A stretch of 64,000 nt of DNA from Zavarzinia sp. GTDB lineage: Bacteria; Pseudomonadota; Alphaproteobacteria; Zavarziniales; Zavarziniaceae. The position numbers were made by a program, and so were the translations under genes. The stretch is from NCBI GenBank assembly GCA_025869435.1, contig JAOZVS010000064.1:17779-81778 (forward strand), in the 5' to 3' direction. Under the pieces are notes generated by a model. The model saw only the letters and a list, made by a program, of their open reading frames with translations, was not told where the DNA came from and did no database searches. This document shows positions 1 to 64,000 of the stretch, in pieces (the first letter of the stretch is position 1; each line of letters starts with the position of its first letter).

Positions 1-334
1 CGACGCTCATCGCCTTTTTCTCGAGGCCCGGCAGCTCGTGGTCGATGCCCTTGCGCAGGAAGGTCGAGAAGGCCTCGGCATGGGCGGCCTCGGCGGCGCT
101 GCGCCCCGCCTTCCGCTGGCTGCCCGGGCGCGCCAGCGCGGTTTCGATGGCGGTGACATGGTCGCTCAGCCGGCCGACCTCGGCGTTCAGCCGGTCGACC
201 GTCTCGATGGTGACGACATCGGCCCGGCCCTTCGTCTCGATCTCGGCGAGACGGCGGTCGTTCTCCGCCCGGAAGGCGGTGAAGACCCGGGCGAGGTCGT
301 CGGTGGCGCTGTGCATGGTGGCAAGATCGGTCAT
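1..334 (-). CDS. HK97/GTA-type major capsid protein, N-terminal part (truncated by window edge)
   Basis: Reverse-strand reading from ATG at 334 gives MTDLATMHSATDDLARVFTAFRAENDRRLAEIETKGRADVVTIETVDRLNAEVGRLSDHV..., a coiled-coil delta-domain-like N-terminus, directly downstream of prohead protease and portal genes. Confidence 0.75.
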   Translation of the reverse strand, partial: MTDLATMHSATDDLARVFTAFRAENDRRLAEIETKGRADVVTIETVDRLNAEVGRLSDHVTAIETALARPGSQRKAGRSAAEAAHAEAFSTFLRKGIDHELPGLEKKAMSV

Positions 335-345
335 GCGTGGTCCTT

Positions 346-894
346 TCAGGGCCGAAGGGCCGCCGCCGCGCGGCGGAGATTGCTGACGATGGCCTGACTC
401 AGCCCCGCTTCATCCGGCCGGGCGGCCTTGACCCAGGCGATGCGCGCCGCCTCGTTGGCGGGCAGGGTGACGAGACTGATTTCATGAAGGGTGAGCGTCT
501 TCAGCAGGCGGGCGCCATCGCCCGCCACACCCGCCGCCACGGTCGAATAGCCGATGGAGAGGCCATCGAGCGCGCCGAGGCGCAGCAGGGCCAGGGCCTC
601 ACGCCCGCGCGCGGTCTCCAGCGCCAGACGGCCCTCGACGAGAAGGCCGGTCTCGTCTTCCTCGATGCGGTCGAAGCGGCCGATGGGCTCGGCCATGTCG
701 TGCTGCCACAGGAAGGGCGGCAGGGCCTTGCGCCGCCGCCAGTCGCCGAGGCTGGCGGCGAAGGCGCCGGGCAGAACCCGGTCGCCCTGCGCGTCGGTCA
801 CGGCGAAGACGCTGGCGTAGCCGGCGAAACTGCCGTCCGGGGCGAGGCGTTTCAACTGGCGGCCGATCGGCCGGCCGACCTCGAAAATCTCCAT
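346..894 (-). CDS. HK97 family prohead protease (GTA-like)
   Basis: 182 aa; FAGYASVFAVTDAQGDRVLPGAFAASL... and LSIGYSTV motifs typical of prohead proteases; located between portal and capsid. Confidence 0.9.
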   Translation of the reverse strand: MEIFEVGRPIGRQLKRLAPDGSFAGYASVFAVTDAQGDRVLPGAFAASLGDWRRRKALPPFLWQHDMAEPIGRFDRIEEDETGLLVEGRLALETARGREALALLRLGALDGLSIGYSTVAAGVAGDGARLLKTLTLHEISLVTLPANEAARIAWVKAARPDEAGLSQAIVSNLRRAAAALRP

Positions 895-897
895 GCG

Positions 898-2115
898 TTA
901 CTCCTTCGTCGCGAGGGGGGCGTAACCAAGGGCGGCGCGGCGCTCGTCAGGGGTGAGGTCGGCGGCGCCGGCGACCTTGGCCCAGCGCTCGGCCCGGCGG
1001 GGCTCCAGCGCAGGCACTTCGTCGAGATCGGGCTCCAGCGCGGCGATGCCGAAGCCGGCGCCGAAGGCCCGGGCGAAGGCGCGCGCGATGCTCTGCGCCA
1101 GCGGCACCACCGTGTCCTCGTAAAGCGCCAGCCGCGCCTCGGCGTAATTGGCGTAAGTCTGCGCGTCGGGCACGCCGACCAGTTGCGGCGGCACGCCGAA
1201 GGCGAGGGCGATTTCCCGCGCCGCGGCGTTCCGCCCCTCGATCCAGTCCATCTCGGCCGGCGACAGGCTGAGCGGCTTCCAGTCGAGGCCGCCGTCGAGC
1301 AGCAGGGGACGGCCGGCGTTGCGCGCGCCCTCAAACTGTTCGGCGATTTCCGCCTTCAGGCGCTCGAACTGGTCGTCGGCCAGCACCGCCGGCCCGTCCT
1401 TCGGCTGATAGACGAGGGCGCCCGAGGGCCGCGCCGCATTGTCCAGCAGGGCCTTGTTCCAGCTGCCCGCCGCGTTGTGCTGATCGATCGCCTGGGCCGC
1501 CGCCTCCAGCGCCGGCAACCCGTGCCAGTCGTCGAGGGGATGGAATGTCTTCAGATGCAGGATGGCCGAGGCGCCGGTAACGGGATCGACCGGCACGAAG
1601 CGCGTCTCCTCCCCCTCGCGGCAATCGAAGCCGGCGGGAATGCCGCCGGGGCCGGGCCGTACCGTCACCCGGTCGGGACGCAGCAGATGCAATTCCCGCG
1701 GCCGGCCCCTCGGCCCGATCGCCTCGACATAGGCATTGCCGGCGATCAGCAATTGCGCCGCCAGCGCCTCGCGGAAAGCGGCGCCTTCGTCGCGCGGGTT
1801 CGGCCGCTGCATCAACCGCTCGAAGGCCGGGATGCTGACTTCCGCCCCCGCGCCATCCCGCGCGATCCAGGGAATGGCGGCGGCCGAGCGGGACACCAGG
1901 CTGACCGCGCGGTGCACGACGACATTGCGGACATAGCCTTCGTCCGCCAGGGTCGCATAACGCCGCGCGGTCCAGCGGGTGCCGGCCGGCGCGGCCCAGC
2001 CGATGACGGCCCGGCCCCTTGGCGCCGCCTTCTGCGCGGGCGCCGGGGCGATCAGGCGGCGCAGGCGGGCCATCAGGCCGGGCGTTTGCACCGGCCTGTT
2101 CGCATGTTCGGTCAT
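898..2115 (-). CDS. Phage/GTA portal protein (HK97 family)
   Basis: 405 aa; VHRAVSLVSRSAAAIPW..., LLIAGNAYVEA..., KTFHPLDDWHGLPALEAA; portal family signature and gene order. Confidence 0.93.
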   Translation of the reverse strand: MTEHANRPVQTPGLMARLRRLIAPAPAQKAAPRGRAVIGWAAPAGTRWTARRYATLADEGYVRNVVVHRAVSLVSRSAAAIPWIARDGAGAEVSIPAFERLMQRPNPRDEGAAFREALAAQLLIAGNAYVEAIGPRGRPRELHLLRPDRVTVRPGPGGIPAGFDCREGEETRFVPVDPVTGASAILHLKTFHPLDDWHGLPALEAAAQAIDQHNAAGSWNKALLDNAARPSGALVYQPKDGPAVLADDQFERLKAEIAEQFEGARNAGRPLLLDGGLDWKPLSLSPAEMDWIEGRNAAAREIALAFGVPPQLVGVPDAQTYANYAEARLALYEDTVVPLAQSIARAFARAFGAGFGIAALEPDLDEVPALEPRRAERWAKVAGAADLTPDERRAALGYAPLATKE

Positions 2116-2119
2116 GGCG

Positions 2120-3454
2120 TTACAGTCTCCGCAGTCGGGGGGCGGACGGGATCGGCCCGTCCATGAGATCGGTCAGGGCCCACACGAGGGCATCGACCCG
2201 GTCGCACGGCCCTTCCGGGCCATGGCTGGTGAAGCGACACATCTGGTCTTCCAGGGTGGCGAGACCGGGCAAGTGCCGCACCCTGCCCTGTTCATAAAGC
2301 GCGGCGATCGGCTCGGCCCGCACCGCCTTGCCCCTTGTCGCGCGGACGGCGCGGTAAGGCACGGCGGGATCGAGGGTCCGCACCAGGGATTCGACGAGAT
2401 CGCCGCCCTGGTTGATTTCGGCGACCAGCCGGTCGGCGCGGTGGCGCCGAAAGGCGTCGATGGCGGCCCTTGCCCATTGGGTCGGCGGATGGCGGCCCGA
2501 GAGGTCGTCGAGCACGACGGCGCTGCCGTCGACAAGCCGTCCGGCGACGATCACGCCGGTCTCCGCCCCTTCCCCCTCCCCGGCGGCGCCCACGGCGGGA
2601 TCGATGCCGACGACGATGCGGACGAAATCCGCGGGCGCCGCCGCCAGCCGGCACAGGTCGAGCCCGGCGCGGGTCCACAGCGCACCCGGCACATCGTCGA
2701 TCACCTCGGCGTGCAACTCCTGCCGGCCAAGGCGCGTGCCCTGATAGCGCCGCACCACCTCGGCCAGGAAGCCGGGGGCGAGATTGGCCCAATTGTCGAA
2801 GGTGGAGCCGCGCGTCACCCGCACCTTGGGGTCCTGCAACAGGCCCCGGATCAGGCGCCCGGGTGCCGGCGTCGTCGTCGCCAGCCAGCGCGGGTTCCGC
2901 CCGAGACGAAGGCCGAGCAGCAATTGATCCCAGGCGTCGGCATCGCGCCATTTGCACAATTCGTCGGCCCAGGCGAGGTCATGCTGCGGCCCGCGCAACT
3001 GGCCCGGCCGCTCGGCGGAAAAGGCGGTGGCGATGGCGCCGTTCGGCCAGGTCAGCAGGCGTTTCGATGGCTCCCACAGCGGCATCATCGAGGGTGGCGA
3101 TATGGCGAGAAGGCCGGACTCGCCCTCGATCATCACCCGCCGGACATCGCCGGCCGTCGCCCCGACAAGGGCGATGCGCCGCGCCCGTCCCGCCTCCACC
3201 TCCATCCGCACCCATTCGGCGCCGGCCCTCGTCTTGCCGAAGCCGCGCCCGGCCAGCACCAGCCAGCCCAGCCAGTCCTCGCCCTCCGGCGGCAATTGGC
3301 TTTGCCTTGCCCAGAAGCGCCAGTCGTGGAACAGGACCTCGGCTTCACGCCGGCTCAGACCCTTCAGGAACTCCGCCCGCTTCGCCGCCGACAGCGAGGC
3401 GAGCGAGCCGCTCCGAAAGCCGCTCGCGGATATCGGCGGCATCGGTCTCGTCAT
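2120..3454 (-). CDS. Terminase large subunit / DNA-packaging protein (GTA-like)
   Basis: 444 aa; Walker A-like LAGRGFGKTRAGAEW, DLAWADELCKW, IVVGIDPAVG nuclease motif. Confidence 0.94.
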   Translation of the reverse strand: MTRPMPPISASGFRSGSLASLSAAKRAEFLKGLSRREAEVLFHDWRFWARQSQLPPEGEDWLGWLVLAGRGFGKTRAGAEWVRMEVEAGRARRIALVGATAGDVRRVMIEGESGLLAISPPSMMPLWEPSKRLLTWPNGAIATAFSAERPGQLRGPQHDLAWADELCKWRDADAWDQLLLGLRLGRNPRWLATTTPAPGRLIRGLLQDPKVRVTRGSTFDNWANLAPGFLAEVVRRYQGTRLGRQELHAEVIDDVPGALWTRAGLDLCRLAAAPADFVRIVVGIDPAVGAAGEGEGAETGVIVAGRLVDGSAVVLDDLSGRHPPTQWARAAIDAFRRHRADRLVAEINQGGDLVESLVRTLDPAVPYRAVRATRGKAVRAEPIAALYEQGRVRHLPGLATLEDQMCRFTSHGPEGPCDRVDALVWALTDLMDGPIPSAPRLRRL

Positions 3455-3881
3455 CGCCCGCCGTCATCCCCTGTTGGTCGAGCCCGAAGGCCTGGCGCTC
3501 CAGCCTGATCAGCTTCTCCGCCGTGCCGCCCAGGGCGCGGACGAGGCCGGCCACCGTCTCGGCCCCGGCGGCGAAAGGCCCTTCCCCCGGCGGCCCCACC
3601 GACGAGAGATGATCACGCAAGGACTGCTGCACGACCCCCAGCGTCTCGCGGAGGTCGGACAGGAGGCGGCGGTGTTCCCGCGCCACTTCCAGCCCGCGCC
3701 GGGCGGCCAATTGCTTTTCATCCTCGCGCGGATCGCCCCGCGCCCAACCCTCGGCCGCAGCGCGTTTGCGCAGGGCATATTCCGTGAGGCCGTAGCTGCC
3801 GGCGATTTCCGACAGAAAAAGCTGGCCGAGGCGGTATTCCCGCTCCACGGCCAGCCAGTCGATGACGTCGCTCTGGGTCAT
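3345..3881 (-). CDS. Terminase small-subunit-like / GTA gene 1-like protein
   Basis: MTQSDVIDWLAVEREYRLGQLFLSEIAGSYGLTEYALRKRAAAEGWARGD... has an HTH-like N-terminus, overlaps the start of the terminase large subunit and sits first in the cluster; start at 3881 preferred over 3926. Confidence 0.65.
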   Translation of the reverse strand: MTQSDVIDWLAVEREYRLGQLFLSEIAGSYGLTEYALRKRAAAEGWARGDPREDEKQLAARRGLEVAREHRRLLSDLRETLGVVQQSLRDHLSSVGPPGEGPFAAGAETVAGLVRALGGTAEKLIRLERQAFGLDQQGMTAGDDETDAADIRERLSERLARLAVGGEAGGVPEGSEPA

Positions 3882-3902
3882 CGCCAATTCCGGAATGTAT
3901 CG

Positions 3903-3925
3903 ATTATGTACCCATAATGTGCACA
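3903..3925. promoter_or_regulatory. Palindromic sites upstream of the GTA-like operon
   Basis: ATTATG-TACC-CATAAT (3903-3918) immediately followed by TGTGCACA (3918-3925) in the short gap upstream of the first GTA gene. Confidence 0.4.
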
Positions 3926-3938
3926 ATGCGCACAGATG

Positions 3939-4838
3939 TCAAGCGGATTCTGCGGCCCTCACGCGCGCGTTCAGGGCATCCACCGCCTCGACCACCCGCC
4001 CCGGAAATTCCATCGGAATGAAATGGCTTGAGCCGGGCACCTGTTCGATCACCGCCCCCGGCTGCTGGGCCCGCAAGGCGGCGGCGCCCTTTGGCCCCAG
4101 GGTCGACTGATGGTCGGCATAAAGGACGGAGAGCGGGCATTGCACCCGGCCGATGCGGCGCCAGAACGACAGGCCGATGGTGGAAAAGGTCTTGGCTTCC
4201 CACGCCGGGCTGCAGGCAAGGCGCACGCTGCCGTCCGCGTTGTCGATCGTGCCGCCCGCGACATAGGACTCGAGGAAGCCCGGCTCCCAGGTCTTGAAGG
4301 CACCCTTGCCGCCATAGGCCTTGATCATCACCGCGCGGGATGGCCAGACCTCTTTCCGCTTCGACGCCCGCTCGGCCAGCGGCAGGCGATGCGCGAGGCC
4401 GGCGAGCCGGGCGATGGCGAAGGCCGGCACGGCGACGCGCGGCACCACGGCGGGATCGATCAGCAGAAGCCCGGCGGCCAGGTCCGGGTGCAGCGCCGCC
4501 AGTTCGGCGCTGACCGCGCCGCCCATGGAATGGCCGACCAGGATCGCCTTCTGCCCGAAGCCCCGCAGGATGGGCACCAGGTCATGGACATAGCGCGCCC
4601 AGGATTTCAGGCGCGAAGCCTGCGCCGGCACGTCCGACAGCCCATGGCCGCGCAGATCGACGGCCCGCACCGTGTAACGCCCGGCCAGTTCCTCGAGCAG
4701 CGGGCGGTAGGTTTCGGCGTTCATGCCGGTCGCATGGGCGAAATGGACGAGCGGGGCCTGTCCCAGCTCGGGACCGCCGGCAAGGCAGGAGAAATGGCCG
4801 GCCCCGGCGGGGATTTCGATACGGTGAAGCAACGACAC
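3939..4838 (-). CDS. Alpha/beta hydrolase
   Basis: GTG start at 4838: VSLLHRIEIPAG...; VDLRGHGLSD, VGHSMGGAV nucleophile elbow, GSSHFIPME catalytic His. Confidence 0.88.
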   Translation of the reverse strand: MSLLHRIEIPAGAGHFSCLAGGPELGQAPLVHFAHATGMNAETYRPLLEELAGRYTVRAVDLRGHGLSDVPAQASRLKSWARYVHDLVPILRGFGQKAILVGHSMGGAVSAELAALHPDLAAGLLLIDPAVVPRVAVPAFAIARLAGLAHRLPLAERASKRKEVWPSRAVMIKAYGGKGAFKTWEPGFLESYVAGGTIDNADGSVRLACSPAWEAKTFSTIGLSFWRRIGRVQCPLSVLYADHQSTLGPKGAAALRAQQPGAVIEQVPGSSHFIPMEFPGRVVEAVDALNARVRAAESA

Positions 4839-4967
4839 GGGCTGTTTCCTTGTTTTTCTTCCCCATCCTGCGGCAGGAATGCCACGGCCGTCCATCGACA
4901 GCCCGTGTTGCGATGCGATAGACTCAAGGGACATTTTCCCGCCACAAAACTCATGTCTGGTGCCTTG

Positions 4968-5504
4968 ATGGTACGCCGTCTGACCGAAGAACCCCTGATG
5001 ACCCGCGGCATCTCCGCGGAAAACACGCGCCCTGGCCATATCGGCCGGGTGGAGCCGGTGGTCGCCCTGCCGCCGCGCGGCCGGCATGGACCGGACTGGG
5101 GCCTTGTCCTCATCACCGTCGCCTTCCTTGGTGGCGCCGCCGGTCTTCTCTATTTCGGCTACATGAGCCGGCAAGGCGATTCGCTGGCCGCCGGCGAAAC
5201 CCGGGTCATCGCCGGTCGCCCGGACACGGTGATTCCCGACTCAGCTTCCGCTGGCGCGCCGGTCGTCACGCCTGCCGCTTCTGGCACCGGCGGCACGGCC
5301 AGTCCCGGCAGCACGGCCGGCGCCCCGCCGCCCGCCGCCGATGGCAGCGGCTATTCCCTCAGCAGCCCGGCTCAGGGCGGCGACGTGACGACCCGCCCGT
5401 CCGCTCATAGCGCCCCAGAGCCGCGGGGAACCTCGAAGCCACGCCCCACGTCGAGCGCGCCGGGCGTCCTGCAGGCGCCCCCCGGGGTGAAGCCGGTCAA
5501 ATAG
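4968..5504 (+). CDS. Hypothetical single-TM protein with Pro/Gly/Ala/Ser-rich C-terminus
   Basis: MVRRLTEEPLMTRGI...WGLVLITVAFLGGAAGLLYFGYM... then low-complexity tail; start chosen inside the longer ORF 4110..5504. Confidence 0.5.
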   Translation: MVRRLTEEPLMTRGISAENTRPGHIGRVEPVVALPPRGRHGPDWGLVLITVAFLGGAAGLLYFGYMSRQGDSLAAGETRVIAGRPDTVIPDSASAGAPVVTPAASGTGGTASPGSTAGAPPPAADGSGYSLSSPAQGGDVTTRPSAHSAPEPRGTSKPRPTSSAPGVLQAPPGVKPVK

Positions 5505-5589
5505 CCGGTTTCACCCCCGCGCAAAAAAACGCACACACGGCTTGCACATCCCGCCGCCCTGTGGCAGTTTCCGCGCCCTGAACGCAGGC

Positions 5590-5664
<75 letters not shown>

Positions 5665-5792
5665 GTTCAGCGCGCGTTCGCGATCATCGGCGAAGCGTCC
5701 CGTCGATACCGATCGACCTCCCCCACGACCGTCAGTTTCAATAGGCCGCCCCGGAAACCGGGAATGGCAGGTCTGCAGGTTTCACCCCCGCC

Positions 5793-5837
5793 ATGTAAAC
5801 CTATGCTTTACATTTTATCCGTAAGGCGATACCTTAC
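5793..5837. promoter_or_regulatory. Two tandem palindromes, candidate HigA operator
   Basis: ATGTAAA-N7-TTTACAT (5793-5813) and GTAAGG-N5-CCTTAC (5821-5837) directly upstream of the higB ATG at 5842. Confidence 0.6.
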
Positions 5838-5841
5838 AAAT

Positions 5842-6114
5842 ATGATCAAGTCGTTCAGATCGACGGCCGTTGAAGCCTTCTTCACCGCCGGCAACAGCCG
5901 GAGGCTTCCGGTGCAGAACACGGCCCGGCTGCGACGGCTGCTTCTCGCCCTTGATGCGGCGGCAACACCTGAAGACATGAATTTGCCGGGCTTCAGATTT
6001 CACCCCCTGCACGCCGCACCACCTCGCTGGTCCGTGTGGGTATCGGGCAATTATCGCCTGACATGGGCATGGGATGGCGGCGCCACCCACGTCGACGTGG
6101 AGGATTACCACTGA
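5842..6114 (+). CDS. higB: HigB-type (RelE superfamily) toxin
   Basis: MIKSFRSTAVEAFFTAGNSRRLPVQNTARLRRLLLALDAAATPEDMNLPGFRFHPL...GNYRLTWAW; canonical HigB pattern, coupled to HigA. Confidence 0.92.
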   Translation: MIKSFRSTAVEAFFTAGNSRRLPVQNTARLRRLLLALDAAATPEDMNLPGFRFHPLHAAPPRWSVWVSGNYRLTWAWDGGATHVDVEDYH

Positions 6115-6410
6115 TGACTTCCGCACTTGCCCCGATGCATCCCGGCGAACTTCTCCGGGAGGAGATCATCCCGGCGACCGGGCTGACCAAGACCGATGTC
6201 GCCAACCGGCTGCATATCTCGCGCCAGAGCCTCTACGACATCCTGAGCGGCCGGCAACCGGTGACCGCCAATATCGCCCTGCGGCTTTCCCGCCTGTTCG
6301 GCACGTCGCCCGCCTTCTGGCTCAATCTTCAGGCCACCCATGACATCGCGGTCCTGGGCGACCAGATGAAGCAGGAACTGGAAACGATCGAGCCGATGGA
6401 AGCCGCATGA
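6114..6410 (+). CDS. higA: HigA-type antitoxin (XRE HTH)
   Basis: MHPGELLREEIIPATGLTKTDVANRLHISRQSLYDILSGRQPVTANIALRLSRLFGTSPAFWLNLQ...; overlaps higB stop by one base. Confidence 0.94.
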   Translation: MTSALAPMHPGELLREEIIPATGLTKTDVANRLHISRQSLYDILSGRQPVTANIALRLSRLFGTSPAFWLNLQATHDIAVLGDQMKQELETIEPMEAA

Positions 6411-6544
6411 GATAGGGCCGAAGCGGCGGCGCCGTTTCCCCTCATCGACTTTCGTCCGGTATCCCGGCGCCGCTTTGCGCTTGGCCTCACGGCCCGACAC
6501 GAGCACAATCGCGCCCAAGCTCACAAAAAAGGAGCGCTCGGGGG

Positions 6545-7186
6545 ATGATCAGGACCATCGATCTATCGATGAAGAAGGTGCCGCGCCAGCGCCGCGCCGA
6601 AGTCACTGTCGAAGCCATGATCGACGCGGCATCCGAATTGCTGTCGACCCTGCCTTACGACAGCGTGACCACCAACAGGATCGCGGAACGCGCCGGGGTC
6701 GGCATCGGCTCGCTCTATCAGTATTTTCCGAACAAGGAAGCCATTGTCGCCCGTGTCGTCGCCTATTGGGTGCAGGACATGCTGGAAGAGGTCGGCAATG
6801 CCCTGGCGGCGTCCACCCAGCTGTCGCTGGCGGAAGCCGCTCTCGCCATTGTTTCCACGCTGTTCGAAGTGGTCGACCGTCACCGGGTGAAGGTGCGCCT
6901 GATCCTTGAGGTGATCCCCTTCGCGCTGCAGATCCCCGCCGTCGCCAACCTGCCCCGGACCCTCGTGATGATGTCGGCCCAGGCCCAGGCCTCGATTCGT
7001 GACCGGCTGAATTTCGCCCGCCCCGAAGTCGCGTCCTATGTCCTGATGGTGATGACCCGCGCCTCGATCATCGAGACGGTGCTGCATTGCCCGCCCCACC
7101 TCGCCCGCCCCGAGGTCGAGCGGACCATCGCCGATTTCATCGCCCGCATCATGGTGGGCAACACTTCGCCCCTCGTCGCCGCCTGA
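6545..7186 (+). CDS. TetR/AcrR family transcriptional regulator
   Basis: RRAEVTVEAMIDAASELLSTLPYDSVTTNRIAERAGVGIGSLYQYFPNKEAIV. Confidence 0.93.
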   Translation: MIRTIDLSMKKVPRQRRAEVTVEAMIDAASELLSTLPYDSVTTNRIAERAGVGIGSLYQYFPNKEAIVARVVAYWVQDMLEEVGNALAASTQLSLAEAALAIVSTLFEVVDRHRVKVRLILEVIPFALQIPAVANLPRTLVMMSAQAQASIRDRLNFARPEVASYVLMVMTRASIIETVLHCPPHLARPEVERTIADFIARIMVGNTSPLVAA

Positions 7187-7191
7187 CGGCG

Positions 7192-9423
7192 TCAGAACTG
7201 ATAGGTCGCGGCGACCCCCAGGAAGTCCCGATCGATGAAGGGGTTGCGCGAACCATTGGTCCCGCCCCCGGCGCCGAAGGACTTGAAGTAACTCACGCTG
7301 ACCGAGAAGCTCTGCGAGAAGTCGCCGCGCAGCCCAAGCAGGATCGCGGTCATGCTCTTGGTGAAGCCGGGCAATGGTGCCGGCGTATTGCCGAACAGCC
7401 CGTGGGAAAAGGCGATGGAGGGTGTCAGCTTCACGCCGTCGATCAGGTTCGGGTAATCGAACAGGAACAGGCCCTGCACCCCGCCCGACCATCGGGTCGG
7501 CAGCTTGCCGGTATCCCAGAAGGGATCGCCCAGGGCCGTCACCGGCACCCGGGGCGAGACCTCGGCCACGCTGGTCAGGTTCAGGGCGCGACTGTAGAAG
7601 CCGGAAAAGCCGTTCTGGCCATAGGCGGCGTAAGGGTAACCATCCTTCAGATCGACATGCAACGCGCCGAACTCGACAAGGGCGATGATCGAGGACGCGC
7701 CGGTGACCTCGGCCACCCAGTCGGTTCCACCGAAGATCTTGGTCAGGCGCAGCGCCGCCTGCCAGACATCATGGCGGCGGTCGGCGCGGATGATGCGGCC
7801 AGGGATATACTGGTCGTCGAACGTCTCGCCGGCCGGTCCATCGGCGATCGGCGCGATGCCGAAGTTCTTCACGTAAAGTGGATCGTTGGGCAATGTCGTG
7901 CCGCCGATCGTGGTCGGCCCGATGGGCAGCTGGGCATTATAGGCCCCCTGATCGATCGGAATGCCACCCGCCTGATTGATCGCCTGCCCGAAGAAGGCCG
8001 GGGCCGAAATCAGCACCGGGACATCGTGCTTGTAGGAAATCTCGCCATTGATGGCGATGCCCGACCAGTTTTCCGTCGTGTTGAAGGCAAGGCCCAGCAT
8101 GGCGATATCGTCGGGGTAATACTGATAGAAATTGCTGTTTTCGAGGTTTTCGAACACGGTCGAGCGCGGCAGCGTGCCCAGCGACGGCTCTATCGCCGCC
8201 GACAGGATCGGCGCCACGGCCGGACTGAGAATGTCCGAGGCGAGATTGCCGCCGGTCACGAAACCCGGCACCAGCTGGCCGATCACCGACGTCAGGGCCT
8301 GCTGCTGCTCGAGACCAAGGGCGGACAGCGCGCTGCCCAGCACGCCCGCTGGCGCCGTCGCCAGATCGACCTCGCCGGTGCCCGCCGCATAGTGCTCGGG
8401 CGCCTGGAAATAGACCGAGGGCAGGCGGCTGCGGTAGTTCACGTAGAACAGCTGGAATTCCGTATTGTTCAGCTCGGGCATGAAGTAACGCATGGCGACG
8501 CCCCAGTCACCGCCTGAAGGATCGTCGATCCGGTGCAGCGGCAGGCTGGTCGACAACGCCCGAGGGCCACTGCCGTAAGGCGCCGGCGGATTGTCATAGT
8601 CCGCCGGATCATCGCGCCCCGCCGTGAAGGACCGCGTATCGCCGTAATCGGTGAAGACCGAGGTGCCGGAGGAGCCCTCGCAGAGATTGTCGTTGAATGA
8701 GAGGAAGCTGCCGCAGACCGGCAGGCGCGCCGGCTCGAAATCGAACTGGTAAAACGCCTCGAAGGATGGGCCGTCGGCCAGTTCATAGGCCAGCTTGATC
8801 ATCGGCACCGGGATCAGCGCATCCTTCAACTCCGCCCCCGGAGTCAGGATTTTCGTCACGTCGATCGGGTTGATCACCGAAATGCCGTTCAGGGTGAACA
8901 ACGCCTCGCCCCAGTTCAGGATCTGATTGCCCAGCTTGATCTGCAGATTGTTGCCGAAGACATCGAGATTGGTGCCGACGTAATATTCCCGCAAGGTCGC
9001 GTCCCAATCCGCCTTGTCCTTGGCGCGGGGCGAATATCGCCCGCGCCAGGGCCGCTCCGCCGGGCCGTTTTCCGCCAGCTGGTTGTTCATGGCGATACTG
9101 TCGATGAAGGCTTCGCCGCTGATCGTCGCGAACCAGTCGCGCCACTTCAGGCGCAGCTCCGAACGCACGGTGGTCAGTTGCGAGACGATGTCGTATTTGT
9201 CGAAATTCAGGTTGCCGTCATCGGCGTCGGCCGGCGTGTAGCGCCCCCCGTTGTAATATCCGACGTTACGCGGATCGCGGTCGGCCATGCGCATCTGCGC
9301 CCCGACCGACAGCGTGGTGATGACCGTGCCCGTGATTTCATCGCCCAGTTCGAAATCATAGGCGGCGGCGGATGTCGCCATGGCCAGGACCGCCAGGCCG
9401 GCGATTGTCCCCTTCGTCATCAT
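7192..9423 (-). CDS. DUF1302 family outer-membrane-associated protein
   Basis: 743 aa with signal peptide MMTKGTIAGLAVLAMATSAAAYDFELG; long beta-rich protein; paired with DUF1329. Confidence 0.88.
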   Translation of the reverse strand: MMTKGTIAGLAVLAMATSAAAYDFELGDEITGTVITTLSVGAQMRMADRDPRNVGYYNGGRYTPADADDGNLNFDKYDIVSQLTTVRSELRLKWRDWFATISGEAFIDSIAMNNQLAENGPAERPWRGRYSPRAKDKADWDATLREYYVGTNLDVFGNNLQIKLGNQILNWGEALFTLNGISVINPIDVTKILTPGAELKDALIPVPMIKLAYELADGPSFEAFYQFDFEPARLPVCGSFLSFNDNLCEGSSGTSVFTDYGDTRSFTAGRDDPADYDNPPAPYGSGPRALSTSLPLHRIDDPSGGDWGVAMRYFMPELNNTEFQLFYVNYRSRLPSVYFQAPEHYAAGTGEVDLATAPAGVLGSALSALGLEQQQALTSVIGQLVPGFVTGGNLASDILSPAVAPILSAAIEPSLGTLPRSTVFENLENSNFYQYYPDDIAMLGLAFNTTENWSGIAINGEISYKHDVPVLISAPAFFGQAINQAGGIPIDQGAYNAQLPIGPTTIGGTTLPNDPLYVKNFGIAPIADGPAGETFDDQYIPGRIIRADRRHDVWQAALRLTKIFGGTDWVAEVTGASSIIALVEFGALHVDLKDGYPYAAYGQNGFSGFYSRALNLTSVAEVSPRVPVTALGDPFWDTGKLPTRWSGGVQGLFLFDYPNLIDGVKLTPSIAFSHGLFGNTPAPLPGFTKSMTAILLGLRGDFSQSFSVSVSYFKSFGAGGGTNGSRNPFIDRDFLGVAATYQF

Positions 9424-9429
9424 GGCCCC

Positions 9430-10815
9430 CTACTGCGCGCCCATGCGGCGCACGGCATCGGGCGAGAACATGGAGGTATCGACATCCCTGGCGTCCAGAT
9501 CGAAGATCTTCTCTTCGTTCTTCATGCCGAAGGTCAGGTATTTGCCCGATTGCAGATCATAGGAGATCTCGATCACCGACGAGCACAGGGGCACGTCATA
9601 GGCGTTGATCAGCGGCCCCTCCTGCACCCGCCACAGGGTGCTTCGGGTGTCATAGGCATCGATGGCGACGATATTCCAGCTGTCCTCGTCCAGATAGAAT
9701 GTGCGCCGGCCATAGATATGGCGCGAACCCTCCTTCAGGGTCGCGTCGACGACGAAGGCACGGTGCAATTCGTAACGGTTCAGGTCCTGCCTTATGTGGT
9801 TGGGGGTCAGAATGTCCTTGTATTTGTACTTGGGCGACATCAGCTCATAGGCATTGTAACCCATGTAGATCTCGCGCTTGGGCAGCAGCTTGAAGTCGTA
9901 GCGATCGGTCGCGCCGTTGTACATGTCGAATGTATCGGCCGGGGCGAGGCCATCGGTCTGCGGCGCGGGATTGTCATAGGCGATGTCGGGCGCCCGCAGG
10001 AGGCGCCTGGTGCCCGGATTGTAGACCCAGGCCTGACGCGGCAATTCCTTCGCGTTGATCGTATCGAGCACGAGGACGATCGTGCCGGCCGAGCGCGGCG
10101 GATAGGTGATGAAATTGAGGTAGGAGATACCGATGTTGTTCAGCTGGGTGATATCCGTGACGTCACCGATGCGATTCAACCCCGGTCCGTTGTAATGGGC
10201 GATGCCGATGTCGCTGCCTCGCACGAGATCGTAGGAACCATCCCGCGCCACCAGCGCGGCAGCGAAGTAGCGCCGTCCCTTGAAGCCGCGATAGCGCAGC
10301 CGGTGGTTCCAGATCGCCTCGACCCCGGTCTGCGGGATGGGAAACGGATTGCCCAGCAGGGCATCATGCAGGCCGTTGTTGTCCTCGGTCATCGTCGCGG
10401 TCAGGGCGTTCCGCTTGTTCGCCTCGTAGATCCGCTCGGGCAGGGCGCAGCTCCGCCGCGTCGGATAGACGTTGATCGCATAGGTCGGATAGAGCTTCAG
10501 CAGCGCCATCTGGCCCGTCGTCAGGCGCCCCTTGTAACTATCGGCGTTTTTTCCCGTGATGGCGAACAGTACCTTGTCGTCCGGGAAGGGTGTGACGTGG
10601 TGCCGCCCGGGCGTGTAACCCGGCGGCGGCGCCTTCACCCCGCCGTCCCAGGGCGGTATCGTGCCATCGGCATTGCCGGCCTTCTCGGCGCCCATGGCGG
10701 TCAGGTCCTGCCCCAATCGCTCGGCATCGGCCGGCGAAACCTTGCCCCAGGCCCCGCCGGCAGCCGCGGCAGCCAGCACGCCGACGACCGCCGCAATCGC
10801 CAATTTCATCGCCAC
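9430..10815 (-). CDS. DUF1329 family protein
   Basis: 461 aa; signal peptide; KVSPADAERLGQDLTAMGAEKAGNADGTIPPWDGG typical N-terminus; KREIYMGYNAYELMSPKYKYKDIL. Confidence 0.92.
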   Translation of the reverse strand: MAMKLAIAAVVGVLAAAAAGGAWGKVSPADAERLGQDLTAMGAEKAGNADGTIPPWDGGVKAPPPGYTPGRHHVTPFPDDKVLFAITGKNADSYKGRLTTGQMALLKLYPTYAINVYPTRRSCALPERIYEANKRNALTATMTEDNNGLHDALLGNPFPIPQTGVEAIWNHRLRYRGFKGRRYFAAALVARDGSYDLVRGSDIGIAHYNGPGLNRIGDVTDITQLNNIGISYLNFITYPPRSAGTIVLVLDTINAKELPRQAWVYNPGTRRLLRAPDIAYDNPAPQTDGLAPADTFDMYNGATDRYDFKLLPKREIYMGYNAYELMSPKYKYKDILTPNHIRQDLNRYELHRAFVVDATLKEGSRHIYGRRTFYLDEDSWNIVAIDAYDTRSTLWRVQEGPLINAYDVPLCSSVIEISYDLQSGKYLTFGMKNEEKIFDLDARDVDTSMFSPDAVRRMGAQ

Positions 10816-11047
10816 CTCCCCTGCATTTCCGGTCTTTTCGGACTTTGTTCAGCCCGTATCGCCGTTTCTCTCGTCATAAGGGTGAAGGGGTCGGGCATTG
10901 TTGTGAATTCGTGTTCCCGCCATCGGCACCACGAGCCCGCAAGCCAGCAAATCAGCCGTTTTCCACCCCTCGCGAAGGGTGAAAAGTGGAATTAGTTTCC
11001 GTTGCACTCGCAAATGCCGCCGGCCACGGGCGTGCGATCGGTGAAAA

Positions 11048-11067
11048 ACCCCTCTGATCAGAGGGGT
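11048..11067. promoter_or_regulatory. lux-box-like perfect 20-bp palindrome
   Basis: ACCCCTCTGATCAGAGGGGT; 64 bp upstream of the HTH gene start at 11131 and close to luxI/luxR. Confidence 0.7.
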
Positions 11068-11130
11068 GCCGGTTTCGACGCCTCGGCGCAGCCTTCTCTC
11101 CATAAAAGACAGGCAGAATGGCTGGGGCAC

Positions 11131-11538
11131 ATGATCGGAACTTCCACGGACACATCCATCTTCGCGGCGAGCATCGGCCGCTGGCTTTACGGGCTGCGCG
11201 CGGTTCGCGGCCTGACGATAGACGATCTGGCGGCGCGCTCCGGCTTCTGCCCGGCGCGGGTCAGGGAAATCGAAAAAGGTCAGGCGCGGCCCGCCGGTAT
11301 CGATGAACTCGGCGAATTGCTGAAGGCCATCGACCCGGCCCTGCTGCGCCGTCTGGTCGAATTCGCCAGCAACCTCGGCGCCGCTTCCAACAGTATCGAC
11401 GATGCCTGCGACCTGTCGCATCTGGCCAGCCGGCTCGTCGCCGCCTTCGGCGGCGTCACCTCGACCGCGACCCGGGATGCGGTGGCCGATCTTGTGGAAA
11501 CCATCGCCGGCCGCACCGTCCGCCACTACCATGCGTAA
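11131..11538 (+). CDS. XRE-family HTH protein
   Basis: IGRWLYGLRAVRGLTIDDLAARSGFCPARVREIEKGQARPAGIDELGELLKAI. Confidence 0.8.
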   Translation: MIGTSTDTSIFAASIGRWLYGLRAVRGLTIDDLAARSGFCPARVREIEKGQARPAGIDELGELLKAIDPALLRRLVEFASNLGAASNSIDDACDLSHLASRLVAAFGGVTSTATRDAVADLVETIAGRTVRHYHA

Positions 11539-11559
11539 TCATTCATGGGACGTTAAAAT

Positions 11560-11579
11560 ACCCCTCTGATCAGACAGGC
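11560..11579. promoter_or_regulatory. lux-box-like element upstream of luxI
   Basis: ACCCCTCTGATCAGACAGGC; left 14 bases identical to the 11048 palindrome; 55 bp upstream of the luxI start. Confidence 0.72.
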
Positions 11580-11633
11580 GCGGTTAATAACCAATTAATT
11601 GTTCCATTGCTTGCCACAACTTGGAGGCAGGCA

Positions 11634-12263
11634 ATGATCGACGTCATCGGTCCCTGGAACAGGGCAAACCACAAGCGCACGCTGGAGGAAATGTTCCGTC
11701 TGCGGCACCAGGTCTTCGTCGAGGAAATGGGCTGGCAGTTGCCCATGGCCCGCGACGGCTTGGAAATCGATCAGTTCGACACACCGCGCACGGTCTATCT
11801 CGTCTGTCGCGGGGACGATGGCGCCATCGCGGGCTCGATGCGGCTCATCCCCTCGGTGCTGCCGCATCTGCTGGGCGATGTCTTTCCCAAGCTCTGCGAT
11901 GGTCCCGTGCCGCGCGGCCCGGCCATTTTCGAGAGCAGTCGCAGCTGCGTGTCGCGCCGCGCGCGGGAAAACGATCGTCGGGGCACGGTCTGGGGCGCGC
12001 TGTCCTGCGGCATGATCGAATATGCCATGCTGCGCGAGCTGGATTTCATCACCGCCGTCATGGACCGGCGCATGGTCGGCATGGCCCAGGCCGCCGACTG
12101 GCACTTGAACGTGCTCGGCCCCGAGATCGAGATGGGGGGAGTCGGGGTCGTCGGCGTCACCATGCCGATCGACACGGTCGCGCTGCAGACGGTACGCCGT
12201 CAGCGTGGCGTGCCCGACCCGGTGCTGCGCCTGCGTTTCACCGACGCCGCCATCGCGGCCTGA
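11634..12263 (+). CDS. Acyl-homoserine-lactone synthase (LuxI family)
   Basis: MFRLRHQVFVEEMGWQLP...DQFDTPRTVYLVCRGDDGAIAGSMRLIPS...FESSRSCVSRRARE. Confidence 0.93.
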   Translation: MIDVIGPWNRANHKRTLEEMFRLRHQVFVEEMGWQLPMARDGLEIDQFDTPRTVYLVCRGDDGAIAGSMRLIPSVLPHLLGDVFPKLCDGPVPRGPAIFESSRSCVSRRARENDRRGTVWGALSCGMIEYAMLRELDFITAVMDRRMVGMAQAADWHLNVLGPEIEMGGVGVVGVTMPIDTVALQTVRRQRGVPDPVLRLRFTDAAIAA

Positions 12264-12265
12264 GG

Positions 12266-12973
12266 TCAGGGGTAAAGCAGGCCGAAGCGAATGGCCGCCA
12301 CGATGGCCTGAATGCGTGTCGAGGCGCCGAACTTCCGTTTCGCGCCCTCGACATGCCAGTGCACGGTGGTTTCGCTGATGTTTAGGATCTGAGCGATCGC
12401 CCAGTCCGACTTGCCGGCGGCGACCCAGTGCAGGCAATCCCGTTCACGCTTGGTCAGGCTGGGCAGATCCTCCGCCCAGCCCCGGCGCACCAGGATCCGG
12501 GCACGGTCGTGGGCGACCGTGGCGAGAAAACGCAGGGCCATCAGGACACGGGGATCGTCGTCCACCTTGCGGCCGGCGAAGGTCACTTCGGCGCAATAGC
12601 CGGCCGGGCCGTGAATCGGAATGGTCAGGCCGTGGTTCAGGCCAAAGCTGGTGGCTTCGTTCATGATCCGGCGCTGCGCCGTCGTCGAATGAGCCGAAGC
12701 CTCGGCCCAGGTGAAGGGCAGGACATCCGAGGCAGCCCGGCGAAACACCGGATCGATCAGGGCGAATTCCTGCGTGACGTAATGCTCCACCCAGATTTCA
12801 GGCATTTTCACGATGGCCAGGGCATCGGGATGCAGCTTATTGGTCTTCGGGATTTCCATGCAGGCGGAATGGCCATAGCCATGCCCATCCGCAACACCGG
12901 CGAGCACATCGAAGGCCCCGATCGCCGTTTCAGCCCGATCGATCCTGTCTGCCACATCCAGAAGATTGATCAC
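12266..12973 (-). CDS. LuxR-family autoinducer-binding transcriptional regulator
   Basis: N-terminal autoinducer-binding domain; C-terminal LTKRERDCLHWVAAGKSDWAIAQILNISETTVHWHVEGAKRKFGASTRIQA HTH. Confidence 0.93.
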   Translation of the reverse strand: MINLLDVADRIDRAETAIGAFDVLAGVADGHGYGHSACMEIPKTNKLHPDALAIVKMPEIWVEHYVTQEFALIDPVFRRAASDVLPFTWAEASAHSTTAQRRIMNEATSFGLNHGLTIPIHGPAGYCAEVTFAGRKVDDDPRVLMALRFLATVAHDRARILVRRGWAEDLPSLTKRERDCLHWVAAGKSDWAIAQILNISETTVHWHVEGAKRKFGASTRIQAIVAAIRFGLLYP

Positions 12974-12991
12974 GCGCCCGCCCCACCCGGC

Positions 12992-13312
12992 TCAATGCCC
13001 GCGACAATTGTCCACCGCTTCGCGCATTTCGCCAAGAGCCCGTGCATCATCCAGCAAACGATTGAGCGCCTCGACACCGTGATCGCGGCGGATGCGCTCG
13101 ACAACGAAGATCAGCATGGCCTCGAGATCGCCGATCGGCATGGGCCGGCGGTTGCGCCCACGCTCGGTCGACTGGCGCCACTCTTCCTCGAGCAGGTGTC
13201 GCAGCACGCCATCGCCCAGGGCCGTCGCGATGGAATGCACCACGGCACGCAGCTTGGCGGCGGCCATGGCATCGTCACCAGGGAACTCCACAGGGGATGA
13301 GCTTTGACCCAT
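12992..13312 (-). CDS. Small hypothetical helical protein co-oriented upstream of luxR
   Basis: 106 aa ORF, 18 bp upstream of luxR; AAKLRAVVHSIATALGDGVLRHLLEEEWRQS...MLIFVVERIRRDHGVEALNRLLDDAR. Confidence 0.55.
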   Translation of the reverse strand: MGQSSSPVEFPGDDAMAAAKLRAVVHSIATALGDGVLRHLLEEEWRQSTERGRNRRPMPIGDLEAMLIFVVERIRRDHGVEALNRLLDDARALGEMREAVDNCRGH

Positions 13313-13351
13313 GTCAGCAACCTACCAAAAGTTGTTTTTAACGCTACACAA

Positions 13352-13927
13352 CTACCCCTGCCAGATCAAGCCCCCCCGGGACCAGTCCGCGGGCGGCAGT
13401 TCCGCATCATGCCAATAGCGCAGCGCCATGCTCCAGGCCCCCGCGGCCTCCTGCCCCGCGATGTCGAACAGCAGCCGGCGCAGGCCCGCCGCCACCTCCG
13501 CAAGACCGCAGAGGGACAGGCAACGCAGCATTCGCGTGAAGCGCAGATGATTGTGATCGATGGGGCCGAGCCAATGGCGATAAAGCCCCGGAAAGGCCGC
13601 CGATCGCGTGAAACAGTCGCCCCGCCGCTCGATCCCGTAAAGCCGCGTCATCGTGTCGAGCGAGGTCAGCAAGGCGGCGCGCAGGTCGTCGCGGGCCGCG
13701 ATTTCGCGGGCCTCGGCAAGGCTCAGCAGGGGGGCTTCGGCGTTGGCTCCGCTCGGCTCCGGCAGGGGAAACAGCCACTGGATGAAATCGTGGCGGCTTT
13801 CCAGCCAGCTATCCGGTTTCGCCCAGATGTCGCCGATCAGGCGCCCCGCGCCATCGGCGGCCGTGCCGGCGAGAAAGGATGTGAGATGTGTCACCATTCC
13901 GCTCCCTGACGCTTGCGCCGCCGTCAT
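13352..13927 (-). CDS. Opioid growth factor receptor-related (OGFr_N-like) protein
   Basis: FLAGTAADGAGRLIGDIWAKPDSWLESRHDFIQWLFPLPEPSGANAEAPLLS: (H)DFIQWLFP motif characteristic of the family. Confidence 0.75.
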   Translation of the reverse strand: MTAAQASGSGMVTHLTSFLAGTAADGAGRLIGDIWAKPDSWLESRHDFIQWLFPLPEPSGANAEAPLLSLAEAREIAARDDLRAALLTSLDTMTRLYGIERRGDCFTRSAAFPGLYRHWLGPIDHNHLRFTRMLRCLSLCGLAEVAAGLRRLLFDIAGQEAAGAWSMALRYWHDAELPPADWSRGGLIWQG

Positions 13928-14007
13928 CCCCTCGCCACCCTGCTGTCGCAATATTACCCGGATTGCGCAATACAACACCCGGGACCACCAGTCTTCGGGG
14001 GGAAGAA

Positions 14008-16065
14008 ATGGCAATGCGCTCGCTGAACACGCGCTCTCTACTGCTGGCCGCCACGGCCGGCCTCGGCTTCTGGACTTCCATGCCGGCCCTGGCCCAGGAT
14101 CTCGAACTCGACCGCGTCATGCTCTCGACGGGCGGTGTCGGCTATTTCGAATATGAAGCCAAGGTGAGCGGCAACGCCACCCTGACGCTCGACGTGCCGC
14201 TCGACCAGGTCGACGACGTGCTGAAAAGCCTCGTCATCTTCGACGACAAGGGCGGCGTCGGCGGCGTCGAACTCGCCGGACAGGAGCCCGTCGCGCAGAT
14301 GTTCCGCGACCTGCCCTTCGGCCCCGAGGCGCTGGAATCGCCGGTCGCCCTGCTGAACGCCCTGCAGGGCAGCGAAGTCGTGACCAGCGGCAGCCGGATG
14401 CTGCGCGGCCGCCTGCTGAAGGTCGAGGCCGAGACCCGCGCCCTGCCGGGCGACGGCGGCACGATCACCCGCAATCGCGTCACCCTGCTGACCGGCGAAG
14501 GCATCCAGCAACTGGTGCTGGAAGACGCGGAAGCGGTCAAATTCGCCGATCCCGCGCTGCAGGCCCAGGTCGACAAGGCGCTGGCCGCAATCGCCGAGGC
14601 CCATGCCCGCGACCGCCGCTCGCTGACCATCACCGCGACCGGCACCGGCAGCCGCACCTTACGCGTCGCCTATGTCACCGGGACGCCCTTGTGGAAGACA
14701 TCCTACCGCCTGTCCCTGCCGGCCGACCCCACAGCGACCAAGGCCAATCTCCAGGGCTGGGCGGTGCTGGAAAACACCAGCGGCCAGGACTGGAAGAATG
14801 TCGAGCTGACCCTCGTCTCGGGTAGCCCGGTCACCTTCCGCCAGGCGCTCTATGCCTCCTATTACGTCGACCGGCCGGAAATCCCGGTCGAGGTCGTTGG
14901 CCGCATCCTGCCCAATGTCGATACCGGCGGCAGCGCCGTGGCCGAGGTCGCCGATGCCGCGCCCAAGGAATTCGAGCAGTTCGATCGATCCCGTGCCTTC
15001 GCCGCCGAATCGGTGGGCGCCGCGCCGCCCATGCCGGTCATGGCCCCGGCGCCCATGGCCGCGGGGGCCGGCATGGCGGAAGGCGCGACCGAAGTCGCGA
15101 CGACCGAAGCCCTGACCCAGGTCGTGTTCAGGCTGGAAAAGCCGGTCTCCGTCGCCTCCGGCCGCTCTCTCTCGGTGCCGATCATCGACCGCGACGTGCC
15201 GGCCGCGCGCCTCGCCCTCTATCAGCCCGGGGTGCACGACCGCCATCCCCTCGCCGCCGTCCGCCTGACCAATGACGGCGAGACCGGCCTGCCGCCGGGC
15301 ATCCTCACCCTCTACGAACAGGGGCCGACCGGCTTCGCCTATGTCGGCGACGCCCGTCTCGCGGTTCTGCCGGCGGGGGAGGAACGGATGGTTTCCTATG
15401 CCCTCGACCAGAAGCTGCGCGTCGACCATGCCGAGATCAGCGACTCGACCCTGACCGCCGGCAGCATCGCCAGTGGCGTCTTCCGCTACGAGACGGTGGA
15501 GCGGCGGACCATGACCTACCGCATCGCCGCCCCGGCGCGGGAAGCCCGCGGCATGATCCTCGAATTGCCCAAACTCTCGGGCTATGCGGTGGTCGAACCG
15601 GCGACGGGTGTCGAGGAAACCGACCGCTACTGGCGCGTGCCGGCGAAACTCGATGCCGGCAAGACGGTCGAAGTGAAGGTGGTGGCGGAACGGAAAGGTG
15701 CCTCGGGCCTCGCCGTCGCCAATCTGAACGACGCGCAGATCGCCTATTACGGCGCCAGCGGCGCGATCGACGACAAGACCAAGGCAGCCTTCGCCAAACT
15801 GGCCGAACTCCGCCGCGCCATCAGCGCCCGCGATACCGCGATCGAGGATGCGAACGAGAAACTGGCCCGTCTGTCCGAGGAACAGGAGCGCCTGCGCGAG
15901 AACCTCGCCAGCGTGCCCAAGGACACCGACCTCTATCGCCGCTACCTGAAGAAGCTCGACGAGCAGGAAACCGCGATCGAGAATCTCCAGTCCAGCCTCG
16001 CCGAAGCGCAGGACGCCCGCCAGACCGCCCAGCGCAAGCTGGAAGACTTCATCGCCAGTCTCTGA
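14008..16065 (+). CDS. DUF4139 domain-containing exported protein
   Basis: Signal peptide MRSLNTRSLLLAATAGLGFWTSMPALAQ; LRVAYVTGTPLWKTSYRL, WAVLENTSGQDWKNVELTLVSGSPVTFRQALY. Confidence 0.88.
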   Translation: MAMRSLNTRSLLLAATAGLGFWTSMPALAQDLELDRVMLSTGGVGYFEYEAKVSGNATLTLDVPLDQVDDVLKSLVIFDDKGGVGGVELAGQEPVAQMFRDLPFGPEALESPVALLNALQGSEVVTSGSRMLRGRLLKVEAETRALPGDGGTITRNRVTLLTGEGIQQLVLEDAEAVKFADPALQAQVDKALAAIAEAHARDRRSLTITATGTGSRTLRVAYVTGTPLWKTSYRLSLPADPTATKANLQGWAVLENTSGQDWKNVELTLVSGSPVTFRQALYASYYVDRPEIPVEVVGRILPNVDTGGSAVAEVADAAPKEFEQFDRSRAFAAESVGAAPPMPVMAPAPMAAGAGMAEGATEVATTEALTQVVFRLEKPVSVASGRSLSVPIIDRDVPAARLALYQPGVHDRHPLAAVRLTNDGETGLPPGILTLYEQGPTGFAYVGDARLAVLPAGEERMVSYALDQKLRVDHAEISDSTLTAGSIASGVFRYETVERRTMTYRIAAPAREARGMILELPKLSGYAVVEPATGVEETDRYWRVPAKLDAGKTVEVKVVAERKGASGLAVANLNDAQIAYYGASGAIDDKTKAAFAKLAELRRAISARDTAIEDANEKLARLSEEQERLRENLASVPKDTDLYRRYLKKLDEQETAIENLQSSLAEAQDARQTAQRKLEDFIASL

Positions 16066-16091
16066 GCGCTGGCGCGAATTGCCCCCACGGC

Positions 16092-16115
16092 CCCCCGGCC
16101 CGATCCGGCCGGGGG
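16092..16115 (+). terminator. Hairpin downstream of the DUF4139 gene
   Basis: CCCCCGGCC-N6-GGCCGGGGG just after the stop codon; no strong T run. Confidence 0.45.
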
Positions 16116-16159
16116 CTTCCGCTGTTGCGGGGGAGCATGGGGCCGTGGATCATGCTCCC

Positions 16160-16678
16160 ATGTCGCCCTTCGGCCGTCTCGCCTTTCCCCTCGCCCTTGC
16201 CGCCGCCGGTATCGTCGGCGCCTGGGCGACCGCCGTCAGTTTCGACCGGGCGTCGGCGCTGTGGCAGGAGCCGGATTGGCCGGCCGCGACGGCCGAGGTC
16301 ATGGACATCACCGAAGATGCCGCCACCGGCTTCCGCCTGCATGTCCGCTTCATGCCCCGCGGCCAGGGTCTGGTGGAAGCCGTGACGCGCGATCCCATCG
16401 GCGAGGCGCAGGTCGCGATCCTGCGCGAGGCGGCGCGAAAGACATCTGGCGGCAAGGCCACCGCCCTCGTCTATTACCGGCCGGATCTGCCACAGGAAGT
16501 GCGCGTCGGCCGGCACGAACGGGGCGCGCGGGCGATGGCGGCCGGTTTCGGCGCCCTGGGGCTTCTGGTCGCGGCCCTGTCGCTGTTCGCCCTCGGCCGG
16601 GCCGGCGGGGTGGTGTTCAGCCCCGCAGGATCCCGACCATCAGGAAATATTGCCCAAGGTAGTAAGTCGCCCAGATGA
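16160..16678 (+). CDS. DUF3592-like membrane protein
   Basis: Two hydrophobic segments around ATAEVMDITED...GKATALVYYRPDLPQEVRV. Confidence 0.6.
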   Translation: MSPFGRLAFPLALAAAGIVGAWATAVSFDRASALWQEPDWPAATAEVMDITEDAATGFRLHVRFMPRGQGLVEAVTRDPIGEAQVAILREAARKTSGGKATALVYYRPDLPQEVRVGRHERGARAMAAGFGALGLLVAALSLFALGRAGGVVFSPAGSRPSGNIAQGSKSPR

Positions 16679-17309
16679 GGTGATGCACCCCGGCGAAGGG
16701 CTGGCCGAAGCGCGAGACGGCGATCATCGCGTCCGAGCCCATGAACAGCAGTGCGCCAAGGGCGACGAAGACCGTGCTCGCCGGCAAGACCAGCGCCCCC
16801 GCCACCATGACGACGATCACCGACATATAGACCGCGACCGGCACCGTCATCTCGCCGAGGCCCTGCCGCAGGCTGGCGAACAGGCCAAGGGCGAGGGCGA
16901 CGCAGACGACCAGCATGACGATGCGCGGGGCATCCGCCCGCAGGCCGAAATGGCCGATCACCCAGGCGAAAATGGCGATATAGGCGAGATGGGCCAGCAG
17001 GAAGGAGCCCAGCCCGAAGATGAACCAGCGCTTTTCGTCCCGCAGGGCCAGGAAGACATCGCCCATGGTCGACAGCGCCAGCGCGGCAACGAGAAGAACG
17101 CCCAGCAGCGGACCGCCGGGAATCGAGATCGCGACCAGAAGGGCCAGCGCACCGATCGGCACCGCCTTCAGCCAGGGCATCAGCGGATACCAGTCGCCCC
17201 CGGTCCGGCCGAGATAGAGCACCGCCGTCAGCAGCGAGAGCACGAACAACCCGTAACGCAGGGTATCGAGCCCGTCGCCCCGAGGGCCGAGCAGCGGAAC
17301 GGAGAGCAT
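16617..17309 (-). CDS. Lysoplasmalogenase (YhhN/TMEM86 family)
   Basis: 230 aa multi-TM; PLMPWLKAVPIGALALLVA..., LALSTMGDVFLAL, FMGSDAMIAVSRF. Confidence 0.85.
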   Translation of the reverse strand: MLSVPLLGPRGDGLDTLRYGLFVLSLLTAVLYLGRTGGDWYPLMPWLKAVPIGALALLVAISIPGGPLLGVLLVAALALSTMGDVFLALRDEKRWFIFGLGSFLLAHLAYIAIFAWVIGHFGLRADAPRIVMLVVCVALALGLFASLRQGLGEMTVPVAVYMSVIVVMVAGALVLPASTVFVALGALLFMGSDAMIAVSRFGQPFAGVHHLIWATYYLGQYFLMVGILRG

Positions 17310-17337
17310 TGGTGTCGCCTCGCCGAAAAAAGAACAT

Positions 17338-17361
17338 GGGGAGGCGGAAAACCGCCTCCCC
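17338..17361 (-). terminator. Rho-independent terminator for thiolase gene
   Basis: GGGGAGGCGG-AAAA-CCGCCTCCCC; on the minus strand followed by a T-rich tract. Confidence 0.75.
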
Positions 17362-17369
17362 AAACAGGC

Positions 17370-18545
17370 TCAGAGGATCTCGAACAGGCCGGCCGCGCCC
17401 ATGCCGCCGCCGATGCACATGGTGACGACGCCATACTTGGCACCGCGACGCTTGCCTTCGATCAGCAGGTGGCCGGTCATGCGGGCACCCGACATGCCGT
17501 AAGGGTGACCGATCGAGATCGCGCCACCCGAGACGTTCAGCTTTTCCATCGGAATGCCGAGACGGTCGCGGCAATAGACGACCTGCACGGCGAAGGCTTC
17601 GTTCAGCTCCCACAGGTCGATGTCGTCGACCTTCAGGCCATGACGGGCGAGCAGCTTCGGCACGGCGAAGACGGGGCCGATGCCCATCTCGTCCGGCTCG
17701 CAACCGGCGACGGCGAAGCCGCGGAACACGCCGAGCGGCTTCAGGCCCTTCTTCTCTGCGATCTTGGCTTCCATCAGCACGCAGGCCGAGGCGCCGTCCG
17801 ACAGCTGCGAGGCATTGCCGGCGGTGACGACGCCGCCCTTGATCGCCTGCAGCTTCTGAAGGCCCTCGAGGGTGGTCTCGGGCCGGTTGCCCTCGTCCTT
17901 CTTCAGTTCGGTCTCGACGTCGGAAACCTGGCCCGTCGCCTTGTCCATCACCTTCATGATCGACTTCAGCGGCACGATTTCATCGTCGAAGGCGCCAGCG
18001 GCCTGGGCGGCGGCGGTGCGCTGCTGGCTCGACAGCGAATATTCGTCCTGCACGTCGCGCGAGACATTATAGCGCTCGCCGACCAGATCGGCGGTATCGA
18101 GCATCGGCATCCACAGGGACGGCTTGTGCTCCATCAGCCAGTCTTCGGTGAAATAATTGACGTTCAGGTTGTTCTGGACGAGCGAGATGGACTCGAGCCC
18201 GCCGCCGACCATGACGTCGGCATTGCCGGCCATGATCTGCTGGGCGGCCAGGGCGATCGCATTGAGGCCCGACGAACAGAAACGGTTCACCGTCGCGCCC
18301 GCGACCGAAACCGGCAGGCCGGCGCGGATCGCCGCGTTGCGCGCGACATTGTGGCCCGTCGCGCCTTCCGGCAGGCCGACGCCCATATAGACATCGTCGA
18401 TTTCCGCGCCCTCGATGCCGGCCCGGGCAACGGCGTGGCTGATCGCGTGGCCGCCCAGGGTGGCGCCATGGGTCGCGTTGAAAGCACCGCGGAACGCCTT
18501 GCCGATCGGCGTGCGGGCGGTCGAAACGATGACGGCTTCTCTCAT
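17370..18545 (-). CDS. Acetyl-CoA C-acyltransferase (thiolase)
   Basis: [35 protein letters not shown] nucleophile Cys; [33 protein letters not shown]. Confidence 0.96.
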
Positions 18546-18761
18546 GATACGAGCTCTCCTCAGTGACTTGGACCCTTGTGGGTCTCTGGATGCGCCGGGC
18601 CTTGATAGCGCGCTCCAAAATCCGCCGAAACAGATTTCTGTGGCCGGGGCGGCATTTGTCGGCACCGCTTCATGTGGCAATGCGAAATTGGCGGTTCACA
18701 AGGGCGGATGGCGCCGCTAAGAAAAATGAACAAACTGTCATGTTCACGAGGACGCGAACCC

Positions 18762-19157
18762 ATGGCCCTGCCCCAGCCTTCCTTCGATTTTCCCGGCTTC
18801 CTCGGCCTGATCGGGCCGGTCCGCACCGAGAAGACGGAAGGGGCCCCCTGGACCTTCTCCTTCACCGTCGGCGACCAGCACCTGAACCCGGGCGGCGTCT
18901 GCCACGGCGGCATGTTGATGAGCTTCGCCGATCATGTGCTCGGCACCGTGGTCTGGGAATCCCTCGGCTACAGGCCGTGCTCGACCATCACCCTGAACTG
19001 CGATTTCGCGACCGCGGCCAAGCCCGGCGACCTCGTCGAGGGCGAGGCCCGCATCACCCGCTCTACCCGCTCGCTCATTTTCGTGAATGGCCTGCTCACC
19101 TGCCGGGGCGCCATCGTGATGCAGGCGACCGGCATCTGGAAGGTGCTGGGCGCGTGA
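18762..19157 (+). CDS. PaaI-family (hotdog-fold) thioesterase
   Basis: LNPGGVCHGGMLMSFADHVLG motif. Confidence 0.9.
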   Translation: MALPQPSFDFPGFLGLIGPVRTEKTEGAPWTFSFTVGDQHLNPGGVCHGGMLMSFADHVLGTVVWESLGYRPCSTITLNCDFATAAKPGDLVEGEARITRSTRSLIFVNGLLTCRGAIVMQATGIWKVLGA

Positions 19158-19606
19158 GCGGTCTCGACACGCCCGACGGCTGGGCCCCCATCGTCACCCA
19201 CGACCCCTTCGAGAAGGACGTCTTCGGCGAGCGCGGTCCGGGGGCGGAGGGCGGCACCGTCACCTTCGCCTTCTACGACCGGATCGAGGACGGCAAGCGC
19301 ATCTTCGCCTTCCGACCGGAAGCCCGCCACGCCAATGGCCTTGGCATCGTTCACGGCGGCGCGATCATGACCTTCTTCGATGCATCGCTCGGCTCCGCCG
19401 CCTGGGACGCGGTCGACCGCAGCCCGGCGGTCACCCTCACCCTCACCTCCGAATTCCTCTCCCCCGCCCGGCCCGGCGATCTCCTGATCTGCCGGCCGAC
19501 GGTGACGCGGAAAGCCCGCTCCGTCCTCTTCGTCCGGGGCGAAATCATGATCGGTAATCGCCTGGTCGCGACCGCCAATTCGGTCTGGAAAGTGCTGGGC
19601 GCCTGA
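19154..19606 (+). CDS. PaaI-family (hotdog-fold) thioesterase, second copy
   Basis: GTG start overlapping previous stop; HANGLGIVHGGAIMTFFDASLG motif; both end in WKVLGA. Confidence 0.88.
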   Translation: MSGLDTPDGWAPIVTHDPFEKDVFGERGPGAEGGTVTFAFYDRIEDGKRIFAFRPEARHANGLGIVHGGAIMTFFDASLGSAAWDAVDRSPAVTLTLTSEFLSPARPGDLLICRPTVTRKARSVLFVRGEIMIGNRLVATANSVWKVLGA

Positions 19607-19616
19607 ATCGAACAGT

Positions 19617-19650
19617 CGTCACCCCGGCGAAGGCCGGGGACTTCGGACGA
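19617..19650. repeat. REP-like palindromic repeat (copy 1)
   Basis: CGTCACCCCGGCGAAGGCCGGGGACTTCGGACGA. Confidence 0.7.
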
Positions 19651-19666
19651 GAAGAGGCGTGCCGCC

Positions 19667-20965
19667 TCAGTGTTCCCTGAGCAGCCGGCGCTTCATCCGG
19701 CGCATCCCCATCCACACCGCGCCCAGCACCAGCGGCAGGGCGAAGGCGACCACTTGCGTGGCATGGGGCAGGCCGGGCACCACCTCCTCCACCCCCTTCA
19801 GGAAATAGCTGATCAGCCCGATGACGTAATAGCTGATCACGACGACGGACAGGCCCTCGACCGTTTCCTGCAGGCGCAGTTGCAGGCCGGCGCGCTTTTC
19901 CATCGAGCGCAGCAATTCCTGGTTCTGGGCCTGCAGCGCGATCTCGACCCGGGCGCGCAGGATCTGGCTCGAGCGGGCGACGCGCTGGGACAGGCTTTCC
20001 TGCCGCGCGGCGGCGGATTCGCAGGTGCGCATGGCCGGGGTCAGGCGCCGGTTCATGAAATAGCCGACGGTCTCGAAACCGCCGATCGCCGTCTCGCGGC
20101 TCTCGGCGATGCGGTCTTCGACCAGGGCGTAATAGGCCCTCGCCGCGCCGAAGCGCCAGGCGCTTTCCGCCACCAGATTCTCGACCTCGGCCGCGATCGA
20201 GCCGAGTTCGGTCAGGAGGCCAGCATCATCCGCCCGCTCGCCCTCGGATTTCGAGGGAATGAAGGCCCCGGTCAATTCCGCCAGCCGCCGGTCGAGGGCG
20301 GTGGTGCGCTGGTTTACCCGCTGCGCCAGCGGCAGCGCGAGCAGCGCCAGCATCCGGTAGGTCTCGATATCGAGAAAACGCTGCACGACATTGCCGATGG
20401 TGCGCGGCACCAGATCGTCCCGCACGCCGAGGATCAGCTTCACCTCCCCCTCGGCGCCCAGGCGGAAGTCGGACCAGATTTCCGCCCGGCCCTCGCCGAG
20501 GGTGCTGGCGACCAGGGTCGCCGGGTCGAAATGGGCCATGGCCGCCGCTTCCGCCGCCACCATGCCCTGATGCACCTCGAAATCGACGACGGCGATATTG
20601 GTGCCCGGCGCTCCGGCGATCAGGTCGCGGATGCGGGGATCGGCCGCGCTCATGCCGACGCCGGGCACGACCACGGTCCAGGCGCAGCATTCCGTATAGC
20701 GCTCCCACTTGATGGTGGCGCCTTCGATCGAGAAGCGGAATTGCCGTGCCCCGGCCTTCGGCGGCTGCAGGCCGAGGCTGTCGCACAGGCCGGCCAGATA
20801 GCCGAGGTCGGCGGCGGGATCGACGGCGCCATGGCGCGCGACATGGAGGATGCGCGAGGGCGCGGCCACGGCCATGGTCGGCCGCGCGTGCAACTCGTCC
20901 GCCAGGCGCTGCCGGGCGGGATGCATGACGCCGATACCGGCCGTGTCCTGCAATCCGTCGGGCAT
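19667..20965 (-). CDS. DUF3422 family protein
   Basis: 432 aa; HPARQRLADELHARP N-terminus, C-terminal TM segments (VVISYYVIGLISYFLKG). Confidence 0.92.
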   Translation of the reverse strand: MPDGLQDTAGIGVMHPARQRLADELHARPTMAVAAPSRILHVARHGAVDPAADLGYLAGLCDSLGLQPPKAGARQFRFSIEGATIKWERYTECCAWTVVVPGVGMSAADPRIRDLIAGAPGTNIAVVDFEVHQGMVAAEAAAMAHFDPATLVASTLGEGRAEIWSDFRLGAEGEVKLILGVRDDLVPRTIGNVVQRFLDIETYRMLALLALPLAQRVNQRTTALDRRLAELTGAFIPSKSEGERADDAGLLTELGSIAAEVENLVAESAWRFGAARAYYALVEDRIAESRETAIGGFETVGYFMNRRLTPAMRTCESAAARQESLSQRVARSSQILRARVEIALQAQNQELLRSMEKRAGLQLRLQETVEGLSVVVISYYVIGLISYFLKGVEEVVPGLPHATQVVAFALPLVLGAVWMGMRRMKRRLLREH

Positions 20966-21408
20966 CAGGCGGCCTCGGCGGCCCCGGTGGCTTCGGCCGC
21001 GGTCACGTCGGCGCCGGCCGACAGGGTCCGGCTGACCGGACAGCGGTCGGCGATCGAGATCAACTGGGCGCGCTGCGCTTCGTCCAGCGCGCCGGTCAAG
21101 GTGATGCGCCGCTCGAAGCGGTCGCGGGTGCCCTTGCCGTCGGCACCGGCGACGACGACATGGCGAATGACCACCGAGACATGCTCGAGGGGGAGTTTCT
21201 TGCGCCCGGCATACATGCGCAGGGTCATGCAGGTGCAGGCACCAAGGCCAGCCATCACCAACTCGAACGGATCCGGCCCTGTGTCCTTGCCGCCGAGGGC
21301 TTCCGGCTCGTCGGCGCCAAAGACATGATGGCCGATGGTGACCACCTGGCCATAAGGGCCATTGCCGCTTTCACTGACCGAAACATCATGGCGATGGGCT
21401 TCGCTCAT
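20965..21408 (-). CDS. OsmC family protein
   Basis: GGKDTGPDPFELVMAGLGACTCMTLRMYAGRKKLPLE; DRCPVSRTL motif. Confidence 0.92.
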   Translation of the reverse strand: MSEAHRHDVSVSESGNGPYGQVVTIGHHVFGADEPEALGGKDTGPDPFELVMAGLGACTCMTLRMYAGRKKLPLEHVSVVIRHVVVAGADGKGTRDRFERRITLTGALDEAQRAQLISIADRCPVSRTLSAGADVTAAEATGAAEAA

Positions 21409-21512
21409 TCTCGCTCCCCTTCCCTGTTTTGACCGGGCCAGAAACCATAATGAAGCGGTTTCCGCCATTGGCGAGAGGGATGAGATGCGACCGATGCGCC
21501 CAGCGGGTCCCG

Positions 21513-22466
21513 TCAGGGCCGCCCTTCCGCCAGAGCCTCGCGGAAGCGTTCGGCATCGGTTCGCGCCGGCAGTTCGCGGTTGACCAGCCACAGCCCGAGC
21601 CCCACCAGCACGCCGCCGAGCCCTTGCAGCCAGCCGATGCCGGTATCGAGAACGGCCCAGGAAATCACCGTGGCGAACAGTGGCGCGAGGAACAGATAAC
21701 CGCTCGACCGTGTCGCGCCGCCCTTCCGCAGGGCGATGAACCACAGGCCGAAGGACGCGGTGGAGCCCGGGATTGCCAGCCACAGGAACCACGCCCATTG
21801 CATCGGCGTTGTGCCCGCCGGCCATTCCTGGCCCCGGATCGCCGCGAAGAGAAGCAGCGCGACCGAACCCGAGAACATCTGCCAGAAGCTGAGGCTCCAG
21901 GCCGGCATGGGCAGGTTGCCGCGCTTGTTGACGATGGTCGATGTCGCCCAGGCCAGCGCCGAGCCAAGACCGATCAGCGCGCCGAGCAGGGCATTGTCGC
22001 CGCCGCCGACACCGCTCACCCCGATGGCCAGCGCCGCGCCGCACAGGCCCAGCACGAGGCCGGCCACGCGCACACCGTGCAGGGGCTCGCGCAGGAAGAT
22101 TCGGCCGAGCAAGGCGACCCAGACCGGATTGGTGAACAGCAGGATCGCCGCGGTCGAGGCGGAGACATGCTCCATCGCCATGAACAGCAGGCCCATGGTC
22201 AGCGCCGTCTGCAACACGCCGATGAGGACCACCAGCGCCCAGCGCGACGGGCCGAGGCCCCTCGGAAACAGGTTCTTCCACAAGCCCCCCTCGGAGAGGG
22301 CCAGCAGCGGCAGCGTCGCCAGCGCCGCCAGCAGGAAACGCCAGCCCACCAGCAGGATCGCCGGCACGCCATGGATCAGCAGGATCTTGCCGGCGACGAA
22401 ACTCGATCCCATCAGGAAGGTCGCCGCGACCAATATCGCGAGATAGGGAAGCCCGGTCCCCCGCAT
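21513..22466 (-). CDS. DMT family (EamA) transporter
   Basis: About 10 TM helices in two EamA repeats; in-frame upstream start at 22550 possible. Confidence 0.9.
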   Translation of the reverse strand: MRGTGLPYLAILVAATFLMGSSFVAGKILLIHGVPAILLVGWRFLLAALATLPLLALSEGGLWKNLFPRGLGPSRWALVVLIGVLQTALTMGLLFMAMEHVSASTAAILLFTNPVWVALLGRIFLREPLHGVRVAGLVLGLCGAALAIGVSGVGGGDNALLGALIGLGSALAWATSTIVNKRGNLPMPAWSLSFWQMFSGSVALLLFAAIRGQEWPAGTTPMQWAWFLWLAIPGSTASFGLWFIALRKGGATRSSGYLFLAPLFATVISWAVLDTGIGWLQGLGGVLVGLGLWLVNRELPARTDAERFREALAEGRP

Positions 22467-22653
22467 CACAGGGGCCGCCGCGCCGGGACGAATGCCTGCC
22501 TGCCCATCATGCCCCGTCCTCCCGATGTGTTCTTGGGTCAATGAACCCATCGGCGAGGCGGCGACACAACCGGTCCAAACGTCATGCCCGCATGTCGCGG
22601 GCGCAGGCGTCGATCCGTTATAGCGCCTGCACACGATCAATCCTCCCCCCTCG

Positions 22654-22733
22654 TCGTCCCGGCGCAGGCCGGGACCTTGTGACGAGAAGGCGCCCCAGCC
22701 GGCCAAAGATGCCGGCCTTCGCCGGCATGACGA
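22654..22733. repeat. REP-like palindromic repeat pair (copy 2)
   Basis: CGTCCCGGCGCAGGCCGGGACC and ATGCCGGCCTTCGCCGGCATGACGA. Confidence 0.7.
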
Positions 22734-22754
22734 GAGGGGAGAGAGCCCCTCGCC

Positions 22755-24854
22755 CTAGGACCGAAGGCCCGCGAGGGCGGAGCGCAGCATGGCCCCCGCG
22801 AGGCGCAGGCCCCGCAACCCGCGCTGGCGCAGGCCCCTGGCCGGCTGCGGCGCCCTGGCCGACAGAAGCTCGACGACATGCCAGACATCGCAGGGCAGGC
22901 CCGTCTCGGGATCGCAATAACGGGGATAGAGCAGCAGGGCACCCGCCACCAATTGGTCCAGCGTCAGCCGCCGTGTCCGGCGCGGCGTCTCGTGTCGGTC
23001 GTCGGTCAGGCCCCAGCCGGCATAAAAGGGCGAGCCGTAGGTGGTGACGGCAAGGCCGCGCGCCAGCGCCTCGAAACCGACGAGGGAGGTCATGGTATGG
23101 ACCTCGTCGACCAGATCAAACAGACGCACCACGGATGTATCGACCACCACCTGATCGGCGAGGCCAAGGGCGACATCCCGGGGGATCGCCCCTTCCCGAT
23201 TGCCGGCTTCGACATCGGGATGCGGCTTGTAGACGATGAAGGCCTCGGGCGCCGCCGCCCGCACGGCCTCGAGGAGGCCGAGGTTGCCGCCCACCCAGGG
23301 CGCGCCCAGGCGGACCGAGGCGTCGTCCTCCACCTGGCCGGGGACGAGGATGCGGCGCTGGCCGGGCTGCGCGCCGATGACGACATCCTGCGCCCGCCCG
23401 ACGTTATATTTGGTCAGGCCCCGATCGACGATGGCCCGGCGCAGGCGCGCGGCGTCCGCCAGCACGCCCTCGTCGAAATTCGCGGTTTCCAGCAGGGTTT
23501 CGAGATCGCTCGGCCCGGTCGGGTCGAAATAGATGCCCTGGCGATCGACGACGAGGGAAGCCGCCGCGACATGGTCGGAGCCGAGCCCGACCGAGCGCAG
23601 GAAGCCATCCTCGATCCGCCACAGCGGGACGCCCGCATGGCGGCAGGCCTCGACCAGCCCCTCCGGCGCCCGCGCCGCCCAGACCGCGAGCCGGCCGCCG
23701 TCGCGTTTCGCCGTCTCGATCGCGCGGCCGACATCGGTCGCGAAACTGACCCGGCCCCAGCGGCTGGCGAGAAAGCGCCGCATCCTGGCGTGTTTCCAGG
23801 GGCGAAGGCCCATGACCACCGTATGTCCGGAGAATTCCGCGTCATTGCGCTTGATCCGCGCGATATGCCGGGCAACGCCGAGGGCCGTGCCGACCGGCCC
23901 GCCCAGTGGATCGAGATAGCGGCAGGCCCGGATATAGGCGGCGGCGACCACGGCGTCGAGATCAGGCCGCGCCACCCGCCAGGGGGCCGGCTGGCGGTCG
24001 TCGGTCAGGCCCCAGCCGGCATAGAACGGCAGGCCGAAGCAGGTGACCGGCACGCCCTGGATCAGCGCCTCCAGCCCGGCGAGGCTGGTCGCGACATAGA
24101 CCCGCGCCGCCCGCGCCGCCAGCGACGGCCAGGATACCGCCCTTGATTCGAGCGGGATCCCCCGCGCCTTGGCTGCGTCGAGCAGGAAGCCCTCGCGCTT
24201 GCCGGCCAGGACATCGGGGTGAATCTTCACCCGCAGGTCCGCCCCCGGATTCTCGGCGATGGCGGCATCGAGCATGGCGAGAAAACGCGCGGCATCGACC
24301 CGCCCGCCGGCGATCGAGGCATCGCCCCGCGTCTGGTCGACGACAAGGACGAGCGGCCGGCCGCGGCCGGTGTCGTCGGCGGGGTCGAGATCGGGCGCGT
24401 CATTGTATTTGCCGATGAAATGCCGGCGCATCAGGGCCATCAGCTCGGCCGCGGCCTGGCGGTCGCCTTCGGGAATCGCCTGCCAGGCCTGCAGGTCCGC
24501 CTCGATCGCCGAGGCGGGTTCGGCCTCGTAATGGACACCCCGGTCGTCGAGCACGACGGAAAGCGGCGGCGTCCCCTCGACCCCGAGGCCGGCGGAGCGC
24601 AGGAAGCCATCCTCGACCGTGACGAACGGCAGGCCCCAGCGCGCGGCGGCCCGTATCGCCCGCCGCGCCGGCTTCTTGCGGCCCCAGCCGGCGACCGCCA
24701 CGACCTCGGGCCCCGGGCGCTTCAACCCGCTCAACCAGACCGGACGGCCGACGGCCACGAGGAATCGGGCAAGGCCCCGCACCCGCCAGAACATGCCGAT
24801 CGAGAGCACGCCGACGTGCCGACACGTCGCGGCGCTTTCTCCTGCTTCAGGCAT
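22755..24854 (-). CDS. kpsC: KpsC-like capsule polysaccharide (beta-Kdo) glycosyltransferase, two repeated domains
   Basis: 699 aa with two internal repeats: VEDGFLRSAGLGVEG.../IEDGFLRSVGLGSDH..., PVTCFGLPFYAGWGLTDDRQ/AVTTYGSPFYAGWGLTDDRH, RACRYLDPLGG/LLYPRYCDPETG. Confidence 0.94.
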   Translation of the reverse strand: MPEAGESAATCRHVGVLSIGMFWRVRGLARFLVAVGRPVWLSGLKRPGPEVVAVAGWGRKKPARRAIRAAARWGLPFVTVEDGFLRSAGLGVEGTPPLSVVLDDRGVHYEAEPASAIEADLQAWQAIPEGDRQAAAELMALMRRHFIGKYNDAPDLDPADDTGRGRPLVLVVDQTRGDASIAGGRVDAARFLAMLDAAIAENPGADLRVKIHPDVLAGKREGFLLDAAKARGIPLESRAVSWPSLAARAARVYVATSLAGLEALIQGVPVTCFGLPFYAGWGLTDDRQPAPWRVARPDLDAVVAAAYIRACRYLDPLGGPVGTALGVARHIARIKRNDAEFSGHTVVMGLRPWKHARMRRFLASRWGRVSFATDVGRAIETAKRDGGRLAVWAARAPEGLVEACRHAGVPLWRIEDGFLRSVGLGSDHVAAASLVVDRQGIYFDPTGPSDLETLLETANFDEGVLADAARLRRAIVDRGLTKYNVGRAQDVVIGAQPGQRRILVPGQVEDDASVRLGAPWVGGNLGLLEAVRAAAPEAFIVYKPHPDVEAGNREGAIPRDVALGLADQVVVDTSVVRLFDLVDEVHTMTSLVGFEALARGLAVTTYGSPFYAGWGLTDDRHETPRRTRRLTLDQLVAGALLLYPRYCDPETGLPCDVWHVVELLSARAPQPARGLRQRGLRGLRLAGAMLRSALAGLRS

Positions 24855-24971
24855 GATCCCGTTTCCTCGTTACCCACACGCGCGAAAATAACCCACCCGG
24901 CCGGAACCAGGGGCGCTCAACTGTGTTCTGTGTAAGCCCCGTCACATCATCGTCAGTCAAATCATAGTAAA

Positions 24972-24988
24972 CATGACGATGCGTCATG
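24972..24988. promoter_or_regulatory. Inverted repeat between divergent kpsC and kpsS
   Basis: CATGACG-ATG-CGTCATG in the 24855-25076 divergent intergenic region. Confidence 0.45.
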
Positions 24989-25076
24989 AGCGGCTTTGCA
25001 ACAAATCGCCACGGCAACACTATTTTCGTGGCTTCATCGCCAGGCATCTTCGTAGACTGCATGTCCCAGCCGCACC

Positions 25077-26501
25077 ATGGTAATGTCTGGCCCGATAATG
25101 GATCAAGCCCCGCGCAGCACCGACGCCCGTCCGGAAGGCGCTGACGCCGGACCGTCACCCGTGCCGCCGCGCAGCTATCTTTTCCTTCAGGGGCCGATCG
25201 GGCCGTTCTTCCTCAAGCTCGGCCTTGCCCTCAGGCGCCGTGGCCACAAGGTGGTGCGGGTCAATTTCAATGGCGGAGATCTTTACGACTGGCCCTGGCC
25301 CTGCGCCCGACTCTATCGCGGCGACGCCGCCGGATTTCCGGCCTGGGTCGGCGCGCTGGCCCGCCAGCACGAGATCACCGATATCGTCCTGATCGGCGAC
25401 TGCCGGCCGCTTCATGCGGCGGCCTGCGAAACCCTGCGCGCCTGGCGCCCGGGCATCCGCGTCCATGTCTTCGAGGAAGGCTATCTGCGGCCCGACAACA
25501 TCACCCTCGAACTCGACGGGGTGAATGCCAGTTCGTCGCTGCCGACCGATCCCGAGGAAATCCTGCGGTCGCCCGAGGCAATGATGCCGGTCATCGCGTC
25601 CGAACCCGTCGGGCCGCAAACCGCGATCATGGGCTGGCGCGCCACCATCGCCTATTTCTGTCTGTTCATGACGGGATGGCTGTTCCGCAAGTATCGCCAC
25701 CATCGCGAGGCCGGCCCGCTGGCCGAATGGTGGTTCTGGGTCACGCGGCTGCTTGGCCGTCGCCGTCGCCTGGCGCGGGTCGCCCGCGAGGAGAAGGCGC
25801 TGCTGGCCTCGGGACAGGCTTTCTACCTCGCGCTGATGCAGTTGAACGCCGACAAGCAGATCGTCTTCCATTCGTCCTTTGGCTCCATGCGGGACTTCAT
25901 GGCGGCGACCATCCGGTCTTTCGCCGACCATGCCCCGGCCGGCACCCTGCTGATCTTCAAGGGCCACCCGCTGGACAATGGACAGACACCCCATGCCCGC
26001 CATGCGCGGGATCTGGCCCGCGCGGCGGGTGTCGCCGACCGGGTACACTTCCTTGACGGCGGCAATCTGACCGATCTGATCGGCGCCAGCCACGGCGTGA
26101 TCACCATCAATTCCACCGCCGGCATCTCGGCCCTGCATCGCCGCGTGCCGCTCGTGGTGCTGGGTCGGGCGATCTACGACATGCCGGGCCTGACCCACCA
26201 GACCGGCCTCGACCGTTTCTGGACCGCGCCCGAACGGCCCGAGCGCGCCCTTTACATGGCCTGGCGCCAGGTTGTCGCCCTGCGCAGCCAGATCAATGGC
26301 GGCTTCTACAATGCGAGAGGCATGGCCCTGGCGCTGCCCGGCGCGCTGGAGCGACTGACGCGCGCGGCCCGGCCAAGGGCGGTACGGGCCAGCACGACCG
26401 ACGCGCCGGCCCTGGCCCCGCAACCCGGCTCGCCGATCCAGGGCGGCAGTCCCGCCCCGTGCCCCGCCGACAGGCCGATCAGCGCTTCAGGAGGGACTTG
26501 A
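25077..26501 (+). CDS. kpsS: KpsS-like capsule polysaccharide biosynthesis protein
   Basis: FLQGPIGPFFLKLGLALRRRGHKVVRVNFNGGD...HVFEEGYLRPDNITLE...FKGHPLDNG...ITINSTAGISALH. Confidence 0.92.
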   Translation: MVMSGPIMDQAPRSTDARPEGADAGPSPVPPRSYLFLQGPIGPFFLKLGLALRRRGHKVVRVNFNGGDLYDWPWPCARLYRGDAAGFPAWVGALARQHEITDIVLIGDCRPLHAAACETLRAWRPGIRVHVFEEGYLRPDNITLELDGVNASSSLPTDPEEILRSPEAMMPVIASEPVGPQTAIMGWRATIAYFCLFMTGWLFRKYRHHREAGPLAEWWFWVTRLLGRRRRLARVAREEKALLASGQAFYLALMQLNADKQIVFHSSFGSMRDFMAATIRSFADHAPAGTLLIFKGHPLDNGQTPHARHARDLARAAGVADRVHFLDGGNLTDLIGASHGVITINSTAGISALHRRVPLVVLGRAIYDMPGLTHQTGLDRFWTAPERPERALYMAWRQVVALRSQINGGFYNARGMALALPGALERLTRAARPRAVRASTTDAPALAPQPGSPIQGGSPAPCPADRPISASGGT

Positions 26502-27516
26502 GCAGGGCCAGACCGCGCTTGCGGGGCTTGGTGTGATACATCGGCAGGGAAGCGATCAGCGGATGGCTGAACAGCCCGTCATTCCCGATGATGGCCAGGT
26601 CCAGCGGATCGACCGGCCCCGGAAAGACCTCGATCAGCCGGTCGCCATCGAAAGCCCTGGGCTCCCACGCCCGGTCGACGGCGGCGATGACATCCTCCCA
26701 GTCGGTCGGCTTGAGGCGGTGCTGGCGATAGGCCGGGATCCGCTCCACCCCGATACCGGAATAGAGATCGGCGATCCGCAGATCGACCTCCGCCTCGTCC
26801 ACGGTCGGCAGGGTCAGCAGTCCGCTCGTGCCATTCCGTGGCGAGAAATAGAGGCAGGGAATGCCATAGCTCTCGGCGAAGACCATGCCGTGGAGGCTGG
26901 TCGAAATGATTCGCCGGCACGACAGGATTTCGTCCAGCTTGTCCTTCAAACCCGCCACCGAAACCGGCGTGACCGTATTGATCAGCCGCACCGATGAACC
27001 CAGCGAGGGCGGCACTTCATAGCGGCGATGGCGAGGGTTGGGATGCGCCTCGACCTCGCGATCCGCGAGATCGGACAGATGGATGATGACGCCCAGATCG
27101 TATTTCTTCTCGATCACGGGGCGGTAGAATCGCGGCAGCAACCAGACCGGATCGCCATGGACGCCCCGATGCCGGAACTCCGCCTTGTCGAGAATCTGGG
27201 CGGTGATCGGCCCCCTGGTCGCCGTGACACGATATTTCGTGCCGGGCGGGATCTCGAACAGCACGCGGTCCTTACCCGCGCTGGGGTTCCGATAGCGCGA
27301 AGCCCCGGAGCCCCAGACCGTCACCTCGCCATTGGTGAACAGATTGGCGATCGTGCCGACAGCGCAGATCCTCGGCTGCGGCGAATCGAAGAAGCAATGT
27401 TCGATCGGGCGGCCCGACACGCAAGCCACCATGACCGGGCTCAGGGCATCGCCGAGATTGAGATGATCGGCGGCGGTGGGCGCGGCAACCCAGCTGACTT
27501 TCAATGTTTCGGTCAT
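26479..27516 (-). CDS. Polysaccharide pyruvyl transferase family protein (type A)
   Basis: LNLGDALSPVMVACVSGRPIEH...GDPVWLLPRFY...ISTSLHGMVFAESYGIPCLYFS; overlaps kpsS 3' end. Confidence 0.85.
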   Translation of the reverse strand: MTETLKVSWVAAPTAADHLNLGDALSPVMVACVSGRPIEHCFFDSPQPRICAVGTIANLFTNGEVTVWGSGASRYRNPSAGKDRVLFEIPPGTKYRVTATRGPITAQILDKAEFRHRGVHGDPVWLLPRFYRPVIEKKYDLGVIIHLSDLADREVEAHPNPRHRRYEVPPSLGSSVRLINTVTPVSVAGLKDKLDEILSCRRIISTSLHGMVFAESYGIPCLYFSPRNGTSGLLTLPTVDEAEVDLRIADLYSGIGVERIPAYRQHRLKPTDWEDVIAAVDRAWEPRAFDGDRLIEVFPGPVDPLDLAIIGNDGLFSHPLIASLPMYHTKPRKRGLALLKSLLKR

Positions 27517-27805
27517 CGTCCTTCGGGGCATGTGGCGAGATCCATTGGTAGAGCATGGCCCCCGCCCCTGTCCGCAAAAAAGAGTTGGGCCATATTCGAC
27601 ATTTTCGCGAACTCCATGCAAAAAAACATGAATTCGGCATCACCCCGGTATATGCCGATGCAAATCCCGCGGCCAATTTCCTTGCCCCCTATCGCCAAGC
27701 GAGGCGATGATCGGCTTGTGGGACGATTGCCGGGGGGCGGGCGCGGCCCGTTGAATCGATCAGCCGGGCATCCGCTGCGGGATGCCAGGCGACAGGGGAA
27801 CAGAC

Positions 27806-29218
27806 GTGACTTCACCTTCCACGCCGTCGTCGGCGCCCGCCATGCCGGTGAGCGGCACGATGGTCGCAGGACACGGCGGTGCACCGGGGACAATTCCGGG
27901 GCCCCTGTCCGGCATCCGAATCGGTGTCGACGGCTATAATCTGGCCCTCGCTCGCGGCACCGGCATCGCGACCTATGCCCGAGGCCTGACCCATTGCCTG
28001 CGCGACATGGGCTGCAAGGTCGATATTCTCTTCGGTCGCCGGGTCCAGCTGTCGCCCGAGCCCATTCTGCGCGAAATCGCCTTCATCGATCCCGATGGCG
28101 TGAAGCCCCGCCATCCGAAGCGCCAGCGCTTCGTCCAGGCCCTGACCTCGCCTTTCGGCTGCACGGCATCGATCATCGAAGTGCAGGGCCGCGTGATGGC
28201 GCGCGAGGTCGCGGCCAGCCTGCCGCATTTCGACCGGATCGCGGCGGTGCCCGATCTCGTCCACCGGGCCATGCGCCATTTCAATCGCTGGGGCCGTTTC
28301 CTGCGGGTGCGGATGGAAAACCCGCCCGCGATCATGCATTGGACCTATCCCCTGCCGATCCGCCTCGAAGGGGCGAGGAACATCTACACGCTGCACGATC
28401 TGGTGCCGCTGAAGCTGCCGTACCTGACGCTGGACGACAAAAAATACTACCACGCGCTGATCAGCCGATGCGTCGACAGCGCCAGCCACATCTGCACCGT
28501 CTCGACACGCTCCCGGGACGATATCCAGGAGATGTTCGGCGTTCCCGACGAGCGGATATCGGTCACCTACCAGTCGGTGGTCCTGCCCGAAATCAGCATC
28601 GGCCAGGACCCGGCCCAATCCCATCGCCTCGTCGCGGACGTCTACGGTTTTCCCTGGCAGGGCTATTTCCTGTTCTTCGGCGCGATCGAGCCCAAGAAAA
28701 ACCTGCGCCGCCTGATCGAGGCGACGCTGAAGGCCTGCCCATCGCGCCCGCTCGTCATCGTCGGCGATGCGGCCTGGAAGGCCCTGGACGAGAGCAATTT
28801 CCTCGCCGACTACGAACGGGAAATCGCGCTGACCGGCGCGCCGCGCCGCCTGCTCAAATTCAGCTATGTGCCGATGGAGCATCTGGTCGCCCTGGTGCGC
28901 GGTGCCCGGGCGGTGCTGTTCCCCTCGCTTTACGAAGGTTTCGGCCTGCCCATCATCGAGGCGATGGCGATGGGGACGCCCGTCCTGACCTCGACCGAGG
29001 GCTCCATGCCGGAAATCGCCGGCGATGCCGCTCTGCTGGTCGATCCCTATGATATCGAAGCGATGGCGCGGGCCATCGCCGCGCTCGACACGGATGATTC
29101 CCTGACCGCCGCCCTCGCGGCGCGCGGACCGGAACAGGCCAGGCGTTTCGGCGTTCAACCTTATATTGAACGGTTGGAACTCATGTATTCGAAGGTCCTG
29201 GGCCAATTGCCCGGCTGA
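27806..29218 (+). CDS. Glycosyltransferase family 4 protein
   Basis: GTG start with AGGGGAA upstream (ORF opens at 27782); RIGVDGYNLALARGTGIATYARGL; LFFGAIEPKKNLRRLIEA; FPSLYEGFGLPIIEAMAMGTPVLTS. Confidence 0.9.
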   Translation: MTSPSTPSSAPAMPVSGTMVAGHGGAPGTIPGPLSGIRIGVDGYNLALARGTGIATYARGLTHCLRDMGCKVDILFGRRVQLSPEPILREIAFIDPDGVKPRHPKRQRFVQALTSPFGCTASIIEVQGRVMAREVAASLPHFDRIAAVPDLVHRAMRHFNRWGRFLRVRMENPPAIMHWTYPLPIRLEGARNIYTLHDLVPLKLPYLTLDDKKYYHALISRCVDSASHICTVSTRSRDDIQEMFGVPDERISVTYQSVVLPEISIGQDPAQSHRLVADVYGFPWQGYFLFFGAIEPKKNLRRLIEATLKACPSRPLVIVGDAAWKALDESNFLADYEREIALTGAPRRLLKFSYVPMEHLVALVRGARAVLFPSLYEGFGLPIIEAMAMGTPVLTSTEGSMPEIAGDAALLVDPYDIEAMARAIAALDTDDSLTAALAARGPEQARRFGVQPYIERLELMYSKVLGQLPG

Positions 29219-29236
29219 ATGTGGTAGATCGGTTTC

Positions 29237-30565
29237 ATGGCCAAGATCCTTCTCGACATATCCCGTCTCGCCGGCCGCGATCGTGACCGGCCGCCATCGG
29301 GGATCGACCGGATGGAATACGCCTATCTCTGCCACTTCCTGAACCAGCCCAAGCAGCGCGTCGGCTTCTTCAGCATCCGTGGCAACAAGTTTCGCCGCCT
29401 GACCTGGGAAAACGCCATCGCGAAACGGGACGAGATCGCCGCCGACTGGATCGATCGGGTCGACCCCGACCTGCATCGCCGGCTGCGCCGCTTCTCGCCC
29501 CTGATGGATCGCTTCGTCCGGGCCGGCGAGCGGCTGATGGGCGAAACCGTGCTGCCCGTGCCGGACGTGCAGGGCAAGACCATGTTCAAGCGCGGCACGC
29601 CGTCGTCGATCCTTCTGTCCGTCTCCCATGGCGGCATCGACAAGACCGACCTGTGGGTGAATCTGAAGCAGCGGCTGAATGCCCGGCTGGCGGTCTATCT
29701 CCACGACCTCATCCCCTATCATCACCCCGAGTTTTCCCGTGCCGGGGAAGATCGGCGTCATCTGGCCCGTCTGGCGACCATGATCAGCACCGCCGATCTG
29801 GTGCTGACGAATTCCCATGTCACCGCGCGGGAATTCAAGGCGTTCTGCGCCCAGCAGGACCAGACACCGCCACCCGTCAAGGTGCTGCCCCTCGGCGTCG
29901 CCCCGCTGTTCCGCGAGACCTCGCCCCTGCCACCCGACGAGGAGGTGCCGTGGTTCATCATGATCGGCACGATCGAGCCCCGGAAGAATCACTACCTGCT
30001 GCTCACCCTGTGGCGCCGCCTGCACACCCTTCTTGGCGACAAGACGCCCAAGCTGATCCTGGTCGGTCGCCGGGGCTGGGAAATCGAAGGTACCGAGCGT
30101 TTCCTCGACCGCTGCACCGACCTCAAGGACTGCGTGGTCGAATTGCCCAGCCTGTCGGATTCGCAGCTGGCCGAATTGCTGCGCCGCTCGCGGGCGCTGC
30201 TTTTCCCCTCCTTCACCGAGGGCTACGGCCTGCCGATCGCCGAGGCGCTGACCGTCGGTGTGCCGGTCATCTGTTCGGACATTCCAGCTTTTCGCGAAGT
30301 CGGCGGCGATATTCCCGATTTCATCGATCCGCTGGACGGTCCCCGCTGGATGGAAGCCATCCTGGACTATTCTTCCGCCCAGTCGGCGGCCCGCCAGGCC
30401 CAGATCGAACGCATCCGGGCTTACCATCCGCCGACCTGGGAGCGGCATTTCGCCATGCTCGAGGCTTCGCTGGCCCGCCACTGCAGCCTCGATGCGCCCG
30501 CTCAGCCCCTCGCGTCCGGATCCGCCCTGACGGCGGAGGCGCTGGCGCGGCCACCCGGCGACTGA
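29237..30565 (+). CDS. Glycosyltransferase family 4 protein
   Basis: GTIEPRKNHYLLLTLWRRL; RSRALLFPSFTEGYGLPIAEALTVGVPVICSDI. Confidence 0.9.
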   Translation: MAKILLDISRLAGRDRDRPPSGIDRMEYAYLCHFLNQPKQRVGFFSIRGNKFRRLTWENAIAKRDEIAADWIDRVDPDLHRRLRRFSPLMDRFVRAGERLMGETVLPVPDVQGKTMFKRGTPSSILLSVSHGGIDKTDLWVNLKQRLNARLAVYLHDLIPYHHPEFSRAGEDRRHLARLATMISTADLVLTNSHVTAREFKAFCAQQDQTPPPVKVLPLGVAPLFRETSPLPPDEEVPWFIMIGTIEPRKNHYLLLTLWRRLHTLLGDKTPKLILVGRRGWEIEGTERFLDRCTDLKDCVVELPSLSDSQLAELLRRSRALLFPSFTEGYGLPIAEALTVGVPVICSDIPAFREVGGDIPDFIDPLDGPRWMEAILDYSSAQSAARQAQIERIRAYHPPTWERHFAMLEASLARHCSLDAPAQPLASGSALTAEALARPPGD

Positions 30566-30797
30566 GCCTTCCGACAACAACCGGCGGCGGGTCGCGGCGC
30601 CTTTTCACCCCTTCGGTAGATATCGCGGCGTTGCCGGCAAATCAGGGCTGTATAGCCAGCGGCGCCCACAAGAGACACCCGCAAGTTTTTCTGGAACGAC
30701 GGCTGGAATTTAGCATGTGCAACATGCCATTATCCGGCACGTCAAAGGCCACACGGGGGCGTGTGCTCGAAACACGGGCTAAGGGTTGGAGCAAATC

Positions 30798-33700
30798 ATG
30801 AAGGAGCCTAAGGGATCATCGGCCAATGTCGCGATCATCTGCCCATCGGTGGGCAAGAGCTGCGGTATTGCCCGATACTCTCATTATGTCGCGCTCTCGC
30901 TGAAGAAGCTGGGCATGGCGACGACGCTCATGCGCTCGTCAACGGAACTTTTCGTCGGCGATCCCGACGCACCGGCCTATGATTTCATCCTGGTTCAGCA
31001 CGAATACGGCCTGTTCGACAATCTCTCACCGCTAGGGACAGGCGAGACGACCTCGACCCTGGTCGGCAATGTCGAGCGCTATCTGGCGGCGCATGAAGGG
31101 GCCCGCGCGGCCATCATCATGCACACGGTGGTGTTGACCGACCACGTGCTGAACATCATGAACCAGTGCCTGTTCAATTCGTCGATCCCGGTGATCAACC
31201 TGAACAGCCGGGGCTGCTATGAGCTCGCGATCCCGCATCTCGAGCACGGCGTCTTCGTCTACGAAGATGGCCAGACCACGACCTCCAAGAGCAAGTCCGG
31301 CGGCAACCTGCGCCGCGACCGGCCGACGGTCGGCAGCTTCGGCCTGTTGTCGCCGAACAAGAAGCCGACCCTGATCATCGACATCTGCGAACGCGCCCAG
31401 GCCAATTTCATCGGCAATTTCGCGACGACGAGCCGCACCGCCGCGCGCGAGCTGCTCGACTATGCCGAACGGATGAAGGTGCCGGCCACGGTCTTCACCG
31501 ATTTCTGCGAGGAGAAGGATCTCCTCGACCGACTCGCCCCGATGGATTTCGGCGTCGTCACCCAGGAACCCATCGCCCATTGGGCGACCTCGGGCTCGAT
31601 CCGCTTCCTGTTCAATTTCGGCGTGCCGATCCTCGTGCCCTATGGCCCGCAGTTCGAGGACTGCGGTGAAGGCGTGATCTTCGCCCATCAGGACGAGATG
31701 CATTTCCGCATCGACGAACTCTTCGCCAGCCCCGACAGTTACGAACTCGCCTGCGAGCGCAGCAAGGCCTTCGCCCGCAAATACGAGATGTCGAAGGTCT
31801 ACGAGAAATTCCTGAACATGCTGGCGGAAAGTCCGCCGTCTCGCCTGACTGAATACCGGATGCGCAATTTCCGCGACCAGCGCCGCTCGGTGACCATGGT
31901 TGACATGATGCTGACCGCGGGCATCAACAAGGGCGAGACTGCGGAAGCCGCGGAACAGACCGTTCTCGCCGCCTGCTCGGCAGAGGAAGGGGCGGACCTG
32001 TCGCTGCAGGCCGCCATTGATGAACAGTTCGAGTCGGCCCCCTTCCTGCGCTTCTCCGTGGCCTGCGAGGGGCTGATCTCGCCCTATCTGGCACCGGCGG
32101 ACCGCCTGAACCTGCTGGCCTCGTGCGCGACGCTGCCCTCGAACCTCTACCAGGTCGAACGTTTCCTTGCCCATGACGACAGTCTCTCGCCACTGGTTCG
32201 GCGCGAGACCCTGCGCGACATACAGGGCATTCAGCGCGAATATCACGATGTCGTCTCGAACAAGATCTTCTCGGCCAGCGTGACCGGCAAGCTGGTCAAG
32301 CAGCTGTTCCCCGAGATCTACGAGCAGGCGAGCCGGGATTCAGTGCAGCAGCTGCGCCGCCTGATGCAGGACTACATCGACCGCGTCGGCTTCCGCGGCA
32401 CCGCCGGCCAGGCACCGGTACGGGTGCCCGTGCTGCTGACCATTCCCGCAGCCAAGATGCTGTCCTACCTCGCCCATGTCGGCGGCCTCGACGGCGCCGG
32501 CATTCTCGGCCTGATCAAGCAGCACGGCCTGCCGAATGATGTCTTCGACGATCGCTTGCCTTGGGCCGAGGCCGCGGCGAAGTATATTTCCGACACGACA
32601 CAGACGCCGGTCTCGGCGGCCATTGGCCATCCGACCGAGTTTCAGACCCGCTATCGCGCCTTCAAGGCCGAATTCGCGATGATGACGGACGAGCAGTTCC
32701 TCTATTCCGCGCTCGCCCTCTATTTCAAGTCCCAGCCACCGCGTCAGCGATTGACCGATATCTGTGGGGCGATCGACGGCATGAGCCGCACCGAAGCGCT
32801 GTTGTTCCTGTCGCAGCAGCCAGAAGCGACCCTGTTCCAGGCCGCCGTCGTCGACATCGATGGCGAAGCCTCGCACGACGATCTGACCAAGCCGATTCTC
32901 ATCAAGAAGATCATCGACGAGTTCTTCCTGAGCCAGAACAGCTCCTTCGAGAATATGGTGTCGGACCAGAACTTCTATCAGATCTCGCGTTTTTGGCTGT
33001 TCAATTCTCTGAAGACAGGCCTGACCAACGATCTTTTCCGCGAGAAGAAGGTCCTTACCCTGAAGGATCGACTGAAAGCCAAGGCTTCGACGGAAGCCGA
33101 GCCGATCTGGTTGCCAGAAGAGCTTCTGGCCAGCCTGGTCGGCGCTCTGACCAGCCCGGACTCCAAGACGGCGCAGGCGATGCTGTTCGGCAATGCGGTC
33201 GATCCAGCCGTGATCGCGACGGTCGCCGAGAATGCACCGGCCATCAAATCGCTGCTCGACCTCAACATGCTGATCGGCGCGACCATCGGCATGCCCGCGC
33301 AACTCAATGTGCAGCCCGAGCCCTGGACCAAACTCGCGGGACAGATGCCGGCGCGCTCGCGCACCGGAACCCTGTCACCCTTCCAGGAACGCGATGTCGG
33401 CAGCAAGTCGATGCCGATCTTCGACCCGTCCTCGGCCAGTGAAATGGGCGTCGTCGGCCTGCCCGACCGCATCTGGACCAATGCCTGGAATTCCATTTCC
33501 CGCTTCTCCGGGGCCAAGATCGTCGGCCCCGGCGAATTCCGCCGGGTGTCGCCCTGGATCGTATCGATCGATCAGGTCACCGAGGACGACGACTTCGATT
33601 TCATCATCGTGCACAAAGGTCAAATGGACACGATGCAGAAGTGGCTGAAAGACGAGATCGCCAAGAACTGGCATCCCTATTTCGCCAATGAAGTCTTCAT

Positions 33701-33830
33701 CATCTTCGCCAAGCCGGAAGTCTCTCCGCTCTTCTTCGACGAGGCTCACATCCGTGTCGCCCGCGAATTGGTTCCGCAGCGCCGCAACAAGGGGCTGGGC
33801 AAGAGCCTGGGCAAGCTGCTGACCCGCTGA
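30798..33830 (+). CDS. Large protein: GT4-like N-terminal region plus long uncharacterised C-terminal region
   Basis: 1010 aa from ATG 30798 (GGAG RBS upstream); SVGKSCGIARYSHYVALSLKKLGMATTLMRS, HEYGLF, VGSFGLLSPNKKPTLII resemble GT4; residues ~370-1010 have no motif I recognise. Confidence 0.8.
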   Translation: MKEPKGSSANVAIICPSVGKSCGIARYSHYVALSLKKLGMATTLMRSSTELFVGDPDAPAYDFILVQHEYGLFDNLSPLGTGETTSTLVGNVERYLAAHEGARAAIIMHTVVLTDHVLNIMNQCLFNSSIPVINLNSRGCYELAIPHLEHGVFVYEDGQTTTSKSKSGGNLRRDRPTVGSFGLLSPNKKPTLIIDICERAQANFIGNFATTSRTAARELLDYAERMKVPATVFTDFCEEKDLLDRLAPMDFGVVTQEPIAHWATSGSIRFLFNFGVPILVPYGPQFEDCGEGVIFAHQDEMHFRIDELFASPDSYELACERSKAFARKYEMSKVYEKFLNMLAESPPSRLTEYRMRNFRDQRRSVTMVDMMLTAGINKGETAEAAEQTVLAACSAEEGADLSLQAAIDEQFESAPFLRFSVACEGLISPYLAPADRLNLLASCATLPSNLYQVERFLAHDDSLSPLVRRETLRDIQGIQREYHDVVSNKIFSASVTGKLVKQLFPEIYEQASRDSVQQLRRLMQDYIDRVGFRGTAGQAPVRVPVLLTIPAAKMLSYLAHVGGLDGAGILGLIKQHGLPNDVFDDRLPWAEAAAKYISDTTQTPVSAAIGHPTEFQTRYRAFKAEFAMMTDEQFLYSALALYFKSQPPRQRLTDICGAIDGMSRTEALLFLSQQPEATLFQAAVVDIDGEASHDDLTKPILIKKIIDEFFLSQNSSFENMVSDQNFYQISRFWLFNSLKTGLTNDLFREKKVLTLKDRLKAKASTEAEPIWLPEELLASLVGALTSPDSKTAQAMLFGNAVDPAVIATVAENAPAIKSLLDLNMLIGATIGMPAQLNVQPEPWTKLAGQMPARSRTGTLSPFQERDVGSKSMPIFDPSSASEMGVVGLPDRIWTNAWNSISRFSGAKIVGPGEFRRVSPWIVSIDQVTEDDDFDFIIVHKGQMDTMQKWLKDEIAKNWHPYFANEVFIIFAKPEVSPLFFDEAHIRVARELVPQRRNKGLGKSLGKLLTR

Positions 33831-33860
33831 CCCTCTCCGGGGCGGCCCGCACGACAGGAA

Positions 33861-33893
33861 AAACGCCGCAGGAGTCGAACTCCTGCGGCGTTT
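33861..33893 (+). terminator. Rho-independent terminator
   Basis: AAACGCCGCAGGAGT-CGA-ACTCCTGCGGCGTTT, 15-bp perfect arms, just after the 1010-aa CDS. Confidence 0.85.
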
Positions 33894-33931
33894 CAGTGTT
33901 GATGTCGGTGTAGCGACAGACGGAGAGACCC

Positions 33932-35269
33932 ATGTCCCGGGAAGCGTTCATTGCCGCCAATCGCTTCGGTCTCGGCCCCCGGCCCGGCGAATTGTCCGCG
34001 CTTTCCGGCGATCCGCGCGGCGCCCTGTTCGAACAGTTGAAATCGGGTCCCGTCCCGACCGATCTGCCGGGCACAGCGGGTGCGCTCGATGTCGCCGGCT
34101 CCCGCAAGGCGATGATGGCCGAGGGCAAGATGGACGCCAATGACGACGGCCGGCCCGACAATCCCGTGCGCGAGCTTTACCTGCGGGAAGTCACGGCCCG
34201 GTTCGACCGTTGTGTCGCCAGCGCGGCGCCGCTGCATGACCGGCTGGTGCTGTTCTGGTCCAATCATTTCACCGTCTCGGTCGCGCGCAGCGGCGTCGTG
34301 CCGCTGGCCGGCGTGTTCGAGCGCGAGGCGATCGCGCCCCATGTCACCGGCCGCTTCGAGGATCTGCTGACAGCGGCGACCCTGCATCCCGCCATGCTGA
34401 CCTATCTCGACCAATATCGCTCGGTCGGCCCGAACTCGAAGGTCGGGCAGCGCAAGGATGCCGGCCTCAACGAGAACCTGGGGCGCGAAGTTCTGGAGCT
34501 GCACACGCTTGGCGTCGGCGGCGGCTATGGTCAGGGTGATGTGATCGCCCTCGCCCGCATCCTCACCGGCTGGTCCGTGGTTACCGGCGGTGGCGACACG
34601 TCGAAACGCTTCGGCTTCGATCCCAACCGCCACGAGCCGGGCGACAAGACATTGGTCGGCACCCGGATCCGCGAAGGCGGCGAACAGGAAACCCGCGATG
34701 CCCTCGCCATACTGGCGCGTCATCCGTCCACGGCGAAACATCTCGCGACCAAACTGGTCCGCCATTTCGTCGCCGATGATCCGCCAGCCGCCGCGGTCGA
34801 AGCCATCGCCGCCGTCTATCTGAAGACCGATGGCGACCTCGGCGCCGTCACCAGGGCCGTGATCGGCCTTGACGCCGCCTGGGCCGACCCGCTCGCCAAG
34901 ATGAAAACCCCGTGGGAGCTGACCGTCGCCATGGCCAGGGCGCTGGGGGGCGAGGCCGCCGCGATCGATGGCCCCTTGCTGTTCCGCCGCCTGCGCGGCC
35001 TTGGTCAGGCGCCCTTCGGCGCCCCCTCCCCCGCCGGCTGGCCGGATCGCTCGACCGACTGGCTGGGTCCCGATGCCCTGATGCGGCGGATCGACCTCGG
35101 CGCCGACATCGCCAACAAGGCGGGGGCTCGCCTCGATCTCGCGGCCCTACTCGATGGCACCATCGCCCCCGTGCTGACGCCGGCCAAGACCCAGTTCATC
35201 AAGGGCGCCGGCGACCGCGCCTCGGGCATCGCCATGATCTTCGCCTCCCCCGAATTCCAGCAGAGGTGA
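33932..35269 (+). CDS. DUF1800 family protein
   Basis: EAFIAANRFGLGPRPGEL...LVLFWSNHFTVS...NENLGREVLELHTLGVGGGYGQGDVIALARILTGW. Confidence 0.94.
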   Translation: MSREAFIAANRFGLGPRPGELSALSGDPRGALFEQLKSGPVPTDLPGTAGALDVAGSRKAMMAEGKMDANDDGRPDNPVRELYLREVTARFDRCVASAAPLHDRLVLFWSNHFTVSVARSGVVPLAGVFEREAIAPHVTGRFEDLLTAATLHPAMLTYLDQYRSVGPNSKVGQRKDAGLNENLGREVLELHTLGVGGGYGQGDVIALARILTGWSVVTGGGDTSKRFGFDPNRHEPGDKTLVGTRIREGGEQETRDALAILARHPSTAKHLATKLVRHFVADDPPAAAVEAIAAVYLKTDGDLGAVTRAVIGLDAAWADPLAKMKTPWELTVAMARALGGEAAAIDGPLLFRRLRGLGQAPFGAPSPAGWPDRSTDWLGPDALMRRIDLGADIANKAGARLDLAALLDGTIAPVLTPAKTQFIKGAGDRASGIAMIFASPEFQQR

Positions 35270-35274
35270 CCCCG

Positions 35275-36471
35275 ATGATCTCCGCCCTGAATCGCCGTGG
35301 CCTGTTGCAGGGCCTGCTCGGCGCCGGCCTGCTCGCCTCGGTTCCGCGCTTTGCCTATGCGAAGACGCCGGACGACCGCCGCTTCATCTTCATCATCCTG
35401 CGTGGCGGCATGGATGGCCTCGCCGCCGTGCCGCCGGTCGGCGACAAGGATTACGTTGCCCTGCGCGGCCCGCTCGCGATCGCCGCCCCGGGCCAGGCGG
35501 ACGGTGCCCTGCCGCTCGACGACCGCTTCGGCCTGCACCCCGCCCTCGCCCCGCTGCACGCGCTGTGGCACGCCGGGCAGTTGCAGGTCGTCCATGCCGC
35601 CAGCACTCCCTATCGCGACCGATCCCATTTCGATGCCCAGAATGTCCTGGAGACCGGGGGACGTGGCCCCTCCGGCGCTGGCGTCGGCTGGCTGAACCGC
35701 GCCCTTGGCCTGATGGGCGGCAGCGGCCTCGGCCTCGCCGTCAACGAGGCCGCCCCGCTCGTCATGTCCGGCCCGACCCAGGTCGCGACCTGGGTCAGCG
35801 GCAGCGGCGCCGGTCCGTCCGACTATCTGCTCGATGCCATCGACCGGCTCTACGCCGACAGCCCCGCCTTCCACGCCGCGCTGGCGACGGCGCGCGACAC
35901 GGAACAATTGCTGGCGGATGCCGATACCAACGCGATGACCCGCCAGCGCGGCCTCGGCCGCCTGACGCCTTCCTTCAAGGGCCTCGCCAGCCTGATGCGC
36001 GACGACCGGGGTCCCCGCATCGCCACCCTCGAGGTGACAGGCTGGGACACGCATTCGGCCCAAGGGGCGGCGACCGGCCGGCTCGCCGTGCTGCTCGGCC
36101 AGTTCGCCGATGCCCTGGCGGCCCTTCGCAAGGATCTCGATCCCGTCTGGTCGAAGACCATCGTCGTCGCCGCCACCGAATTCGGCCGCACGGCGGCACC
36201 GAACGGCACCGGCGGCACCGATCACGGCACGGCGGGCGCGGCCTTCCTTCTCGGTGGTGCGCTCGAAGGCCGGCGGGTGATCACCGACTGGCCGGGCCTG
36301 TCGCGCGACAGACTTTACGAGGGCCGGGACCTCGCCCCGACCACCGATCTGCGCAGCATTTTCGCCAGCGTCCTGCGCGACCATGTCGGCCTGCCCGAGG
36401 CCGACATCCGCAGCCGCGTCTTCGTCGACGCCGGGCAGATGCCCTTCGTCGCCGATCTCGTCAGGGTCTGA
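35275..36471 (+). CDS. DUF1501 family protein (Tat-like signal)
   Basis: NRRGLLQGLLGAGLLASVPRFAYA; FIIILRGGMDGLAAVPP; GWDTHSAQG; VVAATEFGRTAAPNGTGGTDHGTA. Confidence 0.94.
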   Translation: MISALNRRGLLQGLLGAGLLASVPRFAYAKTPDDRRFIFIILRGGMDGLAAVPPVGDKDYVALRGPLAIAAPGQADGALPLDDRFGLHPALAPLHALWHAGQLQVVHAASTPYRDRSHFDAQNVLETGGRGPSGAGVGWLNRALGLMGGSGLGLAVNEAAPLVMSGPTQVATWVSGSGAGPSDYLLDAIDRLYADSPAFHAALATARDTEQLLADADTNAMTRQRGLGRLTPSFKGLASLMRDDRGPRIATLEVTGWDTHSAQGAATGRLAVLLGQFADALAALRKDLDPVWSKTIVVAATEFGRTAAPNGTGGTDHGTAGAAFLLGGALEGRRVITDWPGLSRDRLYEGRDLAPTTDLRSIFASVLRDHVGLPEADIRSRVFVDAGQMPFVADLVRV

Positions 36472-36492
36472 AGATCGAGGGGGAAGGGGCGA

Positions 36493-38238
36493 TCACAGCC
36501 CCTTCTCCTCGTAACGGTCCTGCATGATCTGTTTCATGATGCGGATCGACTCGTCCAGCCGCTCGATCGCCGCCGTCACCTTCTCGCGGCTGGCCGGGCG
36601 CAGCCTTCCGTCGGCGGCGGCCATCAGCAGGTCCTCGACGTCGGCGAACTGATCGATATCCCAGTCGGCGCAGAGCGAATCGATCTTCGAGATCGATTTC
36701 TTGCCCGACGGCAGTTTCAGCGGCGGCACCAGCGAACAGACCGGCACGTCGAAATGGGGCGCGGCGAAGATCACGGCGTGCAGCCGGCCGACGCTGATCA
36801 CGAGGCCGCTTTCCGCCATGATCTGTTTCATCCGGCGCGGGTTCCACCAATGCTCCAGGGTCGGCGCCAGCTTGTCGAGGCCGAGTTCCTTGGCGCTGCG
36901 CACGTCTTCCGGGCAGAACGGCAGCAGCACGGGAGTCCAGCCCTGCTCGCGCAGGCCCGATATCAGGTGCTCGATCTTCTGCACATAGGTATAGGGGATG
37001 ATCTCGAGGGCGAATTCGCGCAGTACGATAACGGCCCGCTTCGGATCCGGCACTTCGTCGGGCGAATTGTCGGCGATCAGGCGCAGGGCCCAATCACCGC
37101 CAAGGAAAGATTCCACCCCGATTTCGGACGCGACCTTGAGGCTGCGCTCGGTCCGCACCATCAGATGATCGAAGGCGCCGAGATAGTCGCGCAGGAAATC
37201 GCGATCGAGCCTGCGGGCATGGCGCGAGGCCTGAACCTTCGTCAGGTCCTCGACCTCGATGATGGGCTGCTGCACCAATTCCGGCAGATCGACCCCGGCG
37301 ACGAAATTGGGCACCCGCCGCATCCGGGCCGAGACGACGAAATTGCCGGCATAGCCGATGGCAAGGCCACCGCCGCCGATCATGAAGCCGGCGATGGTGC
37401 GCTTGGCCGAGAAGGCGTGAAGATCGGTCTGATGGATGACCTTGCACTTGTTGTAGGGATACCAGTCCCAGAAGCCCCGGAAGGCACCGTGTTCGTCGAC
37501 GGCGACATAGATATCGTACTCGTCGCAGAAGGCTTCGTAGATGCAATGAAACAGGGCTTCGTCGCCGCAATTGCCGCGACCGTAGAAACCGGCGACCAGC
37601 AGCACGGGCTTGTGATCGATCTGGCCGTGGCGCCGAGCCTCGCGTTTGACCGCGCGCTTGGCCGCCTTCTTTTCCTCGGTTTCCTTCCACCAGGCCTTGT
37701 CGTCGATCTCGGTCTGCGGCAGCAGCAGATAGACATGCTGGTTGTTCTTGTAGAGAACGCGGCGGGCGACATGAAAACCCGCGCGCTCGACCATGGCGCG
37801 GAATTCGCTCGACGAGAAATCATTGACCCAGCCGCTGGCCCGGCGGTTGGCGTTGGGCGCCAATTCCAGGCTCTTGTAGGTGCAGGCGACCGCGACGCCC
37901 CGGCGGGCGATCTTCGACAGCACCTCGTGGGGCTCGAGCAGATATTCCAGAACGCCGAGGAAGGACACGAGTTCAACCTCGTCGATCCACTCGTCCGGCA
38001 ATTCGGCCGCGTTGAGATCGATCACCCGGGTCCGCTCGTCCCTCGCGACGACATCGACCGGAACATAGATCTTCGCCTTCGACGAATGCTCGAACTGCAT
38101 TCCGCCGCAGCCGATGTCCATGACCGTCAGCCCCTGCGGAACGAAACGGGCGACGAAATCCGCCCTCTCGGCCCATTTGGGCGAAAGATGTTCGTCGGTC
38201 GACCAGCGGGCGTAATCGGTTACAGGGGATTTTGTCAT
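36493..38238 (-). CDS. Methyltransferase-polysaccharide pyruvyl transferase fusion (type B)
   Basis: N-term VMDIGCGGMQFEHSS...VELVSFLGVLEYLLEPHEVL (class I SAM MTase); C-term VAGFYGRGNCGDEALFHCIYEAF...IGGGGLAIGYAGN...WWNPRRMKQIMAESGLVISVGRLHAVIFAA. Confidence 0.85.
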   Translation of the reverse strand: MTKSPVTDYARWSTDEHLSPKWAERADFVARFVPQGLTVMDIGCGGMQFEHSSKAKIYVPVDVVARDERTRVIDLNAAELPDEWIDEVELVSFLGVLEYLLEPHEVLSKIARRGVAVACTYKSLELAPNANRRASGWVNDFSSSEFRAMVERAGFHVARRVLYKNNQHVYLLLPQTEIDDKAWWKETEEKKAAKRAVKREARRHGQIDHKPVLLVAGFYGRGNCGDEALFHCIYEAFCDEYDIYVAVDEHGAFRGFWDWYPYNKCKVIHQTDLHAFSAKRTIAGFMIGGGGLAIGYAGNFVVSARMRRVPNFVAGVDLPELVQQPIIEVEDLTKVQASRHARRLDRDFLRDYLGAFDHLMVRTERSLKVASEIGVESFLGGDWALRLIADNSPDEVPDPKRAVIVLREFALEIIPYTYVQKIEHLISGLREQGWTPVLLPFCPEDVRSAKELGLDKLAPTLEHWWNPRRMKQIMAESGLVISVGRLHAVIFAAPHFDVPVCSLVPPLKLPSGKKSISKIDSLCADWDIDQFADVEDLLMAAADGRLRPASREKVTAAIERLDESIRIMKQIMQDRYEEKGL

Positions 38239-38290
38239 CAGGCTGGTTCCGCCATTGGGACCGCCCCCGCGCGCGCGGGGGCGGGAGTGG

Positions 38291-39943
38291 TCAATCGCTC
38301 AGGAAGCGGGTGATGCCGGCCACGCGGAAGATTACATCCGCCAGATCCTGCGCGAACTGGAAGCCCTTGAAGGCCATTTCCGGCAGGACGACGATTTCGT
38401 CGCCCGGCTCGATCACCGGATCGCTCAGCATCAGGATCGCGCCGTTCTGCTTCTGGATCATGAAGCGGTCGAGCTGGGCGCGATCGGTATAGGCACCGGC
38501 CTGATCGATGTAATCGTCGACGGTCAGCCCCGGTTGCCAGATCACCGTCTGCGGCGCCAGCACCTCGCCCGCCACGACAACGGTCGAGGAGCGCTGCGGA
38601 ATGACGATGGTGTCCTCGTTCTCGAGCGGGATGTCGGCGACCTTGCCGTCGTCGCGGGTCACCACCAGGGTGCCGTCGGGCTTGGCGCCCCGCACCCGAT
38701 CGATGAATTGCAGCACCATCTGCGCCTCGGCCGAACGCAGCGCCGCTTCGCCACTGGTCTGGACGACAGCGGTCAGCACGCTGCGCTGCAGCCGGTCGAG
38801 AGCGCCGTCGAGCGCCGCTTTCTGCTGTACCGCGACGCTCGCCCGGCGCAGATGCACCGCGTTGACGTTGGTGGTGCGGGGATCGACCGCGATATGGGCC
38901 AGCAGCTGGCGCAGGGTCGTCGCCTTGGAGACGACATAGGTCGACTGCCCCTCGTAGGAGCCTTCGAGGTGCACGGCGATCACCGGCGCCGTCGAATCCT
39001 GCTGGAATTCGGCGATATCCTGATCGGACAGGGTGAAGCCGGCGAATTCCCGCAACGTCAGATATTTCGACATCGGGATGCCACCGCGCGTGCCCGTGAC
39101 GAAGACATTGTTCACGCTGGGCAGCGGCCGGGCCAGGGCGATGAGCTCCGCTCCGGTCATCTGCTTGCCCATCAGCTCGAAGATCGCCTCGTTGCGGATG
39201 GAGCCACGGGCCTTGACCACGGGGTGCTGGCCGCCGACCACGATCGTGTCGCCTTCCTCGAGGCTGATGGCCGGCAATTCGCCGTTCAGCAGGAAGTCAT
39301 AGAGATCGACATCGGTCAGGACGCCGCCGCCGCGCTTGATGGTGATGTCGCGGTAAGAGCCGGCACCTTCGAGGATGCCACCCGCCCGCAGCAGGTAATC
39401 CAGCGATGATTCCGAGGGTGAGCCGAGGTGGCGGCCCGGCTGGGCGACGAAGCCCGTGACGAAAACGCCGACCGAGCGCGCGTCGACGATCGTGCTGTAG
39501 ACCTGCACCGTGTCCGAGGGATAGGACTTCCGCACCTGCCCCTGGATGGCGCTGGTCAGCTGCCCGGCGGGCACGCCGCGCACGGGCACCGGTCCGACTT
39601 CGGGAATGAAGATATTGCCCTGAGGATCGACCGTCTGGGTCAGATCCTGCTGGACCGCGCCGAACAGATGCACCTGCACCTGATCGCCCGGCTGAACCTT
39701 GTATTGCGAATTGCCGCCCCCGGTGGGCGCCGGGGCCTGCCGGTCGATGAACAACCCGGCGCCGAAGGGCCGGTCGATCAGGGCCGGCGCCTGCTCGGAA
39801 CTCGCCGCGGTCGGCGGCGGGGCAAGCGGATCCGGCGCGGCCGGGCCGCTGGTGACGAGGGATTGGGCCAGCGCGGGGCTGGCGCCAAGGCCAGCCGCGA
39901 GGGCAAGCCCGGAGAACAGAAGACGCAGCGACATGGTTCGCAT
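38291..39943 (-). CDS. Polysaccharide biosynthesis/export (Wza/KpsD-like) outer-membrane protein
   Basis: Signal peptide; YKVQPGDQVQVHLFGAVQQDLTQTVDPQGNIFIPEVGPVPVRGVPAGQL (Poly_export) and multiple SLBB-like repeats. Confidence 0.92.
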   Translation of the reverse strand: MRTMSLRLLFSGLALAAGLGASPALAQSLVTSGPAAPDPLAPPPTAASSEQAPALIDRPFGAGLFIDRQAPAPTGGGNSQYKVQPGDQVQVHLFGAVQQDLTQTVDPQGNIFIPEVGPVPVRGVPAGQLTSAIQGQVRKSYPSDTVQVYSTIVDARSVGVFVTGFVAQPGRHLGSPSESSLDYLLRAGGILEGAGSYRDITIKRGGGVLTDVDLYDFLLNGELPAISLEEGDTIVVGGQHPVVKARGSIRNEAIFELMGKQMTGAELIALARPLPSVNNVFVTGTRGGIPMSKYLTLREFAGFTLSDQDIAEFQQDSTAPVIAVHLEGSYEGQSTYVVSKATTLRQLLAHIAVDPRTTNVNAVHLRRASVAVQQKAALDGALDRLQRSVLTAVVQTSGEAALRSAEAQMVLQFIDRVRGAKPDGTLVVTRDDGKVADIPLENEDTIVIPQRSSTVVVAGEVLAPQTVIWQPGLTVDDYIDQAGAYTDRAQLDRFMIQKQNGAILMLSDPVIEPGDEIVVLPEMAFKGFQFAQDLADVIFRVAGITRFLSD

Positions 39944-39951
39944 CCGGATCA

Positions 39952-40362
39952 TCACGATGGGCTTCGCTGGCTGGTGGTTCCGCCGGCAGGTGCCGTCGGC
40001 GCGCCGACAAAGCGGGGGTCCGCTTCTCCGGGGACGAGAACCAGGGGCACGGTCACCACCCATTGCCCACCCTGCTCGCAGACCACGCGGTGGATGGGCA
40101 GGCCACCGGTCAGTGGGGTCAGGACGACGGCGGCGCAATTCTGGCCCAGCGCGGACACGAAGGAACGCTCGATGGTCGGGGCCCAGGGCCGGCCGGCGGT
40201 ATCAACCAGCGGGGTGGCGCCAAAGCCGCCAGCGCCCGCGATCAATCCGCTGCTGGCCGACATGTCGCCCGAAGTCGCTGGCGCCATGCAGCCGCCGAGG
40301 GACAAGCCCCCCGCTGCCACCAAAGTGAACACGATCGCCCGTCGGCGCGAACAGGACCTCAT
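39952..40362 (-). CDS. Small putative lipoprotein of the capsule export operon
   Basis: MRSCSRRRAIVFTLVAAGGLSLGGCMAP lipobox; 8 bp from the export gene. Confidence 0.65.
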   Translation of the reverse strand: MRSCSRRRAIVFTLVAAGGLSLGGCMAPATSGDMSASSGLIAGAGGFGATPLVDTAGRPWAPTIERSFVSALGQNCAAVVLTPLTGGLPIHRVVCEQGGQWVVTVPLVLVPGEADPRFVGAPTAPAGGTTSQRSPS

Positions 40363-40462
40363 CGACAGTACCCTTCCCCCTTTGGCCAGGCGGACAATAC
40401 TGCCTTGACGGCAGGTGCCGCAAGACAATGGACCGCGTGCGCGGCAGCAACTGGACGATGCC

Positions 40463-41476
40463 TCAAAGTCTGATCTCCGCGATATGCCCCGGCAAGGCCG
40501 CGACATCGATAGGTCCGGCGCCTTCGCCCTTGAAGGGGAAAGCCGCCAGCAAGGGTTCGGGGTCGAATTCCGGGGGACGGGCGAAGCGATCGACCGCCGC
40601 GATCGCATCCGCCCAGTCGGTCTCGTTCACTGGGCGTCGGGCATAGGTCGTGAGGCGGGTCCGCCCGCTTCCCAGACCATAGTCGATCATGCGGTGGTCG
40701 AGGCCGTCGCAGGGGCCGGTCAGATCCCACGCGGTCGCCCCCCGGCCCTTCTTGCCAAGGGCAAGGGCGGGGATGCCGAAGGCCTCGGCGATGACCAGCC
40801 CGTGAAGGCTGGCGGAAATGATCCGCCGGCAGGACAGGATGCGGCGGATGCAGGCAAAGAGCGCGGCGGGCTCCGCCAGCGTCCAGGTCGGGATCAGGCG
40901 CACGCGTCCGGCCATCTCCGGCGGAATGCGATAGCGCAGGATGTCCGCCTTCGGGCGGGCATCCGGGCTGACGGCATCGAGTTCGGAGACATGCGGAATG
41001 ATGCCAAGGTCATGCACGGGCTCGGGCGTCATCGGAAACAGCCGGGGCAGCAGCAGCGCGGGATCACCGTAAACTTCCGGCGCCTCGATACCCGCATCCC
41101 TCAGCACGGCCCGGGTCAACGGGCCGCGGGTGGCATGGACATGGAAGATTCCGCCCGGATGACGCGGCCGGCCCTCGCCGTCGACCGGCCACAGCCTGCG
41201 CTGCGCCCCGGTGCCCCAGAGGTGGAGAATGCCACCGTGCAGATCCTGGCCGATGGTTCCGAGCGCCGCGATCCGCTCCACGTCCTCGTCGAAATGGGCG
41301 TGGCGGACCCGCCTCCCCGACAGCGCGGCGACGATCACGGGACTGAGCGCGTCGCCGAGATTGGCGCTGCGCACCGTCTTCGTCGTGGCGGCCCAGGTCA
41401 CGGCGAGTTCCGGCGCCGGGCGCAACGACGGCCCGGCCGCGCCATCACGCCCGAAGAGACGACCGAACCACGCCAT
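40463..41476 (-). CDS. Polysaccharide pyruvyl transferase family protein (type A)
   Basis: ANLGDALSPVIVAALSGRRVRH...YGDPALLLPRLFP...ISASLHGLVIAEAFGIPALAL; parallels 26479..27516. Confidence 0.85.
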   Translation of the reverse strand: MAWFGRLFGRDGAAGPSLRPAPELAVTWAATTKTVRSANLGDALSPVIVAALSGRRVRHAHFDEDVERIAALGTIGQDLHGGILHLWGTGAQRRLWPVDGEGRPRHPGGIFHVHATRGPLTRAVLRDAGIEAPEVYGDPALLLPRLFPMTPEPVHDLGIIPHVSELDAVSPDARPKADILRYRIPPEMAGRVRLIPTWTLAEPAALFACIRRILSCRRIISASLHGLVIAEAFGIPALALGKKGRGATAWDLTGPCDGLDHRMIDYGLGSGRTRLTTYARRPVNETDWADAIAAVDRFARPPEFDPEPLLAAFPFKGEGAGPIDVAALPGHIAEIRL

Positions 41477-41494
41477 GCCGCTTCCCGCCCCCGG

Positions 41495-42799
41495 TCAGAC
41501 CATGTGGTCGCGAACGCCAGCCCAGACCAGGCGGCCGATGACCAGCGACACCAGCGCGCCCAGGAAGGTGAAGAACACCGTCTGCGCCCGGTACGGCAGG
41601 CGTGCTTCGGTCGGCAGGAAGGGCGAGACCACGTCGACGACATAGAGTTTCTGCCGGCGGGCCTCGACCAGCGCCGAGTCCAGCGCCCCTTGCGCCGAAG
41701 CGTAGGACTGTTTGGCCAGTTCGCTCTGCAGCACGAGGATGCCATATTGCTCCAGCGTGCCCGACCAGGCGGTGTCGCTGCCGGTCAGCCGCGCTTCCTC
41801 GATCTTGATCTGCTCCTGCAGGCCGGCCAACCTGTTGCGCAACTCGGCCAGACGCGGCACTTCCCCGCGGGAAATATCGCGGACCGCGCGGATCTCCGCC
41901 TCGATCGCCGCCGCCTGCCCCTTCAGGGACGAAATGATGCTGTTGACCGACATGGAGGTCGCGGTCGGGTCGATCGCGCCATGCTCGTTGCGGAATTTGG
42001 TCAGGGCGATCTCGGCTTCGCGCAGACGCTGCTCGGCGCTCTTCAACTCGTTCCGCGCCAGTTCGGTCAGGTCGTGTTCCGAGCGGCCGTTGAAATCGTT
42101 GATCAGGCTTTCCGCCTGATCGGCCAGAACCGTCGCCATCTTGTAGGCCATATCCGGCTCGAATGCCCTCGTCTCGAGCACGATCATGCCGCTGATCTCG
42201 TCGAAGTAGATGCTGACGATGCCGCCATAATACCGGTAGAAGGCCTCGTCATCCGCTTCCGCCTTCAGCCGCGAATAGGAATCGATCTTCTCGTCGGAAA
42301 AGGCCTTCCGCAGATCGAGGGCCGACTGGAGCTGGATCAGGGCGTTGCGGGATTCGATGTAACGGACGACCGAGAAGGACTCGTCCATCGCCCGCCCCAT
42401 CACCGAACCGCCCTTGAGGAAGCTCAGCGCGCCCTTGCCGCCGCTGCCGCCCGACTCATAGGAGGTCTTCACCTGAAACACGGTGTCGACCTGATAGACG
42501 TCCGAGGCGAAGCCATAGATGTAGACGGCCGAAATCGTCGTCGGCAGCAGCAGGACCAGCAGGCTGAACAGCGCCGAGCGGATCTTGCGTCGGCGCAGCA
42601 CTTCCCGGCTTTCGGCCATGGGCAGCGGCGTCAGGGTGACCTGACGGGGACGCTCGGTTTCCTCGAAATCACCATCGGCGAATTCGTCACCGAGGAAATC
42701 GTCCTCAGTATCCCGCCTCGGTGGCCTCTGTATCCTCGGCGGCCTCGCTGCTCGCCGCGCATCCGCGGTAGTATCGGATGGCTTCGTCGATTGTGTCAT
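41495..42799 (-). CDS. kpsE: KpsE-like capsule export inner-membrane protein (Wzz/PCP family)
   Basis: N-term TM (ALFSLLVLLLPTTISAVYIYGFASDVYQVDTVFQVKTSYES), coiled coil, C-term TM (FFTFLGALVSLVIGRLVWAG); start uncertain (overlaps the kpsT 3' end by 95 bp). Confidence 0.88.
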   Translation of the reverse strand: MTQSTKPSDTTADARRAARPPRIQRPPRRDTEDDFLGDEFADGDFEETERPRQVTLTPLPMAESREVLRRRKIRSALFSLLVLLLPTTISAVYIYGFASDVYQVDTVFQVKTSYESGGSGGKGALSFLKGGSVMGRAMDESFSVVRYIESRNALIQLQSALDLRKAFSDEKIDSYSRLKAEADDEAFYRYYGGIVSIYFDEISGMIVLETRAFEPDMAYKMATVLADQAESLINDFNGRSEHDLTELARNELKSAEQRLREAEIALTKFRNEHGAIDPTATSMSVNSIISSLKGQAAAIEAEIRAVRDISRGEVPRLAELRNRLAGLQEQIKIEEARLTGSDTAWSGTLEQYGILVLQSELAKQSYASAQGALDSALVEARRQKLYVVDVVSPFLPTEARLPYRAQTVFFTFLGALVSLVIGRLVWAGVRDHMV

Positions 42800-43439
42800 G
42801 GTGTGTCAGAACACCTCGGTGCAGGACGTAGGCGACGTCGCAGTATGTGCGCACGAAATTCGTGCGGCTGGTTGCAAGAACGAGGGTGGAATGCTGTCGC
42901 AATGACTGCAGCGTATCCTCGGCCCTGCGGCGAAATTCGTGATCGTGCGTGGCAAGCCAGTCATCGATCGGATAACAGTCGAAATCCAGCGCCGCCGCTG
43001 TCGCGAACATGACCTTGGCCATGGTGCTCGAAGGCAGGTCGCCGAGCAAGACATCCATCTTGGCGCCAAGATGCGCGAAATCGTCGACGCGCCGGATGAT
43101 ATCGGGCGCCGACCGGCCGTAGAGCTGGGCGGTGAACCTTATGTTGTCGCGCGCGGTCATGGAGCGGATCAGCCCCGTGCGCGCCCAGACCGGCCAGCTG
43201 ACGGTCATGTTGTGATGTACGACCCGGCCGACCAGCGGCTTCTCGATATTGCACAGCAAGCGGACCAGGGTGGATTTCCCCGAGCCCTTTGTGCCCAGGA
43301 TCGCCACGCTCTGCCCTGGCGTGATGGCGAAATTGACATCGTGAAGGGCCGTCATGATGCGGCCCCGATCGTAATAGCGGACGCTCACGCCATCGAAGCC
43401 GATGATCCGCTCGGGCATTTTCTGCACGGGACTGGCCAT
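42705..43439 (-). CDS. kpsT: KpsT-like ABC transporter ATP-binding protein with degenerate catalytic motifs
   Basis: Walker A GTKGSGKST; ISWPVG-like VSWPVW; ALDFDCYPIDDWLATHDHEFRRRAEDTL; adjacent to kpsM/kpsE. Confidence 0.88.
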   Translation of the reverse strand: MASPVQKMPERIIGFDGVSVRYYDRGRIMTALHDVNFAITPGQSVAILGTKGSGKSTLVRLLCNIEKPLVGRVVHHNMTVSWPVWARTGLIRSMTARDNIRFTAQLYGRSAPDIIRRVDDFAHLGAKMDVLLGDLPSSTMAKVMFATAAALDFDCYPIDDWLATHDHEFRRRAEDTLQSLRQHSTLVLATSRTNFVRTYCDVAYVLHRGVLTHHDTIDEAIRYYRGCAASSEAAEDTEATEAGY

Positions 43440-44221
43440 CAGCCGACGTCCTTCCGCTTGCGCGCGGCCCGCTCGAAGATCAGCGCGAAGAGGGCGAGGC
43501 CGATCAGCCAGCGCATGGCATAGCCGAAGTCGGCGTAATCGGCGCTGTATTTGCCGAAATACTCCTGCCGCATGATGTCGTTCAGATGCAGCAGCGGATT
43601 CCACAGCGCGAAGCCATGCAGACTGTACGGGATTTCGGGGATGACGAAGAACACGCCGCTGGTCAGCATCAGGATGCGGAGACCGACCTGAAGCACCGGA
43701 CGCAGGATCTTCACCCGGGCGAAGAGAGCGTTGAATATGATCCCGCCGAACAGCCCGTAGAAGCCCGAAACGATCAGCAACATGGCGACATAGGCCGGCC
43801 GATAGATCGGCCCCGACACGCCGGCGATGATGAAAACGCCAAACGTCGCGAACGACAGGACCACATAGAGCACGATGTTGACGACGCCCCGACCGAGCGC
43901 GATGTCGAGCATCGTCACCTGTGGAAAAAAGGCGTAGCGCTCCGCCGACATTGACGTCATCGACACGAACAGCAGCGTGCGCCGGAACATCCAGAACATC
44001 AGCACGCCGGTGGCGATGAAGGGAATGATTTCCATGCCGCGGTGGATACCGCTGCCGGTGAAATAGCGAATGACCGAGAAAATCCCGATGGCGATCGACA
44101 GACGGCCGAATTCGGTCCACACGCCGACGAAATTGAGCCCCAGCCGCGCCTTGGCCTCGCGGAAGGTCACGGCGCTCAGCACGCGCAGCTGATTGTCGAT
44201 GGCGTTCAGAGCGTCATTCAT
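43439..44221 (-). CDS. kpsM: KpsM-like ABC-2 type capsule export permease
   Basis: 260 aa multi-TM; REAKARLG, GIHRGMEIIPFIATGVLMFWMFR, ISGVFFVIPEIPYSLHGFALWNPLLHLNDIMRQEYF. Confidence 0.92.
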   Translation of the reverse strand: MNDALNAIDNQLRVLSAVTFREAKARLGLNFVGVWTEFGRLSIAIGIFSVIRYFTGSGIHRGMEIIPFIATGVLMFWMFRRTLLFVSMTSMSAERYAFFPQVTMLDIALGRGVVNIVLYVVLSFATFGVFIIAGVSGPIYRPAYVAMLLIVSGFYGLFGGIIFNALFARVKILRPVLQVGLRILMLTSGVFFVIPEIPYSLHGFALWNPLLHLNDIMRQEYFGKYSADYADFGYAMRWLIGLALFALIFERAARKRKDVG

Positions 44222-44472
44222 GAACTGGCGATGGCCCTGGCTGAAGCAGTTCGAATTCCCCCGGATCCTCGCCTGGCGACGATTCGTTCCGTCTTTATTG
44301 GTCCCTCAGGCTCGCACCGCAAGCGGTAATTCGGGCGAATCAGGTCCAAATGCGGCAACGCAGCATTCGCGGATGCTCGATCGTGATGCCCCGCAACGGA
44401 TGCCGCGCGGCGCAACAACGACGAATTACGCTCGCGGGGCCGAGGGCGCCGTGACGTTGGTCACAGGGATCG

Positions 44473-45582
44473 CTACTTTCGTGCCCGGAAGCGCTTGAGG
44501 AGGCGCCGTATCAGGCCTTTCATGCCCTTGCGCCTGCGTGGTGCGGCCGGCGCGGGTTCCGGCTCGGGCTTGCCCCGCGCCATGGCTTCGTGGCCTTCGC
44601 GGGCGATCAGGCGATCGAGTTCCTGCGATCGTCGAAACGCCTTGAGCAGCGCCGCATCGTTCAGCCTCGTCTCGCAAAAATAGCGCTCGAACAGACGCAT
44701 GTTGAAATTCAATACATGTCCATAGACATGCCGACGATCCGGACCCCACTGGTGACTGTAGAGATCGTTCACGACCTCGTAGCTGGGAAAGAGATACAGC
44801 CGCCCATCCCCTTGCGCGGTGGTTTGCATGAATTCCTCGACTGCCGAGCGCAGGATCGCCTTCGAGGCCCCATTGGCGACGATGCAGGCAAGATCGCGGA
44901 ACGTGGCATAGAGCGGGATCGGCGAAACCGTGAGGACGATGGCCGCCTCCGGGCGATGTTCGCGGATCAACTCGTGAATGCGCCTCAGGTTGGCCAGGTT
45001 CTCGCCATGGGTGGACAGCCGGAATTTGTGCCGCGACGGATCATGCTTCTCGATCGGGACCGCCCGCCAGAACACTTCCCCCGTTGGCTCGTCGTACCAG
45101 ATTTCCGAAAGCCCGAGTGTGATGATGAAGACTTCCGCCGCGTCGAACAGGGCCTTTGTTTCGATGCGCACCTGCTCGTCATAGCCGAACGAGCCGGCAT
45201 CGTAGCCATGCCACAGCGCGGCCTTGGGGGTCTTGTTTTCCCAGGCCCATTCGAACTGCTGACGGATGGCGAAGGTATTGACGATGCCGTCGCCCATCTT
45301 GGTGATATAGGCGGCATTGTCCTGCTTGGTCAGAATATTGAAGCCGAGTTTCAGGAAATGCTTCGAGATATTCTCGGCAAAGCAACTGCCGAAGGCGACA
45401 ATGGGGGTCTTCGCGGTGATGAAGCGGCGTCGGGGCATCCATCCCTTGGCGATATAGGTCGAAACGACATTGTCGGTTTCGAGGGACGAATCCCGCGGAT
45501 AATAGTTGGTATCGTCCCCGCGGAAGAAGGAACTGCTCGTCTTGAGCTTCTTCCCGTCCTGAACGATGTCGATCAACGGCAT
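44473..45582 (-). CDS. GSCFA domain protein (SGNH-like), copy 1
   Basis: TPIVAFGSCFAENISKHF; ITLGLSEIWYDEPTGEVFWRAVP; LTVSPIPLYATFRD. Confidence 0.92.
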   Translation of the reverse strand: MPLIDIVQDGKKLKTSSSFFRGDDTNYYPRDSSLETDNVVSTYIAKGWMPRRRFITAKTPIVAFGSCFAENISKHFLKLGFNILTKQDNAAYITKMGDGIVNTFAIRQQFEWAWENKTPKAALWHGYDAGSFGYDEQVRIETKALFDAAEVFIITLGLSEIWYDEPTGEVFWRAVPIEKHDPSRHKFRLSTHGENLANLRRIHELIREHRPEAAIVLTVSPIPLYATFRDLACIVANGASKAILRSAVEEFMQTTAQGDGRLYLFPSYEVVNDLYSHQWGPDRRHVYGHVLNFNMRLFERYFCETRLNDAALLKAFRRSQELDRLIAREGHEAMARGKPEPEPAPAAPRRRKGMKGLIRRLLKRFRARK

Positions 45583-45859
45583 GGCGCATCCCCCTGTGGC
45601 ATCGGATTTTCACCCTCCTTCCCCCGAGAGCACAAGGGGCGTGGCCGCACCGTCCGCAACGGGAATCGCGATTGAAGCGGCTGGACTTCCCGGACTATCC
45701 TGCCGCCGGTATCGGATCCGGGCCGGCTTGCGCCGGACACCCGGAACCTTGAAGGGAAACGGACGGCCATCGGCCTGTCCTGGCCGGGCGGGGCGCTGCC
45801 CATGGATCAGGACGGCGGAAGGATCTTTTTCCCCAGGCGTCAAACCGGCGAGGCCCCTC

Positions 45860-47077
45860 GTGAAGCATGATCAATCCGTCGTCCTCCTTGGTTTCTTCGC
45901 GCGCGGCAATGCGGGGGACGAGGCGTTCCTTCATGTCCAGTACGAACTGCTGAAGGACAAGTACAACATCATCGTGCCGATCGAGCACAAGAACGCCCAC
46001 CCCGATTTCCGGTCCTGGTATCCCTACACCGAATGCGAAGTCATCAATTATGACGACATTCCCCGCGTCTATGGCCAGGACGTGGTGGGCCTCCATATCG
46101 GCGGCGGCTCCCTGGCTTTCGGTTTCTCCGGCCAGTTCCTGATGACCGCGCTCGATGCCGGCAAGAAAACGCTGATCAGCGGCATCGACGCCTCGCTGAA
46201 GCCACGCCTGCCCCCCGACCATATCCGCTTCGACATCTATAACCGGCTGGACTTCCTGTCGGTGCGCACGATCAAGTCGCTGGACAATCTGCGCAAGAAC
46301 GAGGTCCCGGTGCATCATGGCGCCGACTGGGCGCTGGGCCTTGGCGTGATCGAGCCCCCGGCGCACAAGCGCGGCGGTGCCCTGGTGACCATCCGCGCCT
46401 TTGGCGAGCCGCCGGGCGACGAGCATCGCCGCGACATGCTGGCCCTGCACAAATATCTCGAGAGGCAGGGCCATCGCGTGCGCTACCTGCCCTTTGCCCC
46501 CGATGATCGCGATTTCCTCGACCACATGCCCCATGTGAAGCCGGACATGATCGAGAACGTGTGGTGGGATCCGCGTCAGGTGAAGGGCCTGATCAAGGCC
46601 GCCGATGTCGTCGTCAGCGTCGGCCGGCTGCACACACTGATTCTGTCCATGACCTGCCAGACCCCGACCTTCGCCATCGACCCCAAGATCATGTCGGGCG
46701 GCCGCCACATCCTGAACCGCAAGAATCTGAGCTTCGCCGATGAAGTGGGGCTGACCTTCTTCCATTCGGTCGACGAGATGTTCGAGGCCTACGGCGACGA
46801 TTTCAACACGAAGGTCGTCCCCCACGATTTCCGGCCGGATTATTACCAGCGGCTGGAATCACAGCAGGGCTTCATCCGCCAGATTCTGGAAGCCGAACGC
46901 GGCGCGATGCCCAAGCGGGGCGAGCCCGGCCACTGGTCCGGACCGACGCCGGGCGGCCGTCCGGTCGAGGACACGCTTCTGACCCTGAAGACGGAAGAAG
47001 AAGCCCGCGAGGAAAAGCGCCGACTGAAGCGCGAGGAAAAGCGCCGCGAGAAGCTGGAAGCGCGGGGCAAGGCCTGA
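45860..47077 (+). CDS. Polysaccharide pyruvyl transferase family protein (type B) with charged C-terminal tail
   Basis: GTG start: VKHDQSVVLLGFFARGNAGDEAFLHVQYELL...LHIGGGSLAFGFSG...WWDPRQVKGLIKAADVVVSVGRLH; tail EEEAREEKRRLKREEKRREKLEARGKA. Confidence 0.87.
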   Translation: MKHDQSVVLLGFFARGNAGDEAFLHVQYELLKDKYNIIVPIEHKNAHPDFRSWYPYTECEVINYDDIPRVYGQDVVGLHIGGGSLAFGFSGQFLMTALDAGKKTLISGIDASLKPRLPPDHIRFDIYNRLDFLSVRTIKSLDNLRKNEVPVHHGADWALGLGVIEPPAHKRGGALVTIRAFGEPPGDEHRRDMLALHKYLERQGHRVRYLPFAPDDRDFLDHMPHVKPDMIENVWWDPRQVKGLIKAADVVVSVGRLHTLILSMTCQTPTFAIDPKIMSGGRHILNRKNLSFADEVGLTFFHSVDEMFEAYGDDFNTKVVPHDFRPDYYQRLESQQGFIRQILEAERGAMPKRGEPGHWSGPTPGGRPVEDTLLTLKTEEEAREEKRRLKREEKRREKLEARGKA

Positions 47078-47090
47078 TCGGCCGTCCTCA

Positions 47091-47252
47091 GAGACCTTTT
47101 GGAAATCCGGCGGCTGAGAGCCGGCGAGAGATTTTCATGTCCCGCAAGGAGGGGATCGCAGCCGATATCGTGTGATATCGGCAAGATCGCCGACGACGCG
47201 GGGCGTGAAAAGATCCGCTGGATCGACCCGTCCGGGGTTTCCAAAAGGTCTC
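47091..47252. mobile_element. MITE-like near-palindromic element
   Basis: 15-bp perfect TIRs GAGACCTTTTGGAAA (47091-47105) / TTTCCAAAAGGTCTC (47238-47252), TCA duplicated at 47088-47090 and 47253-47255, central hairpin GCCGATATC-GTGT-GATATCGGC (47161-47182) exactly at the element midpoint. Confidence 0.8.
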
Positions 47253-47318
47253 TCAGGACCCGGCGGGAATGGCCACGCCAGGCCGTCCCGCCGCCCTCGC
47301 CCCCGGCGGTCAAGCAGG

Positions 47319-48938
47319 TCAGATCGAGTTTGCCGCCCGATAGCGGGCGATGATGTCCATCATGCCGGTGATCGAGCGCTCCAGCCGGCCCTGGGCCGCA
47401 GCCAGCTTCCGGCGGGACACCCCCTTTAGCGGACCTTCGGTCGCGGCCAGCAATTCGGGGACGGTGGCGAATTGGGCCAATCCCCAGTCGGCGCAGACCG
47501 CGTCGATCTTGGTGATCGATTTCCGCCCTGAAGGCAGGCGCAGTGGCGGCACCAGCGAGACCGTCGGCACGCCGAGGCTCGCCGCGAAGATCAGGGGATG
47601 CAGGCGCCCCACGCCGATGACCAGCCCGCTCGCGCTGATCAATTGCTTCACCCGCCGGGGGTTCCACCAGTGTTCGAACGTCGGCGCCAGTGAATCGAGG
47701 CCGAGTTCCGCCGTGTTGCGCGCGTCTTCCGGACAGAACGGCAGAAAGGCGGGGTGCCAGCCCTGCGCCTTCAGGCCTTCGACCAGGGCCTGGATTTCCA
47801 GCACATAGCTGTAGGGCACCAGGTGAAGCGGGAACTCGCGCAGGACAATCAGGGCCCGGCGGCTGGAATCCGCGACATCCTCCGCCTCGTCCTGGATCAG
47901 CCGGATCGCCCAGTCGGCGCCGTAATCGGCTTCGACTCCCAGTTGACGGCAAATGTCAAGGCCATGGCGGGTGCGCACCATCACCCGACTGAATCCCCCG
48001 AGATAGGCCTTCATCTGCGCGGCATCGATCACGCGGCGCCCGTGCACCACCTGGCGATCGGGCGGATCGCAGCCGGGCATGTCGAGACCGGGCAGGTCGA
48101 CGCCGAAAATGAAGGTCGGAATGCCGCGGGCCCGGGCCTCGAAGACCAGATTGGCGGCAAAGCCGACCGCAAGGCCGCCGCCGCCGATCATCATCGCCGC
48201 GATCGGCCGCCCCTCGTCGAACATGTCGAGATCGCATTGATGGCGGATTTCGCAGCGGTTGTAGGGATACCAGTGCTGAAACCCGTCGACCGCGCCGAAA
48301 CTGTCCACCGCGACGATGACGTCGAAATCCGGGGCGAAGGTCTCATAGATGGTCTGAAACAGCGCTTCGTCGCCGCAATTGCCCCGGCCGTAGAAGCCGG
48401 CGATGACGACGATCGGCCGGACGGACGGCAACGCGGGCGGCGCTTCGACGAGCACCGCGCGCGGGCTCTCGAGGCGGAGCAGAACGCCGCTGCTGCCGGC
48501 GCCGGCCCGGCCGGTGACGACGAGGCCAAGCGCGGCAGCGGTCGCCGCCAGCGTGCCTTCGCGGGATGCCGTGGTCCGGCAGATCAGGCGGGCTTCAAGG
48601 GCGGCCATCCGCTCCAACAGGGCTGGTCCGTTGGCGATCCGATGCCATGGCGTCAGTGTGACGATGTGATCAACCCGGCTGACGACCGCGGCCTGCAGCG
48701 CCTCAAGATCGACACGCACGAACGACCCCGCGGCCTCGAGAGCCAGCGGCAATTCCAGCACGGCGATGCCGGTTCCCTTCAGCGCCGAGAGAGCGGCATG
48801 ACTGCCGTCGCCAAGCTCGAGAACCACGTCGCCGGCACCGATCAGGGCCGAAAGCGCCGCCTGGGCCCCCTTGAAGACGATGGGCGTGCCCCCCGCGGAC
48901 GGCCCCCTGATGCGCAAACCCTTTTGAGACATATCCAT
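47319..48938 (-). CDS. Polysaccharide pyruvyl transferase family protein (type B) with degenerate methyltransferase-like N-terminus
   Basis: VIAGFYGRGNCGDEALFQTIYETFAPDFDVIVAVDSFGAVDGFQHWYPYNRCEI, closely parallel to the 36493..38238 product. Confidence 0.86.
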   Translation of the reverse strand: MDMSQKGLRIRGPSAGGTPIVFKGAQAALSALIGAGDVVLELGDGSHAALSALKGTGIAVLELPLALEAAGSFVRVDLEALQAAVVSRVDHIVTLTPWHRIANGPALLERMAALEARLICRTTASREGTLAATAAALGLVVTGRAGAGSSGVLLRLESPRAVLVEAPPALPSVRPIVVIAGFYGRGNCGDEALFQTIYETFAPDFDVIVAVDSFGAVDGFQHWYPYNRCEIRHQCDLDMFDEGRPIAAMMIGGGGLAVGFAANLVFEARARGIPTFIFGVDLPGLDMPGCDPPDRQVVHGRRVIDAAQMKAYLGGFSRVMVRTRHGLDICRQLGVEADYGADWAIRLIQDEAEDVADSSRRALIVLREFPLHLVPYSYVLEIQALVEGLKAQGWHPAFLPFCPEDARNTAELGLDSLAPTFEHWWNPRRVKQLISASGLVIGVGRLHPLIFAASLGVPTVSLVPPLRLPSGRKSITKIDAVCADWGLAQFATVPELLAATEGPLKGVSRRKLAAAQGRLERSITGMMDIIARYRAANSI

Positions 48939-49069
48939 CAAACAGAAAGATAAACCAGAAATGCCGAAGGACAATCGGAACGCGAATATCCGGAACCCCG
49001 GCGACGAAAAAGAGAATGGCACGCGCCAAAGGCGCGTGCCATCACGACATCAGGACTGCGGCGCCAGAC

Positions 49070-49294
49070 TCAGCTGGCGGCAGACGGACCCCGGGCCGGC
49101 CGCGAGGCGGCGGAGGCCTCGCGCCGGGCCGCGGATTCGCTGCGACGGGCTTCGGCCGCGCTCTTGCGGGCTTCGGCCGCGGAAGCGCGCTTGGCCGCGG
49201 CTTCGTTGCGCTTTTCCGCCGAAGCGGACTTGCGGGCTTCGGACGCCTGGGCCCGGGCTTCCTTGCTCAAGGCCACTTTCTTTTCGCTTTCCAT
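49070..49294 (-). CDS. Small Ala/Lys/Arg/Glu-rich repetitive protein
   Basis: 74 aa MESEKKVALSKEARAQASEARKSASAEKRNEAAAKRASAAEARKSAAEARRSESAARREASAASRPARGPSAAS. Confidence 0.55.
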   Translation of the reverse strand: MESEKKVALSKEARAQASEARKSASAEKRNEAAAKRASAAEARKSAAEARRSESAARREASAASRPARGPSAAS

Positions 49295-49372
49295 CTCTCT
49301 TGCTCCTTATCACACACCGGCCCGTGGACAGGCGTCCCGCTCGGGCGGGGCCATCTCGACGGCCGGCTCTGT

Positions 49373-49774
49373 TCACGACGGTTTGTTATCGCCGCCCCGC
49401 GCCTGGCGTCTGGACGCGACATCGTCGCGCCGGAGTGCCGAAGCCTGTTCCCGGATTTCGGCCGCCTGACGGCGGCGGACCAAGGCCGCTGCCTGTCGGC
49501 CTTCCGCGGCCTCGAGCCGACGCATGGCCGTGGCCTTGCGCCGTTCCTCGGCGCCCACGCGGGCGGACGAGTCACGCTCCGCCTTGATGGGGACCTTGGT
49601 TTCGGCCGGGGCGACGACGACAGGCGCCGCGACCTCCGCCAACACCACGGCTGGCTCGACCGGGGTCGCCGGCGGGGTCACCGCCGGCTTGGTCCCGGAT
49701 TTCGAGCCCGCGCTCTTGGTGGAAGCGGTCTTTTCCTTGGGCTTCTTGCTGAAGCCGCCGAAAAGTTTTGCCAT
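49373..49774 (-). CDS. Small basic/Ala-rich hypothetical protein
   Basis: 133 aa; MAKLFGGFSKKPKEKTASTKSAGSKSGTKPAV...RRKATAMRRLEAAEGRQAAALVRRRQAAEIREQASALRRDDV. Confidence 0.55.
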   Translation of the reverse strand: MAKLFGGFSKKPKEKTASTKSAGSKSGTKPAVTPPATPVEPAVVLAEVAAPVVVAPAETKVPIKAERDSSARVGAEERRKATAMRRLEAAEGRQAAALVRRRQAAEIREQASALRRDDVASRRQARGGDNKPS

Positions 49775-49804
49775 TTCACCACCTGTTCCGAATGCGACGC
49801 AGGA

Positions 49805-51109
49805 TCAACCCGCCTTGCGCTCGGCAAGGGTCTTCAGGCGGCGTTCCTCACGGCGCTCCGCCAGGGCCTTCTCCCGCTTCGCCGCCTTTTCGGCCGCGCG
49901 CTGCTCGGGGGTCAGGCCGTCGTCCTTGATCACCTTGCCCTGGGCCTTCAGCTTGGCGACCCGGGCTTCGTGACGGGCGATTTCCTCGACGCTCTTCGAG
50001 CCGGTGCGGACCTTGGCCATTTTCTCGCCGCGGATACGCTTCAGCGCCTTGGCCTTGTCCTCGCCGCCGAGTTCGCGATCAAGGGCCAGCGCCTCGGTGA
50101 AAGTATGCTCGATGTCTTCGTCGGTCAGGCCGGTCGTGCAGAAATAGCGCTCGAAGGCGCGCATGTTCAGGTCCAGCACATGCGGATGGGCATGGCGGCC
50201 GTCGGCGCCGAACTGGTTCTTGAACGCGTTCAGCACGATCTCGTAGGACGGGAAGTAATACAGCTTCTCGTCATTCGGCTTGCTCTCGCGATAGAGCTGA
50301 TCGAGCGCGCTGCGCAGGATCGCCTTCGAGACCGCGTTCGCCGTGATGCAGGAGACATCGCGGAACGTGGCGGCCAGCGGGATCGGCGACAGGGTGAAGA
50401 CGATCGGCGTGCCCGGCTTGTGCTTGCGGATCAGGCTGTAGATCGCCCGCAGGTTGGTCAGGCTTTCCTCGTGGGTGGCCACGCGGAATTTGTGACGGCT
50501 CGGGTCGAACTTGTCGAAGGGCACCGCGCGCCAGAACACTTCGCCCGTCGGCTCGTCGTACCAGACTTCCGAAAGGCCGAGGGTGATGATGAAGAGGTCG
50601 GCGCTGTCGAACAGCTCCTTGGTCTTCAGCCGCACCTGCTCGTCATAACCGAATTCCTCGGCTTTGTAGCCGTGCCAGAGATCGACCGCCGGGGTATTGT
50701 TTTCCCAGGCCCATTCGAACTGCTGACGGATGGCGTGCGTATTGACGATACCGTCGCCAAGACGGGACACGTAGGCGACGTTGTCCTTCTTGGTGGCGAC
50801 ATTATAGCCGATATTGTTCAGGTAGTTGCTGATGTTGGACGCGAAGCAGCTGCCGAACGCGATGATGTTGGTGTTTTCGTTGATGAACGGCGCGGCCGGC
50901 ATCCAGCCTTTCAGGAAATACTTGGCGATCGCGTCGGGACGCTCGAGCATGTCCAGCGTCGGGCCGTAATTCGTGTGTTCGCCGCGGTAGAAGCTGTAGC
51001 CGAAGGACATTTTCTTGCCGTCGACAACGGCTTCGATCGTCCGGTTGACGACCTGCGTGCCCCCGGATTCAACTTCGTCGGCGGCGTTGGTCAAAGTTTC
51101 GGTGCTCAT
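49805..51109 (-). CDS. GSCFA domain protein (SGNH-like), copy 2, with long charged C-terminal tail
   Basis: TNIIAFGSCFASNISNYL; ITLGLSEVWYDEPTGEVFWRAVP; tail PEQRAAEKAAKREKALAERREERRLKTLAERKAG. Confidence 0.92.
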   Translation of the reverse strand: MSTETLTNAADEVESGGTQVVNRTIEAVVDGKKMSFGYSFYRGEHTNYGPTLDMLERPDAIAKYFLKGWMPAAPFINENTNIIAFGSCFASNISNYLNNIGYNVATKKDNVAYVSRLGDGIVNTHAIRQQFEWAWENNTPAVDLWHGYKAEEFGYDEQVRLKTKELFDSADLFIITLGLSEVWYDEPTGEVFWRAVPFDKFDPSRHKFRVATHEESLTNLRAIYSLIRKHKPGTPIVFTLSPIPLAATFRDVSCITANAVSKAILRSALDQLYRESKPNDEKLYYFPSYEIVLNAFKNQFGADGRHAHPHVLDLNMRAFERYFCTTGLTDEDIEHTFTEALALDRELGGEDKAKALKRIRGEKMAKVRTGSKSVEEIARHEARVAKLKAQGKVIKDDGLTPEQRAAEKAAKREKALAERREERRLKTLAERKAG

Positions 51110-51820
51110 AAGAATAGACCTCCAATCGGTCAGTCGGCTCAAGTTTTCGCCGCCGCCCCTGTCCCCGTCAACCCTGTTCGTCGCTTCCGCCGCAGGAGGG
51201 TTGACTGTCGATGAACAACACCTGCCCCCGTGAAACGCCATGAACGCCAGCATTTCGGGCCATCGCACGCCAGTCCGCCGGGGCGGGCCGCAAGGCATAT
51301 GCGAGCCTGATGATGCTGATTTTCATGTTCCTGAGCCGGGCATTGCCTTCACGCTTGCGTCGCATTTCCACCCCCCGGGTAGCCCTGTCCGACGCATGTT
51401 CGGCGGCAGTCTCGCCCGGAATTTTAACGCGATGCAACATGAAACCGCGCGCTCCGCACAATGTTCCGACCGAAACATGACGGCCATCACTGAACTGTTC
51501 ACATTTCAGTCCACGCCATAACGAGGGAACACATCGGAGGCTGCGGGGTTCCAAGAGAATGCGCGAAAAAAGAACAATTCGGTTCGACGCAATGCAAGAA
51601 TTTCCTATAATCGGAGAATCTAATACAAACCATAGTTACAAACCCGATTTACCAAGCAAATGCATCAGAATTGATGACCATTTGTCAGCACGACCTCCGC
51701 AGGTGTGATGGCCGTCACTTGCGCCGGAGCAGGGCGGAGGGATACTGAAGAGGCAGTCCTTGACAGGACCTTTTGTTGCATAGCAATGTAGATCAATCCG
51801 AGATTACGGAGAGCACGGAC

Positions 51821-52237
51821 ATGGACGCAACGCTGAAGCGTACCGATCGTCAGCGGTCTTCGAAGGCCAGCGAGGCCGACGAAACCGCCTACCGCATCGG
51901 TGACAGCGATGAGCGACCCTGGGGGGGGTGGGCCGTACTGGACGTAGGCAGTGGCTTTATCGTCAAGCGCATCAAGGTCGCCCCTGGCCAGAGACTTTCA
52001 TTGCAGTATCATTTCCACCGCGCGGAAGACTGGATCATCGTCGACGGCCGGGGAATCGTGGAAATTTCGGGCAAGCCGATCGAGGTCGGCCCCGGTTCCC
52101 ACGTTCATATTCCCGCGACCGCGACGCATCGCATCTCGAACACCAGCGACGAAATTCTCACCTTCGTCGAAATCCAGCGCGGTGACATTCTGGACGAGAC
52201 GGATATCGTTCGTCTGTCCGACGACTACGGCCGCTGA
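51821..52237 (+). CDS. Cupin protein, mannose-6-phosphate isomerase type II C-terminal-like
   Basis: ERPWGGWAVLDVGSGFIVKRIKVAPGQRLSLQYHFHRAEDWIIVDGRGIVEISGKPIEVGPGSHVHIPATATHRISN. Confidence 0.9.
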   Translation: MDATLKRTDRQRSSKASEADETAYRIGDSDERPWGGWAVLDVGSGFIVKRIKVAPGQRLSLQYHFHRAEDWIIVDGRGIVEISGKPIEVGPGSHVHIPATATHRISNTSDEILTFVEIQRGDILDETDIVRLSDDYGR

Positions 52238-52315
52238 ACTGAAAGCAGCCGCGCCGGGACCAGTCCCTGCGCCCCATCGGTGACCCGTGGAGACCCAAGG
52301 GCCTCCAGGGATTAC

Positions 52316-52364
52316 AAAAAAACTGAAGGGCGGGCAACGGCGGCATATGCCACGCTCGCCCTTC
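52316..52364 (-). terminator. Rho-independent terminator of rtcR (minus strand)
   Basis: GAAGGGCGGGC (52325-52335) / GCTCGCCCTTC (52354-52364); minus-strand T7 run (A7 at 52316-52322). Confidence 0.75.
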
Positions 52365-52389
52365 GTGTTTGTACCCGGCGAATGCTGGC

Positions 52390-53985
52390 TTAGCCGGCCA
52401 GTTCCTCGAACCTGAGACCAAAGCGCAGCAGGTATTTGCGCAGCCGGTCCGCGTCATTGGTGCTGCGCCGACCCTGGCGCGACACGGCGAAAAGCCGCCG
52501 GCCGGCGTCGGACAGGCTGCGGCTGCCCTGGCAGGCCTTGACCACGGCGGCGAGTTGAGCCCGATCGAAGGGATCGAGTCCGGCGAGCGCCTCGACATCC
52601 AGCACGTCTTCCAGACCATCGCTGATCGCGGGCCGATCCAGCCCGCGCCAGCGCCCGCGCAGCCGGGCGATTTCCATCTCCACATCCGCGGTATCGATGC
52701 GGCCGGAGGGGGCCAGCGTGGCCATGCGGGTGATGCTGGCGGCGAGATCCCTGAAGTTCCCCGGCCAGGGCGCATCCTCGCCCGTGGCGAAGGCGAGATA
52801 GAGACGCCGCGCCTCCCGATTGAAGGAAATCCGGCGCCCTTCCCGCTCGGCATGGCGGTCCAGTTCGAAATCGATGTTCGGCTCGATATCCTCGCGGCGC
52901 TCGGCGAGGCCCGGCAAGGTGAAGCTCCAGAGGTCCAGCCGGGCGTGAAGATCCTCGCGGAATCGGCCTTCCGCCACCTCGCCGCCGAGGTCCCGGTTGG
53001 TCCCGGCGATCAGCTGGAAATCCGAGGTGCTTTCGCTGTCGGCGCCAACCGCGAGGAAGCGCTTGTCCTCGACCGCGCGCAGGATCATCGCCTGCTCGTC
53101 GGGGCCGAGTTCACCGATCTCGTCGAGGAACAGCACGCCCTTGTCGGCGCTGCGCAGCAAGCCCGGCCGGTCCGCCATGGCCCCGGTGAAGGCGCCCTTG
53201 CGATGACCGAACAGGGCCGACATCGCGCCATCGCCGCGCAGGGTCGCGCAATTCACCTCGACGAAGGGACCGGAGACCTGATGCTTCAGGCGTTTCAGCT
53301 CGTGAATGCGGCGCGCCAGCCGGCTTTTCCCCGCCCCGGTCGGCCCCATCAGCAGGACGGGGGCACGGCTGCGGATCGCCACCTGTTCGATCTCGCCGAT
53401 CATGCGGTTGAAGGCCGCATTCCGCGTCGCGATGCCGGACTTCAGGAAATCCGCCCCCTCCTCCCGCGCCGAGGCGAAACGTCTGGCGATACTGTCGTAA
53501 CGCGACAGGTCGAGATCGATCGCGCTCCATTCGCCGCGCACCGAGGCCCGCTCGCCCCGGCCGGGCTGGGTCTGCAGCAGGCGGCCGGGCAGGAAACGGG
53601 CTTCGGTCAGAAGGAACAGGCAGATCTGGATCACGTGGGTGCCCGTGGTGATATGCACCAGGTAATCCTCGGCCTCCGGGTCGAAGGAACAGCCCCGGGC
53701 GAAATCCAGCAGCTTGCCGTAGACCTCCTCGAAATCCCACGGATCGACCAGGTCGAGGAGCCTGAGTTCGACCCGCGTCTCGGGCGAGACGCTGGCGATA
53801 TCGGCGGCGACCTGCCGCGCCAGCTTTTCGTGGCGGCGGCCATGGATCAGAACGAAGCGATCGACCCGCAGATCCTCCTGCATGCACAGGCCGACACTGG
53901 GCCGCCATTTGCTCCAGCGCGAGGGTCCCAGTTTGCTGGCGTCGAGGGTCGAACCCAGGAAGCCGAAGACGACGGTCGGTTTCAT
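52390..53985 (-). CDS. rtcR: RtcR: sigma-54-dependent activator of the RNA repair operon (CARF-type sensor + AAA+)
   Basis: MKPTVVFGFLGSTLDASKLGPSRWSKWRPSVGLCMQEDLRVDRFVLIHGRRHEKLA; LLMGPTGAGKSRLARRI; GAFTGA; divergent from rtcBA. Confidence 0.96.
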   Translation of the reverse strand: MKPTVVFGFLGSTLDASKLGPSRWSKWRPSVGLCMQEDLRVDRFVLIHGRRHEKLARQVAADIASVSPETRVELRLLDLVDPWDFEEVYGKLLDFARGCSFDPEAEDYLVHITTGTHVIQICLFLLTEARFLPGRLLQTQPGRGERASVRGEWSAIDLDLSRYDSIARRFASAREEGADFLKSGIATRNAAFNRMIGEIEQVAIRSRAPVLLMGPTGAGKSRLARRIHELKRLKHQVSGPFVEVNCATLRGDGAMSALFGHRKGAFTGAMADRPGLLRSADKGVLFLDEIGELGPDEQAMILRAVEDKRFLAVGADSESTSDFQLIAGTNRDLGGEVAEGRFREDLHARLDLWSFTLPGLAERREDIEPNIDFELDRHAEREGRRISFNREARRLYLAFATGEDAPWPGNFRDLAASITRMATLAPSGRIDTADVEMEIARLRGRWRGLDRPAISDGLEDVLDVEALAGLDPFDRAQLAAVVKACQGSRSLSDAGRRLFAVSRQGRRSTNDADRLRKYLLRFGLRFEELAG

Positions 53986-54008
53986 GGCGCTATTTTTGTA
54001 TAATTTCT

Positions 54009-54022
54009 TATATTTTAATATA
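54009..54022. promoter_or_regulatory. AT palindrome, candidate RtcR upstream activating site
   Basis: TATATT-TT-AATATA in an unusually AT-rich stretch of the rtcR/rtcB intergenic region. Confidence 0.4.
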
Positions 54023-54121
54023 GGATTTTTCGATCCGGCTTTCGCGACAATGGCGCGTTCATTTCTATTTTTTCATTATAAATCAATATCTTATGGAAAT
54101 TCTTGCCGTCGCGCCGGCCGC

Positions 54122-54137
54122 TGGCACGCCGATTGCT
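54122..54137 (+). promoter_or_regulatory. Sigma-54 (-24/-12) promoter of rtcBA
   Basis: TGGCAC-GCCGA-TTGCT, exact consensus spacing, 60 bp upstream of rtcB ATG. Confidence 0.9.
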
Positions 54138-54196
54138 GATAGCTACGGGCAAGCGCCGCCCGGCAATCCGGCCGGGCGGCAGGTGGAGACAGGATC

Positions 54197-55438
54197 ATGA
54201 CCGGCGCCGCGCCCGAGAAAAGCACTTACGAATTCAGCCCCGTCGAAGGCGGCGTGCCCCTGAAGACCTGGACGCGGGGCGTCACGATCGATGACGGCGC
54301 CCGCGCCCAGCTGGAGCGGGTGGCGCGGCTGCCCTTCGTCTTCTCCCATGTCGCGGCCATGCCCGATGTTCATGTCGGCATCGGCGCGACCGTCGGCTCG
54401 GTCATCGCCACCACGGGCGCGGTCATTCCCGCCGCCGTCGGGGTCGATATCGGTTGCGGCATGATGGCGGCCCGCACCTCGCTGCTGGCGACCGACCTGC
54501 CGGACAATCTCGCCGGCATCCGCGCCGCGATCGAGCGGGCGGTGCCCCATGGCCGTGACGTTGGCCGTGGCAAGCGCGACAAGGGGTCCTGGGGCGAGGT
54601 GCCGGCGGATATCGCCACGGCCTGGTCAGGCCTCGCCCAGCGTTTCGCGGCGATCGTCGCGAAATACCCGAAGCTGGCCAAGGCCAACACGGCGAACCAT
54701 CTCGGCACCCTCGGCACCGGCAACCATTTCATCGAGCTGTGCCTCGACGAGGAGGCGCGGGTCTGGGTCATGCTGCATTCGGGATCGCGCGGCATCGGCA
54801 ACGCCATCGGCAGTTACTTCATCGAGCTGGCGCGAAACGACATGCGGCGCTGGTTCATCAACCTGCCCGACCGGGATCTGGCTTATTTCCCCGAAGGCAC
54901 AGTGCATTTCGACGACTATGTCGAGGCGGTGGGCTGGGCGCAGGATTTCGCCGCGCTGAACCGGCGCGCCATGATGACCAATGCCATGCGCGCCCTGCGG
55001 GCCGAGATTCCGAAGCCCTTCGAGGCGGAGTTGGAGGCGATCGACTGCCATCACAATTATGTCCGGCGGGAAAAGCATTTCGACAGGAACCTGCTCGTCA
55101 CCCGCAAGGGGGCGGTGCGGGCGGCGACGGGGGTCAAGGGTATCATCCCCGGTTCCATGGGCGCCTGTTCCTACATCGTCCGTGGCAAGGGCAGCGCGCA
55201 ATCGTTCGACAGTTGCTCCCACGGCGCGGGACGCCTGATGTCCCGCGCCGAGGCGAAGCGCCGCTTCACCCTGGCCGATCACGCGGCGGCGACCGAAGGC
55301 GTCGAATGCCGCAAGGATGCCGAGGTGATCGACGAGACCCCGGCCGCCTACAAGCCGATCGACAAGGTGATGGCGGCCCAGGCCGACCTCGTCGATATTG
55401 TCCATACCTTGAAGCAGGTGGTCTGCGTGAAGGGCTGA
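54197..55438 (+). CDS. rtcB: RtcB RNA ligase
   Basis: MPDVHVGIGATVGSVIATTGAVIPAAVGVDIGCGMMAARTS; NHFIELC; LHSGSRGIGN; GSMGACSYIVRGKG; SCSHGAGRLMSR. Confidence 0.97.
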   Translation: MTGAAPEKSTYEFSPVEGGVPLKTWTRGVTIDDGARAQLERVARLPFVFSHVAAMPDVHVGIGATVGSVIATTGAVIPAAVGVDIGCGMMAARTSLLATDLPDNLAGIRAAIERAVPHGRDVGRGKRDKGSWGEVPADIATAWSGLAQRFAAIVAKYPKLAKANTANHLGTLGTGNHFIELCLDEEARVWVMLHSGSRGIGNAIGSYFIELARNDMRRWFINLPDRDLAYFPEGTVHFDDYVEAVGWAQDFAALNRRAMMTNAMRALRAEIPKPFEAELEAIDCHHNYVRREKHFDRNLLVTRKGAVRAATGVKGIIPGSMGACSYIVRGKGSAQSFDSCSHGAGRLMSRAEAKRRFTLADHAAATEGVECRKDAEVIDETPAAYKPIDKVMAAQADLVDIVHTLKQVVCVKG

Positions 55439-55469
55439 TGTCCTCCGCGCCCATTTCGGGAAGCGTTTC

Positions 55470-56483
55470 ATGATCATCATAGACGGCACCGCCGGCGAAG
55501 GCGGCGGACAGATCCTGCGCAGCAGCCTCGCCCTTTCGCTGGTGATGGGCGAAGCCTTTCGCATCGAGAATATCCGCGCCGGGCGGCCGAAACCCGGCCT
55601 GATGCGTCAGCATGTGACGGCGGTCGAGGCGGCTTGCGCGGTCGGCGGCGCGACCTGCGACGGGCTTGCCCTCGGCGCGCGGGACATCACCTTCCGCCCG
55701 GGCCGGATCACGCCCGGCGACCATCACTTCGCCATCGGCACCGCGGGCAGCACCAGCCTCGTGCTGCAAACCGTCCTGCCGGCGCTGATGATGGCGGCGG
55801 CGCCCTCGCGCCTGGTGATCGAAGGCGGAACCCATAATCCGGCCGCGCCGCCCTTCGAGTTCCTGGAGCGCTGTTTCCTGCCGCGTCTCGCCCGCTTCGG
55901 CCCCCAGGTCACCGCGCGCCTGATCCGCCATGGCTTCTTTCCGGCGGGCGGCGGGCGGATCGAGGTGGAGATCGAGCCCGCGCCGCTTCGCCCGGTCGAT
56001 TTCGGGGGGCGCGGCCCGCTGCGCGGCCTTGTCGGCACCGTGCTGATCGCCGGCCTGCCCGGCGGGATCGCCCGGCGGGAGATCGAGACGGCCAGCACCG
56101 CCCCCGGCCTGCCCGGGGCGACCTGGCATCTGCGCATCCTGCCGCCGGACCTCGGTCCCGGCAACACCCTGTCGATCGAAGCCCTGTTCGACGACGGCAG
56201 CGAGATCGTCACCGGTTTCGCCGAGCGTGGCCTTGGCGCCGAAGCCCTGGCGCGGGTGGCGGCGCGGCGCATGGCCGGCTTTCTCGAGACCGGCGCCTGG
56301 GCGGGTCCCCATCTGGCCGACCAGTTGCTGCTGCCCCTCGCCCTCGCCGGCGGCGGCGGCTTCACCACGGTGGCGCCCAGCGGTCACGGCCTGACCAATG
56401 CCGAGGTCATCCATCGCTTCACCGGCCGCCGCATCGTCTTCACGCCGCAGGCGGACGGCACCCATGGGGTGGCGCTGGCCTGA
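55470..56483 (+). CDS. rtcA: RtcA RNA 3'-terminal phosphate cyclase
   Basis: IIIDGTAGEGGGQILRSSLALSLVMGEAFRIENIRAGRPKPGLMRQHVTAVEAA. Confidence 0.96.
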   Translation: MIIIDGTAGEGGGQILRSSLALSLVMGEAFRIENIRAGRPKPGLMRQHVTAVEAACAVGGATCDGLALGARDITFRPGRITPGDHHFAIGTAGSTSLVLQTVLPALMMAAAPSRLVIEGGTHNPAAPPFEFLERCFLPRLARFGPQVTARLIRHGFFPAGGGRIEVEIEPAPLRPVDFGGRGPLRGLVGTVLIAGLPGGIARREIETASTAPGLPGATWHLRILPPDLGPGNTLSIEALFDDGSEIVTGFAERGLGAEALARVAARRMAGFLETGAWAGPHLADQLLLPLALAGGGGFTTVAPSGHGLTNAEVIHRFTGRRIVFTPQADGTHGVALA

Positions 56484-56535
56484 TCGCCACGCCACCGGTT
56501 GCCCGGCGGCCATCTCCCGCTACAATGGCGGGGCC

Positions 56536-56961
56536 ATGGCCCTGATCCGCGTCACCCACCGGCTCTCGATCGACGAGAGCGAAATCACCGAGAGTTTCAT
56601 TCAGGCCTCCGGTCCCGGCGGGCAGAATGTGAACAAGGTGGCGACGGCGGTCGAACTGCGCTTCGATGTCGCCAACTCGCCCTCCCTGCCGGAAGGCGTG
56701 CGGACGCGCCTGATGGCACTAGCCGGGCGGCGCCTGACCCAGGACGGTGTCCTCGTCCTCTTCGCCCGCCAGCACCGCACCCAGGAGCGGAACCGCGCCG
56801 ACGCCCGCGAGCGCCTGGTCGAATTGATCCGCGAGGCGGCGGTGGTGCCGGTGCAGCGCCGGCCGACCCGCCCCACCCTCGCCTCCAAGCAGCGCCGCCT
56901 CGCCGCCAAGGACCGTCGCGGCGACGTCAAGAAGGCCCGCGGTCGGCCCGATCTCGACTGA
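56536..56961 (+). CDS. arfB: ArfB (YaeJ) alternative ribosome-rescue peptidyl-tRNA hydrolase
   Basis: ESFIQASGPGGQNVNKVATAVELRFDV (GGQ motif); basic C-terminal tail RPTLASKQRRLAAKDRRGDVKKARGR. Confidence 0.94.
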   Translation: MALIRVTHRLSIDESEITESFIQASGPGGQNVNKVATAVELRFDVANSPSLPEGVRTRLMALAGRRLTQDGVLVLFARQHRTQERNRADARERLVELIREAAVVPVQRRPTRPTLASKQRRLAAKDRRGDVKKARGRPDLD

Positions 56962-57015
56962 CGGCGATCCAGCGCCCTCTCGCCGATCCGCTGACCGTGC
57001 CTCCATCTTCACAAG

Positions 57016-57080
57016 ATCCCGGCCTGCGCCGGGATGACGTTTTTTATGGAACTCGTCACTCCGGCGAAGGCCGGAGTCTC
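57016..57080. repeat. REP-like palindromic repeat pair (copy 3)
   Basis: GATCCCGGCCTGCGCCGGGATGACG and CGTCACTCCGGCGAAGGCCGGAGTCT. Confidence 0.7.
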
Positions 57081-57185
57081 TACCCGCCTGCGCATTTTTC
57101 GCCATCATCAACGCCGCCCTTGCATTCGACTGCATTCAGATATATCTAATTTTCGACATATCGAAATAATGTCGGAGATAAAGAG

Positions 57186-57782
57186 ATGCATATGTTCAGG
57201 GACCACTGCGGTGGCCAGGGCTTCGGGCGGCGTTTCGCCCGGGGCGGCGATGAATTCGGCGACCGCCATCATGGCGGCGGCCGTCACATGGGCATGGGTA
57301 TGGGCGGGGGTGGCCGGCGGGGCCGGCGCTTCTTCGATCATGGTGACCTGCGGCTCGTCGTGCTCGGCCTGATCGCCGAGAAGCCGCGCCATGGCTATGA
57401 AGTGATCAAGGCGATCGAGGAAGCGCTGGGCGGCCAGTACAGCCCCAGCCCGGGCGTGGTCTATCCCACCCTCACCCTCCTGGAGGAACTGGGCCATGTG
57501 GAAATCCAGCTGTGCGAGTCCAACCGCAAGCTCTATGCCGTGACCGAGGCGGGCCGCGCCTTCCTCGACACCAACAAGGGCGCGGTCGATGCCCTCTTCG
57601 CCCGCATGGCGGAAACCCGGGCGATCCATGGCGACGGTCCGCCGCCCCAGATCATCCGGGCGATGGAAAACCTGAAGACGGCGCTGCGCCTGAAACTCGC
57701 CGCCGGCAAACCGTCGGAGGAGGCGATCCGCCAGGCCGCCGCCGCCATCGACGCCGCCGCCCTCGCCATCGAAAACCTGTAA
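57186..57782 (+). CDS. PadR family regulator with His/Gly-rich N-terminus (YqjI/NfeR-like)
   Basis: MHMFRDHCGGQGFG...DRHHGGGRHMGMGMGGGG then LVVLGLIAEKPRHGYEVIKAIEEALGGQYSPSPGVVYPTLTLLEELGHVE. Confidence 0.9.
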   Translation: MHMFRDHCGGQGFGRRFARGGDEFGDRHHGGGRHMGMGMGGGGRRGRRFFDHGDLRLVVLGLIAEKPRHGYEVIKAIEEALGGQYSPSPGVVYPTLTLLEELGHVEIQLCESNRKLYAVTEAGRAFLDTNKGAVDALFARMAETRAIHGDGPPPQIIRAMENLKTALRLKLAAGKPSEEAIRQAAAAIDAAALAIENL

Positions 57783-57791
57783 GGAGGTTTC

Positions 57792-58091
57792 ATGACCCAT
57801 TCGGAAAGCCACATCGCCACCACCTCGGCGAAACGCTACCTCGGCCAGCTGTGCAAGCATTTCGGCCACAGGATCCTGGTCGACCTCGACCTCGACGAAG
57901 GGCAGGGCCGCATCGCCTTTCCCTTCGGCGCCTGCCGGCTGGCGGCGGCGGACGGGACGCTGCATCTGACCTCCGAGGCGGAAGGACCTGACGCCCTCGC
58001 CCAGGTGCAGACGGTGATCGCCAGCCACCTGACCCGCTTCGCCTTCCGCGAAGAACTGGCGGTCACCTGGACCGTCAGCCCAGCGCCGTGA
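57792..58091 (+). CDS. DUF2218 family protein
   Basis: SESHIATTSAKRYLGQLCKHFGHRILVDLDLDEGQGRIAFPFGACRLAA. Confidence 0.88.
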   Translation: MTHSESHIATTSAKRYLGQLCKHFGHRILVDLDLDEGQGRIAFPFGACRLAAADGTLHLTSEAEGPDALAQVQTVIASHLTRFAFREELAVTWTVSPAP

Positions 58092-58764
58092 TCACCACGG
58101 GCGCGACGGCGACATTGGCAAGGCCGGCGAGGATCATGACGAGGCCGGCGACCGAGCCTTCCTCGGCCCCGACCTCCCGCGCCTTGGCGACGCCCGCGCC
58201 ATGCGCCCCCATGCCGAACAGCGCCCCCCGCGCCATGGACGAGCGCAGCGGCAGCAGCTTCAACAGGATGTCGCCGACGGCGGCACCGATAATGCCGGTG
58301 ACCATGACGAAGACCGCGGTCAATTCCGGCAACCCGCCGACATGGCCCGAGACATTCATGGCGAAGGGCATGGTGACGGAGCGGGGCAGCAGGCTCTGGC
58401 GCAATTCCGGCGCAAGGTCGAGGAGACGGGCGAGGCCATAGCCGCTGCCTATCGCGATCAGGCTGCCCGCCATCACGCCGAGCGACAGGGGTAGCCAATG
58501 GCGCCGGATCACCGCCCGCTGGTCATAGATCGGCAGGGCGAAGGCGACGGTCAGCGGCCCCACCATGGCCATCAACACATGGCTTCCCCGCAAATATTCG
58601 CCGTAAGTCGCGTGAAGCCCGACCGCGATGGCGAGCAGGATCAGCGGCGTCGTCAGCAGCGGCGAGACATACCACCCCGGCCAGCGGCGATAGACCGTCC
58701 GGCACAGGAGATAGGCCAGCAGCGTCGCCGCCGGCCAGAACGGCAGGCTCCAGTCAATGGTCAT
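58075..58764 (-). CDS. LrgB/CidB family membrane protein
   Basis: 229 aa; LLPRSVTMPFAMNVSGHVGGLPELTAVFVMVTGIIGA; RGALFGMGAHGAGVAKARE. Confidence 0.93.
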   Translation of the reverse strand: MTIDWSLPFWPAATLLAYLLCRTVYRRWPGWYVSPLLTTPLILLAIAVGLHATYGEYLRGSHVLMAMVGPLTVAFALPIYDQRAVIRRHWLPLSLGVMAGSLIAIGSGYGLARLLDLAPELRQSLLPRSVTMPFAMNVSGHVGGLPELTAVFVMVTGIIGAAVGDILLKLLPLRSSMARGALFGMGAHGAGVAKAREVGAEEGSVAGLVMILAGLANVAVAPVVITALG

Positions 58765-59170
58765 GGCGAAGCTCCGCACGCGCCATCAGGCGCTGGACGG
58801 TCTCGACCGTCAGGGCCGTGCCCGCCATCACCAGCAGGGTGCCGCACAGGATCGCCGCCAGCAGCTTGAGACCGAGGAGACCGATGAATTCGCCATGGTC
58901 CAGCAGCCCCATGACGGCGGGGACGAAGAACAGCAGCATGTCGGCCAGCAGCACATCGGCGCCGCGCCGGATCGACGCCGGCCCCAGGCCATGAGCCATC
59001 AGCAGCGCCAGCATCAGCGCCATGCCGATGATCCCGCCGGGCACCGGCAGGTCCAGCCCGCGCGACACCGCATCCCCCAGCGCCCACACCCCGACGATGA
59101 GCGCGAGCTGCGCCAGCCGGCTGCGGCGGAGGAAGGCTTTCAGGCGAAGAGGCAGGCGATGCGCGGTCAT
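58754..59170 (-). CDS. LrgA/CidA family holin-like protein
   Basis: LPVPGGIIGMALMLALLM; ADMLLFFVPAVMGLLDH. Confidence 0.92.
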   Translation of the reverse strand: MTAHRLPLRLKAFLRRSRLAQLALIVGVWALGDAVSRGLDLPVPGGIIGMALMLALLMAHGLGPASIRRGADVLLADMLLFFVPAVMGLLDHGEFIGLLGLKLLAAILCGTLLVMAGTALTVETVQRLMARAELRHDH

Positions 59171-59259
59171 GTCAGGGGTTCCCGGAATTCCCTTTCATAT
59201 TGACCTGCCCGCGTTATAGATAAAATGAATTGTCTGAATGTTTTTCATTCCAGATTGGA

Positions 59260-60141
59260 ATGCCGATGCACCTTCGCACCCTTCGCGCCTTTGTCGAGGT
59301 GGTTCGCCAGGGCGGTTTCTCGCCGGCGGCCAAGGTCGTCTTCGCCACCCAGCCGACGGTGTCCAAGGCGGTGAAGCAGCTCGAGGATGAGTTGGGCGTC
59401 ACCCTGCTCGACCGCACCGGGCACCGGCCGGTGCTGACCGCGGCGGGCGCCATCGTCCAGCGCCGCGCCCTCGCCATCCTCGCCGAGCGGGACGACATGC
59501 TGCGCGAGATCGACGATCTGCGGGGCCTGCGCCGGGGCGAACTGCGCCTCGGCCTGCCGCCCCTGGGCAGCAGCCAGCTCTTCGCCCCGCTCTTCGCCGC
59601 CTATCGCCAGCGCTATCCCGGCGTCGAAATCCGTCTGGTGGAACATGGCAGCAAGCGGCTGGAGGAAATCCTCATGGCGGGCGAGATCGAGATGATCGCC
59701 ACCCTCCTGCCCCTCGCCGACGATTTCGATTTCCAGCCCGTCCGGCGCGAGCCGCTGACCGCGCTCATCCCCGCCAGCCATCCCCTGGCGGACGCGGAGA
59801 CGGTGGATTTCGCCGCCCTGCGCGAGACGCCCTTCATCCTGTTCGAAGGCGGCTTCGCCCTCAACGCGGTGATCATCGCCGCCTGCGAGCGCCGGGGCTT
59901 CACCCCGACCGAAGCCGCCCGCAGCGGCCAGATCGACTTCATCGCCGCCCTCGTCGCCGCGGGCCTCGGCGTCGCCTTCCTGCCCCGCATGATCGCCCTG
60001 CAACGCCCCCACCCCGGCGTCCATCTCGCCACCCTGACCGAACCCGGCATCGACTGGCACATGGCCCTCGCCTGGCGCCGCGGCGGCTATCTGTCGGATG
60101 CCGCGCGGGCCTGGCTGGCGCTGGCGCGGGAGGCGGGGTGA
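59260..60141 (+). CDS. LysR family regulator (divergent from lrgAB-like genes)
   Basis: MHLRTLRAFVEVVRQGGFSPAAKVVFATQPTVSKAVKQLEDELGVTLLDRTGHRPVLTAAG. Confidence 0.95.
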   Translation: MPMHLRTLRAFVEVVRQGGFSPAAKVVFATQPTVSKAVKQLEDELGVTLLDRTGHRPVLTAAGAIVQRRALAILAERDDMLREIDDLRGLRRGELRLGLPPLGSSQLFAPLFAAYRQRYPGVEIRLVEHGSKRLEEILMAGEIEMIATLLPLADDFDFQPVRREPLTALIPASHPLADAETVDFAALRETPFILFEGGFALNAVIIAACERRGFTPTEAARSGQIDFIAALVAAGLGVAFLPRMIALQRPHPGVHLATLTEPGIDWHMALAWRRGGYLSDAARAWLALAREAG

Positions 60142-60151
60142 GGCATATCCC

Positions 60152-61900
60152 TCACGCCGCCCCGCGCGCCGCCTGATCCGCCATGCAGGCCGGCTCCAGT
60201 CTGGCCATGGCGTCGGCCTGAGAGAGGAAGACCTGGCCCGAGAGGTGGGTGAGGAAATGGGTGGTCTTGAGGCGGTCCATCACCGGGCCCTTCACTTCCG
60301 AGAGGTGGAAGGTGACACCGGCGGATTTCAGGCGCTCGTCGATCGCCTCGAGGCTTTCAAGGGCCGAGGCGTCGATCATGTTCACCGCCGAGCATAGCAA
60401 CACCACATGTTTCACCGCTGGCCGGCTGGCGATCAGGTCGTAGATGCGGTCCTCGAGGAAGCGGGCATTGGCGAAATAGAGGCTTTCGTCGACGCGGATC
60501 GACAGCACCGTCTCGCCGGTGATCACCTTGTGACGCTCGACATTGCGGAAATGCTCGGTGCCCGGCACCCGGCCGACGATGGCCATGTGCGGCCGGCTGG
60601 TCCTGTAGAGGAACAGGGCGAGCGAGACGACGACGCCCGAGACGATGCCGATTTCCACACCCTCGAGAAGGACGACGACGATGGTGACCGCCATCGCGGC
60701 GAAATCCGCCCTCGAATAGCGCCAGGTGCGGCCGAGGGCGCCGAGGTCGACCAGGGAGAAGACGGCGACGATGATGGTCGCCGCCAGCACCGCCTGGGGC
60801 AGTTTCTCGAAGAAGGGCGTGAAGAACAGGATGGTCGCTAGGATGCCGGCGGCGGTGAAGACGCCGGCCATGGGCGTTTCCGCCCCGGCGTCGAAATTCA
60901 CCACCGAACGGGTGAAGCCGCCCGTCACCGGATAACCGCCGGACAGTCCCGCCGCGATATTGGCGGCGCCGAGGCCGAAAAGCTCGGTATTGGCGTCGAT
61001 CCGCTGGCGCCGCTTGGCCGCGAGGGTCTGGGCGACCGAGACGGATTCGACGAAACCGACGATCGAGATGAGCAGCGCCGGCAGGGCGAGGCGCAGCCAG
61101 AGATCGACCTCGAACAGGGGCAGGGTGAGCGGCGGCAGGCCGCTGGGAATGGTGCCCACCACCTTCACCCCCGATTGGTCGAGGGAGAGCAGGGCGACGA
61201 GCGCGGTCGAGGCGGCGACGGCGAAGACGGGCCCCGCCTTGGCCACGATATCGGCCGCGCCCGCCGGCAGGCCGAGGCGGCGCAGCAGGGGCTTCAGGCG
61301 CTTCCGCACCCAGAACAGGAAGGCGATGGCGGCGGCGCCGATGGCCAGGGTAATGAAATTGGTGTCACCGATCGCCTGCCCGAGCCCCACGACGAGATCG
61401 GGCATCGTGTCGCCCGAGGCCTTGATGCCGAGGACATGTTTCAACTGGCTGGTGGCGATCAGCACGCCCGAGGCGGTGATGAAGCCCGAGATCACCGAAT
61501 GGCTGAGGAAATTGGCGAGAAAGCCGAGGTTCAGCACCCCCATGAGGGTGAGGATCAGGCCGGATTCGACGGCGAGCACGAGGGCGGCGGCGATGAATTC
61601 CGGGCTGCCCGGCGTCGCCACCGCGCCGGCGGCGGCGGCGGTCATCAGCGAGACCACGGCGACCGGCCCGACCGCCAACGTCCGGCTGGTGCCGAACAGG
61701 GCATAGGCGACGAGCGGCAGGATCGAGGCATAGAGGCCGATATGGGGCGGCAACCCGGCCAGCATGGCATAGGCGAGGCTCTGCGGCACCAGCATGATGG
61801 TGACGACGATGGCGGCGACCGCGTCGTTGGTCAGATGGCGCCGGTCATAGGTGCGGGCCCAGTCCAGAAAGGGCAGCAGGCGCCGGACATCGAAGGACAT
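60152..61900 (-). CDS. SulP family anion (sulfate) permease with STAS domain
   Basis: 582 aa; MLVPQSLAYAMLAGLPPHIGLYASILPLVAYALFGTSRTLAVGPVAVVSLM; C-term STAS region. Confidence 0.95.
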   Translation of the reverse strand: MSFDVRRLLPFLDWARTYDRRHLTNDAVAAIVVTIMLVPQSLAYAMLAGLPPHIGLYASILPLVAYALFGTSRTLAVGPVAVVSLMTAAAAGAVATPGSPEFIAAALVLAVESGLILTLMGVLNLGFLANFLSHSVISGFITASGVLIATSQLKHVLGIKASGDTMPDLVVGLGQAIGDTNFITLAIGAAAIAFLFWVRKRLKPLLRRLGLPAGAADIVAKAGPVFAVAASTALVALLSLDQSGVKVVGTIPSGLPPLTLPLFEVDLWLRLALPALLISIVGFVESVSVAQTLAAKRRQRIDANTELFGLGAANIAAGLSGGYPVTGGFTRSVVNFDAGAETPMAGVFTAAGILATILFFTPFFEKLPQAVLAATIIVAVFSLVDLGALGRTWRYSRADFAAMAVTIVVVLLEGVEIGIVSGVVVSLALFLYRTSRPHMAIVGRVPGTEHFRNVERHKVITGETVLSIRVDESLYFANARFLEDRIYDLIASRPAVKHVVLLCSAVNMIDASALESLEAIDERLKSAGVTFHLSEVKGPVMDRLKTTHFLTHLSGQVFLSQADAMARLEPACMADQAARGAA

Positions 61901-61903
61901 GAC

Positions 61904-62515
61904 TTACCCCTGTCTGCGGGCGCGGAAGCGGATCAGCGCCCCCGGCCCCTGATGGCCCCGGCCCTCGTCGAGCGAAACTTCGGGCGTTGCCAGATAATCG
62001 ATGTGAAAGCCGGCGAAATCGCCGCGCAGTTCGTCTTCGGTATAGAGCCAGTCGAGGTTACGCGGCCCACCGGACGGTCGGCCCAGCTGTTCGGCGCGAA
62101 AGCCCTCGATGATGACGAGACCGCCGGGGGCGAGGCCACGGCCGATCTGGCCATGGAGGTCGCGGCGCAGCACCCTCGGCATATGGGCATAGACGGCGAC
62201 GACGGCATCGAAGGCGGCTTCCGGCGCCGACCACAGGCCCAGATCCTGTTCCCGCACGGTGATCGGCAGGCGCAGCGCCGCCGCCCGCTCGGCCAGCTGG
62301 CGGCAGGCGGTGCCCGACAGGTCGAGGGACGTCACCCGAAAGCCCCGGGCGGCGAGGGCGAGGGCATTGCGCCCCTGCCCTTCCGCGAGGCACAGCACCC
62401 GGGCGCCATGGGGCAGCGCCAGCGAACAATCGATGACGAAGCCTGACGGGGCGAGGCCGTACAGCGCCTCGTCGCCCCGGAAACGCTCGTCCCAGTCGGG
62501 CGCGGGCTTCGCCAT
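61904..62515 (-). CDS. Class I SAM-dependent methyltransferase (TehB-like)
   Basis: VLCLAEGQGRNALALAARGFRVTSLDLSGTACRQLAERA. Confidence 0.9.
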   Translation of the reverse strand: MAKPAPDWDERFRGDEALYGLAPSGFVIDCSLALPHGARVLCLAEGQGRNALALAARGFRVTSLDLSGTACRQLAERAAALRLPITVREQDLGLWSAPEAAFDAVVAVYAHMPRVLRRDLHGQIGRGLAPGGLVIIEGFRAEQLGRPSGGPRNLDWLYTEDELRGDFAGFHIDYLATPEVSLDEGRGHQGPGALIRFRARRQG

Positions 62516-63957
62516 CACCGGCCCTGCAGGCGCTTGGACTTGGCGCAATCGTCGAGGGAGGGGTTCTCTTCCCTCGGCTGCGGCTCGTGGGGCAGCAGCT
62601 TGGGCGCGGCCAGCCATTCCCGGCCCTTCAGCATCAGATCCCAGTAGAGCGTGGGCAGCAGATCGACCTTCAGGAACCAGGCGAGGCGGCGCGGCACGGC
62701 GGGATCGAGCGGGAAGCTCGGCAGCAGCTTGCCGCCATAGCCGAATTCCGCCAGCACCACCTTGCCCTTCTCGACCGTGAGCGGGCAGGAGCCGTAACCG
62801 TCATAGACCGCGCGCGGGCTCTTGCCGTCGAGTACGGCGATGATGTTCTCGGCGACCACCGGCGCCTGCTTGCGCACCGCCGCCGCCGTCTTGGCATTGG
62901 GGGCGGAGCAGGCATCGCCCAGCGAGAAGACATTGCCGTAACGCTTGTGGCGCAGGGTCTCCTGATCGACATCGACCCAGCCGGCGGCATCGGCGAAGGG
63001 TGACTGGCGGATGAAGTCCGGCGCGGTCTGCGGCGGCACGACATGGATCATGTCGAAGCCCTTGGCGACGCGCGAGACCGTGCCATCCGCCGCCTTCACG
63101 TCGAAATAGGCCTCGCGCTTCTCGCCGTCGATCGCCTTCAGGGTCGAATTGAAGGCGAGATGCGCGCCATATTTCTCGACATATTTCATCAGGGGCGGGA
63201 CGAAGGTGCCGACGCCGAACAGCACCTGGCCGGCATTGTCCAGTTCGACCTCGATATTCTTCAGGACGCCGGTGCGATACCAGTGATCGCACGAGAGATA
63301 CATCGCCTTCTGCGGCGCGCCGGCGCATTTGATCGGCATCGGCGGCTGGGTGAACAGCGCCCTGCCCTGCTTCAGGCCCTGCACCAGCTGCCAGGTATAG
63401 GGCGCGAGATCGAACAGATAGTTCGAGGTAACGCCATTCTTCCCCAGCGTCTCGCGCAGCCCCTCGATCGCTTCCCAGCGCAGCGTCAGGCCCGGCGCGA
63501 CGATCAATGTCCGATAGGCGAGGCGACCGCCGTCTTCAAGAACGACGAGATTGCGGTCGGGCTCGAAGCCGGCGGCGGCGGCGCGGATCCAGCGCACGCC
63601 CTTGGGGATCGCGCCGCTCATCGGCCGCTCGGTCTTTGCCCGGTCGAAGGCGCCGCCACCGACCAGGGTCCAGGCCGGCTGGTAGTAATGCTTGTCCGAA
63701 GGCTCGACGATGGCGATGGAAAGATCGGGTCGGCGCTTGCGGATGCTGGCCGCCGCCGAACAGCCGGCCGCGCCGCCGCCGATGATCAGCACATCGAAAG
63801 AGGTCGCCCGGGTGAAGGGCAGCACGTCGCCGCCCGCCGCGCCGCCGGACATCGCCGCCCGCTGCTCCAGCCGGCCGCGCAGATTCTCGAGATCATAACC
63901 CGCCGCCGCGGCGGCCGCGATCAGCGCGTCCGGCGGCAGGTGATGCGCCTCGGACAT
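62515..63957 (-). CDS. Sulfide:quinone oxidoreductase-like FAD protein
   Basis: DVLIIGGGAAGCSAAASIRKRRP; MPIKCAGAPQKAMYL; NVFSLGDACSAPNAKTAAAVRKQAPVVAENI; YGSCPLTVEKGKVVLAEFGY. Confidence 0.92.
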   Translation of the reverse strand: MSEAHHLPPDALIAAAAAAGYDLENLRGRLEQRAAMSGGAAGGDVLPFTRATSFDVLIIGGGAAGCSAAASIRKRRPDLSIAIVEPSDKHYYQPAWTLVGGGAFDRAKTERPMSGAIPKGVRWIRAAAAGFEPDRNLVVLEDGGRLAYRTLIVAPGLTLRWEAIEGLRETLGKNGVTSNYLFDLAPYTWQLVQGLKQGRALFTQPPMPIKCAGAPQKAMYLSCDHWYRTGVLKNIEVELDNAGQVLFGVGTFVPPLMKYVEKYGAHLAFNSTLKAIDGEKREAYFDVKAADGTVSRVAKGFDMIHVVPPQTAPDFIRQSPFADAAGWVDVDQETLRHKRYGNVFSLGDACSAPNAKTAAAVRKQAPVVAENIIAVLDGKSPRAVYDGYGSCPLTVEKGKVVLAEFGYGGKLLPSFPLDPAVPRRLAWFLKVDLLPTLYWDLMLKGREWLAAPKLLPHEPQPREENPSLDDCAKSKRLQGR

Positions 63958-64000
63958 AGCCCCCCGCGTCGTCGAGCGGGTGCCGGTGCGGCAGACGGAG

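Follow-up and report, generated by a model that had tools for sequence, protein, structure and literature searches.

We found that a 162-bp palindromic element in a draft Zavarzinia genome is almost certainly a MITE that has spread through Zavarzinia genomes, and whose ends would be recognised in trans by an IS12528-like IS5 transposase. This reading is supported because the element is present in multiple copies, because relatives have empty sites and because there are autonomous IS with matching TIRs. A non-autonomous IS5-type MITE with a TNA target duplication had already been proposed from the sequence-only reading, and this proposal passed the sequence tests suggested with it.

Structure and setting of the element

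The element lies at positions 47091-47252 of the window (the whole 64,000-nucleotide stretch of DNA that was analysed). It was recognised from its sequence, from additional copies in this genome and in a congener, and from the fold. A TCA target duplication is found at 47088-47090 on the left and at 47253-47255 on the right. The left TIR, GAGACCTTTTGGAAA (47091-47105, plus strand), is identical to the IS12528 TIR at 14/15 positions, and the right TIR (47238-47252, minus strand) is its perfect complement, such that the two 15-bp ends match at 15/15. Further inside, the left arm TTTTCATGTCCCGC (47132-47145, plus strand) pairs with the right arm GCGGGGCGTGAAAA (47198-47211, plus strand) with two T-G wobbles, and a central dyad, GCCGATATC-GTGT-GATATCGGC (47161-47182), is centred on the element midpoint at 47171.5. 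All of these letters and coordinates had been given correctly in the sequence-only reading. The length of 162 bp also stood, though the range given with it (47088-47255, 168 bp) counts both TCAs.

When folded, the 162-bp strand formed one near-complete hairpin of -103.7 kcal/mol, against a mean of -57.9 for shuffled sequences (z = -11.5, 0/200). The foldback structure is therefore far beyond chance. Perfect 12-bp inverted repeats less than 400 bp apart with identical flanking TNA were found only once in the 64-kb window, at this element. Six-frame translations contained nothing transposase-like, and members of the family are 162, 54-55 or 40 bp in size. The absence of a transposase gene agrees with the earlier description of the element as non-autonomous.

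The element is situated between two convergent genes. The upstream gene (45566-47077, plus strand; stop codon TGA at 47075-47077) and the downstream gene (47319-49022, minus strand) both match PF04230 (E = 4e-15 and E = 3.5e-12, respectively). As both encode polysaccharide pyruvyl transferases, the convergent neighbours were fairly labelled capsule or polysaccharide genes. A search of genome contigs with peptide patterns gave no relative of the flanking protein. The window copy is not on a stop codon; its left TCA starts 13 bases past the start of the upstream stop.

Removal of the element together with one TCA does restore a GTCC-TCA-GGAC dyad, as had been noted. The further suggestion that the element inserted into a pre-existing terminator loop is unsupported, because a separate, stronger hairpin adjoins the element and because the candidate ancestral loop in Z. 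aquatilis is the stop of the neighbouring gene and not the insertion site. The adjoining hairpin (47261-47293), on the side facing the minus-strand gene, is G+C-rich and lacks a T-run. The two convergent genes of Z. aquatilis are separated by 21 bp, and the minus-strand stop codon there forms the centre of a hairpin, CCCGGCC-TCA-GGCCGGG. We considered this TCA loop as the ancestral target and rejected it, since alignment of the protein ends placed its TCA as the minus-strand stop, homologous to 47319-47321. A consensus scan found no terminator-like site in the element or at 47261-47293, and no T-run follows the element hairpin. In genome G005 the homologous convergent gap (L155:1303-1420, G005:C8) contains an unrelated palindromic repeat, GTGCGTCCTTCGAGAC...GTCTCGAAGGACGCAG; the same intergenic gap has thus been entered by two kinds of repeat.

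Copies, empty sites and the parent group

Three more full-length copies (C99, C133 and C161, 90-92% identity) and additional fragments were found in the same genome, the assembly of which is 75% complete. Two more full-length 162-bp copies were found in congener G002. The six full-length copies align without gaps over 162 columns with a mean column identity of 95%, and the TIRs of the copies outside the window contain 0-2 mismatches. Short copies of 54-55 bp were detected at five loci (L008, L014, L016, L018 and L019) in genomes G000, G002 and G004. G002 also has a perfect palindrome of 40 bp (L027). Both short forms keep the two TIRs and have lost most of the interior. The short copy of G004 is also present in the Z. 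aquatilis HR-AS record. Among 60 relatives searched, convincing matches were obtained in two congeners; a third, distant genome gave one 24-bp match only, which we take as chance. An exact core pattern was run against 84,980 species genomes and matched only Z. aquatilis, in a scan that may hide near relatives of the window.

Several related sequences were observed alongside these copies. G002 contains a tandem array in which the MITE interior is repeated about three times in degenerate form (L015, about 1240-1630; G002:C3:4496-4877). At L009:1501-1532 (G000:C157), a gene ends (...GIAADIM*) in a 32-bp stretch that resembles the MITE centre, and its stop codon lies at the hairpin. A DNA search of relatives with this dyad gave no match, and the stretch is either a relic of the MITE or the source of its core. 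A second MITE-like family with the TIR GAGACTGTTTYGAAA was seen at L103 (about 1501-1675) and L113 (about 1338-1515, G005:C11). It is flanked by TGA on both sides at L113 and on the left side only at L103, and its interior is another palindromic repeat, CGTCCTTCGACAGGCTCAGGATGAGG...

Wherever both flanks were available, intact copies carried an identical TNA on each side (TCA, TGA, TTA or TAA); in several short copies the duplication has decayed. To look for empty sites we joined the flanks minus one duplication and matched them against relatives. At several sites these queries ran straight through. At gspG/gspH three relatives lack the element and have exact junctions, AACTGG-TGA-GCGCGG in Z. 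aquatilis compared with AACTGG-TGA-[54 bp]-CGA-GCGCGG in the window genome. The site at the 3' end of a mutL-like gene is likewise empty in three relatives, and the element is missing from at least one relative at each of the L010, L013, L014, L016 and L018 sites. The checks proposed earlier for copies and for empty sites thus gave a positive outcome, with more copies both in this genome and in a congener, and with empty sites at orthologous positions in relatives. We did not find the pattern named as contrary to a MITE, i.e. a single copy with no related IS and with flanks conserved together with the element.

The earlier remark that the ends resemble the IS5 family (IS1031 group) was borne out by autonomous IS5 elements with matching TIRs and TNA duplications. 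The ends of intact IS were read off the sequence. IS12528 from Acetobacter, which we take to belong to the IS1031 group, has the ends TAA|GAGCCCTTTTGGAAA...TTTCCAAAAGGGCTC|TAA, the source of the 14/15 match to the window TIR. A Sphingobium IS5 element (TGA|GAGGCTGTTTGGAAA...|TGA) matches the MITE copy L019 at 15/15. The proteins of both match NF033580, IS5 family transposase. Within the genus, G005 retains the degraded beginning of a transposase (75% identity), located immediately inside TCA|GAGATTATTTGGAAA, and this remnant, used as a query, retrieved 341 plasmid records with IS5-family relatives. A search of six Zavarzinia genomes gave no intact transposase with matching TIRs, the decayed G005 remnant being the only trace. 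A local autonomous IS was sought with PF13340, PF01609 and tblastn. The IS5 genes of the genus obtained in this way had different TIRs wherever ends could be recognised, except for the G005 remnant, and were rejected. One IS5-family element in G005 (L065:930-1868, G005:C11) has TGAGAGCCTGACTCAAA.../TTGGGTCAGGCTCTCA as ends, and its transposase is divided between two frames. As no intact element with the MITE ends was found in the genus genomes searched, the mobiliser would be unassembled, lost or in other strains. Mobilisation in trans was probably carried out by transposases of a common family.

Stop codons, reading frames and covarying ends

In 10/17 copies the TNA beside the element doubles as a gene's stop codon, on one strand or the other, with one of the ten cases resting on a 46-codon reading frame. 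For comparison, 38/352 non-coding TNA triplets in the window are stops (p about 2e-6), with gene calls made by a simple ORF and composition rule and the background taken from the window only. At L008, L013, L016, L018 and L019 the stop position is the same in relatives without the element. These counts raise the possibility that transposition is actively directed to stop codons, over and above TNA recognition and selection, which would refine the MITE reading and not replace it. We consider such targeting improbable. When only TNA triplets within 60 bp downstream of stops were used as background, 38/90 were stops and the enrichment was no longer significant (p = 0.13). Moreover, the IS relatives at L117 and L122 sit at TNA not annotated as stops, and the 46-codon frame weakens one of the ten cases. 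A strong targeting claim, significant against all non-coding TNA only and not against TNA near gene ends, was therefore rejected. Read cautiously, insertions survive at gene 3' ends, where stops make up a large share of TNA, and the MITE would persist through low cost rather than through active targeting of stop codons.

Insertion exactly on a stop codon should do little harm. Element plus duplication amounts to 165 or 57 bp, each a multiple of three. The consequences can be followed at L008:1487-1620 (G000:C120, about 25,680), where a 54-bp copy is inserted at the gspG stop codon and neither gene is broken. In the three relatives the GspG stop TGA leads directly into conserved GspH sequence. 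In the window genome GspG still ends in ...DVGNW* owing to the duplicated TGA, and the overlapping GspH frame gains 19 codons from the in-frame 57 bp, reading MSATGESPFGPPGRVDPANVRTGSERGATLIEV where relatives have MSATGERGATLIEV. The extended reading frame would give GspH a predicted leader derived from the element. This copy provides a clean natural case of a stop-codon insertion in an overlapping gene pair with both frames intact.

It might be asked whether the family is a protein-coding palindromic element, similar to the Rickettsia RPEs, kept for supplying peptide segments. The insertion lengths, the in-frame extension of GspH and the finding that 4/5 of the 54-55-bp copies are free of stops in all six frames would fit this idea. 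We judge it very improbable, as the copies, with few exceptions, lie in intergenic DNA or on stop codons and not within genes, and as six open frames were also seen in 3.5% of simple shuffles, making the open frames only suggestive.

The two ends of the MITE change together. TIR positions 4-8 vary among copies (ACCTT, CCTGT, ACCAT, ACCGT, GCTGT), and the two ends of the same copy agree at 51/55 positions compared with 38 when ends were shuffled (p about 1e-4, a statistic weakened by shared ancestry among few copies). Among the six full-length copies, five base pairs are changed on both sides, compared with none or one when the partners were slid; 3/5 of these pairs fall in the TIR. The ends thus covary, although the interior hardly changes between copies. 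At TIR positions 4-8 the two ends of several autonomous IS do not match, so a match is probably not required by the transposase. The covariation would be accounted for by templated repair of one arm from the other, or by selection for pairing, and the coordinated change makes it a testable question how palindromic elements keep their symmetry.

The very stable fold, the five doubly changed pairs and the location of copies at gene 3' ends, often between convergent genes, could instead indicate an immobile structured RNA or transcription terminator kept for its function, a reading that is hardly tenable in view of the target duplications, the empty sites in relatives, the IS-matching ends and the varied sites, of the missing U-run after the hairpin and terminator-like site in the element, and of Rfam, where no family reached its gathering score and the sole sub-threshold match was a microRNA model (25 bits vs 70).

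For the MITE, we propose that the 15-bp ends would be recognised in trans by an IS12528-like (IS1031-type) transposase of the IS5 family, which would insert the element at a TNA triplet, in most cases with a C in front of it, and duplicate these three bases. The element would then have spread across Zavarzinia, with internal deletion giving rise to the 54-bp and 40-bp forms that retain both TIRs; its copies persist mainly at gene 3' ends. Insertion at a TNA that serves as a stop codon rebuilds this stop through the duplication, and 162+3 or 54+3 bp also keep the frame of an overlapping gene. It is conceivable, if unlikely, that the hairpin as a whole is suited to low-cost insertion: it would land on stops and regenerate them, its lengths would keep the frame, its ends would be held complementary by arm-to-arm repair or selection for pairing, and the family would drift to new symmetric ends.

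Comparison with known elements

The Zavarzinia elements are well supported as a new MITE family of a well-known kind. Bacterial MITEs such as Correia elements, RUP and TIMEs are about 30-300 bp long and multicopy, with IS-like TIRs, target duplication and strong foldback (PMC4133298, PMC10969869). The Zavarzinia family shares these properties and differs in being a new sequence family, a nearly full-length palindrome with a 3-bp TNA duplication, whose ends covary and which is restricted to the genus as far as searched. A literature search for Zavarzinia and 'insertion sequence' found no paper. For this little-studied genus, the family thus adds a MITE whose parent group can be traced and whose empty sites are clear.

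With IS12528/IS1031-type IS5 elements the MITE has in common the TIR GAGNCNNTTTGGAAA (14-15 of 15 positions identical) and the TNA duplication. These elements are about 905 bp long and carry an IS5 transposase gene, whereas the MITE has none. The IS5 DDE transposase is absent, as in any MITE, so the element is a derivative user of the family's ends and not an IS. On inspection the interior of the MITE has no obvious likeness to that of the IS, which gives no support to an origin by deletion from a known IS.

ISPsp10 (IS5 family, IS427 group) also makes use of a stop codon upon insertion at TAA (PMC4133298). In that case it is the transposase that obtains its stop from the target, whereas the MITE duplication preserves the stop of the host gene. 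Rickettsia RPEs are likewise palindromic, about 150 bp long and capable of in-frame insertion, but they are found in frame within genes (PMC10969869), whereas the MITE provides one such case and most of its copies lie at or after stop codons.
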